NCBI RefSeq assembly: GCF_013201075.1
Contig: NZ_CP053710.1
Location: 1-64,000 of the forward strand
Source of the DNA: Lichenicola cladoniae
Lineage (GTDB): Bacteria > Pseudomonadota > Alphaproteobacteria > Acetobacterales > Acetobacteraceae
DNA length: 64,000 nt
Reading direction: 5' to 3'
Numbering within the stretch: the first letter of the stretch is position 1; every line of letters starts with the position of its first letter. A program made the translations under genes and the position numbers. The notes under the pieces are model-generated. The model was given only the letters and a program-made list of their open reading frames with translations. It was not told where the DNA came from and made no database searches. Shown piece after piece: positions 1 through 64,000 of the stretch.

Positions 1-564
1 CGGCGCCGTCTCGGGTCGGCTGCGCGGTCCACGCAGCACCACGAGGCAGGCCTCCAGCAGCGCCATCGTGGTTTCGGTGCGGCCGTCCTGTTTCTGCCGC
101 GGCCGAGCAAATACCTCCTGTCCCAGCTGCGGTCGAGCCTCGAGCCAAGTCGCCGCAGCCCGGATGCGAAGCATCTCGCCGAGACGCAGCTCTTCCGCGG
201 CGGCATCCTGCTCGGCGGTGGCGGCCTCGGCCGGACTGGCCGGGAACATTAGCCGCGATCGGAGCAGCAGCAGTCGGGCGGCCAGCACCAGCCAGTCTGC
301 CCGCCGTTCCAACGTCACCCGCCCGGCCAACCTTTGCATTGCGGCGACGAACTGGGTGATCAGCTCCAGCGCGGACAGGCGGCCCAGATCGACCTGTTGT
401 CGCTCGGCCAGGTCCAGCAGCAGGTCGAGCGGTCCGTCGAAGCCGTCGACATGCAGCTCCGGAATGCTCGGCACACGCGGCGGCGTCTCCCAGTCGTCCC
501 AGACCGGGTCGACGTCCGTGACGTCGGTGGGTGCTGTCGGGATGCCGGCCTTACCCTCAGCCAT
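1..564 (-). CDS. scpA: ScpA-like kleisin, 3' end beyond window
   Basis: Reading leftward from the ATG at 564-562, the product contains the kleisin signature FDGPLDLLLDLAERQQVDL followed by a Leu/Arg-rich helical stretch (LLLLRSRLMFPASPAEAA), as in segregation and condensation protein A, which bridges SMC heads. The C-terminal winged helix lies beyond base 1. The start overlaps the stop of the upstream gene by 8 bases (ATGGCTGA), so translation is probably coupled. A plasmid-borne ScpA as the last visible gene of an operon with an ATPase and a recombinase homologue suggests a role in plasmid segregation or compaction (inference). No SMC or ScpB gene is visible; one could lie to the left. Confidence 0.8.
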   Translation of the reverse strand, partial: MAEGKAGIPTAPTDVTDVDPVWDDWETPPRVPSIPELHVDGFDGPLDLLLDLAERQQVDLGRLSALELITQFVAAMQRLAGRVTLERRADWLVLAARLLLLRSRLMFPASPAEAATAEQDAAAEELRLGEMLRIRAAATWLEARPQLGQEVFARPRQKQDGRTETTMALLEACLVVLRGPRSRPETAP

Positions 565-1171
565 CAGCGGCGTCGCCATAGTCCGGCTGGACGGCAAACT
601 CCAGGCTGGGCCAGTCCTGCCGGAGCTGCACGATGGCCCGCCATGGGGTCCAGTCGGCCGACCAGAACTCCCACTCCACCCGGACGGTGCGCTTGCGCCA
701 GCGATCGGCGACCGGGTCCAGCCGGCGCACATGCCGCAGCGGCTGCAGCGTGCCCCAGTACGTCCAGAGCCACAGGCGGCTGGCCGGCGCGTCGTTACCC
801 AGCTGCAGGATGCGGGCCGGAATGGGCACCAGCCGGTGCAGGTCGAGCGGGCAGCCGCCGCCGGGCTGATCCGCCGCCGCCAGGACCCGCTGATGATGGG
901 CCTCCACCTGCGCCCGCAGCACCCGCGCCAGACCGCGTGCCGCCGGCCCGCCCGCGGCGATCGGCGCCAGCAGGCGCAGCTCCTCGTGATCGAGATCGAG
1001 ATGCCACGGCACCGCCGATGGGCCCCGCGCCTTGCGCTCAAACAAAGCGACGTCGGCGATCGGACCGGCGACGGTCAGGACTTGTCGAAGCCAGTCCGTG
1101 TGCGCCGGCGCCAGGATGCCATCGGTCCTGATGTCCGCGTCCGTTCCGCTGGGATCGACGACACCATTCAT
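557..1171 (-). CDS. conserved-looking hypothetical protein of the scpA operon
   Basis: A 204-residue soluble protein with no family I recognise. It is rich in Trp, Arg and Leu; the C-terminal third (RVEWEFWSADWTPWRAIVQL) looks like a compact beta-rich segment. No signal peptide or membrane segment is seen. Its ATG overlaps the stop of the recombinase-like gene by 4 bases (ATGA) and its end overlaps the scpA start by 8 bases. This tight packing, plus coding-like GC skew, argues it is real. Function is unknown; a partner of ScpA or of the recombinase-like protein is a guess from position only. Confidence 0.7.
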   Translation of the reverse strand: MNGVVDPSGTDADIRTDGILAPAHTDWLRQVLTVAGPIADVALFERKARGPSAVPWHLDLDHEELRLLAPIAAGGPAARGLARVLRAQVEAHHQRVLAAADQPGGGCPLDLHRLVPIPARILQLGNDAPASRLWLWTYWGTLQPLRHVRRLDPVADRWRKRTVRVEWEFWSADWTPWRAIVQLRQDWPSLEFAVQPDYGDAADG

Positions 1172-2046
1172 CGAAGCGGCGCTCGGGCGGGACGGGCACG
1201 CCCGCTGGGTGCTGGGGTTTTGGTTATCTTGGCACGCGCAGCTAGTGGCGCCTTCGAACTGGATCGCGGCGCTGGGACTGCCGGCACCAGCGGTCGTGCT
1301 GTTGGCATGGCCTGCGCGGCAGCCTGCGTCTCAATCCGCTGCAGGATCCGACGCACGCCGACGACACCCAGCCGGCGGTCGAGGGTTCCATGCACAGTGA
1401 CACCCTGGAAGATCGCGCCATACAGGATGCCGGAGCGCTGCAGCCAGCGCTCGAGTGCCACGGCCGGGCAGAGCGGGTCGCCGCGGCGGCACGGCAGATG
1501 CACCGGCTGACCCGGCTCTTCGACCGGGGCGTCGGGTAGCCGGACCCGGACGACGAGTTCGGTGTTCCTGAACTCGAGATCCTCCCGATCCAACCCGGCG
1601 ATGTCGGCCGGGGCCAGGCCGCCGACGTGGTTCATCAGCAGCACCGCCCGGTCACGCAGGCCAGCCAGATCCTCGCCACAACAAGCGAGCTGGATAACGA
1701 CCGCCTGCTCGATCGATCCGTTTGCAGCACGCTGGCACCGACGCAGCGCAGCGCGGACTGCAGCGTGGGCGTTGCAGGAGACGCTGCCCGGCTGGTTGCT
1801 GTGCCAGGCGATCGACGCCAGCCGCAGCTTGACGGTGCCAGGGCTTGCGGCTGGCATCAGGCGTTCAATGTAGGCGACGATGTGCTCCGCCGGCACCGGC
1901 AGGGACGATCCCAGTCCCATGCTGGCGCGCCAGATGCAGAAGTCCCGCCAGGCGCCGGCATAGACCCGTTGCGTCTCCGGAGAGAGCACCGAGCTCGTCG
2001 ATGCCGGGACAGCGGCAACATCGAAGCCATCACCCGGGCTGCTCAT
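1168..2046 (-). CDS. tyrosine-recombinase-like protein lacking catalytic residues
   Basis: The 292-residue product aligns by eye with the divergent recombinase at 3685-4893: an N-terminal SAM-like core-binding domain (residues about 22-110) and the start of the catalytic domain (GLRDRAVLLMNHVGGLAPADIAGL, about 129-152). Where active family members have the first catalytic Arg (GALRRSEL) this protein has Ala145 (GGLAPADI). No HxxR box and no C-terminal nucleophile Tyr are present; the tail is Ala/Pro/Arg-rich low complexity. Known members cut DNA through the R-H-R-Y set, so this one is probably a non-cutting DNA-binding paralogue (inference). It overlaps the upstream gene by 1 base (TGATG) and the downstream gene by 4. 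Confidence 0.75.
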   Translation of the reverse strand: MSSPGDGFDVAAVPASTSSVLSPETQRVYAGAWRDFCIWRASMGLGSSLPVPAEHIVAYIERLMPAASPGTVKLRLASIAWHSNQPGSVSCNAHAAVRAALRRCQRAANGSIEQAVVIQLACCGEDLAGLRDRAVLLMNHVGGLAPADIAGLDREDLEFRNTELVVRVRLPDAPVEEPGQPVHLPCRRGDPLCPAVALERWLQRSGILYGAIFQGVTVHGTLDRRLGVVGVRRILQRIETQAAAQAMPTARPLVPAVPAPRSSSKAPLAARAKITKTPAPSGRARPARAPLR

Positions 2047-2816
2047 CAGGCAAGCCCTGCTGCTGGCTCGAAGCGCAAGCCGACCGGATCGAAACGCATC
2101 GGGATTACCGGCTCGGCCGGCCTGACGATGAGCAGCTGCCCTACTTCGCCGAAACGCTGCAGCAAGAGCACACGATCACACACCGAGTGCGGATCCAGCC
2201 GCTCCAGATCAGGGTCAGGCGGGGACTGTGTCTCCCCCGGCTGTTGGCGGCGCTGCGAGCCGATGATCAGCACCGGCACGTCGAGGGCGCGCGACATCGC
2301 TGCCAGATCGTGCTTCGCCAGCTGCAGTGCCGTGTCGAAGCTCGCGGCGCGCCGATCGAGCTTCATCAGCTGGACGTAGTCGATGACGACCAGGGCCAAT
2401 TCGCTGCCGGCCGCCAGCTCCGCACAGCGTTGTCGCACCGCGTCGACCGCGAGCTCAGGCTGGTCGTCGATGCGCAGCGTCAGCGCGGCGAGCCTTTCCA
2501 CCGTCGCCTGCGCGGCTGGTCGTGACAGCATGGAACTATTCGTCGGCAGGCCGGCCTGCGCCAGCAGGTGCGCGGCCACCTGGTCGGCACCCCGATCATG
2601 GGCAAACCAGGCCACCGATCTGTGGCGGCTTGCGGCGGCGGTGGCGGTGGCGGTGGCGGTGGCGGTGGCGATCTGCAGCGCTAGGCTGGTGCGCCCGGTA
2701 CCGGGGTGGCCAGTCAGCAGGATCAGCTGACCCTGGGTCCGGTCTCCGGTCGCGGCTGCCAACAGGCTCTCGTCAAATGGTGACCCTGATACAGGCTGTG
2801 AGGACGCCTTAACCAT
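2046..2816 (-). CDS. DnaB-C/RecA-fold ATPase-like protein with Walker A Lys to Arg
   Basis: A 256-residue protein resembling the C-terminal ATPase domain of DnaB helicases without the N-terminal DnaG-binding domain. It has a P-loop GHPGTGRTSLAL (residues 36-47) and a Walker B/H3 region LVVIDYVQLM typical of DnaB. The P-loop lysine is Arg42, so ATP hydrolysis may be weak or absent. A run of five Ala-Thr repeats follows the P-loop, encoded by a hexanucleotide tandem repeat. It starts 9 bases after the stop of the Rmf-like gene and shares TGATG with the recombinase-like gene. A plasmid maintenance or replication-loading role is plausible; helicase activity is not supported. Confidence 0.7.
   Translation of the reverse strand: MVKASSQPVSGSPFDESLLAAATGDRTQGQLILLTGHPGTGRTSLALQIATATATATATAAASRHRSVAWFAHDRGADQVAAHLLAQAGLPTNSSMLSRPAAQATVERLAALTLRIDDQPELAVDAVRQRCAELAAGSELALVVIDYVQLMKLDRRAASFDTALQLAKHDLAAMSRALDVPVLIIGSQRRQQPGETQSPPDPDLERLDPHSVCDRVLLLQRFGEVGQLLIVRPAEPVIPMRFDPVGLRFEPAAGLA
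2640..2669. repeat. five tandem GGTGGC hexamers inside the DnaB-like gene
   Basis: Five perfect GGTGGC units lie in a row. On the minus strand they read GCCACC and encode an (Ala-Thr)5 tract directly after the P-loop helix. Length changes by whole units would keep the frame. Confidence 0.9.
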
Positions 2817-2825
2817 GATACCGGC

Positions 2826-3449
2826 CTACTTGAGGGCAGGCATCGTCGACAGGATGGTGGCGATCGCCACCGAGCCCCGGGACGGAGGCGGCGGCGCGAG
2901 CGGACTTGGCGTCAGAGCGCGGCGGACGGCAAGCGCGTGCCATCGCGGCCGAGACCGTGGGTCGCCACAGCCGGCGCAGGGCTCCTGCGACAGGAGCAGG
3001 TCGATGCCATCGTCCGGGTCATCCGGCATGTCGTCGACATCACCGTCCTCGTCATTGCGCTGGAGCAGGTCATGTGCCGGCCAACGTCTTTTGATGATGC
3101 CGAGGAGGCCGGGACGGTCCAGCGGATCCATTTCGCTTTCGACCGCGGCAGCGCAGTCGTCACACAGCGCGATCACCTCCATCGCTGCGTCGACACGCTC
3201 CTCAGCGCCAAATTGCCAACCCTGCCGCCACAATGCCCAGGCCCTGGCAGCCAGGAACTGGTTATACGGGTTCACCGTCTCCGGCAGCCCGGCATGACAG
3301 GCGCGCCGGCCGGCGTGCCAGATGGCGTCGGCCTGCTGCCGCGGCGATGGCGGCCGACTCATTGGCATGGCTTTCGTCCTGGCGGGCCGCCGTCGGCGCA
3401 GCCGAGCCTGTGCAGGAAACCGGTGCACGTCCTGGTAACCCGAAGCCAA
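2826..3449 (-). CDS. small protein with Rmf-like motif, first gene of the scpA operon
   Basis: A 207-residue ORF; internal starts at 3368 and 3362 give about 180 residues and remove a basic leader, so the true start is uncertain. Residues after the internal start (AGRRACHAGLPETVNPY followed by WALWRQGWQFG) recall the ribosome modulation factor signature (G..AG.....NPY...W..GW). It also has a CDDC pair and a later CAGCGD, which could bind a metal, and an acidic stretch (DEDGDVDDMPDDPDDG). The first gene of the minus-strand operon, 9 bases before the DnaB-like gene. Rmf kinship is tentative; function unknown. Confidence 0.55.
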   Translation of the reverse strand: MASGYQDVHRFPAQARLRRRRPARTKAMPMSRPPSPRQQADAIWHAGRRACHAGLPETVNPYNQFLAARAWALWRQGWQFGAEERVDAAMEVIALCDDCAAAVESEMDPLDRPGLLGIIKRRWPAHDLLQRNDEDGDVDDMPDDPDDGIDLLLSQEPCAGCGDPRSRPRWHALAVRRALTPSPLAPPPPSRGSVAIATILSTMPALK

Positions 3450-3684
3450 TGCGGGCTGGCGATCATTGAGCTCCCTCTCCCGTGCAGCCGGCGCATCGAC
3501 GCAGCGGCGTGACGACGCGGATCATCCTGCCTTAGTCGTCCGTTCGCAAGCTTAAGGGTGCTTTTCCGGTTTACGTCGCAGGTCACGACCTGTAGGACTA
3601 ACTTAAGTTACTGATATAGCATGCTATTTTACAGCTTAGGCGCCCATCGACCCTTCAACACCCCAATCTCCCTATGCCCGATAA
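3450..3684. promoter_or_regulatory. divergent promoter region, scpA operon and recombinase
   Basis: An AT-richer stretch between two divergent transcription units, with an AT-rich core at about 3596-3630 (taagttactgatatagcatg). It is the only plausible place for promoters of both the leftward five-gene operon and the rightward recombinase. No clear operator palindrome was recognised. Confidence 0.45.
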
Positions 3685-4893
3685 GTGTGCTTGTCGGGCA
3701 TACGGAACAGAGTAGGATCGGCCGATCAATGCCCGAAACAGCGCCACGGGAGCCGCACCCTGACCCAGCCGATCGACGACGGCGAAACCTGGCTCCTGCA
3801 GGCGCCTGACCCCGACCTCGAGACGACGATCGTGCTGCGGCCGGCACCGCTCAACCACCCGCCGGCGCTGATCCGCGCCTGGTTCGATGACGCCGCCGAC
3901 GCGGTGGTGCCACTGCATGACGGCACCCTCGCCACCGCCCGCCGCGCCGCCGACGCCTACGCCCGCCAGGCCAAGGCCGAGAACACCCGGCGCGCCTACC
4001 GCGCCGGCGTCCGCGCCTGGTGCGACTGGTGCGACATCCACTACCTCAAGGCGCTGCCGGCGCAGCCGGAGGACATCGTCGCCTTCCTGGCACACGAGCG
4101 CGGCCGCGGCTGCTCGGTCACAACCATCCAGCTGCGCAGCGCCGCGATCCGCTACCTGCACCATCTGGCCGGCGTCGCCCTGCCGACCCAGCACGCCAGA
4201 GTGACCGAGACCATCGCCGGCATCCGTCGCGCCGCCGGCCTGGCCGGCGAGCACCCGCGCAAGAAGGCGGCAGCCACCCTGGCCGTGCTCACCCGCATCC
4301 TGGCGCCGATCAGCGACGACCTGGTCGGGCTGCGCGACCGGGCGCTGCTGCTGATCGGCTTCGCCGGCGCGCTGCGACGCTCAGAGCTGGCGGCCATTCG
4401 CGTCGAGCATCTGGAGCCGCGCGCCGGTGGCCTGCAGCTGACCCTGCCACGCTCCAAGGGCGCGCGGACCGGTGCCAGCGTGGCCATCGCCATTCCGGCC
4501 GGGGCGACGGCCCTGTGTCCGGTGAAGGCGCTGTATCGCTGGCTGGAGGTGGCCGGGATCCGCGAGGGGGCCGTCTTCCGGAGGGTGTGGCAACCGCCGG
4601 CAGGCGGGGGTCATGACCAGACGTCTGCGCGCAGCCAGATCCTGGGCAGCCAGGCGATCGATCCCCGCACGGTGGTACGGATCATCCAGATGCGATCCGA
4701 GGCAGTCGGTTTCGATCCCGGCGTCCTGGGCGGCCATAGCCTCAAGCGGGGCGCCCTGACTGAGGGTATGGAACGCGGGGTGCACCCAACCCGGCTGAAG
4801 CAGCACGGCCGGCATAAGAGCTACGCCGTGCTGGACGAGTATCTTGAGATGGGTGACCCGTTTGAGAGCCATCCCATGCAGGGTATTTTGTAA
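3685..4893 (+). CDS. tyrosine recombinase / phage-integrase family
   Basis: A 402-residue tyrosine recombinase. The core-binding domain spans about residues 85-185 and the catalytic domain about 200-395. Visible catalytic positions are Arg231 (GALRRSEL), Lys258 (PRSKG), His351 (GGHSLKRG), His377 (GRHKS) and nucleophile Tyr386 (LDEYLEMGDPF). The second Arg of the HxxR box is Lys354, an unusual substitution, though Arg355 follows. The family breaks and rejoins DNA through a 3'-phosphotyrosine. It is divergent from, and paralogous to, the catalytically empty homologue at 1168-2046. A role in plasmid dimer resolution is likely by context. The first 25 residues look unlike coding sequence, so a later start is possible. 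Confidence 0.8.
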   Translation: MCLSGIRNRVGSADQCPKQRHGSRTLTQPIDDGETWLLQAPDPDLETTIVLRPAPLNHPPALIRAWFDDAADAVVPLHDGTLATARRAADAYARQAKAENTRRAYRAGVRAWCDWCDIHYLKALPAQPEDIVAFLAHERGRGCSVTTIQLRSAAIRYLHHLAGVALPTQHARVTETIAGIRRAAGLAGEHPRKKAAATLAVLTRILAPISDDLVGLRDRALLLIGFAGALRRSELAAIRVEHLEPRAGGLQLTLPRSKGARTGASVAIAIPAGATALCPVKALYRWLEVAGIREGAVFRRVWQPPAGGGHDQTSARSQILGSQAIDPRTVVRIIQMRSEAVGFDPGVLGGHSLKRGALTEGMERGVHPTRLKQHGRHKSYAVLDEYLEMGDPFESHPMQGIL

Positions 4894-6041
4894 GACTCAA
4901 CTATCACCGCACCGCTATCGGTTTCGCCCAAGCGTCTAGGCTGCACAGCCGGTCCTTCTTGAACTCAAGCTGATCTGTAAAATCCAGTGCGATAGGCGGG
5001 CGGCAACTTATGCCAGCCGGCCCTCTGCGCCCACGGCACCTGCCAGGTCTATCGCTCAGCTTGGGACGACTACGTAAGGTGGTGCCGGTCGCTCGGCCAC
5101 GAGCGGTTTCCTGCGATCTAGTCCTGCTCGCCACGTTCGTCACCCGGCGCGCTGATCAGGACGTGGCGGTCAGCAGGATCCGCGTGGACCGCACATCTGC
5201 TGGCCGACATCCCGCTCAAGCTGCGCGGTCCCGACTTGTTCGAGATGGTCGAGGAACTCCAGTGCTGGACGTGCTGTGCCTTCTGCTGGCTTTGGCGCGG
5301 CACTGCGTCGCACTAAGGTGGTTGCGCGGCAGCCCGGCGAGATCAAGATCATCCCGGATGGGGCATTCGGGTGCCGGTTCACGACCCAAGATCGAAAAGC
5401 ACGGGCAGAGCTAGGATGTCTCGGTGTAGTCCAGGCCGGCGGATCCATTGCTCTGTCCGCTCGCAGCTGTAGACGCCTAGCGTCGGCATCTGGATCAGGC
5501 GCCAGATCTGGATCCAGACAGGTCGCTTCCTGAACGGGTGCGAGGAGACCAGCGGCTGTTTCGTGTCGATCAAGCTAGGGGGCGGAAACGATCCTTTCTG
5601 ACTAGGCGGGTGCGCATCTAGTCAAGCAGGTGGCCGGGCACGGCAGACCCAACTTGGAGCGCTACAGTGGCTATTCACAGCGGGCTGGTCTGGCCACTGC
5701 GGTCAGCGATGCCAGTGCTGCCTCACCGACCTCTTGATGCACGTTACTAGGGGGGCGACCTTATCTAGAGCAGCGAGCGCCGGGCTGACGACTCACAATG
5801 CGGCACTCAGGAGGCTCAGTAGACCTCGCGCACAGCCTGTAGCTTCGAGTTCAGGCCGCCTTTGGTGCAACCGATTAGTCGAGAATCAAGCTCCACAGAA
5901 TGCAGCCTCAAAGTTCGTGGCCCGGCGTTGAGCTTCATTAGCTGGGGGAGTCGGTGACAAAGCTTGCTGGTGCTGTGCCTTCTCGGGCTCTTTGGGGCGA
6001 TGTCAGCGCATCAGGAACTGTCCGGGTGCTAGCCACATAAG
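4894..6041. other. 1.1-kb stretch with no supportable gene
   Basis: No open frame here has coding character: all frames are short, stop-rich and low in recognisable motifs. The segment at 5923-5950 (gttgagcttcattagctggg) resembles 2345-2372 in the DnaB-like gene, hinting at a decayed duplication, but the match is too short to call. Probably eroded DNA between the recombinase and the par locus. Confidence 0.4.
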
Positions 6042-6061
6042 GTGTTCTGAACTCAGAACAC
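6042..6061. promoter_or_regulatory. parS-like 20-bp palindrome upstream of parA
   Basis: GTGTTCTGAACTCAGAACAC: 9-bp perfect inverted arms (GTGTTCTGA/TCAGAACAC) around AC, 165 bp before parA. The identical 20-mer recurs once in the window, at 7818-7837 inside parB. Two identical long palindromes in a par locus are the expected look of ParB-binding centromere sites. Confidence 0.75.
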
Positions 6062-6123
6062 GTTGCGCCGTGTCGGAAGAGAAATGGCCCCGTCATGAGA
6101 AACTGACAAGCGGCTATGGGACG

Positions 6124-6164
6124 GTCAACGATCTCAATTCAGTTGACGGTTTAGGTTGACCTAA
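6124..6164. promoter_or_regulatory. candidate operator/promoter region of parAB
   Basis: Two inverted repeats lie just upstream of parA: GTCAAC (6124-6129) with GTTGAC (6142-6147), and TTAGGT-TG-ACCTAA (6151-6164). ParA carries an N-terminal helix-turn-helix, and such ParA proteins commonly repress their own promoter, so these are the natural operator candidates. A purine-rich RBS (caaggaga, 6193-6200) precedes the ATG at 6207. Confidence 0.5.
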
Positions 6165-6206
6165 TCGTTTCCAGCTCTCATACAAATTAGAGCAAGGAGA
6201 ATAGAC

Positions 6207-7277
6207 ATGGATGGGCACGCCTTCCGGCTGATCCGTGAGGATCTCAAATGGTCACAAGCCGACTTGAGGGGAATTTTGAATACCCGACTCAAGCGAGCCT
6301 ATGACAAATCCCGATTGAGCCGATGGGAGAATGATCGAGAAGCGATTCCGATTGAGGTCGGGAAGGAAATGGAGGCCTTGCAGAGCCAGCGGAGTAGGAA
6401 AGCTCGGGTCATAGCGTTGGCAAATCAGAAAGGCGGTGTCGGCAAAACGACTAGTGCTCTGAATTTTGCAGTCGCATTCACCAAGGCTGGTTATCGCACT
6501 CTTCTGGTGGATATTGACCCTCAGGCTTCCGCCACGGACTGGCTCATGGGACCAAACGGTCTAGATCTATATCGAGCAGGCCGAACCATTTATCACGCGC
6601 TGCTTCGAAATGGCTTAATCGAACAATGTATAGTCCGGGCGGCTGAGCCATTTGAAGGGTCTACACGGTCGTTCGACTTGCTTACTAGCCACATCGATCT
6701 CGCCGAAGCCGATGGAAGGCGAGAACCGGGCTTCGAGCACTCCCTGAAGGAGAGTCTAGATACTGTTGCAGGCGATTACGACTATATTATTGTCGACGCG
6801 CCCCCGAATCTCGGCCTTCTGACCTATATGGCCTTGGTCGCTGCTGATACTGTGATCGTGCCTGTACAAACAGAACCTCCTGACGCAATGGGCGTCGCCT
6901 TACTGTTCCAGACAATCCAGAAGATTCAGCGCCGGTTAAATCCAGGGCTTAGAATCACAGGGATCCTGCCGACCAGATATAACCCGAGGCAGTCAGTTGA
7001 TCGAGAAGTTCTGCATAGCTTAATTCGGAGTACTTCCGGTGTAGCTTCAGTTCTTGAACCGGTCCATGACAGTCCAATCTTTGGGAACGCAGCTTGGTCT
7101 GGCGCCATTGCTCTGGACGTATCACCAAAAGCCAAAGCTGTTAGCGTATACACGAGAATTGCTCAAGCGATTGCAACAGGGTCACCTCTTCCGATCGCAC
7201 TGCTCGATCTTGACGCTGACCCACCAGAAGAGGTCAAAAAGTCTTCATCTAAGAGCCGAGGAGAGGCTGCTCGATGA
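6207..7277 (+). CDS. parA: ParA partition ATPase with N-terminal HTH
   Basis: A 356-residue plasmid partition ATPase. Residues 1-60 form a helix-turn-helix-like DNA-binding region (IREDLKWSQADLRGIL...RLSRWENDRE). The deviant Walker A KGGVGKTT is at 75-82, the A' motif VDIDPQ at 101-106 and Walker B YIIVDAPP at 193-200. ParA ATPases pattern on nucleoid DNA and move ParB-parS complexes; HTH-bearing members also autorepress. The gene overlaps parB by 4 bases (ATGA). The codon usage and GC are lower than in the flanking accessory genes, setting the par-rep core apart. Confidence 0.93.
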   Translation: MDGHAFRLIREDLKWSQADLRGILNTRLKRAYDKSRLSRWENDREAIPIEVGKEMEALQSQRSRKARVIALANQKGGVGKTTSALNFAVAFTKAGYRTLLVDIDPQASATDWLMGPNGLDLYRAGRTIYHALLRNGLIEQCIVRAAEPFEGSTRSFDLLTSHIDLAEADGRREPGFEHSLKESLDTVAGDYDYIIVDAPPNLGLLTYMALVAADTVIVPVQTEPPDAMGVALLFQTIQKIQRRLNPGLRITGILPTRYNPRQSVDREVLHSLIRSTSGVASVLEPVHDSPIFGNAAWSGAIALDVSPKAKAVSVYTRIAQAIATGSPLPIALLDLDADPPEEVKKSSSKSRGEAAR

Positions 7278-8179
7278 TTCCCCCGAAGCGACGGGAGCCG
7301 TCCCGGATGATGGCATCAATGGCCGATCGCGTAGAGTCAACGCGGTCGAAACTTCTCACTGCAGATTCTGAATTCTCTCACAGCTTCGAGATAGAGGTTC
7401 CACTTGTAGAGGCAGATCTTAGTCAAGCAAGAAAGGCTTTCGATGAGACTTCAATCGAGCTTTTGGCCGACAGCCTGCGAGAGCAAGGTCAGCTTCAGCC
7501 AATTCTTGTCAGACGCCACCCAGACAAGAGGGGCTGCTGGATTATTGTTGCAGGCGAACGTCGGTGGCGCGCCGCAGCAAGACTTGGATGGAAAGTCATG
7601 CTTGCGATCGAGCATGGGGGCCCATATGAAGTTGCCTCTCTTGTAGAGAACCTACAGCGTGTTGATCTCAGCATCGTTGAAGAAGCTACCGCTCTGAGAC
7701 GCCTGATAGAGATTAATGGTTGGAGTCAGCGCGTCGCGGCAAAGACAATCGGACGCAGCCTTTCCGATTTAAATGGATTGCTGAAGCTACTTGAGCTTCC
7801 TACCAATTTCCTTGAGGGTGTTCTGAACTCAGAACACACCTTGTCACGCAATTTATTGATTGAGTTAGCCCGTGTGCCCAACGGGCCAGGCAAAGATCGT
7901 CTGCTCAACCAGGCACTTACGAGAGGCCTAACGATCGCAGATATCCGTCAGCGTTCGTCGGATCATTCTGATGACTCGGAGCCAGAAGAAAGCGCCCGTC
8001 AGGAAACACCCGTAATACCTGAACTAGGTGGGCGGCGCCGGCTTGATCACAAAGCAATCCTAAGGTTCCACAAGGCTTTCTCGACATCAGAAACCTCGAG
8101 TTTTCCGGATGAGGAGCGGAATGCACTGATCTTATTTGCTAACGAGGTCCGAGATCGCCTTGGCACCAAAATCGTCTGA
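7274..8179 (+). CDS. parB: ParB centromere-binding protein
   Basis: A 301-residue ParB/Spo0J-type protein. It shows ParB boxes: LLADSLREQGQLQPILVRR (about 63-81), GERRWRAAARLGW (94-106, the CTP-binding/clamp region) and LVENLQRVDLSIVEEA (123-138), followed by an HTH (SQRVAAKTIGRSLSDLNGLL). It binds parS and loads around it; ParA moves the complex. The start overlaps the parA stop, so the two are co-translated. A parS-like palindrome lies within its own coding sequence (7818-7837). Confidence 0.93.
   Translation: MIPPKRREPSRMMASMADRVESTRSKLLTADSEFSHSFEIEVPLVEADLSQARKAFDETSIELLADSLREQGQLQPILVRRHPDKRGCWIIVAGERRWRAAARLGWKVMLAIEHGGPYEVASLVENLQRVDLSIVEEATALRRLIEINGWSQRVAAKTIGRSLSDLNGLLKLLELPTNFLEGVLNSEHTLSRNLLIELARVPNGPGKDRLLNQALTRGLTIADIRQRSSDHSDDSEPEESARQETPVIPELGGRRRLDHKAILRFHKAFSTSETSSFPDEERNALILFANEVRDRLGTKIV
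7818..7837. promoter_or_regulatory. parS-like 20-bp palindrome inside parB
   Basis: Identical to the site at 6042-6061. Here it is read as codons for LNSEH in the middle of parB, so its perfect conservation as a palindrome is not explained by the protein alone. Confidence 0.75.
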
Positions 8180-8343
8180 GGAAGCAGCGAAATAACCCAC
8201 TATGCCGGGATCAACGTCTCGACGGAGACGAGCAGCATCTACATTTTATACGTGCAAGCCGCCAGACGTTCATCCGCTGGTCCAGGCTGAGCATATAGCA
8301 CCAGTTACTGACGCTAACTTAAAAGAACTTCATCGAGCTGAAT

Positions 8344-8680
8344 ATGACGTTTCTAGACGGCACCAACATTGACGCTTATCCGAAGGTCGCACGTGGGCTT
8401 TGAGAGGGGATACGCCGGCACAACGGGCAAGCACGAGGCGCTGGGCCGTTCTTGGAGCGGCTTTGGAACCAACGCTAGCGTCATCACCGACGCCATTGGC
8501 CGGATTATGCCTTCGTGCTGGCGCCTGGCCCGGTCCATGAGATGCCTCATGCATCACGCTGCTTGACAAGCTGCCTAGCATGCCGAAGTGGATGGTCGCT
8601 GACCCCGCCTACAGCGGCAACGTTGTTAGCGAGCTCATCTGTAGACCGGACGCACGCTTACTCAATCGTGCTTCTCCTAG
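8344..8680 (+). pseudogene. decayed IS5-family (IS427-type) transposase relic
   Basis: Broken in several frames, but its pieces follow the order of IS5-family transposases: MTFLDGTNIDAYPKVARG, then after a frameshift/stop a glycine-rich stretch (GKHEALGRSWSGFGTNASVI), then LAPGPVHEMPHA and a VADPAYS-like DDE segment. No complete frame and no clear inverted repeats remain. An old insertion between parB and the replication origin. Confidence 0.5.
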
Positions 8681-8892
8681 CGGTCGAGGCGGAACAGCCC
8701 GTTTGTTGTTCGGCCAGTTGCTCTTTCGACTCAACGGAGGGTAGAGCCGTCGATAGTCGAACCTCAGCCGCTAAGACCTACCGCCGAAGCCGGCCCGTGT
8801 CGTGTAACGTAGTCTGGCTTACAGGAGTACCTTCAGCTCCCTACCGAAGGGCCGGAACTGCTAGTCCATGAACTGCGAATCGCGACTCGACT

Positions 8893-9098
8893 GTGGACTC
8901 CTGTAGCCAATCCAAAGGAACAGCGCACAGCGGTAGCGAGGACTCTTGAAGCCAAAGATGTGGACTCTTGTAGCTCTCCAAAATCGTACTTTCAATCTAA
9001 TCAACGTCTTAGACTGACCTATCCCGTGGGTTCTTGAAGCCTATACTAATAGAGTCTTCAAATAACTTCACTAGTAGCTGGTGGCTACAGGAGTCCAC
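8893..9098. other. iteron cluster / probable origin of replication upstream of repA
   Basis: A 16-mer related to GGCTACAGGAGTCCAC recurs: inverted copies at 8893-8908 (GTGGACTCCTGTAGCC), 8960-8975 (one T for C and a changed last base) and 9026-9041 (more diverged), a partial copy near 8941-8953, and a direct copy at 9083-9098 shortly before repA. Spacing of the three inverted copies is 67 and 66 bp. Clustering next to a RepA-type initiator is typical of iteron-controlled plasmid origins. Confidence 0.8.
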
Positions 9099-9135
9099 GG
9101 TGACAAACGGCAGCAGGCTGGCTTAGGAATGGTTC

Positions 9136-10104
9136 ATGGGTGACATCCACAAGCTGCTTGAAGTGCATGGGAAACAAGGCGCACTGGCCTTCGCTGGGAC
9201 TGACTTTGACCGGAAAGAATTGGAAGCGGCCTTCGACTACATGAGCGATGAGCATGGAGGCACTGGCTTTCTCTTCTCTGGCTGGTGTCAAGCTGCCTTA
9301 CCCCATAAAAAGCAAGCTGATGATGCGGTGTGGTTGATCGAGACCGACTACACCAAACTCATGATTGAGCCCGGGTCTCTCCATACCGACAAAGGTGTTG
9401 TAAAAGTTGGCGTGCCATATGGATCGCGAGCACGGCTAATTCTGCTTTTCCTACAGACCGAGGCAATCAAGACTAATAGTCGGGAAATTGAGCTTGGACG
9501 TAGCCTTCGCACTTGGTTGGGTAAGCTAGGTGTCTCGATTGGTGGTAAAAGCATGAAGGAGGTCAGAGAACAGGCAATGAGACTTTCCCGTTGCCGCATG
9601 ACCTTTCAAATCGCTAAGGGCAAACATACCGGTATTGTCAACCAAAACATCGTCGATACCGCCATGTTCAGCCACGATGAAAACGGTGCGCTCTTAGAAA
9701 CAGTAAAGCTTTCGGAGGGCTTTTTTGAGCAGCTTAAAAAGCACCCCGTTCCGCTCCAAGAGTCCGCCATCCGCGCTATATCGAACCATTCCCAGGCACT
9801 TGATATATATTGTTGGCTCGCCTATCGCCTTCATGCCCTGCCTTCCGACTGCTTGATTACATGGCCATCCTTGTATGCCCAGTTTGGCTCAGGATACAGC
9901 AGCCTGAAGAACTTCAGGACACGCTTCTACGACAGCCTTAAGATTGCGTTAGCTGTCTATCCCGATGCACACGTTGAAGTGGGCAAGATCGGTCTGACGT
10001 TAAAAGTCTCCAATCCACCGGTCCCACGAATAGCGGCTACAGGAGTCCACGTTTTTAAGACTTTGGCTACAGGAGTCCACACGCGGTTACCCCCCAACTC
10101 CTAA
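9136..10104 (+). CDS. repA: plasmid replication initiator RepA (RepA_C family)
   Basis: A 322-residue protein matching plasmid-encoded RepA proteins of alphaproteobacteria: an N-terminal conserved block (GTGFLFSGWCQAALPHKK) and a C-terminal winged-helix-like region (WPSLYAQFGSGYSSLKNF...FYDSLKIAL). Such initiators bind iterons to open the origin. The iterons lie directly upstream, and two more are embedded in the last 70 bases of the gene, where they encode the repeated peptide ATGVH. Start chosen at 9136 (ATGGGTGACATC); the RBS is weak (ggaatggttc). Confidence 0.88.
   Translation: MGDIHKLLEVHGKQGALAFAGTDFDRKELEAAFDYMSDEHGGTGFLFSGWCQAALPHKKQADDAVWLIETDYTKLMIEPGSLHTDKGVVKVGVPYGSRARLILLFLQTEAIKTNSREIELGRSLRTWLGKLGVSIGGKSMKEVREQAMRLSRCRMTFQIAKGKHTGIVNQNIVDTAMFSHDENGALLETVKLSEGFFEQLKKHPVPLQESAIRAISNHSQALDIYCWLAYRLHALPSDCLITWPSLYAQFGSGYSSLKNFRTRFYDSLKIALAVYPDAHVEVGKIGLTLKVSNPPVPRIAATGVHVFKTLATGVHTRLPPNS
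10035..10080. repeat. two perfect iterons within the 3' end of repA
   Basis: GGCTACAGGAGTCCAC at 10035-10050 and 10065-10080, both identical to the direct copy at 9083-9098, spaced 30 bp. They encode two ATGVH peptides near the RepA C-terminus. Confidence 0.85.
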
Positions 10105-10691
10105 GCCCCGTTAGCACTCAATCCAATCGCTTACGGCGGCCAGGCAGAAGATGCTCGTGAAGGTATTTGCGGTCTTTTCATATCAAGTGGCGCCCGAGCG
10201 CGGTCCTTTGAGCCTGACCGTTGGCTTCCTTGATCATACAGGTCTTGGCGCCGGAGCCGCCTCCAGAACGGCCCACCGCCTCACACTGTGCGGACGTGTC
10301 GTCTTGGAAAGTGCTGCTGCCGCCTACAGCACGGATGTTGATCCCCTCGGGAAACGTCACCCGCAGCTCCTTTAAGCCGGTGTCGTCCACTGCTTCCAAA
10401 CTCCCTTCTGTAGCAGTGGATGCACGTTTGGACGGCCTTCACTAGGATCACAGCACGTCCGGCACCGGATGAAATGCTGATGACGCTACAAGTCAACTCA
10501 TAGCGTCCGCTGGAGACCTTGCGGCGCCGTTTTCGCTCGGAGGTGGCACGCCTCAGTGAGTGGATAGAGCATTGCCCATTGTTCACCCGCCAACATCCAG
10601 GCTGACCTTGGGAGACCAGCAGAACGCAAACAAACGCTAGACAGATCTACGTGCTAACAGACCTAATCTCCGGCGAGGCCGGCCTGTCCTA
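10105..10691. other. 587-bp stretch downstream of repA without a gene
   Basis: Frames here are short and do not resemble known proteins. It lies between the origin region and an IS3 element. Nothing beyond low-level similarity to coding sequence was seen. Confidence 0.4.
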
Positions 10692-10707
10692 AGCTACAAG
10701 AGTCCAC
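10692..10707. repeat. downstream iteron-like copy
   Basis: AGCTACAAGAGTCCAC differs from the iteron consensus at two positions. It shows that origin-type sequence continues up to the left boundary of the IS3 element. Confidence 0.7.
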
Positions 10708-10781
10708 ACCCTGATCGCTATCTTTGACCCTCCCCTGATTTGGTGGACACCTCGAATAAGCTCCTGAAGGGGCGAGGTGTG

Positions 10782-11099
10782 ATGATGACAAACAAGACGC
10801 GCCGATCGTTCACGGACAGCTTCAAACGGGGAGGCGGTGTCGTTGCTGGCGTCGAGTGGGCGGCCGCTGATCCAGGTCGCGCCGGGCTGGGCATCCAGCC
10901 ATCGATGCTGCGGAGCTGGCGGGGTCCAGCGGATGGTGTGGCGAGGCCATCGAGCGGATCCACTTTGCCAGCTTCGAAGATGGTGCCATCTGCCGATCAG
11001 CTGGAGATCCGTCGCCTTCAGCGTGAGCTCGAGCATGCTCAGATGGAGCGCGACGTTTTAAGAAAAGCCATCGGCATCTTCTCGGGCCCAGCGAGATGA
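10782..11099 (+). pseudogene. IS3-family orfA with two compensating frameshifts
   Basis: The N-terminus (MMTNKTRRSFTDSFKR) and C-terminus (LGIQPSMLRSWRG and QLEIRRLQRELEHAQMERDVLRKAIGIFSGPAR) match IS3 OrfA helix-turn-helix/leucine-zipper proteins. In between, the expected residues SLLASSGRPLIQVA are found in another frame (about 10837-10885), so an indel pair scrambles about 18 residues of the DNA-binding region. Probably non-functional. Confidence 0.7.
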
Positions 11100-11763
11100 G
11101 GTTCTGCTTCATCGAAGACAACCGGCGGGTCTACCCGGTCCGGCTCATCTGTGCGGTGCTTGAGGTCAGTGCCAGCGGCTACTATGCGTGGCGCGGACGG
11201 CCAGAAAGTGCACGTGTTGTTGCCGATCGCGACCTGACCGGGCGAATTCGTCACGTCCATGCCGACAACCGCGCCGTCTATGGCAGTCCGCACGTGCACG
11301 CGGCACTTTGTGCTCAGGGACAGCGGGTTGGCGTGAACCGTGTCGCCTGCTTGATGCGCCATCACGGCATCCAGGGCCGGTATTAGCGGCGGGGACCGCG
11401 CACGACCGACAGCCAGCACGCCCTGCCGCTAGCCCCAAACCTGCTCGACCGACAGTTCGAGGCACCTGCTCCCAACCGGACGTGGCTGGCCGATATCACC
11501 TCCGTTGCGACGTCCGAAGGATGGCTCTACCTGGCCGTCGTGCTCGACCTGTTCTCAAGGCGCGTGGTCGGCTGGTCGATGAGCGACACGATGCCGCAGG
11601 AACTGACCCTCGCCGCCCTGCAGATGGCGATCACCAACCGGCGTCCAGCACCGGGCCTGCTGCATCATTCCGATCGTGGATCCCAATATGCGTCTCATGC
11701 CTATCGCCAGTTGCTCGCCGACACCGGCATGCTCTGCTCCATGAGCAAAGGAAACTGCTGGGA
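11096..11763 (+). pseudogene. IS3-family orfB transposase, 5' part (nonsense, split)
   Basis: Starts at ATG 11096 overlapping the orfA stop (ATGA) and reads MRFCFIEDNRRVYPVRLICAVLEV. A TAG at 11384-11386 interrupts the frame after IQGRY. The same frame then continues with DDE catalytic-domain segments NRTWLADITSVATSEGWLYL (first Asp), [13 protein letters not shown] (second Asp) and MSKGNCWD, where the IS110 element intervenes. Confidence 0.8.
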
Positions 11764-11764
11764 T

Positions 11765-11968
11765 TGTGAGTATACGGTTGCGGCCTGGAAGGCCTGACCC
11801 TTGTCTGGGATTGACCTCGTGTCATTGCGTTGACGTGTCGGCCTTCCAGGCTGCACCTGCCGGTCGAATGGTTTGTGACTTCATAGGAGCTTGAGGGCCG
11901 CCCTCCCATCACAGTCCTGTCCGCCCGCTCGATCGTCAGGCCCTTGCACCGGCCTGGAGCCTCACGTT
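11765..11968 (+). ncRNA. candidate bridge RNA region of the IS110 element
   Basis: IS110-group recombinases are known to be guided by a structured RNA from the non-coding end of the element. Here the 204-nt leader contains a perfect 12-bp inverted repeat, GCCTGGAAGGCC (11783-11794) with GGCCTTCCAGGC (11840-11851), enclosing 45 nt. This could form a stem with an internal guide loop. Boundaries and guide sequences were not resolved. Confidence 0.55.
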
Positions 11969-13042
11969 ATGAACGAAATCTCAACCAGCACCGACATCAT
12001 TATCGGTGTCGACACCCACAAGCTCACCCATGCCGCCGTGGCGATCAGCGCACTCGGAGCCCGCCTCGGAACCACAACCATTCCAGCCAATTGCAGTGGC
12101 TATCAGGCTCTGCAGGCCTGGGCGCAATCCTTGGGATCAATCCGCGCTTTTGGCATCGAAGGCACCGGGTCCTACGGTGCCGGCCTCTCCCGCTTCCTGT
12201 GCGAGCACGGCTACCCCGTGTTCGAGGTCAACCGCCCCAATCGTCAGCTGCGGCACCAAAAGGGTAAGGACGATGCCCTCGACGCCGAAAGCGCCGCCCG
12301 AAGTGTTCTTGCCGGTCAGGCCATGGCATTACCGAAGTCCGGCACGAACAGGGTCGAGATGATCCACCACCTTAAGGTGGCCCGCGACACTGCGGTCAAA
12401 GGCCGGAGCCAGGCTATGCAGACGCTGAAAGCGATCATCGTCAGTGCACCCTCGGCCCTGCGCGAGCAACTCGACCGCTTGGCGGGCAAGATGACGCTGG
12501 TCCGACACCTCGCCGCTCTGCGCCCAGGCCCACTCACCTCGACGACAGCCTCGGCCAAGACCAGCTTGCGGGCCATCGCCCGGCGCTGGCTGACCCTCAA
12601 CGAGGAGATCAAAACCCATGACGCTCATCTCGAGCAGCTGACAAGCCAACTCGCCCCTGAGCTGGTCAAGGCGCACGGGATGGGCGCAGGCACCGCCGCC
12701 GAAATGCTCATCCTCGTTGGCGACAACCCCGAGCGCATCCGCTCCGAGGCGGCTATGGCCAAGCTATGCGGCGCCTGCCCGATCCCGGCCTCCAGCGGCA
12801 AGACGAATCGCCACCGCCTCAACCGCGGCGGCAACCGACAGGCTAATGCCGCCCTGTACCGTGTGGTCATCGTGCGCATGCGCGCTCACCAGCCTACCCT
12901 CAATTACGTCAAGCGACGCACTGCCGAGGGAAAGAGCAAGCCCGAGATTATCCGCTGCCTGAAGCGCTTCGTGGCCCGTGAAATCTTCGGCTATCTCTGC
13001 CGTTCACCCGGGCCAACTCAATCAACGCTGTCTGGCTCTTGA
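11969..13042 (+). CDS. IS110-family DEDD transposase/recombinase
   Basis: The likely start is ATG 11969 (MNEISTSTDIIIGVDTHK); the frame upstream is open but lies in the RNA leader. A 357-residue product with an N-terminal RuvC-like DEDD domain: Asp15 (GVDTHK), Glu64 (IEGTGSYG), and Asp101/Asp102/Asp105 (KGKDDALDAESAA). The C-terminal transposase_20 domain has HGMGAGTAAEMLILVGD and CGACPIPASSGKTNRHRLNRGGNRQAN, containing the conserved Ser region. All expected motifs are intact, so the protein may be active. The stop lies 16 bases before the right boundary. Confidence 0.9.
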   Translation: MNEISTSTDIIIGVDTHKLTHAAVAISALGARLGTTTIPANCSGYQALQAWAQSLGSIRAFGIEGTGSYGAGLSRFLCEHGYPVFEVNRPNRQLRHQKGKDDALDAESAARSVLAGQAMALPKSGTNRVEMIHHLKVARDTAVKGRSQAMQTLKAIIVSAPSALREQLDRLAGKMTLVRHLAALRPGPLTSTTASAKTSLRAIARRWLTLNEEIKTHDAHLEQLTSQLAPELVKAHGMGAGTAAEMLILVGDNPERIRSEAAMAKLCGACPIPASSGKTNRHRLNRGGNRQANAALYRVVIVRMRAHQPTLNYVKRRTAEGKSKPEIIRCLKRFVAREIFGYLCRSPGPTQSTLSGS

Positions 13043-13058
13043 CCGATATAGGAGCATC

Positions 13059-13250
13059 AACGCGCCCATGGAAAGCTTCTTTGGCAGCATGAAAACAGAA
13101 CTGGACGCTCGCCAGCCGTTCGAAACGCGCCTGGCTGCGAAGAACGTTGTGTTTGCTTTTATTGAAGGCTTCTACAACCGAACCCGGCTGCATTCAGCTA
13201 TCGGATACCGTTCACCTGCTGATCTGCAACAAAGCGTCGCGGCTGCGTAA
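13059..13250 (+). pseudogene. IS3-family orfB transposase, 3' part
   Basis: Continues the split orfB: NAPMESFFGSMKTELDAR provides the third catalytic residue (Glu), and FYNRTRLHSAIGYRSPADLQQ is the usual C-terminus. It has no start codon of its own in this role. Confidence 0.85.
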
Positions 13251-13255
13251 GCCAT

Positions 13256-13543
13256 AACCATCTCGGTCAGCGAGCGGAACCCTATGCCTCGTTTGTCCAG
13301 ATCAGCTACGAGGGTCAGCAGATGGGGCAACGATCGGCCGAGCCGGTCGAGCTTGTAGACGGTGAGCATGTCCCCTGAGCCTACATAACCAAGCAGATCG
13401 TCTAGTCCTGGGCGTTCGGCCTTAGCGCCGGAGACTCCGTGATCTTCAAAGATCCTGTCGCACCCCGCGGCGCGGAGCGCATCGAACTGTAGGTGAAGTT
13501 CCTGGCCGGCTGTGCTGACGCGGGCATAACCGATGATAGTCAT
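13256..13543 (-). pseudogene. serine resolvase, C-terminally truncated
   Basis: MTIIGYARVSTAGQELHLQF starts at 13543, with catalytic Ser about residue 10. The product then shows the family motifs DHGVSGAKAERPGL and KLDRLGRSLPHL and stops matching after GIGFRSLTE at about 13263. The C-terminal helix-turn-helix is missing; the frame runs into IS3 orfB reversed. Serine resolvases of Tn3-type elements recombine at res sites. It shares ATGA with the small gene upstream, so the two were an operon. Confidence 0.85.
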
Positions 13544-13797
13544 GTAGATTGATTTCCACTGCAGCTGACAAAGGCTGCGTCTTTTGCAGTTTTCCATCGG
13601 TAGAAGCGGGTCCGGAACCGTGCCTTGCCCGCTACGATTCTCTCGAACAGCTCTGGTGAGCAAGCTAGATATTCTGGGTCAGCCAACCGCCTTCGCCGGG
13701 TCGCCTCAATGTGCAGACGCTCTTGTTCGACCTCGGCTGCGGTGAGTTCAGGTGGATCGAGCAGCATGATTTCTCCGGAAACCCGTCCGTAAATCAT
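13540..13797 (-). CDS. small hypothetical protein coupled to the resolvase
   Basis: An 85-residue, charged, probably helical protein (EVEQERLHIEATRRRRLADPEYL). Its TGA overlaps the resolvase ATG. No family recognised. The position between a res-like region and the resolvase suggests transposon cargo or an accessory protein; function unknown. Confidence 0.5.
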   Translation of the reverse strand: MIYGRVSGEIMLLDPPELTAAEVEQERLHIEATRRRRLADPEYLACSPELFERIVAGKARFRTRFYRWKTAKDAAFVSCSGNQST

Positions 13798-13843
13798 AGC
13801 GTCCGAAAACCCGTCTAGGATGGGGTTATCGGACAGGTTTCCG
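13774..13843. promoter_or_regulatory. res-like repeat cluster upstream of the resolvase operon
   Basis: TCCGGAAACCCGTC (13774-13787), TCCGAAAACCCGTC (13802-13815) and an inverted relative GGACAGGTTTCCG (13831-13843) lie within 70 bp. Resolvase subsites are repeated, partly inverted motifs just upstream of the resolvase gene, so this is a candidate res site; the first copy overlaps the small gene's 5' end. Confidence 0.4.
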
Positions 13844-14029
13844 CTTTGCCGGCATACGACCGTTTTCCGAACTCAGCGAAATGGCCCCTTAGCGCCAGAA
13901 GCGGAAGTAAAAACAGACGTTCATGGTGCCGGAAAGCGGACTTGATCGTCTCGCTGCTCAACGATGGGTTTTCAGGTCTCCCCTAAGCGGGGTCGACCCG
14001 CCTACCGGTTGCTCTCGCCGCCGCGTTGT

Positions 14030-15184
14030 TCAAGGCATCACGCACGGCTGGAGCATGCCGTGCTCGTCAGGCTTTGCAACGCGAATGCGACCAACACGCA
14101 GCGTGCCGTCCGGAGCATACATCAAATTAAAGATGAGGATCTCTTCTTTGCCATCATTATCAAGATCTGCACGAAAAAGTTCGCTGAGCATCAGCCCGAA
14201 GCCCTTCTGCGGCTCAATTGCTACGCGCCACTCATCCTGCTGCACAACATTACACGTGACCTGAGCCATCAGGTCGGCGATGGTCTTGCACTTGTTAAAA
14301 AGTGCACCGTCTTCAACCTCGTCAAATTCGATCCATACTTCCCGGACCCATGCGGATGACCAACGATCAAGGTTGCGTAAAGTGACGCGGGGATAGCGAA
14401 GCACCGACTCCGGCGCAAACTTTGCATGTTCGAGCATTGACAACATGCCACAATTCCGATCGGCCATGCCGTAGCAATTCATGTCGAATTGGGAGCGTGC
14501 CCACAGTCCTCTTTCTTGGGCGGTAATAAATTCTTTGCAGTTAGTGCATATCGTTTCTACACCCGCATCGTTCTGTAGAACGACGGAGTCGATCCCGCCG
14601 CCGCCCAATGCAAACGGCTTGACCATCAGCGTGCGCGCTAGATCAGCACTGATCAACGTGATGTCCTCGCCGCCGACTAGTTCCGGGGAATGACGCAGCC
14701 GAGTCATTCCCTCCTGTTGTCGATGGATATCAAGCACGTCCTCGACATCGAGCGAGTTCCGATCGGCTTTCGCCTTGATCTGGAGATAGGCGGTAAGCAA
14801 TCTCCGATTGTCAATCGAAACAGACAATCGTTCTTGAACGGCGCAGCTGTGCTGTTTGGCGATGTCGAGGAAATGGATCAAGACGCTGTTCGCCCGGACT
14901 TGAGCGCTCTTGCTTCCGTTCTGAAAACGTCTTGTCGGAAGGAGGTTGTCTAAGCCGTTCAGGTCGAAATCATCGCCAATGATCTTCTCGCGCTTCAGGC
15001 GAGCTAAGTCCCCTGTCGAGATGGTGATCGGCACCACGTGATCGATATCGAGGTCGCTGAAGGCGATAAGATCACCGGTGTAAGAACAGCGTTTTTTATG
15101 TACCTCCCAAATCGCTGCGCGCAATTCGGTGGGAAGCTGCTTGCGCTTGATACCGGTGGGAGCCGCTGGGTCGTCCTGGTTCAT
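14030..15184 (-). CDS. HNH endonuclease-domain protein with long unknown C-terminus
   Basis: The start is chosen at ATG 15184 (MNQDDPAAPTGIKRKQL); upstream residues look non-coding. The N-terminal about 100 residues form an HNH nuclease: CSYTGDLIAFSDLDIDHVVPI carries the first His in an IDHVVP motif, followed by GLDNLLPTRRFQNGSKSA, the expected Asn/His-side segment. The remaining about 280 residues are unlike any family I know; a CTNCKEF pair and a Cys-rich MNCYGMADRNCGML could bind metal, and LDNDGKEEILIFNLM looks like a calcium-binding FG-GAP-like strand. A solitary gene among IS elements, consistent with a defence or toxin nuclease (inference). Confidence 0.7.
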   Translation of the reverse strand: MNQDDPAAPTGIKRKQLPTELRAAIWEVHKKRCSYTGDLIAFSDLDIDHVVPITISTGDLARLKREKIIGDDFDLNGLDNLLPTRRFQNGSKSAQVRANSVLIHFLDIAKQHSCAVQERLSVSIDNRRLLTAYLQIKAKADRNSLDVEDVLDIHRQQEGMTRLRHSPELVGGEDITLISADLARTLMVKPFALGGGGIDSVVLQNDAGVETICTNCKEFITAQERGLWARSQFDMNCYGMADRNCGMLSMLEHAKFAPESVLRYPRVTLRNLDRWSSAWVREVWIEFDEVEDGALFNKCKTIADLMAQVTCNVVQQDEWRVAIEPQKGFGLMLSELFRADLDNDGKEEILIFNLMYAPDGTLRVGRIRVAKPDEHGMLQPCVMP

Positions 15185-15501
15185 AGCGGCTAGAATGCAA
15201 CGGCATGGATCGATCCACCAGAGGCACCCCAACAGCTGTGCTTGGCTGACTGGCGGGCCCTCCCATTGTCGTTCGCAATGCTCAACCAGCGGCTGGCTGT
15301 AGCCGCCTTTCTAGATGCTGGCCCAAAAGCAGACCTTCCGCTCTCGGCCAACTCTTACCGTTCGGCGGTGGCCGCTCTGCGCCAGACGCAGTCGTCTAAG
15401 CACACCGGTGCCTTCTCCAGAGCAGACTCCGATTGATAGCTCTCGATAACTCGATCTTTTGGGGAGCAGACCTTGTTTGCGCAGTCGGCCCTATCGACGG
15501 C
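15185..15501. other. 317-bp gap between HNH and TetR genes
   Basis: No gene, repeat or operator recognised; the HNH gene promoter should lie near its left edge. Confidence 0.4.
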
Positions 15502-16086
15502 CTAGACGCTGGCTAGGGCCTCGATCGTCCGCGCGAACAGGCGCGCCCGCTCGAGGCGCTTCTCCTGTCCTTCCAGGCCGGTTTCGATGCACAGGCTAGT
15601 GTAGCCGTGCACGAGCGACCAGGCGACTAGGGTGACATCTTGCACCGCGGGGCCCGGGGCTAGCCCGGTAATGATCGCTGCGAGCTCGACTTGACCCATA
15701 GATGCCGCAGCTTGAGCGTCGTGGTGCTGCGTGATGTCCACGAACTCCTTCCCAAACATCAGCCGGAAGAGAGCTGGTTGCTCTTGCCCGAAGGCTATGT
15801 AGCCTTCCGCGGCCTTGGTCAGGCGCTCAGAAGGGACGGAGGTCGAGGCTGCAGCGGCACGGGTGCTTGCCGCAAGGCTCTCGAACCCAACCCGGACCAG
15901 CTCGGCGAGGAGCGCTGCCTTGTCGGTGAAGTGGTTGTAGGGAGCCTGCCGGGATAGCTCGGCACGCTCGGCCACTTGGCGCAGTGACAAGCCCGCTGCG
16001 CCACTTTCTTCCAGCAGCGCCGCAGCCGCTTCAATCAGGGCCGAGCGGGCGTTTCCATGATGATAGGCGGTCCGTCGAACATTCAT
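15502..16086 (-). CDS. TetR-family repressor (WHG-type C-terminus)
   Basis: Start at ATG 16086 (MNVRRTAYHHGNARSALIEAA); upstream in-frame codons overlap the operator region. A 194-residue product with a typical TetR HTH (SGAAGLSLRQVAERAELSRQAPYNHFTDKAALLAEL, about residues 25-60) and a helical ligand domain containing RLMFGKEF...AWSLVHGYTSLCIE. Such proteins repress a neighbouring promoter until a ligand binds. Divergent from an NTF2-like gene across a 113-bp region with two matching operator-like repeats, so that gene is the probable target. Confidence 0.85.
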   Translation of the reverse strand: MNVRRTAYHHGNARSALIEAAAALLEESGAAGLSLRQVAERAELSRQAPYNHFTDKAALLAELVRVGFESLAASTRAAAASTSVPSERLTKAAEGYIAFGQEQPALFRLMFGKEFVDITQHHDAQAAASMGQVELAAIITGLAPGPAVQDVTLVAWSLVHGYTSLCIETGLEGQEKRLERARLFARTIEALASV

Positions 16087-16106
16087 GTGCGGAGGATGCG
16101 ATTGCA

Positions 16107-16150
16107 TGTTGACGGCGTCAATACGACCGCTAATGTTGTCGATGTCAACA
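16107..16150. promoter_or_regulatory. tandem TetR operator candidates and promoter
   Basis: Two 17-bp near-palindromes, TGTTGACGGCGTCAATA (16107-16123) and TGTTGTCGATGTCAACA (16134-16150), share the form TGTTGWCGRYGTCAAYA at a 27-bp spacing. A -35-like TTGACG (16109-16114) and -10-like TAATGT (16131-16136) at 16-bp spacing fall across them, so bound repressor would cover the rightward promoter. Confidence 0.65.
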
Positions 16151-16199
16151 CCGTATGGCCTTCCTGCCTGGCCATCCTGCAAGCTGAGAGGGTTCGTCC

Positions 16200-16655
16200 A
16201 TGTACCACGCCATCGTCAAACGCCTTGCTCGGAAGAACTTCCTCCGCGTGAATGCGAAAGATTTCAACGCTCTCTTAAAGGACTGCGTTCCTGACGTTCA
16301 TCACCGTTTTGGCGGCAATCATGCACTCGGCGGTGAGCGTCACGATCGTGAGGCGCTGGGACGTTGGTTTGGCCGGCTGGGCCGCCTCGGCAAGCAGCTT
16401 ACCCTGACCGTCAACGATGTCTGGGTGAAGGGGCTGCCGCACGACACCACGATCATCGTGCGCTGGTCTGCGACCGACGTCATCCCAGACAATGGTGCTC
16501 CTTACCAAAATCGTGGCGTTCACATCGTGAAGATGCGTTGGGGCAAGATCGTCGACATTGATGCCCATGAGGACTCACAGGCAGTGTCCGAAAGCCTCAA
16601 GCGACAAGCAGCAATGGGTGTCGAGGAGGCGACGGCGGCGCCAATCGTCAGCTGA
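16200..16655 (+). CDS. NTF2/SnoaL-like protein
   Basis: A 151-residue soluble protein with the NTF2-like pattern: an N-terminal helix (FNALLKDCVPDVHHRFGGNHALGG), then HDREALGRWFGRL and strands KQLTLTVNDVWVKG and TTIIVRWSATDV, ending NRGVHIVKMRWGKIVDIDAHED. SnoaL-like folds bind small hydrophobic ligands or act as isomerases/cyclases; the substrate cannot be deduced. Expression is probably controlled by the divergent TetR protein through the operator pair. Confidence 0.75.
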   Translation: MYHAIVKRLARKNFLRVNAKDFNALLKDCVPDVHHRFGGNHALGGERHDREALGRWFGRLGRLGKQLTLTVNDVWVKGLPHDTTIIVRWSATDVIPDNGAPYQNRGVHIVKMRWGKIVDIDAHEDSQAVSESLKRQAAMGVEEATAAPIVS

Positions 16656-16817
16656 TCGCCAATTCCGCACCGGCCCGATGCTTTCCGGTGAGCAACACGA
16701 AGGATGCGGGCTGGACATGGCTCAGTGATCCCAAATCGCACGTTCGACACGGCGACATTGTCGAATGCATGGTGGAACTGAACGACAGGCTGGTACGACA
16801 ATCAGCAAGGAGCACTT

Positions 16818-16840
16818 GTGACCACCTTCAACCCCACCTT
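16818..16840 (+). pseudogene. 5' end of membrane-protein gene split by IS3 element
   Basis: A GTG start at 16818 with a good RBS (AAGGAG, 16807-16812) encodes VTTFNPT before the IS begins at 16841. Removing the IS and one CTT duplication joins it in frame to the piece at 18098: VTTFNPTLAALFGSVATAVA, giving a plausible N-terminal membrane helix. Confidence 0.7.
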
Positions 16841-16868
16841 TGGAGTGCGCCCCTGCGGGTGCACGATT

Positions 16869-17666
16869 TCAGGCGGCGACTTTGACCTGCTGGCGGGCGT
16901 GTTGATCTTCAAAAGTAACAGGGCTGACGTAGCCCAGCGCTGAGTGTAGTCGACGAGCGTTGTAGACATGGTCGATAAAGCGGGGAAGATCTGCAGCGAC
17001 ATCGCTGAACGTCTCGTACGCCATGGGGTAGACGGCCTCGACCTTGAGCGTCTTCATAAAGCTTTCTGCTTTGGCATTGTCATAAGGATTACCGCGGCGG
17101 CTCATGGAGCCGACGAGCTTGTGATCTGACAGAACTTTGCGATACGCGGCACTTGCGTATTGCGACCCGCGATCGCTGTGGTGCACACATCCTGCCGTTG
17201 GACGTCGTGCCTGGATGGCTGCATTCAAGGCAGCGATAGCTAGGCGAGCGTCGATGGAGCGGCTGATTGCGTAGCCGACGACACGCCGAGACCAGGCATC
17301 CAGGATCACCGCAACATACACAAAACCGCCGATGATGGCGATGTATGTAATATCGGCAACCCAGAGCTGATCAGGGCTGCTCGTGTCGATCCCAGGCGCC
17401 AGGTTCGGGTGGATCGGCTGCTCGTGGTCGCTGTCGGTTGTGGCGACATATCGCCGGCGGCGTTTGGGCTGCAGGTCATGCTCGCGCATCAGGCGACGCA
17501 CCTTCTTGCTGTTCACCACCAGCCCCTGGTGACGCAGTTCCGCGCAGATCCGGCGGTAGCCATACGCCTCGAACTCCTCGCCGATCGCCCGGATCCGGCT
17601 GATAATCTCATCATCCTGCCGAGGAGCGACAACCGTGTCGTGGTAAGTCGAACGAGCTATGCCCAT
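16869..17666 (-). CDS. IS3-family transposase OrfB
   Basis: A 265-residue integrase-core protein starting [23 protein letters not shown] residues are visible in [11 protein letters not shown] (Asp), [13 protein letters not shown] (Asp) and [18 protein letters not shown] (Glu), with a HTH_21 segment ([17 protein letters not shown]) near the N-terminus. The start shares TGATG with the orfA stop, indicating coupled or frameshifted translation. Confidence 0.92.
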
Positions 17667-18016
17667 CAGCCGGCATCCCTGGGTAATGCTGAGACCACCG
17701 GGCCGGTGATGACGGACATAGAAACGTTTCTGCTCGATCGTCCGTGCTTGAGAGCCCCCTTTAGATACTCGAGTTCGAGTGCCTGTCGTCCAACGAGCCG
17801 CTCAAGCGCTGCGATCTTCGCCTCGTATCCAGACAATAGATCCGCTGCCTCCGCCTCATCGTCGAACGCGCCGGCCTCTGCCTTGGCGATCCAGATGCGG
17901 ATCAGGTTCCGACTGATGTCGTGCCGCCTGGCAAGCGCGTGCAGCGTCTCTCCTGCGGTGTATTCAGCGACAAGCTGGCGCTTGAACTCGATACTGTGGA
18001 CGCGATGCTTGGCCAT
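17666..18016 (-). CDS. IS3-family OrfA DNA-binding protein
   Basis: A 116-residue helix-turn-helix protein ([32 protein letters not shown]) with a leucine-zipper-like region ([23 protein letters not shown]). It binds the IS ends with OrfB. Located just inside the right inverted repeat, as usual. Confidence 0.9.
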
Positions 18017-18094
18017 GACCTTACTCCTGTAAAGCCCTCCAGCAGGGGGTCAACCAGATCGCCCCATCCTGTCCACCCGCAGGGGCGCACTCCA

Positions 18095-18591
18095 CTTGGC
18101 TGCCCTCTTTGGCAGTGTCGCTACAGCGGTGGCGATTTTCGGCGGCGGCCTGGCTGTCGAGGCCTATAAGCGCCGCCACGACCGCACAGGAATGGCATTG
18201 GCGCTCGCGGGAGCCATTGACGCTTGGTTGAGTCTAATTGCATCACGCGAGATGATCGAGGAACTCTGGGCATCATTGGATCAGTTAGAGGCCGGTCGGC
18301 CAAATACTTTCGGCTCGCTCATCGGTGAGAATATATCTTTTCAAACCATTACTCTCGCATATGCAAGTCAGATTGGTCATCTTGGTGATGACCTGCCGTT
18401 CCGAGTTGCTCGCTTTTTGGCTTAATGCAGAAGCATTGACGCATGACCTTTCGCGTCTCGGTCAGAGCGTCGACAAGCCGGAAGTCCAGGCAATGCTCAT
18501 TCGTCGGATGCGGCCCGTCTGGGTCCAGACGGAAGAACTAGGCACCGGTCTGGTGACCGAGTTGAAGCGACAAGCCTCGAGGACACGCTAG
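18095..18591 (+). pseudogene. membrane-protein gene, 3' part, with a further frameshift
   Basis: Continues from 16818: LAALFGSVATAVAIFGGGLAVEAYKRRHDRTG is one membrane helix followed by a basic segment, then a helical domain. The frame stops after FRVARFLA at 18425, but the next frame continues naturally as FWLNAEALTHDLSRLGQSVD to 18591. Loss of one T from the T5 run at about 18414-18418 would restore a single frame. No family recognised. With an IS plus a frameshift the gene is dead here. Confidence 0.7.
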
Positions 18592-18624
18592 CAGCCTGCA
18601 AAGGTTAATATCCTGACGTCCGCT

Positions 18625-18670
18625 TTCGCACGTTTTCGCTCCAAAGCGGAATATCCGCTATCGGCCAGGC
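18625..18670. repeat. small palindromic repeat, copy A (left of TOPRIM gene)
   Basis: Contains GTCCGCTTTCG, then CCAAAGCGGA, TCCGCT and TCGGCCAG in the same order as copy B at 20229. The GTCCGCTT/AAGCGGA words form a hairpin. Confidence 0.55.
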
Positions 18671-18737
18671 ATGCCCCGGGCGGACCGCCGCCAGCCAGTG
18701 GGTCTAGGATCGGGTCTGGTGGGAAGCGGACATAGCT

Positions 18738-20132
18738 GTGGATCGCTTCTTGGCCACTTTACGCTTTCAGCCGCTATCGAGAGGCCTTGCTAACGCCTTG
18801 GACATGCCGCTCCATGACAGCATGGGCTCAATGATTCACTTGACGCTTGGTCGAATAGAGCTGGATTGGGGAAAGAACTCCGGGTTTAGCGACCACAGCG
18901 CTCTGTTCCGCCCCGACGACCTCACGACAATCCCGTACTATTACGCCGGCGATAGCGATGATCTGGAGTGTGCGCACCTGCCGCTCATCCAGCGGCGGGA
19001 GGACTTCAGCTACCGCCTGATCACCGAGATGAAGGAGGGCTACTCCGCACCCTTAAAGGTTGTGGCGCGCAGGCTTCTCTTGCTTGGCCATACTGATGCC
19101 TATTGCCGCCAGGAGTTCCAGTGGCACGCCGAGGACGGCTACTTGCATCATGATTTCACCTTCGATGAGCTGAAGGCCATACTGGCGACGGCGGACTTTA
19201 GCGATGCTCATCTGTCGCCGGAAAAGGGTTCGGAATCTCTCGCCGAGTTCCTCTTGACGCACGTGTTTCCGAAATATGGCCCTGAAGCGCCTCAGCGCCT
19301 TCAAATATCATGGCCAGATGGGGGCGAGGTCGACGGGCTCAGCGCTTACACCGTCATTCGGCTGCTCGCTGACAACCCTACCGCCCAGGAGCTGCCGATC
19401 ACCTGGCAGTTCGTAGACGTCGCCGACGGAGGCTGGGCGCCCCGCGCAGCGTTCGACGCGCCGTTACGGCAGTCGAGCCGCTTCCTCATCGTCACTGAGG
19501 GCTCATCGGATGTGCACATCCTGAAGCACGGCCTGCAACTGCTATATCCAGACTTGGCCGACTTCTTCGACTTCGTAGACATGAAAGAGAACTATCCATT
19601 TTCAGGAACCGGCAACCTTTACAACTTTGTTCGCGGTCTGATCAGCATTAAAGTCCAGAACAACATCGTCGTGATTTTCGACAACGACAATGAGGGCGTC
19701 TTCAATTGGGAGCGATGCGCGCGCTTGAGAACGCCGGCGAATATGCGGATCGTTAAGCTGCCGGACCTTGAGCGCTTCCAGTCTTTCCGAACGGTTGGGC
19801 CCTCTGGTGAGCATTTGGGGGACATCAATGGCAAGGCAGCTGCGATCGAGTGCTATCTCGACACGGGCTCCGAACCTCAGGTGCGTTGGACTTCCTACGA
19901 TCAAAGGCGCGATAGTTATCAAGGCGCCATCGTCGGCAAGGAGGGGCTGCAAAAAGCTTTTCTGGCTCAGAAATCAGTGGATCAGACCTACGATTACTCA
20001 GGTCTTACGGCAATCCTGGCGATGCTAATTTCTGAATGCGTGTTCATCGCCGAAGCGGAAGCCAAGGCCCTTTTGGACACCGAGCGGATCGATCAGATTG
20101 CTGGCGAGGGGCCTGAGACTATCGAGGAGTAA
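18738..20132 (+). CDS. TOPRIM-domain protein of HEPN/Toprim-associated type
   Basis: Opened from GTG 18738 (464 residues); ATG 18822 (MGSMIHLTLGRIELDWGKN) is the better start because related proteins begin with this MGS-type N-terminal domain. The C-terminal half is a TOPRIM domain: FLIVTEGSSDVHILKHGL supplies Glu254 and NNIVVIFDNDNEGVF supplies the DxD pair Asp315/Asp317. TOPRIM folds in OLD-like nucleases and DnaG cleave or synthesise nucleic acid with metal ions. HEPN/Toprim-associated proteins are suspected antiphage or toxin factors; that role is inferred. The gene stands alone, flanked by two copies of a small repeat. Confidence 0.75.
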   Translation: MDRFLATLRFQPLSRGLANALDMPLHDSMGSMIHLTLGRIELDWGKNSGFSDHSALFRPDDLTTIPYYYAGDSDDLECAHLPLIQRREDFSYRLITEMKEGYSAPLKVVARRLLLLGHTDAYCRQEFQWHAEDGYLHHDFTFDELKAILATADFSDAHLSPEKGSESLAEFLLTHVFPKYGPEAPQRLQISWPDGGEVDGLSAYTVIRLLADNPTAQELPITWQFVDVADGGWAPRAAFDAPLRQSSRFLIVTEGSSDVHILKHGLQLLYPDLADFFDFVDMKENYPFSGTGNLYNFVRGLISIKVQNNIVVIFDNDNEGVFNWERCARLRTPANMRIVKLPDLERFQSFRTVGPSGEHLGDINGKAAAIECYLDTGSEPQVRWTSYDQRRDSYQGAIVGKEGLQKAFLAQKSVDQTYDYSGLTAILAMLISECVFIAEAEAKALLDTERIDQIAGEGPETIEE

Positions 20133-20557
20133 CAAGGGTCATGTCCGCTTGGGGTCGAAATCAGTAATAGACGCTGCGCTTGACCTGCGTATGCGGGACC
20201 CAAGCCAGCTTTCTTGCCAGGGCTCCGAAAAGTCCGCTTTTACCGGATCTTACTCCGAAGCGGACAGTCCGGTTTCGGCCAGCTTTCCCCACGCTCTGTA
20301 GAGGTGGCGCATCGCCTCTGCAGCCATAGATCAGGGCCATAACAGGCTCGAAGACAAAGCCTGTCAGCCGGATGAGGACAGGCCATCAATTAGAAATTTA
20401 TGAACCGGGTGAAGAGGCAGTGCCTGCCACCCTGATCCGGTCGCCGCAAGGCATCGGCTGACGCCTCACGCGCGAGCGCATGGCCTTGCCCCGCCCAGCT
20501 CAGCGCGCCCGGCCGGGAAGGGTCTTCGAGATGAAGATCCTAAACGGAGAAGCGCAG
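20133..20557. other. intergenic region with repeat copy B, otherwise empty
   Basis: Holds the second small palindromic repeat (20229-20282) and, near 20540, the RBS of the next gene (aaacggagaag). No further ORF with coding character. Confidence 0.45.
20229..20282. repeat. small palindromic repeat, copy B (right of TOPRIM gene)
   Basis: GTCCGCTTTTACCGG...CCGAAGCGGACAGTCCGG...TTTCGGCCAG parallels copy A block by block. Arms GTCCGCTT and AAGCGGAC are perfectly complementary here. Confidence 0.6.
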
Positions 20558-20707
20558 ATGAAACAGGTTCTGACGGCAACACTGCACGTCATCGGTGGGC
20601 TCGCGGTGGCGATGGTTCTTGCTGCCGTGGTGGTGGCACCCGGCTTTCTGAGCGGCTCATCCTCGATGATCCATCTGCCCACCATCGCCGAGATCGCCAG
20701 CCGCTGA
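20558..20707 (+). CDS. small single-pass membrane protein
   Basis: From ATG 20558 (RBS ggag at about 20543) it encodes 49 residues: MKQVLTATLHVIGGLAVAMV continuing into a long hydrophobic helix, then a short polar tail. Could be a signal-anchored peptide. First gene of a plus-strand run of small plasmid genes. No family recognised. Confidence 0.55.
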   Translation: MKQVLTATLHVIGGLAVAMVLAAVVVAPGFLSGSSSMIHLPTIAEIASR

Positions 20708-20787
20708 AGCGGCTTCCTTCTAAATCCCCTGACCTGTTGGCTGCCGCCGCCCGCGATGACGCGCGGCCGGGCAGCCGGAGATGCACG

Positions 20788-21114
20788 ATGGCCCAGAAGC
20801 TCGACCCGTCCCGCGCCACCGCCGGCCGGTGGCTCACGATACCCACCCACATGACAATGTACGACGGCGATCGCCTGCCGACCTTCGCTGTCATCGCAAC
20901 AGGACCCGATGCATGCGAACAGTTTGTCGGTCGGGCCCACCCTAAAAGCGGCACGCCGGACGAGCGTCCGGTGGTGGAGATGGACGCGCGTTTGTTCGCT
21001 GCCTCCAAGGCGATGGCGACTCTGCTGCTGCAGGCGCTTGCCTATGAGGAGGATGCGTTCCGGCTCGATATGCCGGTCGACGGCGGTGATCTGGTGCAAT
21101 GGTTTGCCGAATAG
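20788..21114 (+). CDS. hypothetical protein, probably cut short by a nonsense codon
   Basis: ATG 20788 follows a GGAG (20777-20780) that sits directly behind a GGCTGCC/GGCAGCC hairpin (20739-20776). A 108-residue product (MAQKLDPSRATAGRWLTIPT...). The TAG at 21112-21114 is followed in the same frame by REDVRGILEMAATDRA and a TGA at about 21165, which continues the protein naturally (WFAE-stop-REDVRGILEM). A TAT to TAG change or readthrough would explain this. Function unknown. Confidence 0.6.
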   Translation: MAQKLDPSRATAGRWLTIPTHMTMYDGDRLPTFAVIATGPDACEQFVGRAHPKSGTPDERPVVEMDARLFAASKAMATLLLQALAYEEDAFRLDMPVDGGDLVQWFAE

Positions 21115-21171
21115 CGCGAGGACGTGCGCGGCATCCTGGAAATGGCCGCCACCGACCGGGCCTGAACCTTG

Positions 21172-21348
21172 ATGTTCGGGTCGGCGCGGCCGAGGCCACA
21201 GGGCTTCGATCCAGATCCAGTCGTCCGGCTGCGCCGCCAGAGCCTAAAGGCCCGGCTGACCTGCCTTGGCGATCCCCCCGAATACACGCGCCTGGTCGCG
21301 ACCATCAAGGTTGGCCGACCGGTCGTGCAACCCGAACTCTTCTCCTGA
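21172..21348 (+). CDS. small hypothetical protein (58 aa)
   Basis: ATG 21172 to TGA 21348 encodes a basic 58-residue protein (MFGSARPRPQGFDPDPVVRL...) ending 12 bases before the next gene. It fits the tight spacing of this gene run, and its GC-rich third positions look coding. No family recognised. Confidence 0.45.
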   Translation: MFGSARPRPQGFDPDPVVRLRRQSLKARLTCLGDPPEYTRLVATIKVGRPVVQPELFS

Positions 21349-21360
21349 AAGAGCAGGCTC

Positions 21361-21732
21361 ATGAGCAACCACAAGACCATCCCGGCCGACCCGGCTGGCA
21401 CCGACATGCACATCCTGACCCCGGACAAGACTGCGCTCCGTGGCACCCTTGAGATCATTCCTGCCTGCGCTCAGCTCGGTAACCTGCATGTCGATGCCGA
21501 CGGGTCCATCGGCTTCGACTTCGTCAGCTGGGCGGAGCAGTGGTTCGAGGATGCGCGGCCAGTTGAACAGCCGCATCCCCGTACCGGGCGAAGCGGCTTC
21601 GTCTTTGTCGACTCCCATGGCGGCGAGCACCATGAGGACGATTTGCTGCGCTGCCTGCCAGGTGGGCGCGTGGCGGGATGCCCGCACTGCCAGGCGGTCG
21701 CTCAGCCCTCAACCGGGCTGGTGCCGGCATGA
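21361..21732 (+). CDS. hypothetical protein with CPHC motif
   Basis: A 123-residue acidic protein starting MSNHKTIPADPAGTDMHILT, preceded by an aaagagcagg RBS. It contains SWAEQWFEDARPVEQPHPRTG and near the end a CLPGGRVAGCPHC group that could hold zinc. Its TGA overlaps the next ATG (ATGA). Unknown function; part of the plasmid accessory run. Confidence 0.6.
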   Translation: MSNHKTIPADPAGTDMHILTPDKTALRGTLEIIPACAQLGNLHVDADGSIGFDFVSWAEQWFEDARPVEQPHPRTGRSGFVFVDSHGGEHHEDDLLRCLPGGRVAGCPHCQAVAQPSTGLVPA

Positions 21733-22178
21733 CCCCGACACAACGCCTGCAAAGCTTGCTGCATGAGGAGCAGGCACATTGCGCCGCCCTCGAGGCCGGG
21801 ATCCGCGAGCTGCTGGCGCACATCGGCAGCACTAAGTTCGTCGGCGTGGAGCAGGACGGTGGGCGACGCGATTGGATCGCCACAACCGATGTCGACCGCC
21901 GCCTGCAGACCATCCTGGGCGAGGGGCTGCAGGCGCGGGACCTGGAAGCCCGCTACAGGTGGGCCATCCTGCCGGCAGCGGACAGTGTCGACCGGCTCCG
22001 CGCGATCGACCTCGACCGGGTGATCGGTCCACTGCCCGAGCTCAATCTGCCAGGCTTTGTGGCTTGGCTGATCGCCAGCCGGCCAGACCTTGGCGACCGC
22101 GTCCGTGAGATCGAGGAAGAGCTGAACCGTAATCGATACGCCGGGGCTCGCACCGTCGGGCAGAAGGAGATGGCCTGA
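21729..22178 (+). CDS. hypothetical helical protein
   Basis: Start at ATG 21729 (overlapping the previous stop). 149 residues: MTPTQRLQSLLHEEQAHCAA with an N-terminal coiled-coil-like helix, and a C-terminal helix IEEELNRNRYAGARTVGQKE. No membrane segment, no recognised family. The TGA overlaps the next gene's ATG (TGATG). Confidence 0.6.
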   Translation: MTPTQRLQSLLHEEQAHCAALEAGIRELLAHIGSTKFVGVEQDGGRRDWIATTDVDRRLQTILGEGLQARDLEARYRWAILPAADSVDRLRAIDLDRVIGPLPELNLPGFVAWLIASRPDLGDRVREIEEELNRNRYAGARTVGQKEMA

Positions 22179-22570
22179 TGATCCGGCAGTATGACGCGTC
22201 TCGTAGCCGAGGCGGGCCCAACCCGCTGCGCGTGGGCGTCATCGCTATCGGCAGCATTTATTACTTGCAGGACCAAGGCTTCTTTCGTGACCGGTTCGGT
22301 GGCACGCCGGTCTGTCGGGTGCCGTGGATGGTCGAGGCGTTCCTGAACGGAACGCTCGGGGCGGCGTGGCGCGATCCGCGGACCGGCCAATGGGAAAGTT
22401 GCTTCATCAGCGGCCGATCGGATCTGGCGGTCATGCGGTCACTCCGCGACGGCCGCCGACAGGCGATAAGCGTGCGAATGCTGATCCTTCATGACGACGA
22501 GGGACTCTGGAAGCTGCCAACCGCCTATCCCGACCTCCCGAATACTGGCCGGTTCTATCGATGCACATGA
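22178..22570 (+). CDS. hypothetical protein
   Basis: A 130-residue protein (MIRQYDASRSRGGPNPLRVGVIA...) translationally coupled to the gene before it. A Trp/Gly-rich middle (GTLGAAWRDPRTGQWESCFI) suggests a small beta fold. Unknown function. Confidence 0.55.
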   Translation: MIRQYDASRSRGGPNPLRVGVIAIGSIYYLQDQGFFRDRFGGTPVCRVPWMVEAFLNGTLGAAWRDPRTGQWESCFISGRSDLAVMRSLRDGRRQAISVRMLILHDDEGLWKLPTAYPDLPNTGRFYRCT

Positions 22571-22810
22571 AACGTTTTGCCGAAGGTGACGGTATAATTC
22601 GGGCTTTGGTGAAAAGTATTTCTGCCATGAACGAATGAGGGACAAACAAGGACCGCGTCCCATCTGCCTGCCGCCCATGCAAAGGGTGGGTCCTCGCCAT
22701 GCTCGCCCGGCGAGCCGGCCTGCGCGTGGCTCCGGTCCCGACGCCAGAGCGTCGCCGTTGCACGGCCAACCGCCAGCTGACGGCGGGAAGGGGATCAGGG
22801 GGATCCTCAC

Positions 22811-24507
22811 ATGCTGCAAACGAACGACGGCACTCATCACGTCATCAACCATGCCCACCTTTTCGCGGGGCTCGGCGGCGGTGCGCGCGGCTTCAACAAC
22901 ACCAGCGCGCGCGTCAGGAGCCTGACCGCCGAGTTCCGCTGCCTCGGCGGCATCGACGTTGACGCCGCAGCAATCCGCGACTTCGGCCGGCTGGCCGGAG
23001 TGCCCGGCACGGTGCTCGACCTGTTCGACCGCGATCAGTTCCGCGCGTTCCACGGCTGCGAGCCGCCGGCGGACTGGCGCGAGACGACGGCGGCCGACAT
23101 CCATCGGGCGTTCGGCCACAAGCACCCGCACATCCTGTTCCTGTCGGCGCCCTGCAAGGGGTTCTCCGGTCTGCTGTCTGAGACCAAGAGCAAGACGGCG
23201 AAATATCAGGCGCTCAACCGCCTGGCACTGCGCGGCATCTGGCTGGCGTTGGAAGCGTATGCCGACGATCCGGTCGAGCTGATCGTGTTCGAGAACGTGC
23301 CACGCATCGCCACCCGTGGCCGCCACCGGCTGGATCAGATCGTCGGCCTGCTCCGTGCCTATGGTTATGCAGTTGCCGAGACCACGCATGATTGCGGCCG
23401 GTTGGGTGGGCTCGCGCAATCGCGCAAGCGGTACCTTTTGGTCGCCCGGCACACCGGCAAGGTTCCGCCGTTCCTCTGGGAGCCGCGCACCCGGCCGCTG
23501 CGCGGTGTCGGCGAGGTACTGGGGCGCATGCCATTGCCGGGTGATCCGGCAGCGGGCCCAATGCATCGGGTTCCCATGCTCCAATGGCAGACGTGGGTGC
23601 GCCTCGCCTTCGTCGAAGCCGGCAGCGACTGGCGGTCGCTGAACAAGCTGGTCGTCGAGGATGGCGTTTTGCGCGATTTCGCGCTCGAGCCGGCCGGTGA
23701 CCGGCAGCTTGGCATACTCGGCGTCCGGCCGTGGGAAAAACTGACAGGGACCCTCACCGGCCGATCGACGCCGGACAACGAGGCCCACAGCGTGGCGGAT
23801 CCGCGCATCGATGGGCATGAACGGTCGGTGCAGCTCGGCATCCGGCACTGGACGGATGCCGCACCGTGCGTCACCGGCAAGATGTTCGTTGGCGGCGGAC
23901 CGCACGCGGTTGCTGACCCGCGCCATGGCGGTCCGGCCAAGCACTCCAACGAGTTCCGCATCGTGCCATGGGACGGGGCAGGCCGTTCCGTCACGGAGCG
24001 CACGGAACCGGCTAATGCGTTGCCGATCCACGTTAGAACCTCGATCGCCGCAAAGGCGACGACTTCTACGGTGCCGGGCTCTACGGCGTCATGCACTGGC
24101 GCGCCAGCACAGGCGCCGTCAGCAGCGCGGCCGGCTACGATACCGGGCGGTGGAGTGTCGCTGACCCCAGGCCGACCCTGCCGGCCGCAACGGACCGCCT
24201 GGTCGCGGTGATTCGCAGCCTGGACCAGTGCTGGCACCGGCCCCCACCACCGCCGAGCTTTGCGCACTACAATCCCTCTACGACCCGGAGAAACAGATGC
24301 AGCTGGATGGCATGTCGGACGCGGATTGGCGCGAGCGCATCGGCAACGCCGTCCCGCCTGCCGCGGCGCAGGCGATCGCCGAAACCATGGGACGCACCCT
24401 GCTGATGGCCTGGAGTGGTGAGACCTTATCTGCTGTCGGCCGAGCCGATCTGGGTGCAGCCGATCGCCATGGCCCTGAGCGTCCGCCAGCCCAACGACGG
24501 GATCTGA
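22811..24507 (+). pseudogene. C5-cytosine DNA methyltransferase with three frameshifts
   Basis: The 5' two thirds are intact: motif I FAGLGGGARGF (18-28), catalytic Cys115 in SAPCKGFSG, motif VI FENVPRI (160-166) and motif VIII QSRKRY (203-208). After about 24030 the protein jumps frames: LDRRKGDDFYGAGLYGVMHW in one frame, ALQSLYDPEK...ERIGNAVPPAAAQAIAETM (motif X) in the next after a C5 run at about 24240-24246, and SAEPIWVQPIAMALSVRQPN to TGA 24507 in a third after about 24420. No restriction partner is adjacent, so it was an orphan plasmid methylase. Either decayed or affected by sequencing indels; the single annotated frame ends wrongly at 24211. Confidence 0.8.
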
Positions 24508-24695
24508 GAGGAAGAGACGATTGAAAAAGACTGAGGTGGTCTGGAAAGAATTGATGGGGAAAGGGCGATGCCGCAACCGGCCGGACGCCACAAGGGTAAA
24601 GGCCTGACGGCCCGCGCGTGCCGCGCGCCCTTGTCCCGCCCGCCCGGCCGCGACCCGTGGAGAGGTGTTCGAGAGCCAGAAAAAGGACGAGCACC

Positions 24696-25664
24696 ATGGC
24701 CAGCACCCGCCGTTCACGCCCAGACCAGACCGCTCCCCGCGACAACTACCAGGAGGTGACTGACCGCATCATCGCGGCCCTCGAGGCCGGCGTGGTGCCG
24801 TGGCGCCGCCCCTGGGATCCGGCCTTGGCCGGTCAAAACACCATGCCGTCCAACGCCACGACCGGCAGGTTCTATCGCGGCATCAACGTGCTGATGCTGG
24901 CGCTGTCGCCCTTCGCGTGGTCGACCGGCGACAACAGGTGGTGCTCATACAAGCAGGCTGCAGAACGCGGCTGGCAGGTGCGCAAGGGAGAGCGCGGCAC
25001 CACAGTGTTCTTCTTCAAAAAACTGGAGCGCAAGGACGCCGAAGGCGCGCCCGAGCTGACCGGTGACGGGACGCAGCGATTCATCCCGATGCTGCGCGCC
25101 TCGACAGTATTCCATGCCAGCCAGATGGACGGCATTTCCGAAGTTCCCGCTTCCGGACCGCACGAGGTCAGCTGGCGTCGCCCCGAGGCGGTCGACACCA
25201 TCCTGCGCAACAGCGGTGCGGTGATCCGCATCGGCGGATCGCAGGCGTTCTACAATCCGTCCAGCGACCACATCCAGATGCCGCCGCATGAATGCTTTTC
25301 GTCACCCGAATTGTTCGGAGCCGTCGCTCTTCATGAATTGGCGCATTGGTCAGGTGCGGAATCACGGCTTGACCGAGACCTGACTAGAACGTTTGGTATC
25401 GCGCGCTATGCGGAGGAAGAACTCCGCGCCGAGCTGGCAAGCTGCTTTATGGGCAATACGATAGGCCTGCCGAGCGATATTCCAAACCATGCCAGCTACC
25501 TGCATAGCTGGTTAAAGAAACTTCGCGACGACAAGCGCGAGATATTTCGCGCCGCCGCAGCGGCGCAGCGCATCGCCGACTTCTGTCTGGCTTTCCATCC
25601 CGACTATCGCGCCGCGGCGGAAGAAACCCAGGAGCCCGTAGCCGACGAACGGCTGGCAGCCTGA
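24696..25664 (+). CDS. ArdC-like antirestriction protein / zincin metallopeptidase
   Basis: Start at ATG 24696 (MASTRRSRPDQTAPRDNYQE), after an AAGGA RBS. 322 residues: an N-terminal ssDNA-binding domain of the ArdC type (YQEVTDRIIAALEAGVVPWRRPW ... NATTGRFYRGINVLML) and a C-terminal zincin domain with HELAHWSG (His213, Glu214, His217) plus a downstream Glu-rich helix EEELRAELASCFM. Known plasmid ArdC proteins bind ssDNA and protect incoming plasmid from host restriction. Next to a DNA methylase gene, the pair suggests an antirestriction module. Confidence 0.87.
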   Translation: MASTRRSRPDQTAPRDNYQEVTDRIIAALEAGVVPWRRPWDPALAGQNTMPSNATTGRFYRGINVLMLALSPFAWSTGDNRWCSYKQAAERGWQVRKGERGTTVFFFKKLERKDAEGAPELTGDGTQRFIPMLRASTVFHASQMDGISEVPASGPHEVSWRRPEAVDTILRNSGAVIRIGGSQAFYNPSSDHIQMPPHECFSSPELFGAVALHELAHWSGAESRLDRDLTRTFGIARYAEEELRAELASCFMGNTIGLPSDIPNHASYLHSWLKKLRDDKREIFRAAAAAQRIADFCLAFHPDYRAAAEETQEPVADERLAA

Positions 25665-25686
25665 CGCCTTCCAGAAACACCGGATC

Positions 25687-25718
25687 AACGCCGTCTCGCA
25701 CGTCGTGCGGACGGCGTT
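25687..25718 (+). terminator. strong hairpin between ArdC-like gene and next gene
   Basis: AACGCCGTC-T-CGCAC pairs with GTGCG-GACGGCGTT: 14 base pairs with one bulged T and a tiny loop. No T-run follows, so it may be an mRNA 3'-end stabiliser or weak attenuator rather than a classical terminator. Confidence 0.5.
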
Positions 25719-25740
25719 CCACACCAGCGAAAGCAGAATC

Positions 25741-26118
25741 ATGAGCACGAACGATTTGGACCAGCTGTGCATTCCGGCGTTGCACGATCAGATCCCCGAC
25801 CAGGCGTTGTACTGGATCGGGCTCTACCTCGTCGTCCTGGACTACGGCGGCCCGGAAGAAGGCGGCCACTGGTATCCTTCCGGCGGCCTCGAGACCGATC
25901 CGGCGCTGTATCGCCTTCTCGGTCACCCGCCCAGCGCTTTTTTCAGCGACGACGAGGCGTCCACCGTCCTGGCGGACATGGAAGCCAACCTGCCGCTGCT
26001 GAACGCAGGCCGCCCGCCCCTGCATGCCTCGACCAGCAAGGGGCTGTACGAGCTACACGTCATGCACGCGCCGACCCTGCCGCGTGCCTTTCCCGACGTC
26101 GGCCCGCGCTACGCGTAA
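25741..26118 (+). CDS. hypothetical acidic protein
   Basis: ATG 25741, 125 residues, acidic, starting MSTNDLDQLCIPALHDQIPD; contains WIGLYLVVLDYGGPEEGGHW. No recognised family; found here between ArdC-like and another unknown gene, a layout typical of plasmid leading regions. Confidence 0.6.
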   Translation: MSTNDLDQLCIPALHDQIPDQALYWIGLYLVVLDYGGPEEGGHWYPSGGLETDPALYRLLGHPPSAFFSDDEASTVLADMEANLPLLNAGRPPLHASTSKGLYELHVMHAPTLPRAFPDVGPRYA

Positions 26119-26144
26119 CAATTCCCTGCGAAAGGACCACCGCC

Positions 26145-26693
26145 ATGCCCGCGACGCTTCCGATCGCCAGCATTGTCTTCCCGAAACTGCAATTGCCGCT
26201 GTTCGAGGATGGGCGGTTCACCGCCACGAAGTTCGACAGCAGCGCTGACAAGGCGAAGTTCGCCAACCACCTGTTGCGCTTCATCGCCAGGGGCTTCCCC
26301 GAGGCCTCGTTCAGCCAGGCCTTCTATCGGCGGCTGTCGATGTGCTTCTCGCACATTGCGCACTACGACAAGCACGGGTTCTGGGACTACTTCTTTACCA
26401 GCACGGAACGCTGCATCGAATTCCTCAACGACACGCTGCGCGGCGGCGGCTACGGCGATCCCGCCTGGACCTACTGCGATGTCGAATTGGCGATCCGCAA
26501 GCGGGTGCAGGAGGCCAGGGTGATCGAAGCCTACCGTCAGGCTCGTGCTGCGGAAGTTACTGGAGCGGAGCGCGAACTGCTCCGCCGTCTCAAGGCCCAG
26601 TACGAGCCAAAGGTGGCCGCACTACCGCCGACTGAAGCGACCCCGCCCGGTATCATCCCTCGCGGCCCAGCCGTGCAGCTTGGCCTGTTCTGA
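26145..26693 (+). CDS. hypothetical plasmid protein
   Basis: ATG 26145 follows an AAAGGA RBS (26131-26136). 182 residues: MPATLPIASIVFPKLQLPLF, a central aromatic region (FSHIAHYDKHGFWDYFFTST), a helical Arg/Glu-rich part (RKRVQEARVIEAYRQARAAE) and a Pro-rich tail. Not recognised; soluble. Confidence 0.6.
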   Translation: MPATLPIASIVFPKLQLPLFEDGRFTATKFDSSADKAKFANHLLRFIARGFPEASFSQAFYRRLSMCFSHIAHYDKHGFWDYFFTSTERCIEFLNDTLRGGGYGDPAWTYCDVELAIRKRVQEARVIEAYRQARAAEVTGAERELLRRLKAQYEPKVAALPPTEATPPGIIPRGPAVQLGLF

Positions 26694-26708
26694 GGCCGTA
26701 GCCGTATC

Positions 26709-27224
26709 TCAGGCAGCGGAAAGCACCTGACAGCGGCCATGGCCATGGAGCGCGCGTTCGAAATGCTCGACGGCCATGCGCGGCGTGTCCTTGAGCAGGA
26801 ACACCGACCCGTGCGGGATCGATGTGACCTTATGGTGCAGTTCGGTCTTGCAGCCTGGCTTGCCACTCAGGAACTTCACGCCCCGACCCGGCCGGGCCGC
26901 GCGTCCGTTCCTGAGACTGGCGGCGATCTCGCGCCCAACGAGATAGACCGGAGCGTCATGGGCTATCCAGACCGCCGACCGGATGTCGGTGTAGTCGGCC
27001 TCTATCCGGAGTTCCACACAGTCAGTAACGGCGTCTGGCGTGCCGTCAACGCCCCATATGCGCAGGCAGAGCGCGCGCAGCGCGTCCCCCCGCCCTGGTT
27101 CGAACACCCAGCCGATTTCCTGGCCGCGCCACCGTCCATCGAGCCTCTTGGCGTGCATCGAAAGATCCGGATGGAACGGAGCCACTAGCTCCAGCCTGTC
27201 CCCGTTCGTCCTGATCACCACCAT
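26709..27224 (-). CDS. hypothetical protein
   Basis: On the minus strand, with start at ATG 27224 (MVVIRTNGDRLELVAPFHPD); the upstream 20 codons lack coding look. 171 residues with WRGQEIGWVFEPGRGDALRAL and a basic C-terminal half (GRAARPGRGVKFLSGKPGCK). The only leftward gene in a rightward block. Function unknown. Confidence 0.55.
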   Translation of the reverse strand: MVVIRTNGDRLELVAPFHPDLSMHAKRLDGRWRGQEIGWVFEPGRGDALRALCLRIWGVDGTPDAVTDCVELRIEADYTDIRSAVWIAHDAPVYLVGREIAASLRNGRAARPGRGVKFLSGKPGCKTELHHKVTSIPHGSVFLLKDTPRMAVEHFERALHGHGRCQVLSAA

Positions 27225-27610
27225 GATGCGGGTCCCCTGTTCGTGGCTGAACCCTAGTACTCGACGATCGGCGTGTACAGCCATGCCGACGATAATGGAT
27301 GCGAAACGAGAAAATGTGAATCATGAAATGGGAATGACCGTTGGAGAGGGGGACGACTGCGCTGGCCGTTGCCGTCGCATCCCTCGGGTTGGCGTGGTCT
27401 GAGCCCGGCACCGCTCGCTTCAACACCCGCCTAGCCTACGGCCACGCGCCTGCGGTTCGAACGACACCGTGAAGCTGCAGGCAGCTTCCGCACCACTGTC
27501 GTTCTCAGATGTTTCCGCTCCCTCCATGCCGGGCTCCGGTCGACCACACCCGAGGGACGCGACGGCAACGGCCGAAGCAATTTGGGATAAAACATGAATG
27601 GATAAAGACG
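27225..27610. promoter_or_regulatory. intergenic region upstream of ssb
   Basis: 386 bp with no gene. It must carry the ssb promoter and that of the divergent gene. AT-richer segment at about 27585-27605 (ttgggataaaacatgaatgg) just before the ssb start. No palindromic operator was identified. Confidence 0.4.
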
Positions 27611-28081
27611 ATGGTTGGTTCAGTAAACAAGGTGATCCTGGTTGGCAACCTCGGCAAGGATCCGGAAGTCCGCAATGCCCAGAACGGCAGCAAGATCGTG
27701 ACCTTCACACTGGCGACGAGCGAGAGCTGGAACGACAAGGCCTCAGGCGAGCGGAAGGAAAAGACCGAGTGGCATCGCATCGTAATTTTCAACGACCGTA
27801 TAGCCGACGTTGCCGAGCGGTTCCTGACGAAAGGTCGCAAGGTCTACATCGAGGGTTCGTTGCAGACCCGTAAGTGGACCGATCAGTCCGGACAGGACAA
27901 GTACACCACCGAGATCGTCATCGACCGGTTCCGCGGGGAATTGACCCTTCTTGATAGCGGCAATCGTGACGGCGACCAGAATTCGCCACGCGGGCAGCAA
28001 GACACGGGCGCTGCACGGTCTGCGACAAGCGGCGGGTGGGAGCCGGCCGCCGGTGACCTGGACGACGAAATCCCTTTCTAG
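27611..28081 (+). CDS. ssb: single-stranded DNA-binding protein
   Basis: Start at ATG 27611 ([20 protein letters not shown]). 156 residues with the OB-fold of [43 protein letters not shown] and [20 protein letters not shown], a flexible Gly/Ser/Gln linker, and the acidic tip DLDDEIPF that recruits partner proteins. A plasmid copy, as commonly seen near leading-region genes, protecting ssDNA during replication or transfer. Confidence 0.95.
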
Positions 28082-28196
28082 ACCCGGCTCGGCTTTGTTC
28101 CAGCGGCCGAATCATCTGGTCGCTGGAATTGTACAGGCCGACGCCCATCCCGAAGTCTGTCCGGCAACCAATGCAAGTCGTCAGGTGGAGAAAAGC

Positions 28197-28442
28197 ATGC
28201 CTGCGTCCAACGGCCTCGCTGCGTTGCTTTTCCCTGAGCGAACGCGGCTCAAACTCAGTCTGTCCGAAGTTGGCGTCCTCGCCGGCGTCGACCGAACACT
28301 GATCTGGCAGCGTGAGAAGGGGAAGTCGCCGAACCCGTCGATCCTCGTGCTCAAGGGAATCAGTGTCGCGCTGGCGGTGTGCTTCCATGACGTCTGCGAC
28401 GCAGCACTCGTCGATGCGCAGGCGGCGCGCTCGAATAGCTGA
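28197..28442 (+). CDS. small XRE-type HTH protein
   Basis: ATG 28197 gives 81 residues: FPERTRLKLSLSEVGVLAGV followed by DRTLIWQREKGKSPNPSILV form a Cro/C1-type helix-turn-helix. No other domain. Lies after ssb; probably a small local transcription regulator. Confidence 0.7.
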   Translation: MPASNGLAALLFPERTRLKLSLSEVGVLAGVDRTLIWQREKGKSPNPSILVLKGISVALAVCFHDVCDAALVDAQAARSNS

Positions 28443-28559
28443 CGGGCACTTTCCGCTCCCTGTTTGCGACGAAACATTCGGGCGCGCGGAAAAGAGGCGT
28501 TTACCGCCGCTCGGCCAGCGCCATCCAACCCTCCAATAAACCCCATCCGGAGATCGATC

Positions 28560-28652
28560 ATGAACGGTTTGCGCGATCGCGCGAGTGCGATAACGGCTGC
28601 TTGTCAGCCTCCCACTCAGCTTGTGCCCACCAGCTACTCGAAGGAGACGTGA
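28560..28652 (+). CDS. possible 30-aa peptide
   Basis: ATG 28560 follows a GGAG (ccggagatcgatcatg). It ends 1 base before the GTG of the next gene. The spacing supports translation, but the peptide is short and has no known relatives. Confidence 0.3.
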   Translation: MNGLRDRASAITAACQPPTQLVPTSYSKET

Positions 28653-28653
28653 C

Positions 28654-28851
28654 GTGGAGGTTTCTCTTTCTCGAGCCGCCGACGAAAGCTGCATGGCGAG
28701 TGCCCGCCGCTGGCGCACCGAGGCGGAGGTGCTGCGGGACCATGCCACGGCCAGCTACCTGACGCCCAGCCAGAGCGCTTCGCTTCGCCGGGAGGCCGAA
28801 ACCGCTGACCGCCAGGCCCAGTGGTGGCTCAGTGCGCTGGAGCGTCACTGA
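28654..28851 (+). CDS. small hypothetical protein
   Basis: GTG 28654 with AAGGAG upstream (28639-28644) encodes about 65 residues of helical, Arg/Glu-rich sequence (ARRWRTEAEVLRDHATASYL...ETADRQAQWWLSALERH). The TGA overlaps the next ATG. Unknown. Confidence 0.55.
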   Translation: MEVSLSRAADESCMASARRWRTEAEVLRDHATASYLTPSQSASLRREAETADRQAQWWLSALERH

Positions 28852-29072
28852 TGCGCCGCCCCGCTGAGGATGACGAGCACGCCCCACTTCTGCTCGCCCA
28901 GGTGGAGTATCTCCAGGCCTACGCGGATCAGCATGGTCGGGAATGGAAGCAGAAGCTCTGGCTGGAGTGGACCAACGCGACAGCGGATCCGGTCCTGAGT
29001 CTATTGCGCAACAGTCACGGGCCTTCGTGGCTGCTGCGTTATAACCTTCGGCGCGTGGAGGATGAGAAATGA
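28851..29072 (+). CDS. small hypothetical protein
   Basis: ATG 28851, 73 residues (MRRPAEDDEHAPLLLAQVEY), coupled on both sides (TGATG before, ATGA after). A Trp-rich C-terminal half (EWKQKLWLEWTNATADPVLS). Unknown; part of the tight run leading to the zeta-type gene. Confidence 0.55.
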   Translation: MRRPAEDDEHAPLLLAQVEYLQAYADQHGREWKQKLWLEWTNATADPVLSLLRNSHGPSWLLRYNLRRVEDEK

Positions 29073-29512
29073 TCGTTTACGACAAAAGACCGAATGTAAA
29101 TGGAAAGGAAAGAGTTCGCGTCCTCGACGCTTTGACACGACTGACAAGCCGGTTAGTGTCCTTCCGTCGAACGGACCGGAGATTGAGACCAGTGACGCCT
29201 CGCGCTGACCACTCGGATGGGGACCACCATGCCGAGGTGATCCAGGCAGAAGTGGCCATGGAGCTGATCAACCGCGCCCGCGGCCTGCTCTATGAACGGA
29301 TCTACCACCTGGAGGCAGGCGGTGCCGGCGACCAGAGGGCGGCTAAGAAGTTGGATGCGATCGCGGTGAAGCTCTACGAGCTGCTGAGAACAATCGATTA
29401 TCGTGAGCCGAAACGAGTTAGGGCAGTAATCGCGCGATGGTCGCCGCTGATGCGCGACGAGGAACAGTTCTGGACTGTCCTCAAAGAGGGCCCTGGCCTG
29501 TTTAACGTCTAG
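29069..29512 (+). CDS. hypothetical protein upstream of zeta toxin, antitoxin candidate
   Basis: 147 residues: a basic N-terminus and a helical C-terminal domain (EVAMELINRARGLLYERIYH; AKKLDAIAVKLYELLRTIDY). It ends one base before the zeta-type gene, the position an antitoxin usually holds. No sequence match to known epsilon antitoxins was recognised, so the antitoxin role is positional inference. Confidence 0.5.
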   Translation: MIVYDKRPNVNGKERVRVLDALTRLTSRLVSFRRTDRRLRPVTPRADHSDGDHHAEVIQAEVAMELINRARGLLYERIYHLEAGGAGDQRAAKKLDAIAVKLYELLRTIDYREPKRVRAVIARWSPLMRDEEQFWTVLKEGPGLFNV

Positions 29513-29513
29513 G

Positions 29514-30629
29514 ATGGCTGACTCTGATGACGGCCTCCGTTACGCGCTTGCAGAGCGCGATCACGAGCGGATCTTTCAGCAGAAAGTTCTGCCGGCCATG
29601 CTTCCGGCGTCGGAGGGGGCCGTCAACCCGACGGCGATTATTCTTGGCGGCCAGCCAGGCTCGGGGAAAACCGGGCTTCTCAACGACGCCACGCGCGAAA
29701 TGGAGGCGCGCGGTCCGACTGTCGTCATCAACGGCGACGATATGCGTGCTTTCCATCCTGAGCACAGTCAAATGCAGCGAATGGACCCGCTGAATGCTGC
29801 TCGCTATACGGACTATGATAGCGGCCGCTGGGTTGAGAAGCTGATCGCGGCGGCCAAGAAGCAGCAAGTCAACCTGGTGATCGAGAGCACGATGCGACGG
29901 CCTGAGGTGTTCGCCAGGACCGCCAATTCGCTGCAAGATGCCGGATACCGGGTTGAGGCACGAGCACTTGCCGTGCCGGAGCGCCTGTCCTGGCAGAGCG
30001 TGCATCAGCGCTTCGAGGCAATGCTGGAGAAGGGGGATGCGAGCCGCTTCACAGCGCGTGAGGCTCATGATGCCGGAGCTACCGGTATGCTGGAGACCCT
30101 GCGGCAGCTCGAGCGTGAAAATCAGGCCGATCGCGTTGTTGTCTCCACCCGAGCAGGGGAGGTCCTGTACGACAACCGCCAGAAGAACGGTCGTTGGCGT
30201 GACGCGCCAGCAGCAGCCAACGTCGTGCTGGCGGAACGCCAGCGTCCACTTTCGCCGCCGGAGCTGCGCAAGTTCGGTCGGGACTGGTCCGGCGTCCTGG
30301 AGAAGATGAAGCAGCGTCAGGCGTCTCCGTCGGAACTCACCCGTGTCACAGCCCAGGCTGAGGATGACATCCGGTGGTATCGCGCTGTCGCAAATGAACT
30401 CCCCCAGCACTCCGGGGTAATCCGCCGCCTGGCATCAACTGGCGCAGCACCGGCTGCCGAGGTACCCGCTCCGACGCGCGTCGGTTTCGGTCGGGCAATG
30501 AGTGCAAAGCGCAGTGCATCCGAGACGCCGGCGCCGCCGGCGCCGCGGGAACGTGAGACCCGACCCGAAGCGGAGCCGGTAGAGGCTCCCAAGCCCGCGC
30601 CCAGGCGCTCCGGGCCAGGCATGTCCTGA
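29514..30629 (+). CDS. zeta-toxin family kinase
   Basis: 371 residues with P-loop GGQPGSGKTG (45-54), a GDDMRAFHPE segment and a substrate-side region (IESTMRRPEVFARTANSLQD), as in zeta/PezT kinases, which phosphorylate UDP-N-acetylglucosamine and poison wall synthesis. The kinase domain spans about residues 1-200; a helical middle (RKFGRDWSGVLEKMKQRQAS) and a Pro/Ala-rich basic tail follow, longer than minimal zeta toxins. Likely a plasmid addiction or transfer-region factor. Confidence 0.85.
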   Translation: MADSDDGLRYALAERDHERIFQQKVLPAMLPASEGAVNPTAIILGGQPGSGKTGLLNDATREMEARGPTVVINGDDMRAFHPEHSQMQRMDPLNAARYTDYDSGRWVEKLIAAAKKQQVNLVIESTMRRPEVFARTANSLQDAGYRVEARALAVPERLSWQSVHQRFEAMLEKGDASRFTAREAHDAGATGMLETLRQLERENQADRVVVSTRAGEVLYDNRQKNGRWRDAPAAANVVLAERQRPLSPPELRKFGRDWSGVLEKMKQRQASPSELTRVTAQAEDDIRWYRAVANELPQHSGVIRRLASTGAAPAAEVPAPTRVGFGRAMSAKRSASETPAPPAPRERETRPEAEPVEAPKPAPRRSGPGMS

Positions 30630-30638
30630 TTTGCAGGT

Positions 30639-30917
30639 ATGGTTTTCAATGTGCTCGATAAAAATGCGCCGTATCCACCAGCAGCCGGGGTTCCGACTAT
30701 GCCGAGACGTCTGACGAAGTGGCTCCCGCTGATCGCCCTGAACGTCGTGGTGCTGGCGCTGCTGATGAGCGGCGCCATCATCCCGATCCATGCGTCCCCC
30801 CTGACCAAGCTCCTCGGCACATTGATCCTGGGTGGCGCCGTTCAGGGACTTTACGGATACATCGTCGGCTTCCCGTTCGGTGACGACCCAAAGAAGCGGT
30901 TCTTCATCAGCCGCTGA
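30639..30917 (+). CDS. small membrane protein
   Basis: 92 residues from ATG 30639, or 72 from ATG 30699 (MPRRLTKWLPLIALNVVVLA). Two predicted membrane helices (WLPLIALNVVVLALLMSGAI and LGTLILGGAVQGLYGYIVGF) and a charged C-terminal FGDDPKKRFF. Ten bases after the zeta-type gene. Unknown. Confidence 0.6.
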   Translation: MVFNVLDKNAPYPPAAGVPTMPRRLTKWLPLIALNVVVLALLMSGAIIPIHASPLTKLLGTLILGGAVQGLYGYIVGFPFGDDPKKRFFISR

Positions 30918-31462
30918 GCTGACGCCCGGGCGATCGCGCTATCGCCTCCTCGGCCATCCCCCTGAAGGGGGTTGGCACGCTCTGGACCCACGACCCCGCC
31001 GTCATGCGGTCATCATGACATCCCCGTCCGCACAGGCCCAAGACCGCCCCTGACGGGACGCCACGCTCGCGTGGCTCCAGCATGCTTGCCTCGACGGAGC
31101 AGGGCCGCACTTCCCGCAGGCTCTGCGAGCCCGCGCGCATTGCAACCCGGCTCCGCTCCTCCGCATGCCTCCGGTCCTGACCCTGTCCGGCCGACGACGT
31201 CTGCGCGATGGCAGGACGGGACGAGAAAAACGTCGTGGGACCGCCGCTCTCGTCGGCGATCTCGGGGGCTGCGCTGCCCCCAAACCCCCGCAGGACGAAC
31301 CTGAAAAACGGTTGTTCGCATTTACATGCAAGCGTCTTCTACTGCATTCGGACAGTATAAAACGCATGCGAATAAAGTAATAACTCGCAATAAGTGCACG
31401 CTCCGCTATAATACCGCTAGTTGGATAGTGCGTTGCTTCTCCCACTATGAAGTAGGCCCGAC
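30918..31462. other. 545-bp intergenic region with GC hairpin and AT-rich promoter
   Basis: No supportable gene. At 31264-31281 GGGGGC-TGCGCT-GCCCCC forms a short GC-rich hairpin. It is followed by an AT-rich segment (31300-31440) with atgcgaataaag-like promoter sequence leading to the DUF3991 gene. Similar GC-hairpin plus AT-rich regions occur at transfer origins, but no relaxase is visible here. Confidence 0.45.
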
Positions 31463-32449
31463 ATGAATACTCTTCGTGATCCAGCATCCGACCGGGACGA
31501 ATTGCAGGAGATCCGTGCAGGCGTGACCTGTGCCGTCGTCCTGGAGCAGGAAGGCTTCCTTCTCGACAAGAAGGAGAGCACCCGCAACTCGCCGAAATAC
31601 CGGTCGACGGACGGCCGCACGGTCATCATTAACCACCAGGGCCGGGGCTGGTGGGATCCGCACGACGCCTACGCGCGCGGCGACGTGTTCAAGCTGGTGC
31701 AGCACCTGAATCCGGGTCTGACCCTGGGGCATGTCCGGCAGCGGCTGCGGCCGATGATCGGCAGGGCGCCGACCGAGATGCCCTTGCAGCATACGACACA
31801 GCGCGAGCGGCCAGACGTGCCGGTTGCCGAGCAGTGGGCCAAGCGCCGGACGGTGCGTCCAGGCTCGCCCGTCTGGCGCTACCTGACGGAGATCCGCGCA
31901 CTGCCGGATAACATCATTCAGGCTGCCATTCGGCAGGATGTGCTGCGGGAGGGGTATTTCGGCACGGCGCTGTTCTCGCATCGCGATGACAACGGCGTCC
32001 TGACCAACTTCGAGATGCGCGGGCCGACCTATCGCGGCTGCCCGCGTGGTGGGGACAAGACGCTGTTCCGGCTTCGGGCGGCCGAGACGACGATCAATCG
32101 TCTGGTCGTCACCGAGGCCGCGATCGACGCTCTCTCCTTTGCGTCGCTCGACCATATGCGCCCGGGCACGCTCTACCTGTCGACTGCGGGGGGCATCGGC
32201 CCGAGGGCGGTGACGGCTCTGGAGGCGCTGCTTCGCGACCTGGCGACCGTGCCGAACGGTAAGCTGGTGATCGGCACGGACCTGGGTGAGGGGGGTGATC
32301 GCTTCGCCGCGGTTCTTGCCACCATGGCAGACACGGCCGGGGTTTGGAGTGGCCGTATCCTGCCGTTTGACGGCGCAAAGGACTGGAACGCCGTGCTTGT
32401 CCAGCGTGCCCAGCTCCGTGCGGCCCGGGCGGAAGGTGCTCCGTCATGA
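31463..32449 (+). CDS. DUF3991 and TOPRIM domain plasmid primase-like protein
   Basis: 328 residues. The N-terminal zinc-less DUF3991-type region (AVVLEQEGFLLDKKESTRNS...GRGWWDPHDAYARGDVFKLV) is followed by a TOPRIM domain (RLVVTEAAIDALSFASLDHM with the catalytic-type Glu, LVIGTDLGEGGDRFAA with the Asp pair). Members are found on alphaproteobacterial plasmids and are thought to act in priming during replication or transfer. Overlaps the next gene by 4 bases (ATGA). Confidence 0.82.
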   Translation: MNTLRDPASDRDELQEIRAGVTCAVVLEQEGFLLDKKESTRNSPKYRSTDGRTVIINHQGRGWWDPHDAYARGDVFKLVQHLNPGLTLGHVRQRLRPMIGRAPTEMPLQHTTQRERPDVPVAEQWAKRRTVRPGSPVWRYLTEIRALPDNIIQAAIRQDVLREGYFGTALFSHRDDNGVLTNFEMRGPTYRGCPRGGDKTLFRLRAAETTINRLVVTEAAIDALSFASLDHMRPGTLYLSTAGGIGPRAVTALEALLRDLATVPNGKLVIGTDLGEGGDRFAAVLATMADTAGVWSGRILPFDGAKDWNAVLVQRAQLRAARAEGAPS

Positions 32450-32751
32450 GCGACAGTCAGCACGTATCCGAGCAAGTGGCTCGCCTGCGGGCGATCGAGA
32501 CCCTGACCGTCGCCTTTCTCCGATCGCCCAAAGCGGTTCGCCACTGGAAGCGGCACAACCCTTCGGGAGACGAATTTCCCAGCGTCTACATTCTCGCCTC
32601 CGGCGGTTTCCAGGACGCCACCGGTCTGGTGATCGGCGGCTCCTGGGAGTCAGATGACGGTTGGGATTTCGACAGCGTGTTCACCTTGTTCACAGACCAC
32701 GGCGACATCCTCACCTGTCACGGCTGGAACCTCGACATCGAGGTGCTCTGA
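32446..32751 (+). CDS. hypothetical protein
   Basis: 101 acidic residues (MSDSQHVSEQVARLRAIETL; later GGSWESDDGWDFDSVFTLFT). Coupled to the DUF3991 gene by ATGA. No family recognised. Confidence 0.55.
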   Translation: MSDSQHVSEQVARLRAIETLTVAFLRSPKAVRHWKRHNPSGDEFPSVYILASGGFQDATGLVIGGSWESDDGWDFDSVFTLFTDHGDILTCHGWNLDIEVL

Positions 32752-32752
32752 G

Positions 32753-32842
32753 ATGGCAGAGACCGCAGCGCCGGCAGACACCTGGGTCAGCTTCTCGAAC
32801 GGCCAGAAGATGCCGATGGCATCGCGGCTGAATACTGATGCG
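32753..32842 (+). pseudogene. 5' fragment of a gene cut by the IS21 element
   Basis: ATG 32753, one base after the previous stop, reads MAETAAPADTWVSFSNGQKM and loses coding sense at the IS21 left end (about 32843). The rest of the gene is not found beyond the right end of the IS. Confidence 0.5.
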
Positions 32843-33042
32843 TGTTCCGGCTGATCCTGATCACTGATTCCGTTTGATGGTGATCATTGAATCCGTTCGA
32901 TCTCGATCATGCATTCCGTTTGATGGCGATCATCGGTTCCGGTGATCCTGATCATGCTGGAGATGACGATGCCGGTCGGCTGCCGCTGACAGTCTTCAAC
33001 CGAGGGTAGTGTCGACCTGTTGCCGGGGAGCAAGGGGTCGGG

Positions 33043-34575
33043 ATGCCAGGCGAGAGAGTGTCGATGCGCAAGATACGCGAGCTTCTGCGGCTGCGGTTGG
33101 AACAGCGGCTGCCGCAGCGAACGATCGGACTGAGCCTGCGGCTGGGCCAGGGAACGATCAGTGATTACCTGGGCCGGGCCCATCGTGCTGGCCTGGATTG
33201 GCCATTACCGGATGACATGGACGACACGCAGCTTGAGGCGCTGCTGTTTCCGCCACTGCCGGATGTGCCGCTGGATCAGCGGCCGGTGCCAGACTGGGCG
33301 GCGGTTCACCGCGATTTGCGCCGGCCAAACATGACGCTGGCCCTGTTATGGGAAGAATACCGCGCAGGATCGGCTCACGCGTTTGGCTACTCGTGGTTTT
33401 GTGATCTCTATCGCGCGTGGGCCGGACGGTTGAAACCGACGCTGCGCCAGGTGCACACGGCCGGCGAAAAGCTGTTCGTCGACTTCGCCGGTCAGAGCAT
33501 GTCCGTCATCGACGGGGCAAGCGGGGAGAAGCATCAGGCCGAAATCTTCGTGGCTGTGCTGGGGGCGTCGAGTTTTGTCTACGTGGAGGCGACCTGGAGC
33601 CAGACGCTGCCGGACTGGATTTCGGCTCATGTCAACGCTCTGGCCTTCTTTGGCGGCGTGCCGCACCAGATCGTCAGCGACAATCTCAAGGCCGGCGTCA
33701 CCAGGGCCTGTTTCTTTGAGCCGACGATCAATCGCACCTACGCCGAGATGGCGGCGCATTATCGCAGTGCGGTCATTCCGGCCCGGCCCTACAAGCCGCG
33801 CGACAAGGCCAAGGTCGAAGTCGGCGTGCAGGTGGTCCAGCGCTGGGTTCTGGCCCAGCTCCGTAACCGGCAGTTCTTCTCGCTGGCCGATCTCAACTTG
33901 GCGATCCGTGAGCTGGTCGAGCAGATCAACGACCGGCCGATGCGCGGCTGGGGCACGACGCGCCGTGCCCTGTATGAACAGCTCGATCGTCCGGCCCTGC
34001 TGGCGTTGCCAGAAGTGCCTTACGAGTATGCGGACTGGCGGTACTGCCGGGTTAATCTCGATTATCACATCGAGATCGCCCGGCATTTCTATTCGGTGCC
34101 GTTCCGGCTGGTCCGTCAGCCTGTGGAGGCACGCATCACAACCAGGACGGTGGAGATTTTCCACCGCGGCAGCCTCGTGGCCACGCATCTTCGCAGCGTG
34201 CGCCAGCATCAGCCAAGCACGGTGAGCGACCACATGCCGAGCACGCACCGGCGCTACCGCGACTGGACCCATGAGCGGATCACACGCGAGGCGATGGCAA
34301 CCGGCGACGATACCGCGGCTCTGATCGAGATCGTGCTGCGCTCGCGGCCACATCCCGAACAGGGTTTGCGCTCCTGCATCGGTATCCTCGGCCTGCGTGG
34401 CCGTTACGGCCCGGAACGGGTGGACGCTGCCTGTGCCAAGGCCCTGGCACTCGGCACCCGCTCCTACGGCTCTGTCGCCGCGATCCTGAAGAATGCCCAG
34501 GAGAAAAAGTCCGCCATCACTGACCAGCCCAGCCTGATGCACGAGAACATTCGCGGTCCTGGCTACTATCATTGA
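33043..34575 (+). CDS. istA: IS21 transposase IstA
   Basis: 510 residues (or 504 from the internal GTG 33061). N-terminal HTH (MRKIRELLRLRLEQRLPQRT; GLSLRLGQGTISDYL), then the RNase H-like integrase core (AGEKLFVDFAGQSMSVIDG with Asp, HQIVSDNLKAGV with Asp, KAKVEVGVQVVQRW with Glu) and a C-terminal beta-barrel. All DDE residues present; probably active together with IstB. Confidence 0.93.
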   Translation: MPGERVSMRKIRELLRLRLEQRLPQRTIGLSLRLGQGTISDYLGRAHRAGLDWPLPDDMDDTQLEALLFPPLPDVPLDQRPVPDWAAVHRDLRRPNMTLALLWEEYRAGSAHAFGYSWFCDLYRAWAGRLKPTLRQVHTAGEKLFVDFAGQSMSVIDGASGEKHQAEIFVAVLGASSFVYVEATWSQTLPDWISAHVNALAFFGGVPHQIVSDNLKAGVTRACFFEPTINRTYAEMAAHYRSAVIPARPYKPRDKAKVEVGVQVVQRWVLAQLRNRQFFSLADLNLAIRELVEQINDRPMRGWGTTRRALYEQLDRPALLALPEVPYEYADWRYCRVNLDYHIEIARHFYSVPFRLVRQPVEARITTRTVEIFHRGSLVATHLRSVRQHQPSTVSDHMPSTHRRYRDWTHERITREAMATGDDTAALIEIVLRSRPHPEQGLRSCIGILGLRGRYGPERVDAACAKALALGTRSYGSVAAILKNAQEKKSAITDQPSLMHENIRGPGYYH

Positions 34576-34586
34576 AAGGAAAGACA

Positions 34587-35354
34587 ATGCTGATCCATCC
34601 CATGGTGGACCGTCTGCGCGATCTTGGCCTGGCCGCGATGGCCGACGCATTCATCGAAATGAGCCGCCAAAGTGCGGCCGATGATCTGTCGCGCGAAGAC
34701 TGGCTCGGCCTGCTGGTCGATCGCGAGGTGACCGCGCGAGACAACAAGCGGCTCGGCCGGCGGCTCAGCCATGCCCGGTTGCGCCAGAATGCGGTGGTCG
34801 AGGACACTGATCTGCGCACGCCCCGCGGGCTCGATCGTGGCCTGTTCCAGAGCCTGGCGGCCTGCGGTTGGATCCGCGACAGCCAGCATCTGCTGATCGT
34901 CGGCCCGACCGGCGTGGGTAAATCCTGGCTGGCCTGTGCGCTGGGACACAAAGCCTGCCGGGAAGGTTACGCTGTGCTCTACCGCCGTGCGCCGCGGCTG
35001 TTTGCCGACATCGCCACGGCGCGTGGCGAAGGGCGCCTGCCGCGCCTGATGCGGACAATCGAGCGCACACGCCTGCTCATCATCGACGATTGGGGCCCGG
35101 AGCCGCTGTCGGCTGAACAGCGTCGCGACCTGATGGAGATCGTCGATGACCGCGATGGGAAAGGCTCGTTGCTGATCACCAGCCAGGTCCCAACGAGCCG
35201 CTGGCACGAGATCATTGGCGATCCCACTCTGGGCGATGCAATTCTCGACCGCATCATTCACCGGTCCCATCGCATCGAGCTGAAAGGCGAAAGTCTGCGC
35301 AAGCGCCAGGTCCTGAACACGGCAGAAGGCTTGACGAGCGCCAAGGAGAAGTGA
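34587..35354 (+). CDS. istB: IS21 helper ATPase IstB
   Basis: ATG 34587 with RBS AAAGGA (34576-34581), rather than TTG 34572. 255 residues: DnaC-like AAA+ ATPase with Walker A GPTGVGKSWL, Walker B LLIIDDWGPEPL, and sensor-like SLLITSQVPTSRWHEIIGDP. IstB remodels target DNA for IstA. Confidence 0.93.
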   Translation: MLIHPMVDRLRDLGLAAMADAFIEMSRQSAADDLSREDWLGLLVDREVTARDNKRLGRRLSHARLRQNAVVEDTDLRTPRGLDRGLFQSLAACGWIRDSQHLLIVGPTGVGKSWLACALGHKACREGYAVLYRRAPRLFADIATARGEGRLPRLMRTIERTRLLIIDDWGPEPLSAEQRRDLMEIVDDRDGKGSLLITSQVPTSRWHEIIGDPTLGDAILDRIIHRSHRIELKGESLRKRQVLNTAEGLTSAKEK

Positions 35355-35500
35355 GACCTGTTCAACCGTCAGTGGTAGCTCACCGGCACCACGTCATGCT
35401 GTCCGCCATGCCCTCCCCAGGCAGGGTGAACACCGTGATCCGGATCACCATGAACGGTGATCACGATCAGCTGGAATGGCTGATCAGCATCAACGGAATA

Positions 35501-36028
35501 CGCACGCCGGCGACCTGCCTGGTGGCTTTCTCATGCAGCTCGGTGAAAGCAAACTTCGAAGTCCGGTCGATGGCGACGAGAAGGTAGAGCTTGCCTTGCT
35601 CGGTGCGGACCTCGGCGATGTCGATGTGGAAGTAGCCGAGCGGATATTCCTTGAATTTCTGCTTGTCGGGCTTGTCGCCGGTGACGTCAGGCAAGCGAGA
35701 GATGCCATGGCGTTGCAGACAGCGATGTAGTGACGAGCGGGTCAAATACGGGATGGTGGCCTGCAGGGCGTAAAGGCAGTCGTCGAGCGGCAGCAGCGTA
35801 TGGCGACGAAATGCCACGATGATGGCCTCGTCCTCAACCGACAACACGGTCGATTTCAGGTCTCTTGGACCGGTTGGCTGGTCCGTGACTGAGGTCCGCT
35901 GCTTCCACTTTGCGACGGTTTTTTGGTTGATGCCGTAGCGCCGGGCAAGAGCCCTCAGGCTCTCTTGACTATGCTGTATCGCTCGACGGATCGCCGCAGT
36001 CGTTGTGGCACAGCCATGCAGAACCTGA
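35501..36028 (-). pseudogene. IS481-family transposase remnant, truncated at both ends
   Basis: On the minus strand the frame starts near 36028 without an ATG (GQVLHGCATTTAAIRRAIQH) and reads SQESLRALARRYGINQKTVA, AFRRHTLLPLDDCLYALQAT, YFHIDIAEVRTEQGKLYLLV, stopping at KATRQVA where the IS21 right end begins. The start was removed by the IS3 element on the right and the 3' half by IS21 on the left. Confidence 0.8.
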
Positions 36029-36635
36029 CCTTGCCCCCTGAAATGCCCCCGTTCTGAAGTTAGGATCCGTCAGCAGGAGACGGACAGATGAAGCGGTCGA
36101 GGTTTACGCAGGAGCAGATTATCGGCGTGCTGAAGGAGCATCAGGCAGGTGCGACGGCAGCCGACTTATGTCGCAAGCACGGCATCAGCGATGCGACGTT
36201 CCACACGTGGCGGTCGAAATACGGCGGCATGGAAGTGTCTGATGCTCGCAAGCTGAAAGGGCTCGAGGAAGAGAACGCCAAGCTCAAGAGGCTGTTGGCC
36301 GAGCAGATGCTGGACGTGGCGACGCTGAAGGAGATGCTAGCAAAAAACTTCTGACGCCTGGCTCACGGCGTGCCGCCGTGACCTGGGCGATTACACAGAA
36401 GAATTACTCGCAACGGCGCGCGTGCGGGTTGGTCGGGCTAGAACCGAAAACCTATCGATATGCCTGCAAGCGACCCGGCGACGGCGAGATCCGTGCCAGG
36501 CTGCGCGTGCTGGCCGGTGAGCGGCGGCGGTTCGGCTACCGGCGACTGCACATCTTGCTGGCGCGCGAGGGCATGCGGCTGAACCACAAGCGGCTGTTCC
36601 GGCTCTACCGTGACGAACGGCTGGGGGTGCGCAAG
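36029..36635 (+). mobile_element. truncated IS3-family (IS407-like) element
   Basis: The left end near 36029-36050 (ccctgaaatgcccccgttct) resembles IS407-group termini. orfA is complete; orfB is cut by the IS5 element at 36636. No right end remains. Confidence 0.75.
36088..36354 (+). CDS. IS3-family OrfA (IS407-like)
   Basis: 88 residues: MKRSRFTQEQIIGVLKEHQA, a HTH (ATAADLCRKHGISDATFHTW) and a zipper (LEEENAKLKRLLAEQMLDVA), complete. orfB begins in the adjoining frame, but its catalytic part is missing, so the element cannot move by itself. Confidence 0.88.
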   Translation: MKRSRFTQEQIIGVLKEHQAGATAADLCRKHGISDATFHTWRSKYGGMEVSDARKLKGLEEENAKLKRLLAEQMLDVATLKEMLAKNF

Positions 36636-36637
36636 GC
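36355..36637 (+). pseudogene. IS3-family orfB, 5' fragment
   Basis: Reads PGSRRAAVTWAITQKNYSQR, FGYRRLHILLAREGMRLNHK and RLYRDERLGVRK, the N-terminal part of IS407-type OrfB. It is then interrupted by the IS5-family left end; the entire DDE core is absent. Confidence 0.85.
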
Positions 36638-37720
36638 ATTGGTGCATGGACCATCCGGCTGACGCGACTTTCGTGAGCTGGTAAATGGCTGGGATGCCCT
36701 TCAAGCACAACGCGTCCCGCCGCCATCACATCCCGAAGGCCTGTCGCCGGGTCATGAACTGGCCGGCCTACGAGGCTGGTCTGCGGCAACGTGGTGATCT
36801 GACGTTGTGGCTGGACGAGGCGGCCCTGACCGGATGGCACGCCCCGCGCCGGACGACACGAGGCGGTCAACCGATCTATGCCGAGGTGGCGATCGAACTG
36901 GTGCTGACCCTGCGCCTGGTCTTCCATCTGGCTCTACGCCAGGCAGAAGGTTTTGCGCGCTCGGTTTTGCGTTTGCTCGGACTGGATCTTTGCGTGCCTG
37001 ATCATTCGACCTTGAGCCGTCGGGGGCGCGCCTTTGCCGGACGTCAACCGCGTGCCGCCCGGCGTGACGAACCCGTTCATGTCGTGCTGGACAGCACGGG
37101 CCTGCAGGTCTTCGGGCAGGGCGAGTGGGATGCCGAGAAGCACGGCCGAACGCCCAGGCAGTGGCGCAAGCTGCATCTGGCCGTCAATGTCGAGACTGGC
37201 GAGATCGTGGCACATAGTCTGACCGACAAGGATACCGGCGACATATCAGAAGGTGCGGTGCTGCTGGCAACGGTGGAGGGGCAGATCGCCAGCGTGATCG
37301 CCGATGGCGCCTATGACGGCGCGTCCGTCTATGATGCTGCCGCCGCACGCCGGCACAACCCGCCACCTCATATCGTCATCCCGCCGAGAGCATCTTCGAT
37401 CGTCAAGGCTGACGCTGAGGTCGAAACCGTTCGCGATCGTCATGTCCGCGACATTGCCGAGAAGGGACGCATGGCTTGGCAGAAGGCAAATGGGTATGGC
37501 CGACGCAGCATCGTGGAGACGACGATCGGTCGCTACAAACACATCATCGGTTCAAAGCTCAGGGCACGATCGACCGCTGGTCAGAAAGCTGAGGTCGCCA
37601 TCGCCATCTGCGCTCTCAACCAAATGATCCGGATCGCCAAGCCACTCTCCGCCCCGCCGTCTGACGCGATCACCGGGTAGGACAAGCTCGTGGCCTCCCA
37701 CCCGGTCCATGCAACAACGC
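36636..37720 (+). mobile_element. IS5-family insertion sequence
   Basis: About 1085 bp. Imperfect terminal repeats GCATTGGTGCATGGACC (36636-36652) and, inverted at the right, GCGTTGTTGCATGGACC (37704-37720). The transposase frame is complete. No target duplication is visible; left flank is IS3 orfB and right flank is the end of an SDR gene. Confidence 0.85.
36685..37680 (+). CDS. IS5-family transposase (IS903-like)
   Basis: 331 residues: MNWPAYEAGLRQRGDLTLWL, CVPDHSTLSRR, then DDE core HVVLDSTGLQVFGQGEWDAE (Asp), VIADGAYDGASVYDAAAARR (Asp) and GYGRRSIVETTIGRYKHIIG (Glu with the YREK-like box). Intact, probably active. Confidence 0.92.
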   Translation: MAGMPFKHNASRRHHIPKACRRVMNWPAYEAGLRQRGDLTLWLDEAALTGWHAPRRTTRGGQPIYAEVAIELVLTLRLVFHLALRQAEGFARSVLRLLGLDLCVPDHSTLSRRGRAFAGRQPRAARRDEPVHVVLDSTGLQVFGQGEWDAEKHGRTPRQWRKLHLAVNVETGEIVAHSLTDKDTGDISEGAVLLATVEGQIASVIADGAYDGASVYDAAAARRHNPPPHIVIPPRASSIVKADAEVETVRDRHVRDIAEKGRMAWQKANGYGRRSIVETTIGRYKHIIGSKLRARSTAGQKAEVAIAICALNQMIRIAKPLSAPPSDAITG

Positions 37721-37738
37721 ACTCTAGAGCTCCATTCG

Positions 37739-38458
37739 TCAGGTTTCAGCGACTATATGTTTGATGGCGGCCGGCGCAAGCCGCAGCATCAAGGGGAGCA
37801 GCCTAGTCTGGCCTGGCAGAGCCATCGCTCTCCGAAGCGCCAGCGCTTTAAGCGTGACTGCCGCCACCCTCGCGGACGACAGCTTTTTTCCCGTCGTAGT
37901 CGCGGTCATGGGGGTATCTACAAGGGGCGGAAGCAACTCGAGGACATGGATCCCCATCGGAGCAAGCTGCCGCCGAAGCCCCTCGGCGAAGCCATGCAGC
38001 CCCGCCTTTACGGCGCCGTAGGTCGGCGCTCGGGTGGGGGAGACCAGGGCATAGCCCGAAGTGACAAATATCATTGCGGTCATTCCGGGCCAGCGATTCA
38101 GCACTTCGGCCGTTAGCTGGATGGGTGCTGTCAGATTGAGAGCAACCTCCTGCTCAAGGTCTCGCGTGATGTCGCCTCCGCTCGCGAAATCTCTTTCGAC
38201 GAAGGTGCCAGCATTGTTGACCATGATATCGAGATGACCGAAACGATCGGCGATCACTTCCAGCATGGCGATCCTTGCCTCGGGGCTGGTCACGTCGGCC
38301 CGAATGGCTAGCGCATCTGGGTGCGCGTGGGAAAAGCGATCAAGGGTTGATTGCGAGCGGCCACAAACCGCGACGGCCGCTCCCTGAGCCATGAACGCTT
38401 CGGCCAGCGCCAGGCCGATACCCTGGGTGCCGCCAGTTATGAGGACAACTTGCTTCAT
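37739..38458 (-). CDS. short-chain dehydrogenase/reductase
   Basis: 239 residues: Rossmann motif TGGTQGIG (8-15), NNAGTF, catalytic Ser region (MIFVTSGYAL) and YGAVK active-site Tyr/Lys. The C-terminal ALALRRAMALPGQTRLLPLM resembles DltE/short-chain type members that act on acyl or sugar substrates. It stands alone between IS5 and IS66 remnants. Substrate unknown. Confidence 0.85.
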   Translation of the reverse strand: MKQVVLITGGTQGIGLALAEAFMAQGAAVAVCGRSQSTLDRFSHAHPDALAIRADVTSPEARIAMLEVIADRFGHLDIMVNNAGTFVERDFASGGDITRDLEQEVALNLTAPIQLTAEVLNRWPGMTAMIFVTSGYALVSPTRAPTYGAVKAGLHGFAEGLRRQLAPMGIHVLELLPPLVDTPMTATTTGKKLSSARVAAVTLKALALRRAMALPGQTRLLPLMLRLAPAAIKHIVAET

Positions 38459-38601
38459 TCGGACACCCTAGCACAAGCATACCGGTTAACGTGTCGATCA
38501 GCATTCAAATCTGAGCCTCGGTTACACCGTATCCATCCGCCGAGCACCATGGCTGCACTTCAGGCGGCTGCGGCAGCCAGTGTTTTTGGCTTTGACCAGT
38601 T

Positions 38602-38751
38602 TCACGGTAAGAGCACGCCGAGATTACGAGTCGGCTGATCGGCAATTCGGCGCAGGACGTCGGCGAGCCAGGCGCGCGGATCGACGCCGTTTAGCTTGGC
38701 GGTGATGATCAGCGTGTAGACGTCAGCCGCGCGCTCACCACCGCGATCGGA
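38602..38751 (-). pseudogene. IS66-family transposase C-terminal fragment
   Basis: On the minus strand: DRGGERAADVYTLIITAKLN and GVDPRAWLADVLRRIADQPT end in NLGVLLP and a stop at 38604-38602, the typical TnpC C-terminus. Cut upstream by the IS6 copy at 38752. Confidence 0.8.
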
Positions 38752-39443
38752 GGTTCTGTTGCAGAATTTTGTTTAATGGCTGGGTGATGTCTACGGGCGA
38801 CAGTTTTTGGAGCTGGAGACGATGGGGAGCGTGGTGTAGAAGTCGACCACACGACGCTGCATCGCTGGGTGCTCAAGTATGTGCCGCTGTTGGAAAAGGC
38901 GTTCCTGGCGCGCAAGCGCCCGGTCAGTGGTAGCTGGCGGATGGATAAACCTACATACGGATCAAGGGCGTGTGGAAGTATCTGTATCGGGCGGTCGACA
39001 AGACGGGCGCCACGGTGGACTTCCTGCTGACCGCCAGGCGCGGCCGCAAGGCGGCGCTGCGCTTCTTGTTCAAGGCTGCGGCTCGGCATGGTGTTCCGAG
39101 GACGATAACCGTCGACAAGAGCGGCGCTAACACCGCGGCGATCGACAGCTACAACAGTGCGCACGACGCCGTGATCGAGACCCGCTAGGTCAAATACCTC
39201 CACAACATCGTCGAGCAGGACCACCGGGCGGTCAAACGAATGACCAGGCCGATGCTCGGCTTCAAGGGTTTCTGGTCGGCGGCGACCACGATCGCCGGTA
39301 TCGAGATCATGCACATGATCCGCAAAGGACAGTTGCACTCCGCAGGAAAGTTGCGTCCAGCGCAGCAGTTCTACTCCCTCGCAAAATAGAAAGAACAGAG
39401 CTCCGGCCCATACTCAAGCACGCCGAAACTTTGCAACAGAACC
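38752..39443 (+). mobile_element. defective IS6-family element, left copy
   Basis: 692 bp bounded by GGTTCTGTTGCAGAATTT and its inverted partner GGTTCTGTTGCAAAGTTT. Compared with the right copy (50864-51659, opposite orientation), it lacks 104 bp between two GGAGACGATGG repeats, carries the same 1-nt deletion beside the catalytic Asp (ATGGATAAACC where ATGGATGAAACC is expected) and an additional TAG in place of a Gln codon (ETR-stop-VKYL, 39186-39188). Transposase remnants: HTTLHRWVLKYVPLLEKAFL, YLYRAVDKTGATVDFLLTAR, DHRAVKRMTRPMLGFKGFWS. Non-functional. Confidence 0.9.
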
Positions 39444-39467
39444 GGATACGACGGTTTCTGTTTCTAC

Positions 39468-39500
39468 TCAAGCACACCGAAAATCTGTAACAGAAACAGG
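39468..39500 (+). repeat. decayed second IS6-type end
   Basis: actcaagcacaccgaaaatc and tgtaacagaaac parallel the right end of the adjacent IS6 copy (actcaagcacgccgaaactt/tgcaacagaac). A remnant of a related end in the same orientation, immediately inside the catabolic region. Confidence 0.6.
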
Positions 39501-39507
39501 TTTATTC

Positions 39508-40425
39508 TTAGTCGTCCTCCGAGGCGCCGCGCGATCGCATCGAACTCAGCCGCTTCTTCATCGCCGCTAGCCGCTGCTGATGATCGCTGCCGCGTCGCAT
39601 CGCCACGCCGACTGCGAGGATGTCGACCAACACCAGCGCCGCCAACCGGGAGATGGTGGGCGTGTAGATGTCGGTATTCTCGAGCGTTTCAATGACCAGA
39701 AGACGGTCACAGAGCCGGCTCATTCGGCCGCCATCGCGTCCGCAGATCCCGAGCACGGTCGCGCCCGCCGCGCGCGCGGTCCGCATGATGTCGAGCAGGG
39801 CCGAGGTCTGCCCGGTATTGGAGATCGCGACCGCAACGTCGCCAGGCTGCATCATCGAGGCAGCAATGAATTGCTGATGCGAATCGGAATGCACAGTGCA
39901 CGGCACACCGAAGAGTGGAAACTTTTGTTGCGCGTCCGCGGCCACGATCCATGACGCGCCGAAGCCGAAGAACTCAATCCGACGGGCTTTTGCCAGCAAT
40001 TCGATTGCCTGCGCCACCGCCTCGTGGTCGAGCTGGCTGCGGGCCCAGTCCAGGCTGGTCATGGTATAGTCGAACACCTTATTAGTCAGCTTCTGCGGTG
40101 TGTCGGTCGCATCAAGCACTGACTGCGTCGCCGGCACGCCGAGCGCCACACTGTGCGCCAGCTTGAGCTTGAAGTCCTGGAACCCCTCGAAGCCGAGCGC
40201 AGTGCAGAAACGCATTACGGTCGGTTCGCTCACCCCCGCCTTGCGAGCAGTCTCCGCCACGGTCGCCACCAGGGCCGCCTGCGGATCTGACAAGATGTGC
40301 TCCCCGACCCGCCTGTCCGACTTCCTGAGCTCGGGCAAACGGACCAGGATCAACTCCATTACGTTGCGCCCGCTAGGTGCCGGCCGCTCACTCACTTTTT
40401 CTGGCCTGTCGTCGTCGCTCGGCAT
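39508..40425 (-). CDS. RpiR/MurR-type regulator
   Basis: 305 residues: N-terminal HTH_6 (VGEHILSDPQAALVATVAET; KAGVSEPTVMRFCTALGFEG) and C-terminal SIS sugar-phosphate isomerase-type domain (EFFGFGASWIVAADAQQKFP; DVAVAISNTGQTSALLDIMR). RpiR proteins sense phosphosugars and control the adjacent catabolic genes, here probably both divergent operons through the 44.6-kb region. Last gene of the leftward operon, 53 bases after the UlaG-like gene. Confidence 0.9.
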   Translation of the reverse strand: MPSDDDRPEKVSERPAPSGRNVMELILVRLPELRKSDRRVGEHILSDPQAALVATVAETARKAGVSEPTVMRFCTALGFEGFQDFKLKLAHSVALGVPATQSVLDATDTPQKLTNKVFDYTMTSLDWARSQLDHEAVAQAIELLAKARRIEFFGFGASWIVAADAQQKFPLFGVPCTVHSDSHQQFIAASMMQPGDVAVAISNTGQTSALLDIMRTARAAGATVLGICGRDGGRMSRLCDRLLVIETLENTDIYTPTISRLAALVLVDILAVGVAMRRGSDHQQRLAAMKKRLSSMRSRGASEDD

Positions 40426-40478
40426 CCTGTCCCTTTCGGTGCTGCATTCGTCTAGCCGCGGAGCGTGGAACTGCCGGG

Positions 40479-41366
40479 CTAGTGTCCAGCAACCGGCGAT
40501 ATTCGGCCGAGCAAGAAGGCGTGTTGCGCATCGGGGCGGAGAAGTCCAGGTCGAAGCCCGGCTTCGGCATGCAACAAAGCCACAGCGTCTATATTAGGAA
40601 TAGATGCTGTGTTGAAGGCGAAGAGCCCAAAATGATGCGGGATCAGCGTTGGGATTTTTGCTTCTACGCAGAGCGCTATCGCCTCGTTGAGCGTGAAGTT
40701 TCCAGGTATGCGGGCTGCTGCACGCTCTGAATCCCGACCGTTCACCGGCAACAGCGCGATTTGTGGCGCCAGCGCCCGCACCGTCTCAATCAGGCCAGGA
40801 TACGGGATGCAGTCGCCGCTATGGTAGAGCCGCACGCCGTCTGCCTCTATACCGTAGCCGAGGAAGCGGTGATGCCCCTGCGCATCCTGCTCCAACTGCT
40901 CGTGCGCGGCCGGCACAGGGTGTAGCACCAGATCAACCTCCGCCAACGGCCTCAACGCGCGCCCGGCGTCGGCGAAGACAACACGCGCTTTTGGTAGTCG
41001 GAGCGCCTCGGCATGGTCCTGCTCCGCCGCCGGTACCACGAACAGGCACTCGGGGTGGTCTGCTGCAAGCACAGGCAACGTGCCGGGATCCATGTGGTCG
41101 CCATGCCGGTGGGTGCAGACAACCAGATCGACACGGGGAAACAAGTCCGGATCGATCGGCGCCTGCATCATCCGCACGTGTGGAAACCGCGTGCCACGAT
41201 ATTTCACCGCGAGCGAATCCGACAAATAAGGATCTATCAGTACCACGGATGCACCGACCCGTAGCACGAACCCTGCCTGCCCCAGCCAGGCTAGCGCAAC
41301 GCCGTCATTGGGGCGGTCCAGCCAGTCTACCAGCCCGTCCGTCATCGCCATCAGAGTGATTGTCAT
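40479..41366 (-). CDS. UlaG-like metallo-beta-lactamase-fold hydrolase
   Basis: Start at ATG 41366 (MTITLMAMTDGLVDWL), overlapping the previous stop (ATGA); upstream in-frame sequence is a shadow. 295 residues with the metal motif THRHGDHMDP, then GYGIEADGVRLYHSGDCIPY and HHFGLF. The layout follows UlaG (L-ascorbate-6-phosphate lactonase), which opens a phosphosugar lactone. Here the substrate is probably a lactone or phosphate ester of the imported sugar (inference). Confidence 0.82.
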   Translation of the reverse strand: MTITLMAMTDGLVDWLDRPNDGVALAWLGQAGFVLRVGASVVLIDPYLSDSLAVKYRGTRFPHVRMMQAPIDPDLFPRVDLVVCTHRHGDHMDPGTLPVLAADHPECLFVVPAAEQDHAEALRLPKARVVFADAGRALRPLAEVDLVLHPVPAAHEQLEQDAQGHHRFLGYGIEADGVRLYHSGDCIPYPGLIETVRALAPQIALLPVNGRDSERAAARIPGNFTLNEAIALCVEAKIPTLIPHHFGLFAFNTASIPNIDAVALLHAEAGLRPGLLRPDAQHAFLLGRISPVAGH

Positions 41367-42310
41367 GCCATCGCTGACGCCCACGGCTGCCGCAACGCGC
41401 CGCGCAGATTTTCGACCGCAGCCACCGTAGCCCGCCGCACGCTTTCGTCTGTCAGGCCTCCGATATGCGGAGTCGCGATAACCCGTGGATGCGCCAGCAA
41501 GGCCGAAGGCGGCGGCGGCTCGACGGCGAATACGTCGGTCGCGTAGACGCCGACCCCGCCGCCCTGGAGCGCGTCCAGCATCGCGGTATCGTCCACCAGC
41601 GCGGCGCGCGCTGTATTCACCACCACGCACCCCGAACGCAGCCGGCCGATCGCCGACGCATCGAGCACCGCCGTCCCGTCCGGTGGTATCGGGCAATGTA
41701 GCGAGACGATGTCGGCCTCCTCCAGCACTTGCTTCAACCCGATCCAGGCGAAATCCCCCGACGGGGTGAAGCCATGATCCGGATACGGGTCGTAAACACG
41801 CACTCTGGCATCGAGCGCCAAAGCGAACTTGGCCACCAACCGTCCGATCGCTCCGCAGCCGATGAGCCCCAGCGTCCGGCCTTCGATCTCCAGCCCGGGA
41901 CGCCTCTGCCATACGCCACCCTTCAAGGCCGCGCTCTGTTCCGGAACATGCCGCAGCGCGCCCATCGCGAGCCCTATAGCCAGTTCTGCGACGCCGCGCG
42001 CATTGGCACCGGCGGCGCGCAGCACCATGATTCCAAGCCGTTCCGCGGTTTCGAGCGGCAGATTGTCTGACCCGGTGCCGTTGCGGCTGATCACTCGCAG
42101 CCCGTGCGCTGCTTCGAGTACACGCGGACTGACCGGCTCAACCCCTGCCAGCCAGCCGACGCAACCCGGCAGCAGTGACAGCAATGCCGCCTCATCAGGA
42201 GTTTCGCCTGGGCTGCTGAACACCAGCGTGTAGCCATCCTCCTCGAGCGCCAGCAGCGCTGGATCAGGATTGCGAGTTAGCGAACGCGGCGTGACCAGGA
42301 TACGGTTCAT
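41363..42310 (-). CDS. D-isomer-specific 2-hydroxyacid dehydrogenase
   Basis: Start at ATG 42310 (MNRILVTPRSLTRNPDPALL), overlapping the previous stop. 315 residues, two-domain PGDH type: ISRNGTGSDNLPLETAERLG, Rossmann GLIGCGAIGR, active-site Arg in VVVNTARAALVDD, Glu in DVFAVEPPP, and His in ATPHIGGLT. The family uses NAD(P) to interconvert 2-hydroxy and 2-keto acids. Fits an oxidation or reduction step of a sugar-acid route. Confidence 0.88.
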   Translation of the reverse strand: MNRILVTPRSLTRNPDPALLALEEDGYTLVFSSPGETPDEAALLSLLPGCVGWLAGVEPVSPRVLEAAHGLRVISRNGTGSDNLPLETAERLGIMVLRAAGANARGVAELAIGLAMGALRHVPEQSAALKGGVWQRRPGLEIEGRTLGLIGCGAIGRLVAKFALALDARVRVYDPYPDHGFTPSGDFAWIGLKQVLEEADIVSLHCPIPPDGTAVLDASAIGRLRSGCVVVNTARAALVDDTAMLDALQGGGVGVYATDVFAVEPPPPSALLAHPRVIATPHIGGLTDESVRRATVAAVENLRGALRQPWASAMA

Positions 42311-43278
42311 CGTGCCGGTCTCGGGTGACGCGGTGCGCCGCCGGCAAGCTTCGAAAGGAGGTCGAACCGCGGTCCCGATGACGGGATTTCGACTGCAAAC
42401 ACCTCGGCGATTACCTGGGTCCAGCCATGCAGGAAGTAATTCCAGCCATCGAATGTTGTGAGTCCGGATGCCGCCGCCTGTCCCTCCGCGCGATCGAGGA
42501 ACAGCAGGTCGCCGCGGTAGTTTAGCTCCCACACCAAGCCGCCGACCGGGAAGCGCGCTTCGGCGCCGAGAGGCGAGCCGAGGCGGTCCTTGCCGAGACC
42601 GGTGGCGTTGACGACTAGCGATCCGTCCGGCAGCGCGTGCAGGATCTCATCGTTGCGGTCGGTCGAATTCGCTAGCACGTAGTCGATGGCGACATCGGTA
42701 GCGATGCCGGCATGGAAACGCCGCAGCCCCTCAAGACGCAAGGGGTTCACATCGGAGACGATGATGCGGTTTGGACAAACCTTGCCACGACCGGCGGACA
42801 TCAGGTTCCAGGTAATCGCGGTGGTAGCGCCGCCGGCGCCGATCAGGAACGCATCGCCGCCGGCATGATGCCAATGTCCCTCCGGCACGATCGCGTCGAG
42901 CGCCAGACGAGCCGAGATCGGGTCCTTGGCATGGCCGATCAGCCTTCCGTCCCGCTTGGACAAGCAGCTTACCTCATGAAGCGATTGGGCATGGGGATCG
43001 AGGGCGTCGAACAGGTCGGCTGCCGCATGCAGAAGATCGATCTTGTGCGCCGTCACCAGCGCGCCCATCGAGAACGGGTCGTCGCGAACGAACGACACCA
43101 CGTCGCGATAATCCTTAGCCGGCGCGTGCAGAGGGAGGTTGATGCCGTTGATGGCGCACTGTCCAAGCCCCAGCACCTCCGCCCAGCGCGGGAAGATCGT
43201 CATGATCGACGACTGCCCCGTGCTCACGCCGATGAAGTGCAGTGTGGGCACGGCAGAGGCAGGCGGACGCTGCATCAT
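42307..43278 (-). CDS. shikimate-dehydrogenase-like protein
   Basis: 323 residues. N-terminal substrate-binding domain (FIGVSTGQSSIMTIFPRWAE; GALVTAHKIDLLHAAADLFD has the catalytic-type Lys) and a Rossmann domain with FLIGAGGATTAITW and VVNATGLGKD. Longer than AroE (about 270) and far from aromatic genes, so more likely a paralogue for a polyol or sugar acid. Overlaps neighbours on both sides by 4 bases. Confidence 0.8.
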   Translation of the reverse strand: MMQRPPASAVPTLHFIGVSTGQSSIMTIFPRWAEVLGLGQCAINGINLPLHAPAKDYRDVVSFVRDDPFSMGALVTAHKIDLLHAAADLFDALDPHAQSLHEVSCLSKRDGRLIGHAKDPISARLALDAIVPEGHWHHAGGDAFLIGAGGATTAITWNLMSAGRGKVCPNRIIVSDVNPLRLEGLRRFHAGIATDVAIDYVLANSTDRNDEILHALPDGSLVVNATGLGKDRLGSPLGAEARFPVGGLVWELNYRGDLLFLDRAEGQAAASGLTTFDGWNYFLHGWTQVIAEVFAVEIPSSGPRFDLLSKLAGGAPRHPRPAR

Positions 43279-43943
43279 CCCGCCTCCCTAACACGTCTGG
43301 CGAGACGCACCGCTTCCTCCGCATTGCGGCGTATTCCCGCCCAGTCGCCTTCGCGGATCATGACGCGGCTGGCGATCCAGGTGCCACCCACTGCGGCTAC
43401 CGCAGGTTCCCTTATCCACTCTTCGAGATTCGTAATCGATACGCCGCCTGTTGGAATAAAACGCAGCCCGTGCAGCGCGAACGGGGCTGAAATCGCTCGC
43501 AGGAATGCGATGCCGCCGGCCGGCATCGCCGGGAAGAACTTGAAGGTGCGGATGCCGCGTTCAAGACCGGCCTGCAGATCGGACGCGGCCATCGCGCCCG
43601 GGACGTAGGCGAAACCCGCCTCGGCCGCCGCATCTAGCATCGCCGCGCTGAGGCCGGGAGCAAGCGCGAACCTTGCGCCGGCGTCGATCGCCCGGCGTAG
43701 ATCGACAGGCGAGATGATCGTGCCGGCGCCAACCACCATGTCTGTGTAGCGCTCGGCGATCCTGGCGATCACCTCCGCTGCCGCACGGGTACGGAATGTC
43801 ACCTCGATCACCCCAAGACCGGCTTCCAGCAAAGCTTCCGCCAGCGCATCCGCCTCCGCCACGCCGTCAATTTCCACGACCGGAATGACTCCAAATGCGG
43901 TCGCCTCTAGCAGCGTCTCTCCGGTGTCGATCATCTTAGACAT
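43275..43943 (-). CDS. KDPG/KHG-type aldolase
   Basis: 222 residues, class I aldolase of the KDPG family: Glu47 in VIEVTFRTRAA, VGAGTI (71-76), and Schiff-base Lys135 in FKFFPA. They split 2-keto-3-deoxy-sugar acid phosphates into pyruvate and an aldehyde. KDPG members usually have PAE after the Lys; here PAM, so the donor may differ (for example a non-phosphorylated or shorter sugar acid). Overlaps the upstream gene by 8 bases. Confidence 0.88.
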   Translation of the reverse strand: MSKMIDTGETLLEATAFGVIPVVEIDGVAEADALAEALLEAGLGVIEVTFRTRAAAEVIARIAERYTDMVVGAGTIISPVDLRRAIDAGARFALAPGLSAAMLDAAAEAGFAYVPGAMAASDLQAGLERGIRTFKFFPAMPAGGIAFLRAISAPFALHGLRFIPTGGVSITNLEEWIREPAVAAVGGTWIASRVMIREGDWAGIRRNAEEAVRLARRVREAG

Positions 43944-44544
43944 GTCCAGGCGCCGTATTACGCGGGCGGTAGCGCGGGTTCGGTACCTGTTTCCAGCCGC
44001 CTGCGCCGTCGTCGACGATCAGGTCCCGCATGCCGCCGGCACGGGCGATGATCTCATAATCCTGGCCGGCGTCGGCTGGATAGCAGAAGAGGGTAACTAG
44101 CGGCTCGCTGCCGACATTGACGCTGCGATGGATCCAGTGCGGCGCCACATAGACGACGCTGTTCGGCGTCATCTCCTCCACCCGGACGGTGCCGTCGGCA
44201 AGCTCCATCAGCATGATGCCGTGACCTGACTGGCAAAAATAGATCTCAGGCCGATCACTCACGGCGTGGATATGACCACGTGTGAAGATGAACTCGGTGC
44301 CGACACGGCCTGCATACAAGGTGCTAGTGCCGAAGATGATGTCGCCTGCATTGTCGGACGGGCGAAACTCATCGACTTGGTATGCGACCTCGCTCCCGCG
44401 CGTGCCGGCGATGGCCGCGAAGGCCGCCTGATCCAGGAACAGCCCGTCTAGGTCGTCATAGCGTTTTTCGTAACGGCGCGTACGGCCGGTCATCTCGCCG
44501 GTTCCAGGGGCAATAAGAACGGCGGCAGGAAGAGGAGACGACAT
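43936..44544 (-). CDS. cupin-type glucose-6-phosphate isomerase-like protein
   Basis: Start at ATG 44544 (MSSPLPAAVLIAPGTGEMTG). 202 residues, single cupin fold of the archaeal-type phosphoglucose isomerase family: TEFIFTRGHIHAVSDRPEIY gives the metal His-x-His and Glu, and HWIHRSVNVGSEPLVTLFCY a further His. Family members isomerise aldose/ketose 6-phosphates. First gene of the leftward operon, so probably an early step. Confidence 0.85.
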   Translation of the reverse strand: MSSPLPAAVLIAPGTGEMTGRTRRYEKRYDDLDGLFLDQAAFAAIAGTRGSEVAYQVDEFRPSDNAGDIIFGTSTLYAGRVGTEFIFTRGHIHAVSDRPEIYFCQSGHGIMLMELADGTVRVEEMTPNSVVYVAPHWIHRSVNVGSEPLVTLFCYPADAGQDYEIIARAGGMRDLIVDDGAGGWKQVPNPRYRPRNTAPGHV

Positions 44545-44752
44545 TGATAGGCCTTTCAACACGTACAAGCGCAACATGTTCCGGTAGTCCTATTACGCGC
44601 TTGTCTCGGAGATCAACCACAATTTGCTCTTTTTGCGCTGCAAAATCGCAAATATAGCTTGTAAGGCGGCCGTTAAACTGGTGTTTGCTACCTTGTAAGG
44701 AGGCAAAGCTACGGAGATGGTCCGGCGATGCCCCACAGGGAGAACACCATCT
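44545..44752. promoter_or_regulatory. divergent control region of the sugar catabolic genes
   Basis: 208 bp between the two operons. A direct repeat CTTGTAAGG occurs at 44658-44666 and 44692-44700 (34 bp apart); the second is a small palindrome CCTTGTAAGG. TTTTTGCGCTGCAAAATCGC (about 44634-44653) is a second inverted-like element. RpiR regulators bind repeated half-sites here. Shine-Dalgarno caggga precedes the binding-protein start. Confidence 0.55.
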
Positions 44753-45724
44753 ATGAAACCGATCCTAGTGGCAGCGGTCCTGACCGGTGTCGCAGCACTC
44801 GCGGCTGCCCCAGCGCAGGCCAAGGCGATCAAGATTGGCCTGTCGATGCTGACGCAAAACGCGCCCTACTACGCGGCGCTGCAGGCGGCGGTGCTGAAGG
44901 AGGCCAAGGTGCTAGGTGCCACGGTCGTCACCGCCGACGCCAACAACGCGATGCTCAAGCAGATATCCGACGTCGAGGACATGCTGTCGCAGAACATCGA
45001 CGTGCTCATCATGGATCCCAAAGATGCCAAGGGCTTAGTCGGCGTGACTAAGGAGGCTGCGTCGGCGCATGTTCCTGTGATCATCGTCGACAGCTCGATT
45101 GATCCGTCGGCGCCGGTGTTGACGACGATCCAGTCCGACAACGCCGAGAACGGCAGGCTGATCGGCGACTGGCTGATCGGTCAGGTCAAGGACAAGGACC
45201 TGCATATCGCCCTGCTCAGCGGCGACCAGGGCAACGTGGTCGGCGAGGCGCGGCGCGACGGGGTCATGAGCGGCATTATCGAAGCGCAGTTGCGTCAGGT
45301 CGGTCATGCCGGCTTCAGCGTGGTCGGCCAGGGCTGGGGTGGCTGGACACAGGAAGGCGGCGTCAAAGCGATGGAAGACCTGATGACCGCGCATCCCGAT
45401 ATCAACGCGGTCCTGGCCGAGAATGACAGCATGGCGCTCGGCGCGATGCGGGCGATCCAGGATGCCGGCAAGGCGGACAAGAACATCCTGATCTTCGCCG
45501 CCGCCGACGGCCAGAAGGAGGCGGTAAAGTTGATCCAGGACGGCAAGTACGGCGCCACCGGCCTGAACGATCCGGCAGTCATCGGCAAGATGGCGACGGA
45601 CCTTGCGGTGAAGGTCGCCAACGGGCAGACGCCGCCTGGCATCGCCAAGATCACCTTCACGCCGCCGGTGGCGATCACTAAGGCTAACGCTGCGCAATAC
45701 TACAAGCCCGACGCGCTGTTCTAG
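44753..45724 (+). CDS. sugar ABC transporter periplasmic binding protein
   Basis: Start at ATG 44753. 323 residues with a signal peptide (MKPILVAAVLTGVAALAAAP, cleavage after AQA) and a ribose-type periplasmic binding fold: KIGLSMLTQNAPYYAALQAA, IDVLIMDPKDAKGLVGV, VLAENDSMALGAMRAIQDAG. Binds the substrate sugar in the periplasm and hands it to the permease. First gene of the rightward operon. Confidence 0.93.
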   Translation: MKPILVAAVLTGVAALAAAPAQAKAIKIGLSMLTQNAPYYAALQAAVLKEAKVLGATVVTADANNAMLKQISDVEDMLSQNIDVLIMDPKDAKGLVGVTKEAASAHVPVIIVDSSIDPSAPVLTTIQSDNAENGRLIGDWLIGQVKDKDLHIALLSGDQGNVVGEARRDGVMSGIIEAQLRQVGHAGFSVVGQGWGGWTQEGGVKAMEDLMTAHPDINAVLAENDSMALGAMRAIQDAGKADKNILIFAAADGQKEAVKLIQDGKYGATGLNDPAVIGKMATDLAVKVANGQTPPGIAKITFTPPVAITKANAAQYYKPDALF

Positions 45725-45738
45725 CCCGAGGCGGTACG

Positions 45739-47316
<1,578 letters not shown>

Positions 47317-48312
47317 ATGGCCACGACTCATAGTCTCGAAGCCACTGCTCCGGGCACCGCGAAGCGACGGTTCGATTTTCGATCGTTCGCGGCCAACTAC
47401 AGCACGATCGCGATCTTCGTGGTGTTGGTGCTGGTCGCGAGCTTTATCTCAACCAGTTTTTTGAGCAGCCGAAACATCGAGAACGTGCTGCGCCAAGTGG
47501 CCGGCACGGGCGTGATTTCGATGGGCATGCTGCTGGTGATCCTGACTGGCGGAATCGACCTTTCGGTCGGCTCTGTGGCCGCCCTCGGTAGCATCGTCTG
47601 CGCCTCGCTGCTGACCTCGATGTCGCTCTGGACAGCTGTGCCGATCAGCCTCGCCGCCGGCGGCGCACTCGGCACGATTTCCGGATATTTCGTGGCAGTA
47701 CGCAGGATGCCGTCCTTCGTCGTGACGCTTGCCGGCATGACAATCGCCCGCGGCCTGGCCCTGATCGTATCGGAAGGCCGTCCGATCTTCATGGCCGACA
47801 ACGGTGCCTGGCTCGGTGATGGCTTCAACCGTGGCAGCCTGCTTGGCATCCCGCTGCCGGTGGTGTTGATGCTGTTGGTGTTCGGCGCCACTGCCTTCGT
47901 GCTGCGGCTGACCGCCTACGGCCGGCTGATTGTCGCGATCGGCTCCAACAGCGAGGCTGTGCGACTGTCCGGCGTCCGAGTCACACCCAGGATCTTCTCG
48001 GTTTACGTCGTGTCCGGCGTGCTGTCGGCGCTGGCTGGGATCATCATTACCGCTCGTTCCGGCGTCGGCTCGCCGGTGGTCGGCATCGGCATGGAGCTCG
48101 ATGTGATCGCCGCAGTGGTGATCGGCGGCGCCAGCCTGATGGGCGGGCGCGGCACGGCGCTGAATACCTTGATTGGGGTGCTGACGCTGGGGGTGATCGG
48201 CAACATTATGAACCTGCTGAACGTGCCGGGATATCATCAGGAAGTGGTCAAGGGCGTCATCATCCTGGTGGCGGTGCTGCTGCAATCCTCAGTCTGGCCG
48301 CGCCGAGCCTGA
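47317..48312 (+). CDS. sugar ABC transporter permease (RbsC type)
   Basis: 331 residues, 8-10 hydrophobic segments (IAIFVVLVLVASFISTSF; LVILTGGIDLSVGSVAALGS; VVLMLLVFGATAFVLR; GVIILVAVLLQSSVW). GGIDLSVG and GGASLMGGRGT are family signatures. Its TGA overlaps the kinase ATG (TGATG). Confidence 0.94.
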   Translation: MATTHSLEATAPGTAKRRFDFRSFAANYSTIAIFVVLVLVASFISTSFLSSRNIENVLRQVAGTGVISMGMLLVILTGGIDLSVGSVAALGSIVCASLLTSMSLWTAVPISLAAGGALGTISGYFVAVRRMPSFVVTLAGMTIARGLALIVSEGRPIFMADNGAWLGDGFNRGSLLGIPLPVVLMLLVFGATAFVLRLTAYGRLIVAIGSNSEAVRLSGVRVTPRIFSVYVVSGVLSALAGIIITARSGVGSPVVGIGMELDVIAAVVIGGASLMGGRGTALNTLIGVLTLGVIGNIMNLLNVPGYHQEVVKGVIILVAVLLQSSVWPRRA

Positions 48313-49871
48313 TGAACGCCCCAATGCAGCGCGACCTACTTCTGGCAATCGATGTTGGCACCGGCAGCGTGCGGGCGGCCCTGCTGACTGAGGCCGGGGA
48401 AACGCTGGCGTTCGCGGCTGCGGAACACGAGCAGATCGTGCCGCACTATGGCTGGTCCGAACAGCGGCCGGCCGATTGGTGGACCGGCGCCGTCGCGGTG
48501 ATCCGGCGCGTGCTGGACATGCTGCCGGGTGCCGCCGCGCGTGTCGCCGCGATCGGCGCCTGCGGACAGATGCATGCGACGGTGCTGGTGGATGGAAACG
48601 GTCAGCCGGCACTCGAAGCCGTGCCGCTCTGGAACGACAAGCGCAATCGTACGCTGCTCGACACGTTCATGCAGGAGCAGCCCTGGGAAGCGCTGCTGCC
48701 GGTCGCCGGCAACCCGCCTTCGGTCGCGTGGTGGGGCTTCAAGCTGCAATGGCTCAAGGCGCACCGACCGGAGGCGTATGCACGCACCGCGCTGGTCCTG
48801 AGCCCGAAGGACTGGATCAATTTCAGGCTGACCGGTGCCGTCGCGATCGACGCACCGGAAGCCTCCTGCACCTATCTGTTCGATGTCGGGCACGGAACCT
48901 GGAGCGATGCGCTCGCGCAACGTCTGGGGCTGGACCCGAAGCTGTTGCCGCCGATCCGTGAACCGTACGACGTCCTGGCCGGGATCTCGCGGCAGGCGGC
49001 TGCGGAAAGCGGGTTGCATGAGGGCACGCCGGTGGTCGTCGGGATCAGCGACTATCCGGCGGCGCTGCTCGGGTCGGGCGTGATCGAGCCGGGGCTGGCA
49101 TCCGACGTGACCGGAACCTCGACATTGCTGACCTTGTGCACGACCGCACCGGTGCTGCATCCGGTGATCAGCAACGTGCGCGGAGCGCTGCCGAACTGGT
49201 CCGCCTTCACCATCCTGGATGCCGGCGGCGATGCAATGCGCTGGGCCAGGCGCGCGTTGCATGAAAACCATTACGAATACGACCGGATCGTCTCGCTCGC
49301 GGCCGGCGTGCCGGCTGGCGCCGGCAGCCTGGTGTTCCTGCCTTACCTGAACGGCGAGCGGCTCGGCGAGCGCGCGAACTCGCGGGCGCAGTTCATCGGC
49401 CTCACCAGTGGCCATGGCGCCGGGCACCTGCACCGCGCGGTCATGGAAGGGGTCGCCTTCGCGGCGGCGCGCAACCTGCGGATCATGGAAGCAGCCGGCA
49501 ACCGGCTGGACCGTGTCATCGCCGCCGGCGGCGGAGCGAAAACGCCGCTCTGGCTCGAGATCAAGGCCAGCCTGTACGGATGCCCGATCCTGACCACCGC
49601 GGCGGAGGAAAGCGGCGTGCTCGGCTGCGCGATGCTGGCCGGCACCGGGATCGGGCTCTATCCGGACCTGCCGGCGGCGGCATCGCGACTGGTGCGCTTC
49701 ACCGGCGAAATCCAGCCCAATCCGCGCTGGATGGAGACCTATGCGCGCCTCGGTCCGGTGTTCGACCACGCCTACACCAACAGCGAACGCTACTGGACCC
49801 TGCTCGAGGCAGCGGAAGCCGCAGAAGCCGCAGAAGCAGCGGCCGGTCCGGACCCGCAAACCAACCACTAG
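48312..49871 (+). CDS. FGGY-family carbohydrate kinase (xylulokinase-like)
   Basis: 519 residues. ATP-binding actin-like fold: N-terminal LLAIDVGTGSVRAALLTEAG, GACGQMHATVLVDGNG, catalytic-site SDVTGTSTLLTLC and C-terminal ADENINE-type VIAAGGGAKTPLWLEIKASL. Residue Asp in VGISDYPAALLGSG is likely the base. Tail of EAAEAAEAAEAAA repeats. Phosphorylates a ketose or polyol delivered by the ABC importer; the exact sugar is unknown. Confidence 0.9.
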   Translation: MNAPMQRDLLLAIDVGTGSVRAALLTEAGETLAFAAAEHEQIVPHYGWSEQRPADWWTGAVAVIRRVLDMLPGAAARVAAIGACGQMHATVLVDGNGQPALEAVPLWNDKRNRTLLDTFMQEQPWEALLPVAGNPPSVAWWGFKLQWLKAHRPEAYARTALVLSPKDWINFRLTGAVAIDAPEASCTYLFDVGHGTWSDALAQRLGLDPKLLPPIREPYDVLAGISRQAAAESGLHEGTPVVVGISDYPAALLGSGVIEPGLASDVTGTSTLLTLCTTAPVLHPVISNVRGALPNWSAFTILDAGGDAMRWARRALHENHYEYDRIVSLAAGVPAGAGSLVFLPYLNGERLGERANSRAQFIGLTSGHGAGHLHRAVMEGVAFAAARNLRIMEAAGNRLDRVIAAGGGAKTPLWLEIKASLYGCPILTTAAEESGVLGCAMLAGTGIGLYPDLPAAASRLVRFTGEIQPNPRWMETYARLGPVFDHAYTNSERYWTLLEAAEAAEAAEAAAGPDPQTNH

Positions 49872-49886
49872 ATCGGAGACCATGTC

Positions 49887-50672
49887 TTGGCGTCGACACG
49901 CTACCTGAACAAATACGACCTGACCGGCCGGACCGCGGTGATCACCGGCGGTGGCCGGGGGATCGGCCTTGCCTGCGCGGAAGCTCTTTCGGAGGCCGGC
50001 GCGCGCATCGTGCTGCTCGAGCGCGACGAGGACGCGGCACGTTCAGGCGCTGCCAGCCTGTCGGCATCGGGGGCGGATGTTTCCTGGCGATTGGTCGATG
50101 TCGTCGATCCCGACGCACTCCAGGCAGCCGCCGACGCGATCGAACGCGAGATCGGTGGGGTCGATATCCTAGTCTGCTGTGCCGGCATCGCCATCAGCGG
50201 CGTGGCCGCCGAAGTCGCCACCGCCGAACAGTGGCGCCAGGTCATCGACATCAATCTGAACGGGGTGTTCTGGTCGTGCCAGGCGTTCGGGCGCGCCATG
50301 CTGGAACGCGGTCGCGGCGCCATCGTCAACATGGGCTCGATGTCCGGCCTGGTGGTGAACCGCCCGCAGGAACAGGCTTCATACAATGCGTCCAAGGCGG
50401 CGGTGCACCAGCTCACCCGGTCACTCGCCGCCGAATGGGCGAAACGCGGGGTGCGCGTCAATGCGGTGGCACCGACCTACATCGACACGCCGATGACCCG
50501 CTACGGCATGCAGGATGAAACCCTGAAGCACGCCTGGCTGGACGCCACGCCGATGGGCCGGGTCGGACGCACCGATGAAGTCGCCTCAGTCGTGCTGTTC
50601 CTGGCCTCCGAAGCGGCCAGCCTGCTGACCGGCAGCATCGTCGTCGCCGATGCTGGATACACCTGCTGGTAA
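49887..50672 (+). CDS. short-chain dehydrogenase/reductase (TTG start)
   Basis: Begins TTG 49887 with GGAG at 49875-49878; the ATG at 49882 is out of frame. 261 residues: TGGGRGIG cofactor motif, CAGIAI, catalytic Ser (NMGSMSG), YNASK and C-terminal GSIVVADAGYTCW. Likely oxidises or reduces the sugar/polyol before or after phosphorylation. Confidence 0.88.
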   Translation: MASTRYLNKYDLTGRTAVITGGGRGIGLACAEALSEAGARIVLLERDEDAARSGAASLSASGADVSWRLVDVVDPDALQAAADAIEREIGGVDILVCCAGIAISGVAAEVATAEQWRQVIDINLNGVFWSCQAFGRAMLERGRGAIVNMGSMSGLVVNRPQEQASYNASKAAVHQLTRSLAAEWAKRGVRVNAVAPTYIDTPMTRYGMQDETLKHAWLDATPMGRVGRTDEVASVVLFLASEAASLLTGSIVVADAGYTCW

Positions 50673-50684
50673 GGATACAGCCTG

Positions 50685-50834
50685 ATGAACACGCCATTCT
50701 CCACCGTCACGAGCAGCTTCTCGTTCCGTAACCGGCAGGCGCTAATCTCCGGCGCCTCCAGCGGGATCGGCCTTGAACTCGCGCGCGGCTTCAAGGCGCT
50801 CGGCGCTTCGGTCCTGGCGACGGGAAGCTCGCTC
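50685..50834 (+). pseudogene. 5' end of a second SDR gene, truncated
   Basis: ATG 50685 reads MNTPFSTVTSSFSFRNRQAL, ISGASSGIGLELARGFKALG, ASVLATGSS, a classical SDR start with GASSGIG. It breaks off at about 50832 before IS6-related sequence. Its downstream part is not present in the window. Confidence 0.75.
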
Positions 50835-50863
50835 TTCAAACTTTCGGTGCTCGGTGAGGTTCC

Positions 50864-51659
50864 GGTTCTGTTGCGAAGTTTCGGCGTGCTTGAGTATGGG
50901 CCGGAACTCTGTTCTTTCTATTTTGCGAGGGAGTAGAACTGCTGCGCTGGACGCAACTTTCCTGCGGAGTGCAACTGTTCTTTGCGGATCATGTGCATGA
51001 TCTCGATACCGGCGATCGTGGTCGCCGCCGACCAGAAACCCTTGAAGCCGAGCATCGGCCTGGTCATTCGTTTGACCGCCCGGTGGTCCTGCTCGACGAT
51101 GTTGTTGAGGTATTTAACCTGGCGGGTCTCGATCACGGCGTCGTGCGCACTGTTGTAGCTGTCGATCGCCGCGGTGTTAGCGCCGCTCTTGTCGACGGTG
51201 ATCGTCCTCGGAACACTATGCCGAGCCGCAGCCTTGAACAAGAAGCGCAGCGCCGCCTTGCGGCCGCGCCTGGCGGTCAGCAGGAAGTCCACCGTGGCGC
51301 CCGTCTTGTCGACCGCCCGATACAGATACTTCCACACGCCCTTGATCCGTATGTAGGTTTATCCATCCGCCAGCTACCACTGACCGGGCGCTTGCGCGCC
51401 AGGAACGCCTTTTCCAACAGCGGCACATACTTGAGCACCCAGCGATGCAGCGTCGTGTGGTCGACTTCTACACCACGCCCCCCATCGTCTCCTTGACTAG
51501 GCGGTAATTCAACGGATACGCCACATACCAGCGAACACCCCACAAGATCATGTCACGCTCGAAGTGGCTGCCTTTGAACGCGATCACCATCGTCTCCAGC
51601 TCCAAAACTGTCGCCCGTAGACATCACCCAGCCATTAAGCGAAATTCTGCAACAGAACC
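50864..51659 (-). mobile_element. defective IS6-family element, right copy (inverted)
   Basis: 796 bp, ends GGTTCTGTTGCGAAGTTT (50864) and AAATTCTGCAACAGAACC (51659). Transposase, read from the right: MVIAFKGSHFERDM, WGVRWYVAYPLNYRLVKETM, then a missing G in a G-run (frameshift at about 51481), HTTLHRWVLKYVPLLEKAFL, SGSWRMD, a second 1-nt deletion at the DET motif (about 51363), then YLYRAVDKTGATVDFLLTAR through IMHMIRKEQLHSAG to TAG. Two frameshifts, so inactive. The second is shared with the left copy. Confidence 0.9.
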
Positions 51660-51821
51660 CGCCGTTCTCGTATGGCGGCAACTTAGCACCGTTGGCGTTC
51701 GCTCGGGCACTTCTTCTGATGTTCCCAAACCGAACATTCCGTTCGGACAGGCGATAGTTAGGATAACAAACGTTTGCGATCCGGTAATCCGTATGCGGTG
51801 AGCACCCAGGATAAGCTGCCG
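51660..51821. other. gap between IS6 right copy and LysR gene
   Basis: 162 bp, AT-richer than the surroundings; no gene or repeat recognised. Confidence 0.35.
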
Positions 51822-52778
51822 TTAAAGCGTCGCAGGTGAATGCTGCTCCAATGGCCCATTTGGCTTCGCTAAGGCTGCAGCCTGACTGAAAAGGAAGTCC
51901 ATCACCGCTCGTACGCGGTTTGGAAGCAGGTTCTGCCCACGTCGTAGGATGGACATCGGCATCCTGTTCCCACGCCAGTCCGGCAAGACCTCGATCGCCA
52001 TACCTGAGGCAAGCGCGTCGGCTGCCAGCCACCTTGGCCCCCACATGATTCCGGCGCCCTCCATGGTGGTCAGCAAGGCCGATTCGGCATCGTCGGTAAT
52101 GAAACGCCAATTTGGTGATCGCGGAAAACTTTCCGCGCGGAGCCGCCAGGGCTCAATGAGCCCTGTTCGCGTGTTGCGGAAGCCGATCAGGTCATGCCTG
52201 GTAAGATCGGATGGAGTCACAGGCATCCCGCGCCGTCCCAGGTAGCTAGGCGACCCACACGCGACCCAGTCGAATTCGAACCACGGCAATCGAACGTGTC
52301 CAGGCAAGCCGTGGAGCGGCCCACTGCGGATCGCAAGATCAAGCCCGACCTCTGCAAGATCGACAAATACGTCACTGGCCCGTAGATCGAGAACGATGTC
52401 GGGATGCCGTTCGATGAATGCCGGTAGAAGTGGCACGAGGCGGCGGCGAATAAAGGCAGGAGGCGCACCGATCCGGACGCTTCCCGTGGCAGCGCTCATA
52501 CTCGCGTGCGTAAGGATGGCGTCGATATCCGCCGCTCCGTTCAGCACAGCGCGTGCCGGTCCGATCAACTGCTCGCCAGCGTCAGTCGGTGAAATCGAGT
52601 GGGTCGAGCGATGCAGCAGGCGTAGCCCGTAACCCGCCTCAAGCCGCGAAATCGTTTTCGAAACACCAGAGGTCGTCAGAGCCAGTTGGCGGGCGGCGCT
52701 GACAAATGATTGGGCATCGATCACGGCTATAAAGCAGCGGAGCTGCGACAGGGACACGGTGTCAGGCTGCATGGACAT
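51822..52778 (-). CDS. LysR-family transcription regulator
   Basis: Start at ATG 52778 (MSMQPDTVSLSQLRCFIAVI). 318 residues: N-terminal winged HTH (AQSFVSAARQLALTTSGVSK; TISRLEAGYGLRLLHRSTHS) and a periplasmic-binding-like effector domain (VRIGAPPAFIRRRLVPLLPA). Divergent from the MDR gene at 52865, which it probably regulates. Confidence 0.92.
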   Translation of the reverse strand: MSMQPDTVSLSQLRCFIAVIDAQSFVSAARQLALTTSGVSKTISRLEAGYGLRLLHRSTHSISPTDAGEQLIGPARAVLNGAADIDAILTHASMSAATGSVRIGAPPAFIRRRLVPLLPAFIERHPDIVLDLRASDVFVDLAEVGLDLAIRSGPLHGLPGHVRLPWFEFDWVACGSPSYLGRRGMPVTPSDLTRHDLIGFRNTRTGLIEPWRLRAESFPRSPNWRFITDDAESALLTTMEGAGIMWGPRWLAADALASGMAIEVLPDWRGNRMPMSILRRGQNLLPNRVRAVMDFLFSQAAALAKPNGPLEQHSPATL

Positions 52779-52864
52779 GCTTTCAACACTACCTTGACAA
52801 CCGGCTCGATACCACCGGTGTCCTCCCTGGCTCATATGACGGGGACACGACGAAGGACTGTGCC

Positions 52865-53875
52865 ATGTACGCTATCGAGCTTGCCGGACCCGATCTTGGC
52901 CAGTTCCGACGAGTTGACCGTCCGGATCCCTTGCCTCCCGGACCGGGGCGTGTCCTGGTGCGAATGAAAGCCGCCAGCATGAACTTCATGGATGTCGCGG
53001 TCGCCACCGGTCAATATCCGGGTGTGACCTACCCGATCGTGCCGCTCGTGGATGGAGCGGGTGAGGTGATCCAGATAGGGCCCGACGTATGGCAGGTCGC
53101 AGTCGGGGATCGCGTTGCCGTGCATTCCAAGCCGCGTTGGACTGCAGGCGAGGGCAACGCATCCATCGCAAAGACGACTCGCGGCGTCAACATACATGGC
53201 TCGCTGATAGAGATTGCCGAACTCGAGGCCGCGAGTATCGTCAAGATGCCCAATCACCTGAGCTGGGAAGGGATCGCCGCAACTCCAGGCGCAGGGATAG
53301 CCGCCTGGAAGGGTCTGGAGGCTGCATCAGTCGGTCCGGCTTCAACGGTTGTTCTGCTTGGAACCGGCGGTGTGTCGATCTTCGCGTTGCAACTTGCCAA
53401 GGCTCGTGGTGCGCGAGTCATCATCACGTCTTCTTCGGATCACAAGCTCGAACGTGCACGGGCGCTCGGCGCCGACGAGACCGTCAACTACCGCGACCAG
53501 CCGGAATGGGACGCTGCGGTCAGGAGGCTCACGGACGGCGTGGGAGCGGACCTCGTCATCGAGGCCGTCGGCGGCGCCGATTTCAACCGCTCCATCAAAT
53601 CGGTTCGTTATGGCGGGACGATATACGCTCTTGGTTTCCTAGGAGGCACAACTGCAGAGGTGGACCTGTTGTCGGTTATTGCAAACGGTCTCCGCATCGA
53701 GGGAACGAATGGTGGCTCCGTGGCTGACCTCACTGCCACCGTGGCCACCATCGCCGCCCATCGCATAGAGCCCGCCATCGACCGCAGCTTTGCGCTTGCC
53801 GACCTGGCCGATGCTTACAGCCTCATGCAGCGGGGCGGCCATTTCGGCAAAATTGCAGTAGCACTCCATTGGTGA
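52865..53875 (+). CDS. zinc-independent MDR alcohol dehydrogenase / quinone oxidoreductase-like
   Basis: 336 residues of the medium-chain dehydrogenase family: N-terminal GroES-like domain (MKAASMNFMDVAVATGQYPG; PLVDGAGEVIQIG) and a Rossmann domain (VVLLGTGGVSIFALQLAKAR). No structural zinc cysteine cluster, so of the zinc-free type. Uses NAD(P)H to reduce quinone-like or enone substrates. Likely controlled by the divergent LysR protein. Confidence 0.9.
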   Translation: MYAIELAGPDLGQFRRVDRPDPLPPGPGRVLVRMKAASMNFMDVAVATGQYPGVTYPIVPLVDGAGEVIQIGPDVWQVAVGDRVAVHSKPRWTAGEGNASIAKTTRGVNIHGSLIEIAELEAASIVKMPNHLSWEGIAATPGAGIAAWKGLEAASVGPASTVVLLGTGGVSIFALQLAKARGARVIITSSSDHKLERARALGADETVNYRDQPEWDAAVRRLTDGVGADLVIEAVGGADFNRSIKSVRYGGTIYALGFLGGTTAEVDLLSVIANGLRIEGTNGGSVADLTATVATIAAHRIEPAIDRSFALADLADAYSLMQRGGHFGKIAVALHW

Positions 53876-53956
53876 GTGGAGCCGTTGCCGTGTGGTTCCA
53901 AAACCTATGACGATCGGTGGCCGCCAGTGAAGCGATAACGCTGCTGCAAGGCGGCG

Positions 53957-54071
53957 GGTTCTATTGCAGAATTTCGCTTAATGGCTGGGTGATGTCTACG
54001 GGCGACAGTTTTGGAGCTGGAGACGATGGTGATCGCGTTCAAAGGCAGCCACTTCGAGCGTGACATGAGGA
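53957..54071 (+). pseudogene. IS6-family fragment (5' end only)
   Basis: GGTTCTATTGCAGAATTTCG, the gctgggtgatgtctacgggc leader and MVIAFKGSHFERDM match the left end of the two IS6 copies, in the plus orientation. It breaks off after codon about 14, joining a truncated monooxygenase gene. Remains of a deletion event. Confidence 0.85.
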
Positions 54072-54846
54072 CCATGCAACCGTCGACTTGCTTCCCTCGG
54101 GGCGGGCCGAACTGATGGTCGGCCGCGGCGCCTTCGTCGAGTCGTTCCCGCTGTTCGGCCACGCGCTGGACGACTACGAGGCGCTCTACGACGAGAAGCT
54201 CGGCCTCCTGCTCGACCTGTTCAAGACCGAACGCGTGACGTGGCTTGGCCGCTTCCGCCCAGCGTTGCACGAGGCCGAGATTGCGCCACGGCCGATGGGC
54301 CAGCAGCAGCCAGTCTGGATCGGTGCCGGCGGCACGCCAGCAAGCGCCGTGCGCGCGGGCCGTGCCGGGTTGCCGATGAACCTTGCCAACATCGGCGGCG
54401 AGCCTGCGCGCTTCGTTCCATTCGTCGAGCTTTATCGCCGCAGCGGCCTCGCGGCCGGACATGATCCCTCGCATCTCAAGGTCGGCATCTCGAGCCACCT
54501 GCATGTCGCCAAGGACGCGCAGCGGGCTCGTGAGGACTTCTACCCGTACTATGCGCGCTACATGGGCCACAACCTGCCGAACCGAGACCGCGGCTGGCAG
54601 GTGTCGCGGGACGACTTCGAGGCGCTGGCCGGCCCGCGCGGCGCGTTGTTCGTCGGCAGCCCGCAGCAGATCGTGGACAAGATCCTCTACGAGCACGAAC
54701 TGTTCGGCCACGAGCGCTTCATGGCGCAGATCGATATCGGTGGCCTGCTGTTCGGCAAGGTCGCCACTGCGATCGAGCTGCTCGCGGCCGAGGTGCTGCC
54801 GGCTGTCCGGCGTGCGACGCGGGGACAGGTGTCGGAAGCCGCTTAG
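54072..54846 (+). pseudogene. LLM-class flavin monooxygenase, N-terminally truncated
   Basis: The frame begins inside the fold (DHATVDLLPSGRAELMVGRG) with no start; about 90 N-terminal residues are missing, replaced by the IS6 fragment. The rest is normal: HALDDYEALYDEKLGLLLDL, PVWIGAGGTPASAVRAGRAG, GSPQQIVDKILYEHELFGHE. These enzymes use FMNH2 or F420 to oxidise small organics. Not functional in this form. Confidence 0.85.
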
Positions 54847-54899
54847 GTCCAACCACCGGGCCGGGAGGCCCATTCAACAGATTTCAAAGGAGCACGCCC

Positions 54900-55415
54900 A
54901 TGTCTCAGTCCAACCTAGGTGCAAGTGACAAAAGTACGTCGCGGCCCATCGCCGCCGGGACGAGGATCGGCCACGTCCACCTCAAGGTTGCGGACCTGGG
55001 CCGTTCGCTGGCGTTCTACGTCGGCGTGCTCGGGTTCGAGCTGGTGCAGCACTTCGGCCCGCAGGCGGCCTTCATCTCGGCGGGCGGCTATCATCACCAC
55101 ATCGGTCTGAATACCTGGGAGAGCCGTGGCGGCCGACCGCCGGCGCCCGGGACGACCGGGCTGTTCCACCTGGCGATACTGTATCCTACGCGGGCGGATC
55201 TGGCGGACGCGCTCCGACGTCTGAACGCTGCGGGCATCACCCTCGACGGTGCGGCGGACCACGGCGTGAGCGAGGCGCTCTATCTGGCTGACCCCGACGG
55301 CAACGGCCTGGAACTCTATTGGGACAGGCCGGACGAGGATTGGCCACGCGACGAGAACGGCTCAATTGTCGCTTACACGCGTCGGCTGGATTTGGGCGGG
55401 CTTCTTGCGATATGA
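54900..55415 (+). CDS. VOC-family (glyoxalase/extradiol dioxygenase-like) protein
   Basis: 171 residues: HVHLKVADLGRSLAFYVGVL, SAGGYHHHIGLNTWES, LFHLAILYPTRADLADALRR, ALYLADPDGNGLELYWDRP. His24-type, His and Glu metal ligands are present (HVHLKV, FHLAI, LELYW). Likely a metal-dependent enzyme; catechol-dioxygenase-like or glyoxalase-like, substrate unknown. Confidence 0.85.
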   Translation: MSQSNLGASDKSTSRPIAAGTRIGHVHLKVADLGRSLAFYVGVLGFELVQHFGPQAAFISAGGYHHHIGLNTWESRGGRPPAPGTTGLFHLAILYPTRADLADALRRLNAAGITLDGAADHGVSEALYLADPDGNGLELYWDRPDEDWPRDENGSIVAYTRRLDLGGLLAI

Positions 55416-55549
55416 GGCGGCCTGGAATTATAGCTGTAGCAAACCGCAATATGGGTGCCGTTGGTCGCAATCATTGGTGGGCTATACCCAAGATTATTGC
55501 ATTGGGATTTGAAGAATTCGACCCACAATCAATGCACGTGTGCGCGTAA
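55412..55549 (+). CDS. possible 45-aa protein overlapping the VOC stop
   Basis: ATGA overlap with the VOC gene, then MRRPGIIAVANRNMGAVGRN to TAA 55549. AT-rich, no known relatives. Coupling is the only support. Confidence 0.25.
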   Translation: MRRPGIIAVANRNMGAVGRNHWWAIPKIIALGFEEFDPQSMHVCA

Positions 55550-55715
55550 AGGCGTGTATTCGTCCGGTGAGGGCGGCGGCTGGTCTGGGTTGCTGTGATT
55601 GCGGTGGGCAATCTAGATGTCGTCGAACACCTAATTGCTACCGGTGCCTAAGCCACAAGCCCGCGTGACTTCGGTATGCTCCAACGTGACCAGAACTATA
55701 CATCATCGAGAAACT

Positions 55716-56089
55716 CTATGTACCGTTCTGCATCGCGCCAAACAGGGCAGCGCGGGCCGCATCATAACTGTCCCATAGCGCGAGGTCATGCACCGAGCGC
55801 AGCGTGACCGCCTCGCCCCGGTCGAACCCGACCAGGGCCGCGTCCACCATGTCCTCCGCCGTCATGACGGTAGCCGGGTGGAAGGCGGACAGCCGGATGC
55901 CGGCCTGGTCGTAGAACTCGGTGGCGACGCTTGCCGGCAGGACAACCTGCAGCCGCACTCCGGACCCGGCCAATTCTTCTTGGATGCCCCGGCTGAACGC
56001 CAGCACGAACGCCTTGGTGCCGCTGTAGAGCGACGTGATCGGCAGCGAATGCAGCGCCATCACCGGTGGCTGGGGTGGCGGCAGCGGGC
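55716..56089 (-). pseudogene. SDR C-terminal half, 5'-truncated
   Basis: The minus frame from about 56089 begins with ALHSLPITSLYSGTKAFVLA, carrying the SDR YxxxK site, and goes on with GVRLQVVLPASVATEFYDQA to AMQNGT and a stop. The cofactor-binding half is absent; upstream residues are from the end of the AraC gene read in another frame. Deletion remnant. Confidence 0.75.
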
Positions 56090-56094
56090 GGCGC

Positions 56095-56988
56095 TCAGGC
56101 TGCAGCACGCGCCTCGATCCTCGCCAACCCGGCGTCCCGGACAGGTGAGAGGCCAAACATGCGGCCGTATTCCCGGGTGAACTGGGTGACGCTCTCGTAG
56201 CCGACCGTGATGGCGGCGCGGCTAGCGGATTGCCCTTCGGACGCCATCAGCCGGCGCGCCTCGATCAGGCGCAGCTGCTTCTGGAACTGAAGCGGCGACA
56301 GCGACGTCACGGCCATGAAATGCCGGTGGAACGACGACACGCTCATCCCGGCGACGACGGCCAGCCGCTCAATCGGCAGCGGCCGGGCGAACTCCGCCCG
56401 CAACAGGGCGACCGCCCGCGCCACCCGCTCGCCATTGCCCTCGGGCCAGCCGAGGCGGCGGATCGCAGCCCTGTGCCGCCCCGTCATCAGCCAGTAATGC
56501 AACTCCCGCAGCAGCATCGCGTGCAGGACCGGGTCTGTGGTCGGGCGCCCAGCGAGGCGCATCAGCCGCAGTGCTGCCTCAGCCGTCTCCGAATCCGTCG
56601 GGTGGACCTGCACCAGCGCGCCGCGTGCCCGGCGTTCGCCGTTCATCTGCGCCGCCAAGTCAGCGATGATGGTCCGGTCAAGCTCAAGCACCAGCGAAAG
56701 ATAGGGGCTGGCCGGGCTGGCGCGTGTGATCTGGCTGACGGTTGGCACGTCCGCCGTGATCAGCAGCGACTCGCCGGCAGAAAAGGCAAGCACTTGTGGT
56801 CCCATGGCGACCTCTTTCGCGCCTTGCAGCACCAGGCACACCAGCGGGCGGGACACCGCATGGATCAGCCCGCTGGGTGACACCGCGTGCGCGATCGCCA
56901 GTCCCGGGATGGCGGTCGGCGCCAGGCCGGTCGCATCGGCATGCGCATCGGCATAGCGGCGAACCAAGTCGAGAAGCGGATTTGTCAT
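56095..56988 (-). CDS. AraC-family regulator with AraC_N cupin-like domain
   Basis: Start at ATG 56988 (MTNPLLDLVRRYADAHADAT). 297 residues: an AraC_N domain (IHAVSRPLVCLVLQGAKEVA; LITADVPTVSQI) and C-terminal HTH_18 (PLPIERLAVVAGMSVSSFHR HF; SASRAAITVGYESVTQFTRE). Divergent from the SDR at 57120, which it likely controls. Confidence 0.9.
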   Translation of the reverse strand: MTNPLLDLVRRYADAHADATGLAPTAIPGLAIAHAVSPSGLIHAVSRPLVCLVLQGAKEVAMGPQVLAFSAGESLLITADVPTVSQITRASPASPYLSLVLELDRTIIADLAAQMNGERRARGALVQVHPTDSETAEAALRLMRLAGRPTTDPVLHAMLLRELHYWLMTGRHRAAIRRLGWPEGNGERVARAVALLRAEFARPLPIERLAVVAGMSVSSFHRHFMAVTSLSPLQFQKQLRLIEARRLMASEGQSASRAAITVGYESVTQFTREYGRMFGLSPVRDAGLARIEARAAA

Positions 56989-57119
56989 GGGCAGCTTATA
57001 CCCGCTTCCCGCTCGCGCCGCATCCGTCTTGGCAGAAACAGGCAAGGATTATCCATTATCCGGCAAGGAAGCTGGCCCGCCCGGACCGATGTGGGTTTGG
57101 CCACATTCCGGAGTTCGTC

Positions 57120-57875
57120 ATGGCCAAGATTTCCATCGTCACCGGCGCCAGCCGCGGTCTCGGCCGCAACACCGCACTCAGCATCGCCCATCACGGAGGG
57201 GACGTGATCCTGACTTACCAAAGCCGCAGCGACGACGCGAAGTCCGCTGTCGCCGAGATCGAGGCGCTAGGCCGCAAAGCCGTCGCCATCCAGCTCGATA
57301 CCGGGAAGGTCGCAGGGTTCGCAGCCTTTGCCGAGCGGCTTCGGACCGTGCTGGCCGAGACCTGGCAACGCGACACCTTCGACCACTTGGTGAACAACGC
57401 CGGGCACGGCACCTATGCCATGCTCGACCAGACGACCGAGGCCCAATTCGACGAGCTGTGCGACGTGCACTTCAAAGGCGTCTACTTTCTAACGCAGACG
57501 CTGCTGCCGGTGATCGCCGATGGCGGGCGGATCGTTAATCTATCGTCGGGCCTGACCAGGGGCTGCTTTCCCGGCTACGCCGCGTATGCGGCCGTGAAAG
57601 GCGCGGTCGAGGTGCTGACCCGCTACATGGCCAAGGAGCTGGGCAGCCGTGGTATTGCCGTCAACACGGTCGCACCTGGCGCGATCGAGACGGATTTTGG
57701 CGGCGGCGGCGTCCGTGACAACCCGGCGATCAACAAGCTGTTCGCGGACATGACCGCGCTGGGTCGTGCCGGCGTTCCCGACGATATCGGGCCGATGATC
57801 GCAAGCCTATTGCAGGACGATAATCGCTGGGTCAACGCCCAGCGCATCGAGGTGTCGGGCGGCCAGGGCATCTGA
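57120..57875 (+). CDS. short-chain dehydrogenase/reductase
   Basis: Start at ATG 57120. 251 residues: TGASRGLG, NNAGHGT, NLSSGLTRG (Ser), YAAVKGAV (Tyr/Lys), VNTVAPGAIETDFGGG. Divergent from the AraC-family gene and 34 bases before the HIBADH-like gene, so probably one operon. Substrate unknown; a ketone or aldehyde reductase is likely. Confidence 0.9.
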   Translation: MAKISIVTGASRGLGRNTALSIAHHGGDVILTYQSRSDDAKSAVAEIEALGRKAVAIQLDTGKVAGFAAFAERLRTVLAETWQRDTFDHLVNNAGHGTYAMLDQTTEAQFDELCDVHFKGVYFLTQTLLPVIADGGRIVNLSSGLTRGCFPGYAAYAAVKGAVEVLTRYMAKELGSRGIAVNTVAPGAIETDFGGGGVRDNPAINKLFADMTALGRAGVPDDIGPMIASLLQDDNRWVNAQRIEVSGGQGI

Positions 57876-57909
57876 ACCCAGAGGCCGGCAAAGCATAAAG
57901 GAAGCGTCG

Positions 57910-58827
57910 ATGCGCATCGGTATAGCAGGTCTGGGCAAGATGGGCGCCGCCATCGCGGCTCGGCTGAACGAGGCTGGAGAAGAGGTGGTCGTTTGGAACC
58001 GATCACCCCTTAAGGCGGAAGCAACCGGGCTGCGGGTCGCGGCCACGCCGCGTGACTTGGCGGAGCAGACCGAGACGGTCGTCTCCATGCTGTTCGACAG
58101 CCCGGCGCTGCAGGCGGTCTTTTATGGCGAGAGCGGGCTGCTGGCAGCGGCGCGCGGCAAGCTGTTCATCGAGATGAGCACGGTACGCCCCGAGACGCAG
58201 CAGGCGCTTGCAGCCGACGTCCAGCGAGCGGGCGGCACCTTCGTCGAGTGCCCGGTCGGTGGCACGACTGGGCCGGCGCGCTCGGGTCAGTTGCTGGGCT
58301 TGGCCGGAGGCGAGGCCGCAGACGTAGATCGTGCCCGGCCGGTCCTAGAAAGACTGTGCCGCCGGATCGAGCATATGGGCCCGGTCGGCGCCGGTGCGTC
58401 GACCAAACTCGCCATCAACCTGCCGTTGCTGGTGTTCTGGCAGAGCTTCGGCGAGGCGCTGGCGCTGGTCCGCCATCTGGGCAAGGATCCGGCCTGGCTG
58501 GTCCAGCTTTTTGCAGAGACGGCGGGCGGCCCCAACGTGCTGAAGGTGAAGGCGGCTGCGGTGGTGGCCGCACTCTCGGGTGACCCGAGCGTCGCGGCCA
58601 CGTTCGAAATCGATGCGATGCGCAAGGACCTCCGGACGATGTTGGAGGAAGGCAACCTGCACGGCATCCCCCTGCCTGTTGCGGCGCAGACCCTGGTCGC
58701 GTTCGACGAGGCGAGCGTTGCCGGGCTGGGCGGTCGGGACTGTGCCTACATGCCCGCTTACTGGGCCGAGAAGCGGCTTGGCGACGGTCCCGAACCGCAG
58801 GCGGTGGCAGCCTCCGTCACGTTTTGA
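57910..58827 (+). CDS. NAD(P)-dependent beta-hydroxyacid dehydrogenase-like protein
   Basis: 305 residues: Rossmann GIAGLGKMG, signature FVECPVGGTTGPARSGQLLG, catalytic-type Lys in GAGASTKLAINLPL. Family members oxidise 3-hydroxyacids or, as imine/reductase types, reduce small carbonyls. Operon with the SDR before it. Confidence 0.88.
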   Translation: MRIGIAGLGKMGAAIAARLNEAGEEVVVWNRSPLKAEATGLRVAATPRDLAEQTETVVSMLFDSPALQAVFYGESGLLAAARGKLFIEMSTVRPETQQALAADVQRAGGTFVECPVGGTTGPARSGQLLGLAGGEAADVDRARPVLERLCRRIEHMGPVGAGASTKLAINLPLLVFWQSFGEALALVRHLGKDPAWLVQLFAETAGGPNVLKVKAAAVVAALSGDPSVAATFEIDAMRKDLRTMLEEGNLHGIPLPVAAQTLVAFDEASVAGLGGRDCAYMPAYWAEKRLGDGPEPQAVAASVTF

Positions 58828-59050
58828 GGTATGGGCACCGCGTCTCCGAGAGCGGCTGCATGGCTTGGTGCCCGTCGATCGTTCCCACCGGCTTGTAGTA
58901 GTCCCACGAAGCCTTGGACTCCGCAGGGGACTTCACCTGCCAGATGTAGAAGTCATGGATCAGCCGCCCGTCTGGCCGGATTTGGCCACCATGCGTGAAC
59001 ACGTCGTCGACCGGTGTGGCGCGCATTCTCTCGGCCACCGTCTCACTGAT
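58817..59050 (-). pseudogene. ABC transporter substrate-binding protein, C-terminal fragment
   Basis: On the minus strand: VAERMRATPVDDVFTHGGQI, RPDGRLIHDFYIWQVKSPAE, SWDYYKPVGTIDGHQAMQ, CPYLKT-stop, the usual end of branched-chain amino-acid-type binding proteins. The first about 300 residues are missing. It overlaps the 3' end of the HIBADH-like gene by 11 bases. Confidence 0.7.
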
Positions 59051-59300
59051 CATGCGCCCAATTTTCGACACCGTGCGTCGGACGCCCCCTCCAGTCTCAG
59101 TTAATTTGCGTCTGAAACGGCCCTTGATTGCGCGTCGGGCCGCTCATCATTGCGCGTCGCTACATGTACGGCAGAGAAAGCAGGTTCTTGGGTACTCAGG
59201 CGTCGTTCCGCAAACCCTGCGGTCGGCTCTCCTCCAAGCGGAGCAACTCAACAAGGCGACGCTTCACAGCTTTGAGCGGTGAGATGGTCGCTGTCGTCGG
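59051..59300. other. gap with no gene
   Basis: About 250 bp; no motif recognised in either strand. Confidence 0.35.
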
Positions 59301-59945
59301 CTACGCCAAAGGCGTTTTCCGATCCGACTGTTGATCCGGCCAAGCCAGCATGAACTGTTCGGCAAGCGCGAGCAGCCTTTCGCGTGGCGCATCGTCGCGC
59401 GCCAGCACTGACATACCTTGCACGACCGCGAGGATCAGGTCGGATAATGCCGCGGCGTTCGTTAAGGCGGGCAATTTCCCCACCGCGATGTCCTGATCGA
59501 TGCGATGAGCGAGGCGCATCGCGATACCCCGGCGCACCTCGGATACCGCTGACCTGACATCTGCCGATGCTTGCGACCCACTCGCAGTGGCGCTGGCCAG
59601 CAAACAACCTTTGGGCGTCGTCTCACCGGTAAAAGCAATGGCTGCGGTCACAAGCATCTCGTGCACAGCATCTCGTGCGGTTTGCGCCGCCGCCAAGCTG
59701 TTCTCCATGTCTGCTGGGTCGCCGGCATAGCGACGCATCGCTTCGAGAAAAAGCTGCTTTTTGTCGCCAAAAGCAGTGTAGATGCTTGGAGGGGTGACAC
59801 CCAGCGCCTCGGTCAGCGCGTGAAGCGAGGTTCCCTCGTAACCATACCGCCAAAACAGGTGCATTGCTCGGCGCAACGCGACCTCGCGGTCGAAGGACAA
59901 AGGCCTACCACCCGTTCGCCGTTTCGCAGTTTCGACCTTTTTCAT
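59301..59945 (-). CDS. TetR-family repressor
   Basis: Start at ATG 59945 (MKKVETAKRRTGGRPLSFDR). 214 residues: HTH (ALTEALGVTPPSIYTAFGDK) and a helical ligand domain (GCLLASATASGSQASADVRS). Divergent from an SDR with a perfect palindromic operator in the 91-bp gap; probably represses both. Confidence 0.9.
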   Translation of the reverse strand: MKKVETAKRRTGGRPLSFDREVALRRAMHLFWRYGYEGTSLHALTEALGVTPPSIYTAFGDKKQLFLEAMRRYAGDPADMENSLAAAQTARDAVHEMLVTAAIAFTGETTPKGCLLASATASGSQASADVRSAVSEVRRGIAMRLAHRIDQDIAVGKLPALTNAAALSDLILAVVQGMSVLARDDAPRERLLALAEQFMLAWPDQQSDRKTPLA

Positions 59946-59998
59946 AGCAGTCACTATTTATGCCCTGGACCGCACAAATGAAAGCCTTTAGCGTCTGT

Positions 59999-60026
59999 AT
60001 TCATCATAGCGATGGCTATGATGAAT
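59999..60026. promoter_or_regulatory. 28-bp perfect palindromic TetR operator
   Basis: ATTCATCATAGC-GATG-GCTATGATGAAT: 12-bp perfect arms with a 4-bp centre, 10 bp before the SDR start. Its length and position fit a dimeric TetR repressor site that blocks translation-start-proximal transcription of the SDR. Confidence 0.85.
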
Positions 60027-60036
60027 AGGAGCGGAC

Positions 60037-60777
60037 ATGGCGAACATCACCGGGAAAGTGGCGATTGTGACGGGCTCATCCAAAGGGATCGGCGCGGGCA
60101 TTGCAGAACGACTGGCGGCTGACGGAGCTTACGTCGTTGTGAATTACTCGCGCTCTGCTCAGGATGCAGCGACCGTTGTCGATCGAATCACTACGGCCGG
60201 AGGTAAGGCTTTCGCCGTCAAGGCGGACATTTCAAAGCCGGCTGAGATCCAGCCACTCATCGACAGCACGTTGAAGCAATTCGGCAGACTCGACATCCTG
60301 GTCAACAATGCGGGTGTCTACAAAATGGACTCGCTCGACAGCATTACGCCCGAGAGCTTCGACGAACATTACAATCTGAATGTTCGCGGCCTACTGCTGA
60401 CTACGCAGGCTGCGGCGCGCGTGCTGCCCGAGGGCGGAGTCGTGGTCAACATCAGTTCGGGGCTGGCAAAAAGCCCATATCCGATGGTCCACGTCTACTG
60501 CTCGACTAAGGGAGCGGTGGACACGCTGACTCGCTCACTCGCGATGGAACTCGGCCCGCGCAAGATCCGCGTGGTCGGCATTGCACCCGGTTTCACCGCG
60601 ACCGAAGGTAACGCGGACACTCGCGAGCAGGCGTCTGGCATGCTTGTCGCAAGGACGCCACTCGGCCGTGTGGGCCTCCCCAAGGACATCGCTGCAACCG
60701 TCGCCTACGTTGTTTCCGACGACGCGGACTGGATCACCGGCAGCACCATCGACGTCGCGGGCGGAATGGTGTTCTAG
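60037..60777 (+). CDS. short-chain dehydrogenase/reductase under TetR control
   Basis: 246 residues: TGSSKGIGAG, NNAGVYK, NISSGLAKS (Ser), YCSTKGAV (Tyr/Lys), PGFTATEGN, C-terminal ITGSTIDVAGGMVF. RBS AGGAGCGG at 60027-60034. A typical TetR-SDR pair responding to small electrophiles or xenobiotics (inference). Confidence 0.9.
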   Translation: MANITGKVAIVTGSSKGIGAGIAERLAADGAYVVVNYSRSAQDAATVVDRITTAGGKAFAVKADISKPAEIQPLIDSTLKQFGRLDILVNNAGVYKMDSLDSITPESFDEHYNLNVRGLLLTTQAAARVLPEGGVVVNISSGLAKSPYPMVHVYCSTKGAVDTLTRSLAMELGPRKIRVVGIAPGFTATEGNADTREQASGMLVARTPLGRVGLPKDIAATVAYVVSDDADWITGSTIDVAGGMVF

Positions 60778-60904
60778 CAGCCGTGCCTTCAGCCTTCACC
60801 GGACCGAGCAGCGGCGCCAGGAGGATAGGCATGGCAGCGAAGCTCACCGCGATGGGCCGGCGTAGGGCGATTAGCGGATGCCGCCACATTGTCCCGTGCG
60901 CCAA

Positions 60905-62137
60905 TCACGCGATCCTTGGTCGGCCTGCGTGAAGCCGTGCAATGTAGAGTGCCCCGATGGCAGCTGTTCCAAAGCCGGCCGCTGCACCGACGGCTATAGC
61001 CCAGCGTGGGCCGAAGGCGTTGGCAATCCATCCCACGAGAGGAGCACCCACTGGCTGTCCGCCCAGGGCGACGGCGAGCAGCAGCGCCATCACACGCCCG
61101 CGCATGGCAGGTTCCGTGGACATCTGCACAAGGCTTGTCGTGGATGTGGTCACTGTTTGCGACGCCGCGCCGACCGCGATGAGCGAGACGCCGAACAGGC
61201 CGTAGCTCGGCATCGCGGCGGCGACGGCATAGCCGCACCCGAAGACCGCAGCACCGATCACGATCAGCGGTAGGGTGGGGCGCTCACGCCGGGCCGCGAG
61301 CAAGGCGCCGATCACCGAACCCACCGCCATGCATGACGTCAGCAGCCCGAAGCCACCTGCCCCGGTATGAAAGACGGAAGCGGCCATGGTGGAGATAAAG
61401 ATTGGGAAGTTGAGCCCAAGTGCGCCGAAGATCAGCAGCATGGCGAGCAGCACCTTCAGGTCTGGCCGCCGCCACACGTAGCGAAATCCCTCAACGAGGC
61501 TGCCGCTTTTGGCGTCGGGACGCTCGCGTGCGGTCAGCTCGCCGGGTCGCATCAGGGCCAGGGATGCGAGCACGGAGACGAAGGAGGCGGCGTTGATGAT
61601 GAACACCCAACCCGAACCCACCGCGGCGATCAGCAGGCCCGCGATCGCAGGACCCACAAGCCGCGATGCGTTGAACGAAGTGGAGTTCAGCGCCACCGCG
61701 TTGGACAGGTCCGCTTCGCCCACCATGTCTGCCACGAAGGTCTGGCGCGCCGGAGCATCGAAAGCCGTGGCACACCCGAGCAGGAAAGCGAACACGTCGA
61801 CGTGCCAGGTGCGGACGAGGCCGCTGACCGTGAGGAGTCCCAGGATCATCGCAAGGCCACCCATTGTCGCCTGCGTGGCCATAAGGAGCTTGCGCCGGTT
61901 CAAGTGGTCGGCCGCCCATCCTGTCCAGGGAAGCAGCAGCACCTGGGGCGCGAACTGCAGCGCCACCACGACACCCACTGCCGTGGCGTCCCGGTCGGTC
62001 AGACCGGTCAGCACGAGCCAGTCCTGCGCGATGCGCTGCATCCACGTTCCGATGTTAGAAACCAGTGCGCCAGCCGACCAGACCCGAAAATTGTGGTACT
62101 CGAACGAGCGGAATACACCCGCCCGTGGCGGACTCAT
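60905..62137 (-). CDS. MFS transporter (MFS_3 / enterobactin-exporter-like)
   Basis: 410 residues, about 12 hydrophobic helices. N-terminal FRSFEYHNFRVWSAGALVSN, loop motif DHLNRRKLLMATQ, FDAPARQTFVADMVGEADLS, GRVMALLLAVALGGQPVGAP are signatures of the MFS_3 group (EntS-like). Exports small molecules or siderophores. The leftward gene ends 127 bp from the convergent SDR. Confidence 0.9.
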   Translation of the reverse strand: MSPPRAGVFRSFEYHNFRVWSAGALVSNIGTWMQRIAQDWLVLTGLTDRDATAVGVVVALQFAPQVLLLPWTGWAADHLNRRKLLMATQATMGGLAMILGLLTVSGLVRTWHVDVFAFLLGCATAFDAPARQTFVADMVGEADLSNAVALNSTSFNASRLVGPAIAGLLIAAVGSGWVFIINAASFVSVLASLALMRPGELTARERPDAKSGSLVEGFRYVWRRPDLKVLLAMLLIFGALGLNFPIFISTMAASVFHTGAGGFGLLTSCMAVGSVIGALLAARRERPTLPLIVIGAAVFGCGYAVAAAMPSYGLFGVSLIAVGAASQTVTTSTTSLVQMSTEPAMRGRVMALLLAVALGGQPVGAPLVGWIANAFGPRWAIAVGAAAGFGTAAIGALYIARLHAGRPRIA

Positions 62138-62223
62138 GCGTATTCTTGGCCTAGAAGCCGCAGCACGTCGGCGGTCGATCCGGTCTCACCGAGCCTCGGA
62201 AAAATTCGTTCGACGCTGTTGAT
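62138..62223. other. gap between MFS gene and IS21 remnant
   Basis: 86 bp; presumably carries the MFS promoter. No operator recognised. Confidence 0.35.
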
Positions 62224-63039
62224 TGTAAGCGGCGGTCGTAATTTCCCCAGATCGGGCGGTTGAAAATTCCCCACCTGCGGCGGCGGCTAACATCGGCGCG
62301 GTGGGGCGCTGCCCAGCAATAGACCACCCTTCCTCCGGCAATCCGAGGGAGAACAGGGGTGGTCAGGCTCAGGGAACTCATCATGATCCTGGATCTGCAT
62401 CGGCAAGGCCTGAGCCTGTCTGCCATCGCTCGGCAGACGGGCTTGGATCGCAAGACCATCCGCCGTTACATCGAGCGGGATCTCGAACCACCGGCCTACA
62501 CACCGCGGCCCGCGTGCGTCAGCAAGATCGCAGCGTTCGAGGCCTACCTGCGGGAGCGCGTAACGGCCCACCCCGAGCTGACGGCCAGCCGTCTGCACCG
62601 TGAGCTGCGCGATCTCGGGTTCGCTGGTGGTTACACCACGGTCAAGGTCTTCCTGCGGACCATCCGGCCTAGTGCGTCCGCCGGGTTCGAGGTTCGCTTC
62701 GAGACTCCGCCAGGCCGTCAGGCGCAGGTCGACTTCGCCCATTTCCGCACCGTGTTCACCGATGAGCCCGGCATCGACCGCGTCGTTTGGCTGTTCTCCC
62801 TGGTGCTGGGCCACAGCCGCATGCTGTGGGGCCGGTTCGTGCCGCAGCAGGACATGCAGGCGGTGCTACGCTGCCACGCCGCCGCATTCGAGGCCCTGGG
62901 TGGCGCGCCGACCGAGATTCTCTACGACCGCATGAGAACCGTGGTCGATCGCGAGGTGCCGCAGGGTAGTCCCAATGACGGGCCGCAAGCAGGTCACATC
63001 GTCTACAACCGAACCCTGGTTGAGCTGCTGCCGGTTCTG
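62224..63039 (+). mobile_element. truncated IS21-family element (second type)
   Basis: Left end at about 62224 (tgtaagcggcggtcgtaatt) followed by repeats of aatt-cccca type (aatttccccag, aaaattccccac), then istA. Cut by the IS3 element at about 63039; istB is absent. Different from the IS21 at 32.8 kb. Confidence 0.8.
62359..63039 (+). pseudogene. IS21 istA, 3'-truncated
   Basis: About 227 codons: HTH (MILDLHRQGLSLSAIARQTG; LDRKTIRRYIERDLEPPAYT), then PGRQAQVDFAHFRTVF (first Asp) and TEILYDRMRTVVDREV (second Asp), ending at NRTLVELLPVL, where the IS3 end begins. The third catalytic residue and the C-terminus are missing. Confidence 0.88.
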
Positions 63040-63051
63040 TGGACACACAAC

Positions 63052-63912
63052 TTAAGCTGACGCTTTGATACGCTCGAACTCCATAGGGCTCAGATATCCG
63101 ATGGTCGAGTGGCGTCGGCGCGGGTTGTAGAACCGCTCGATGTAATCGAACACGTCAGCCCGGGCCTGGTCCCGGGTGCGATACACCTTGCGAGCTGTCC
63201 GCTCGGTTTTCAGCGAGGAGAAGAAGCTCTCCATCGCTGCATTGTCCCAGACGTTACCCGACCGGCTCATGCTGCATGTGACGCCGTGATCCACTAGGAG
63301 CTTCTGAAACTGCTCACTGCTATATTGGCTTCCCTGATCCGAGTGGTGGAGCAGCGCGTTTGGTTTACCGCGGCGCCAGATCGCCATCATCAGCGCATCC
63401 GCGACGAGCTGGGCGGTCATGGTCGCGCTCATCGACCAGCCCACCACGCGGCGTGAAAACAGGTCGATGACGGCCGCTACGTAGAGCCAGCCCTCGGCTG
63501 TCCAGAGATAGGTGAAGTCGGCGATCCACTTCTGGTTTGGCGTCGTGGCGTCGAACTGGCGATCCAGCACGTTGTCTGCCGCTTCGTGCCGGGTGCCCTT
63601 GTCCGAAGGCAGACCCCGGCGGCGTGGCCTTGCCCGCAAGGCGTGCTCACGCATCAACCGCTCGACACGGTGCAGCCCGCATGCGGCCCCCTCGGCCAGC
63701 ACGTCGTGCCAGACCCGCCGGGCGCCATAGGTCCGGTCACTGCCGACGAAGCTGGCCTTGATCTGGGCGCCGAGAACCTCGTCACCGCGCGCCCGGGCAC
63801 TGGGCGACCGGGAGAGCCAGGCATGAAACCCACTGCGCGAGACATCGAGCGCCTCGCAAAGCCACCGCACCGGCCAGATCCCTCGATGTTTCGCGATGAA
63901 GCCGAACTTCAC
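63052..63912 (-). CDS. IS3-family transposase OrfB
   Basis: 286 residues from GTG 63912 (VKFGFIAKHRGIWPVRWLCE): HTH_21, DDE core WIADFTYLWTAEGWLYVAAV (Asp), LLHHSDQGSQYSS (Asp), NVWDNAAMESFFSSLKTERT (Glu), and FYNPRRRHSTIGYLSPMEFE. Its GTG overlaps the orfA stop (GTGA). Expressed mainly by -1 frameshifting from orfA. Intact. Confidence 0.93.
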   Translation of the reverse strand: MKFGFIAKHRGIWPVRWLCEALDVSRSGFHAWLSRSPSARARGDEVLGAQIKASFVGSDRTYGARRVWHDVLAEGAACGLHRVERLMREHALRARPRRRGLPSDKGTRHEAADNVLDRQFDATTPNQKWIADFTYLWTAEGWLYVAAVIDLFSRRVVGWSMSATMTAQLVADALMMAIWRRGKPNALLHHSDQGSQYSSEQFQKLLVDHGVTCSMSRSGNVWDNAAMESFFSSLKTERTARKVYRTRDQARADVFDYIERFYNPRRRHSTIGYLSPMEFERIKASA

Positions 63913-64000
63913 AACAACTCCCTCGCGAAGTAGGCCGCGGCTTTTTTTAGAATGTCGCGCTCAGCCTTGAGCTTGGCGACCTCACGCCGCAGCCGATCGA
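63909..64000 (-). CDS. IS3-family OrfA, C-terminal part (runs off the window)
   Basis: Reads RLRREVAKLKAERDILKKAA, AYFARELL and a TGA at 63911-63909: the zipper end of OrfA. The start lies beyond base 64000. Confidence 0.9.
   Translation of the reverse strand, partial: DRLRREVAKLKAERDILKKAAAYFARELL
63942..63948 (-). promoter_or_regulatory. A7 slippery site for -1 frameshifting
   Basis: AAAAAAA followed by G on the minus strand (T7 on plus) inside orfA. The -1 frame is open through to orfB, giving an OrfAB fusion, the usual IS3 expression mode. Confidence 0.85.

What the first reader, a model, noticed from the sequence alone, without database searches (positions are those of the whole stretch)
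39508..50672. Possible undescribed sugar or sugar-acid pathway
The set RpiR, UlaG-like lactonase, 2-hydroxyacid dehydrogenase, shikimate-dehydrogenase-like, KDPG-type aldolase, cupin phosphosugar isomerase, ABC importer, FGGY kinase and SDR does not match a pathway I recognise. No dehydratase is present although the aldolase type normally needs one. The operons are divergent around one control region, indicating one function.
Basis: partly seen in the sequence, partly recalled or inferred. Interest (0 to 1): 0.8.

Follow-up and report, generated by a model that had tools for sequence, protein, structure and literature searches.

The report
Undescribed sugar-alcohol breakdown gene cluster
A block of eleven genes, found with variations in many unrelated bacteria, looks like an undescribed route that imports a sugar alcohol and splits it into two three-carbon units without the dehydration step such routes normally need.

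Summary
In detail: all eleven genes lie at the stated coordinates as two tightly packed divergent operons. They form a conserved module. The AroE-like gene was found in 80 further loci across many phyla; in 75 of 83 long loci the cupin isomerase lies within 8 kb, usually with a sugar kinase. Non-orthologous swaps suggest the chemistry: UlaG-like and PTE-family hydrolases replace each other (33, 24, never both, of 83 loci), as do NAD- and FAD-linked 2-hydroxyacid dehydrogenases (48, 18, never both). Inferred route: polyol, ketose, ketose-6-P, aldose-6-P, phospholactone, phosphoaldonate, 2-keto acid, KDPG-type cleavage. The host and 10 of 19 other carriers searched lack Edd over cut-off. The regulator is HexR-like, and 9 of 43 control regions carry a site like the KDPG-responsive RccR site (not the window's own), so KDPG is the likely intermediate. 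A 3-deoxy-hexulose or -hexitol is then the simplest substrate (inferred, untested). The binding protein's closest solved relative was, from memory, crystallised with D-talitol. No description was found in the papers searched. The window copy is flanked by inverted IS6-family elements; a diverged second copy lies on another contig.

The parts
38752..39446 (.). left copy of an IS6-family element (or remnant), inverted relative to the right one
   Evidence: inverted repeats 38815-39446/50861-51492 (632 nt, 99%) and 38752-38807/51604-51659 (96%)
39508..40425 (-). RpiR/HexR-type regulator (HTH_6 + SIS)
   Evidence: best NCBIfam model HexR 264 bits (cut-off 296); best PDB chains 8k3b/8ju9 E 2e-64
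40479..41366 (-). UlaG-like metallo-beta-lactamase-fold hydrolase, inferred phospholactonase; HRHGDH metal motif
   Evidence: the start codon overlaps the stop of the preceding gene
41363..42310 (-). D-isomer 2-hydroxyacid dehydrogenase (NAD type), inferred phosphoaldonate 2-dehydrogenase
   Evidence: replaced by a FAD-linked GlcD-like enzyme in other loci
42307..43278 (-). AroE-fold dehydrogenase of an unnamed family, inferred aldose-6-phosphate 1-dehydrogenase
   Evidence: no Pfam hit; Lys79 and Asp119 invariant in 34 rows; model pLDDT 91.4; Foldseek E 5e-17 to shikimate dehydrogenases
43275..43943 (-). KDPG/KHG-type aldolase (Eda)
   Evidence: TIGR01182 211.9 bits, cut-off 156; Lys135 and Glu47 kept in 40 of 40 cluster Edas
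43936..44577 (-). cupin phosphoglucose-isomerase family protein, inferred ketose-P/aldose-P isomerase
   Evidence: PF06560 162.8 bits; solved glucose-6-phosphate isomerases E 1e-40; GHIH...PE and HWIHRS motifs
44631..44645 (.). palindrome TTTTGC-N3-GCAAAA in the divergent control region, candidate operator
   Evidence: exact in window, L114 and L011; one mismatch in L010 and L020
44717..45724 (+). CUT2-type sugar/polyol binding protein
   Evidence: PDB 4ry9 E 4.9e-94
45739..47316 (+). CUT2-type ABC transporter ATPase
47317..48312 (+). CUT2-type ABC transporter permease
   Evidence: position between ATPase and kinase; 91% identical segment in L010; not scanned against a family library
48312..49871 (+). 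FGGY kinase, xylulokinase-like, inferred ketose kinase
   Evidence: (XylB 315 bits, cut-off 380)
49887..50672 (+). SDR dehydrogenase, inferred polyol dehydrogenase
50861..51659 (-). right IS6-family copy with transposase piece 50918-51337
   Evidence: PF13610 DDE_Tnp_IS240 106 bits, inverted repeat

Best explanation
A dehydratase-free catabolic route for a sugar alcohol or ketose. The CUT2 ABC importer takes up a hexitol-like polyol; the SDR oxidises it to a hexulose; the FGGY kinase makes the 6-phosphate; the cupin isomerase turns the ketose-phosphate into an aldose-phosphate; the AroE-like enzyme oxidises that at C1 to a phospholactone; the UlaG-like enzyme opens the lactone; the 2-hydroxyacid dehydrogenase oxidises C2; and the Eda-type aldolase splits the resulting 2-keto acid. 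The regulator senses that last intermediate. Because it appears to be KDPG and no Edd exists in the host, the imported compound is most simply a 3-deoxy-hexitol or 3-deoxy-hexulose, giving pyruvate and glyceraldehyde-3-phosphate. Shown: gene content, conservation, swaps, absence of Edd over cut-off, operator match in relatives. Inferred: every catalytic step, their order and the substrate.
For: The core recurs in many phyla. Lactonase slot: UlaG-like in 33, PTE-family in 24, both in 0 of 83 loci (100-bit threshold); the one PTE representative scanned has phospho-furanose lactonase as best model (136 bits, cut-off 630). C2-oxidation slot: NAD type in 48, FAD GlcD-like in 18, both in 0 of 83; the FAD type arose in at least two places of the AroE-like tree, with L009, too short for the count, as a possible third. 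The host has no Edd over cut-off; 11 of 20 carriers searched lack it. Four of these, G002, G014, G015 and G016, have a single Eda over cut-off, at the place of the cluster by the contig coordinates. Of 28 searched genomes whose cluster lacks Eda (48 of 83 loci lack it), 25 hold one elsewhere over cut-off, against 6 of 14 control genomes. Cluster Edas stem from more than one ordinary Eda lineage, as if any KDPG aldolase serves. The regulator is HexR-like; sites within one mismatch of TGTARTWWWAYTACA lie upstream of the isomerase in 9 of 43 regions against 1 of 2150 shuffles and resemble the 15-bp RccR sites for which KDPG lowers affinity (PMC5489143, passages). Several loci with kinase and lactonase show no SDR or Zn-ADH match within 8 kb (L014, L016, L017), which leaves the lactone-forming step to the AroE-like enzyme. 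4ry9 relatives (69-77%) sit in this cluster type in 15 of 17 fetched stretches.
Against: No enzyme has been assayed. The window's own control region does not hold the RccR/HexR-type site (4 mismatches), and none of the 16 Burkholderiaceae regions comes within two mismatches. A psicose-3-epimerase-like TIM barrel was matched near the core in six loci (of three scanned, two scored 184 and 200 bits against a cut-off of 300, the third nothing); that would make no sense for a 3-deoxy sugar. 17 of 83 loci have neither 2-hydroxyacid dehydrogenase and 26 of 83 neither main lactonase. In Chloroflexota the core stands beside HxlA/HxlB instead. 9 of 20 carriers do have Edd. The swap counts include many close relatives. 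The 4ry9 ligand is recalled, and D-talitol is not a 3-deoxy compound. No 3-deoxy-hexitol is an obvious abundant nutrient.
Confidence: 0.5

Rival explanations
1. Same order of steps but an ordinary hexitol such as D-altritol/D-talitol (via psicose or tagatose) is the substrate. The 2-keto-hexonate-6-phosphate keeps its 3-hydroxyl, and the Eda-type aldolase splits it to hydroxypyruvate and glyceraldehyde-3-phosphate.
For: 4ry9, recalled as a D-talitol complex, is the closest solved binding protein, and window and 4ry9 agree at 10 of 12 pocket positions recalled from ribose-binding protein (read by eye off). Six loci have a psicose-3-epimerase-like match near the core. The 2-hydroxyacid dehydrogenase could double as a hydroxypyruvate reductase.
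Against: None of the recurrent neighbour families that were scanned is a glycerate kinase or hydroxypyruvate isomerase over cut-off; single neighbours were mostly not annotated. Cluster Edas are of ordinary lineages with unchanged catalytic residues. RccR-type operators in relatives point to KDPG.
Confidence: 0.22
2. An ordinary sugar is oxidised to a 6-phosphoaldonate, and a dehydratase encoded elsewhere makes KDPG (a classical Entner-Doudoroff tail); the 2-hydroxyacid dehydrogenase has a side role such as epimerising C2.
For: 9 of 20 carriers have Edd over cut-off.
Against: 11 of 20 do not, among them the host; G002, G011, G012, G013 and G016 show one ILVD/EDD-family match only and G014 none. 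FAD enzymes of this type oxidise, which fits badly with a reductive epimerisation (established knowledge). Unrelated dehydratase families were not searched.
Confidence: 0.12
3. A cyclic polyol (inositol or quercitol type) is the substrate: the AroE-like enzyme oxidises the ring and the UlaG-like enzyme opens it, as IolN does in Thermotoga (recalled).
For: AroE enzymes act on carbocycles. Some loci hold Gfo/Idh and Zn-ADH genes; one representative of each has IolG (272 bits, cut-off 355) and IolM (203, cut-off 450) as best model.
Against: Both genes together occur near the core in 10 of 83 loci and neither is among the eleven genes here. A kinase plus a phosphoglucose-type isomerase suits an acyclic sugar phosphate.
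Confidence: 0.08
4. A known route (L-ascorbate, apiose, 2-ketogluconate, sulfoquinovose) with divergent enzymes.
For: UlaG-like and 2-hydroxyacid dehydrogenase families occur in ascorbate and 2-ketogluconate routes (established knowledge).
Against: UlaG model 26 bits, cut-off 306; no phosphotransferase or other Ula gene among the eleven; the 2-ketogluconate route needs Edd (recalled), which the host lacks over cut-off. Apiose and sulfoquinovose enzymes were not searched for separately.
Confidence: 0.05

Closest known systems
Entner-Doudoroff pathway (phosphorylative)
   Same: isomerase, 1-dehydrogenase, phospholactonase and Eda aldolase order (inferred here); HexR-like regulator
   Different: no Edd in the host; a D-2-hydroxyacid dehydrogenase in its place; AroE-like instead of Zwf; FGGY kinase; UlaG-like or PTE-family lactonase instead of Pgl
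HexR/RccR regulators of Pseudomonas
   Same: full-length similarity to 8k3b/8ju9 (that these are HexR is recalled); in 9 of 43 control regions a site like the 15-bp RccR site
   Different: sits in a dedicated sugar cluster; the window's own control region has another palindrome; misses the HexR model cut-off
2-ketogluconate (Kgu) pathway
   Same: 2-hydroxyacid dehydrogenase and Eda on phosphorylated hexonates (recalled)
   Different: here inferred to oxidise rather than reduce; lactone step and isomerase added; no Edd
D-altritol pathway of Agrobacterium (Wichelecki 2015; not held; seen as a reference entry and in passages of PMC12193009)
   Same: polyol binding protein, SDR-type polyol dehydrogenase, sugar kinase (partly recalled)
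   Different: that route goes through D-tagatose; lactone and 2-keto acid steps are not part of it as far as recalled
Shikimate/quinate dehydrogenases and 5-ketofructose reductase (7cok)
   Same: fold, Lys/Asp pair; the reductase shows that the fold can serve a hexulose
   Different: 14-24% identity in the 50 listed Foldseek alignments; no Pfam match

Membership tests
Entner-Doudoroff pathway | 6-phosphogluconate dehydratase Edd in the host | tested here: not met
   best host match 226.6 bits, cut-off 708
Entner-Doudoroff pathway | KDPG aldolase Eda | tested here: met
   211.9 bits, cut-off 156
L-ascorbate (Ula) pathway | L-ascorbate-6-phosphate lactonase UlaG | tested here: not met
   26.1 bits, cut-off 306
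Shikimate dehydrogenase (AroE) | passes AroE family models | tested here: not met
   no Pfam hit; best NCBIfam 38 bits, cut-off 413
Shikimate dehydrogenase (AroE) | fold and Lys/Asp catalytic pair | tested here: met
   equating Lys79/Asp119 with AroE Lys65/Asp102 is from memory
Cupin phosphoglucose isomerase | PF06560 and metal-binding histidines | tested here: met
   activity not testable
Xylulokinase XylB | TIGR01312 cut-off | tested here: not met
   315 bits, cut-off 380; the c3-type kinase of L054 does pass, 390 bits
HexR | NF008451 cut-off | tested here: not met
   264.4 bits, cut-off 296
HexR/RccR | RccR-type operator in the window's control region | tested here: not met
   best site has 4 mismatches; met in 9 of 43 control regions
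HexR/RccR | KDPG as effector | not testable with these tools
   only the operator match in relatives bears on it
IS6-type composite transposon | two IS6-family copies flanking the cargo | tested here: met
   whether the elements are whole or mobile was not tested

The most novel reading that the evidence does not exclude
This is the first recognised bacterial pathway for 3-deoxy-hexuloses or 3-deoxy-hexitols, the reduced forms of the glycation product 3-deoxyglucosone. It reaches KDPG by two oxidations instead of a dehydration and uses an AroE-fold enzyme as a sugar-phosphate 1-dehydrogenase. 3-deoxy-D-arabino-hexitol differs from D-altritol (D-talitol) only by the missing 3-hydroxyl, which would explain a D-talitol-bound relative of the binding protein.
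Probability: 0.3. Interest if true: 0.8.

Novelty: new variant of a known kind. Interest (0 to 1): 0.62.

Why it matters
A module found from Pseudomonadota to Actinomycetota, Bacillota, Chloroflexota and Atribacterota would be a widespread, unnamed branch of carbon metabolism. It would give a function to an AroE-like family without a Pfam match, add a route to KDPG that needs no dehydratase, and, if the 3-deoxy reading holds, show how bacteria recycle sugars damaged by glycation. The gene set makes the question directly testable with seven enzymes that should be soluble.

Tried and rejected
Edd as a housekeeping helper was rejected for the host because none is over cut-off. A hydroxypyruvate-yielding version was kept as a rival. 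SMP-30-like (c27) and PF01182 (L048) neighbours were first taken as alternative lactonases and dropped: L048 passes as glucosamine-6-phosphate deaminase (281 bits, cut-off 237) and c27 scores weakly. Two Amidohydro_2-type neighbours with lactonase models as best match (L009 180 of 400 bits, L041 141 of 500) are only suggestive. HxlA/HxlB in Chloroflexota loci could not be tied to the route. The promoter and terminator scan of the control region found nothing. Only the AroE-like protein was modelled. Paper searches for 4ry9/VEIS_2079, talitol, 3-deoxyglucosone and the enzyme set listed no matching pathway.

Limits of the counts: the TTTTGC-N3-GCAAAA palindrome was found in the same regions in which it was then counted, so its count is no independent test; the TGTARTWWWAYTACA consensus came from memory but was tried after a recurring GTAGTTA word was seen. 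L032 and L037 were put into by mistake, as their clusters do hold Eda.
Full report
What is there. Families: RpiR with SIS domain, metallo-beta-lactamase-fold hydrolase, D-2-hydroxyacid dehydrogenase, Eda, cupin PGI (PF06560), CUT2-type importer, FGGY kinase, SDR (the permease was not scanned). The AroE-like protein has no Pfam match and only weak AroE model scores. Its model (pLDDT 91.4) matches shikimate/quinate dehydrogenases by Foldseek (E 5e-17) and, lower down, 5-ketofructose reductase, a hexulose enzyme of the same fold. Lys79 and Asp119, which I equate with the AroE catalytic pair from memory, are invariant in 34 aligned rows.

Conservation. A scan of one genome per species for the AroE-like protein confirmed 99 stretches and kept the best 80. 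By tblastn (E 1e-6) the window's isomerase matches in 70, FGGY in 67, the 2-hydroxyacid dehydrogenase in 52, Eda in 40, RpiR in 33, the binding protein in 20 and the UlaG-like protein in 18 of these 80. I added 20 stretches from whole genomes. Of these 100 loci, 83 are at least 13 kb long and hold the AroE-like gene; the other 17 were dropped before the counts. In the 83 the isomerase lies within 8 kb in 75. Hosts include Pseudomonadota, Actinomycetota, Bacillota, Chloroflexota, Atribacterota, Cyanobacteriota, Deinococcota and Verrucomicrobiota. Among 60 genomes (the host, its relatives and class members) 2 carry the gene, the host and one other, and none of four congeners does.

Swaps that suggest the chemistry. 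UlaG-like and PTE-family hydrolases exclude each other: 33, 24, both 0, neither 26 of 83. Both families contain phospholactonases (established knowledge), and the PTE representative scanned has phospho-furanose lactonase as best model, well below cut-off. The NAD-type 2-hydroxyacid dehydrogenase and a FAD-linked GlcD-like enzyme (246 bits, cut-off 568) exclude each other: 48, 18, both 0, neither 17. In the AroE-like tree the FAD type lies in two separate places, Burkholderiaceae and Paracoccus L020. L009, too short for the count, also has it. Close relatives inflate these counts, so the number of independent events matters more than the Fisher values (6e-9 and 3e-7). Eda occurs only with the NAD type: in 35 of 48 loci with it and 0 of 35 without it.

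No dehydratase. The host has no Edd over cut-off, and 11 of 20 carriers searched lack it. In G002, G014, G015 and G016 one Eda only is over cut-off, and by the contig coordinates each lies just upstream of the AroE-like gene; these genomes show one, no, two and one ILVD/EDD-family matches. G014 is a draft bin. I searched 30 genomes for Eda: 27 have one over cut-off. Two of the 30 (L032, L037) hold it in the cluster, which leaves 25 of 28 genomes with an Eda-less cluster, against 6 of 14 control genomes (Fisher 0.002); 48 of the 83 loci are Eda-less, so 20 were not tested. Cluster Edas do not form one clade; at least 5 changes are forced, with some long branches. Lys135 and Glu47 are kept in 40 of 40. 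This fits an ordinary Eda substrate.

Regulation. The regulator resembles 8k3b and 8ju9 over its whole length (that these are HexR is recalled) and comes near the HexR model cut-off. Upstream of the isomerase, TGTARTWWWAYTACA (consensus recalled, tried after a recurring GTAGTTA word) occurs with at most one mismatch in 9 of 43 scannable regions (a 44th, L009, was too short) against 5 of 880 random stretches of the same loci and 1 of 2150 shuffles, in Pseudomonadota and Actinomycetota. Two 15-bp sites (TGTAGTTTTACTACT, TGTAGTAAAACTACA) bind RccR of Pseudomonas fluorescens, and KDPG lowers that affinity (PMC5489143, passages seen; the same paper gives HexR another consensus, TTGT-N7-8-ACAA). None of the 16 Burkholderiaceae regions comes within two mismatches. 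The window and its nearest relatives have instead TTTTGC-N3-GCAAAA (44631-44645): exact in 3 and one mismatch in 2 of 43 regions, against 7 of 2150 shuffles, a motif drawn from these same regions. So the KDPG link is a match in relatives, not in the window.

Transport. The binding protein's best solved relative is 4ry9 (E 4.9e-94), which I recall as the D-talitol complex of a Verminephrobacter protein. Read by eye off the alignments at twelve ligand-contact positions recalled from ribose-binding protein, window and 4ry9 agree at 10 (differences Leu/Lys and Tyr/Phe). Relatives of 4ry9 (69-77%) were found in 17 of 398 genomes of the family of L038 (Caballeronia), at 18 places. I fetched 17 of the 18 places, and 15 of these 17 stretches hold the AroE-like cluster; one of the other two begins at a contig end.

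Interpretation. The order polyol, ketose, ketose-6-P, aldose-6-P, phospholactone, phosphoaldonate, 2-keto acid, cleavage uses every enzyme once. Loci with no SDR or Zn-ADH match within 8 kb (for example L014, L016, L017) still have the lactonase, so the lactone most likely comes from the AroE-like enzyme. If the last acid is KDPG, oxidation at C2 requires a 3-deoxy-hexonate phosphate, hence a 3-deoxy-hexose upstream; that is a redox argument, not an observation. The main rival keeps the 3-hydroxyl and yields hydroxypyruvate. Psicose-3-epimerase-like matches in six loci (all below cut-off where scanned) speak for it.

Context. The cluster is bracketed by inverted IS6-family copies on a 354-kb contig, while a second complete copy lies at about C1:41-53 kb on the 4.8-Mb contig. 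The two copies share 68-90% of bases per 400-base block over 39.4-48.2 kb, but FGGY and SDR (48.2-50.6 kb) 89-98%, which suggests gene conversion or a later exchange.

Noticed in passing
window 38752-39446 and 50861-51659: Inverted IS6-family copies flank the whole cluster like a composite transposon.
   Followed up: partly
window 48201-50600 versus L114: FGGY-SDR segment 89-98% identical between the two copies in the genome while the rest is mostly 68-83% (two blocks at 87 and 90%); possible gene conversion.
   Followed up: partly
L114 5311-6087: The second copy carries another SDR next to the first, which the window copy lacks; similar second SDRs sit in Burkholderiaceae clusters.
   Followed up: no
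L065, L071, L072, L074, L084: Chloroflexota loci pair FGGY and AroE-like, mostly with the isomerase, with HxlB and mostly HxlA (RuMP enzymes, over cut-off in L072) instead of the dehydrogenase and aldolase.
   Followed up: partly
L072 11578-13434: A D12-class DNA methyltransferase and an EcoRV-family endonuclease lie just downstream of the AroE-like operon.
   Followed up: no
L053, L043, L057: Cohnella/Paenibacillus clusters add a TIM-barrel gene (psicose-3-epimerase-like in L053 and L057); L053 also an L-fucose isomerase and a DUF2961 protein.
   Followed up: partly
G000:C1:981946-982533 (L109, L115): A third Eda over cut-off in the host, away from both clusters, in a genome without Edd over cut-off; its source of substrate is unexplained.
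   Followed up: no
L117 and other Burkholderiaceae loci; L014, L016, L017, L020, L021, L041: A HAD-family sugar phosphatase often lies near the FGGY kinase, perhaps to clear a dead-end sugar phosphate.
   Followed up: no
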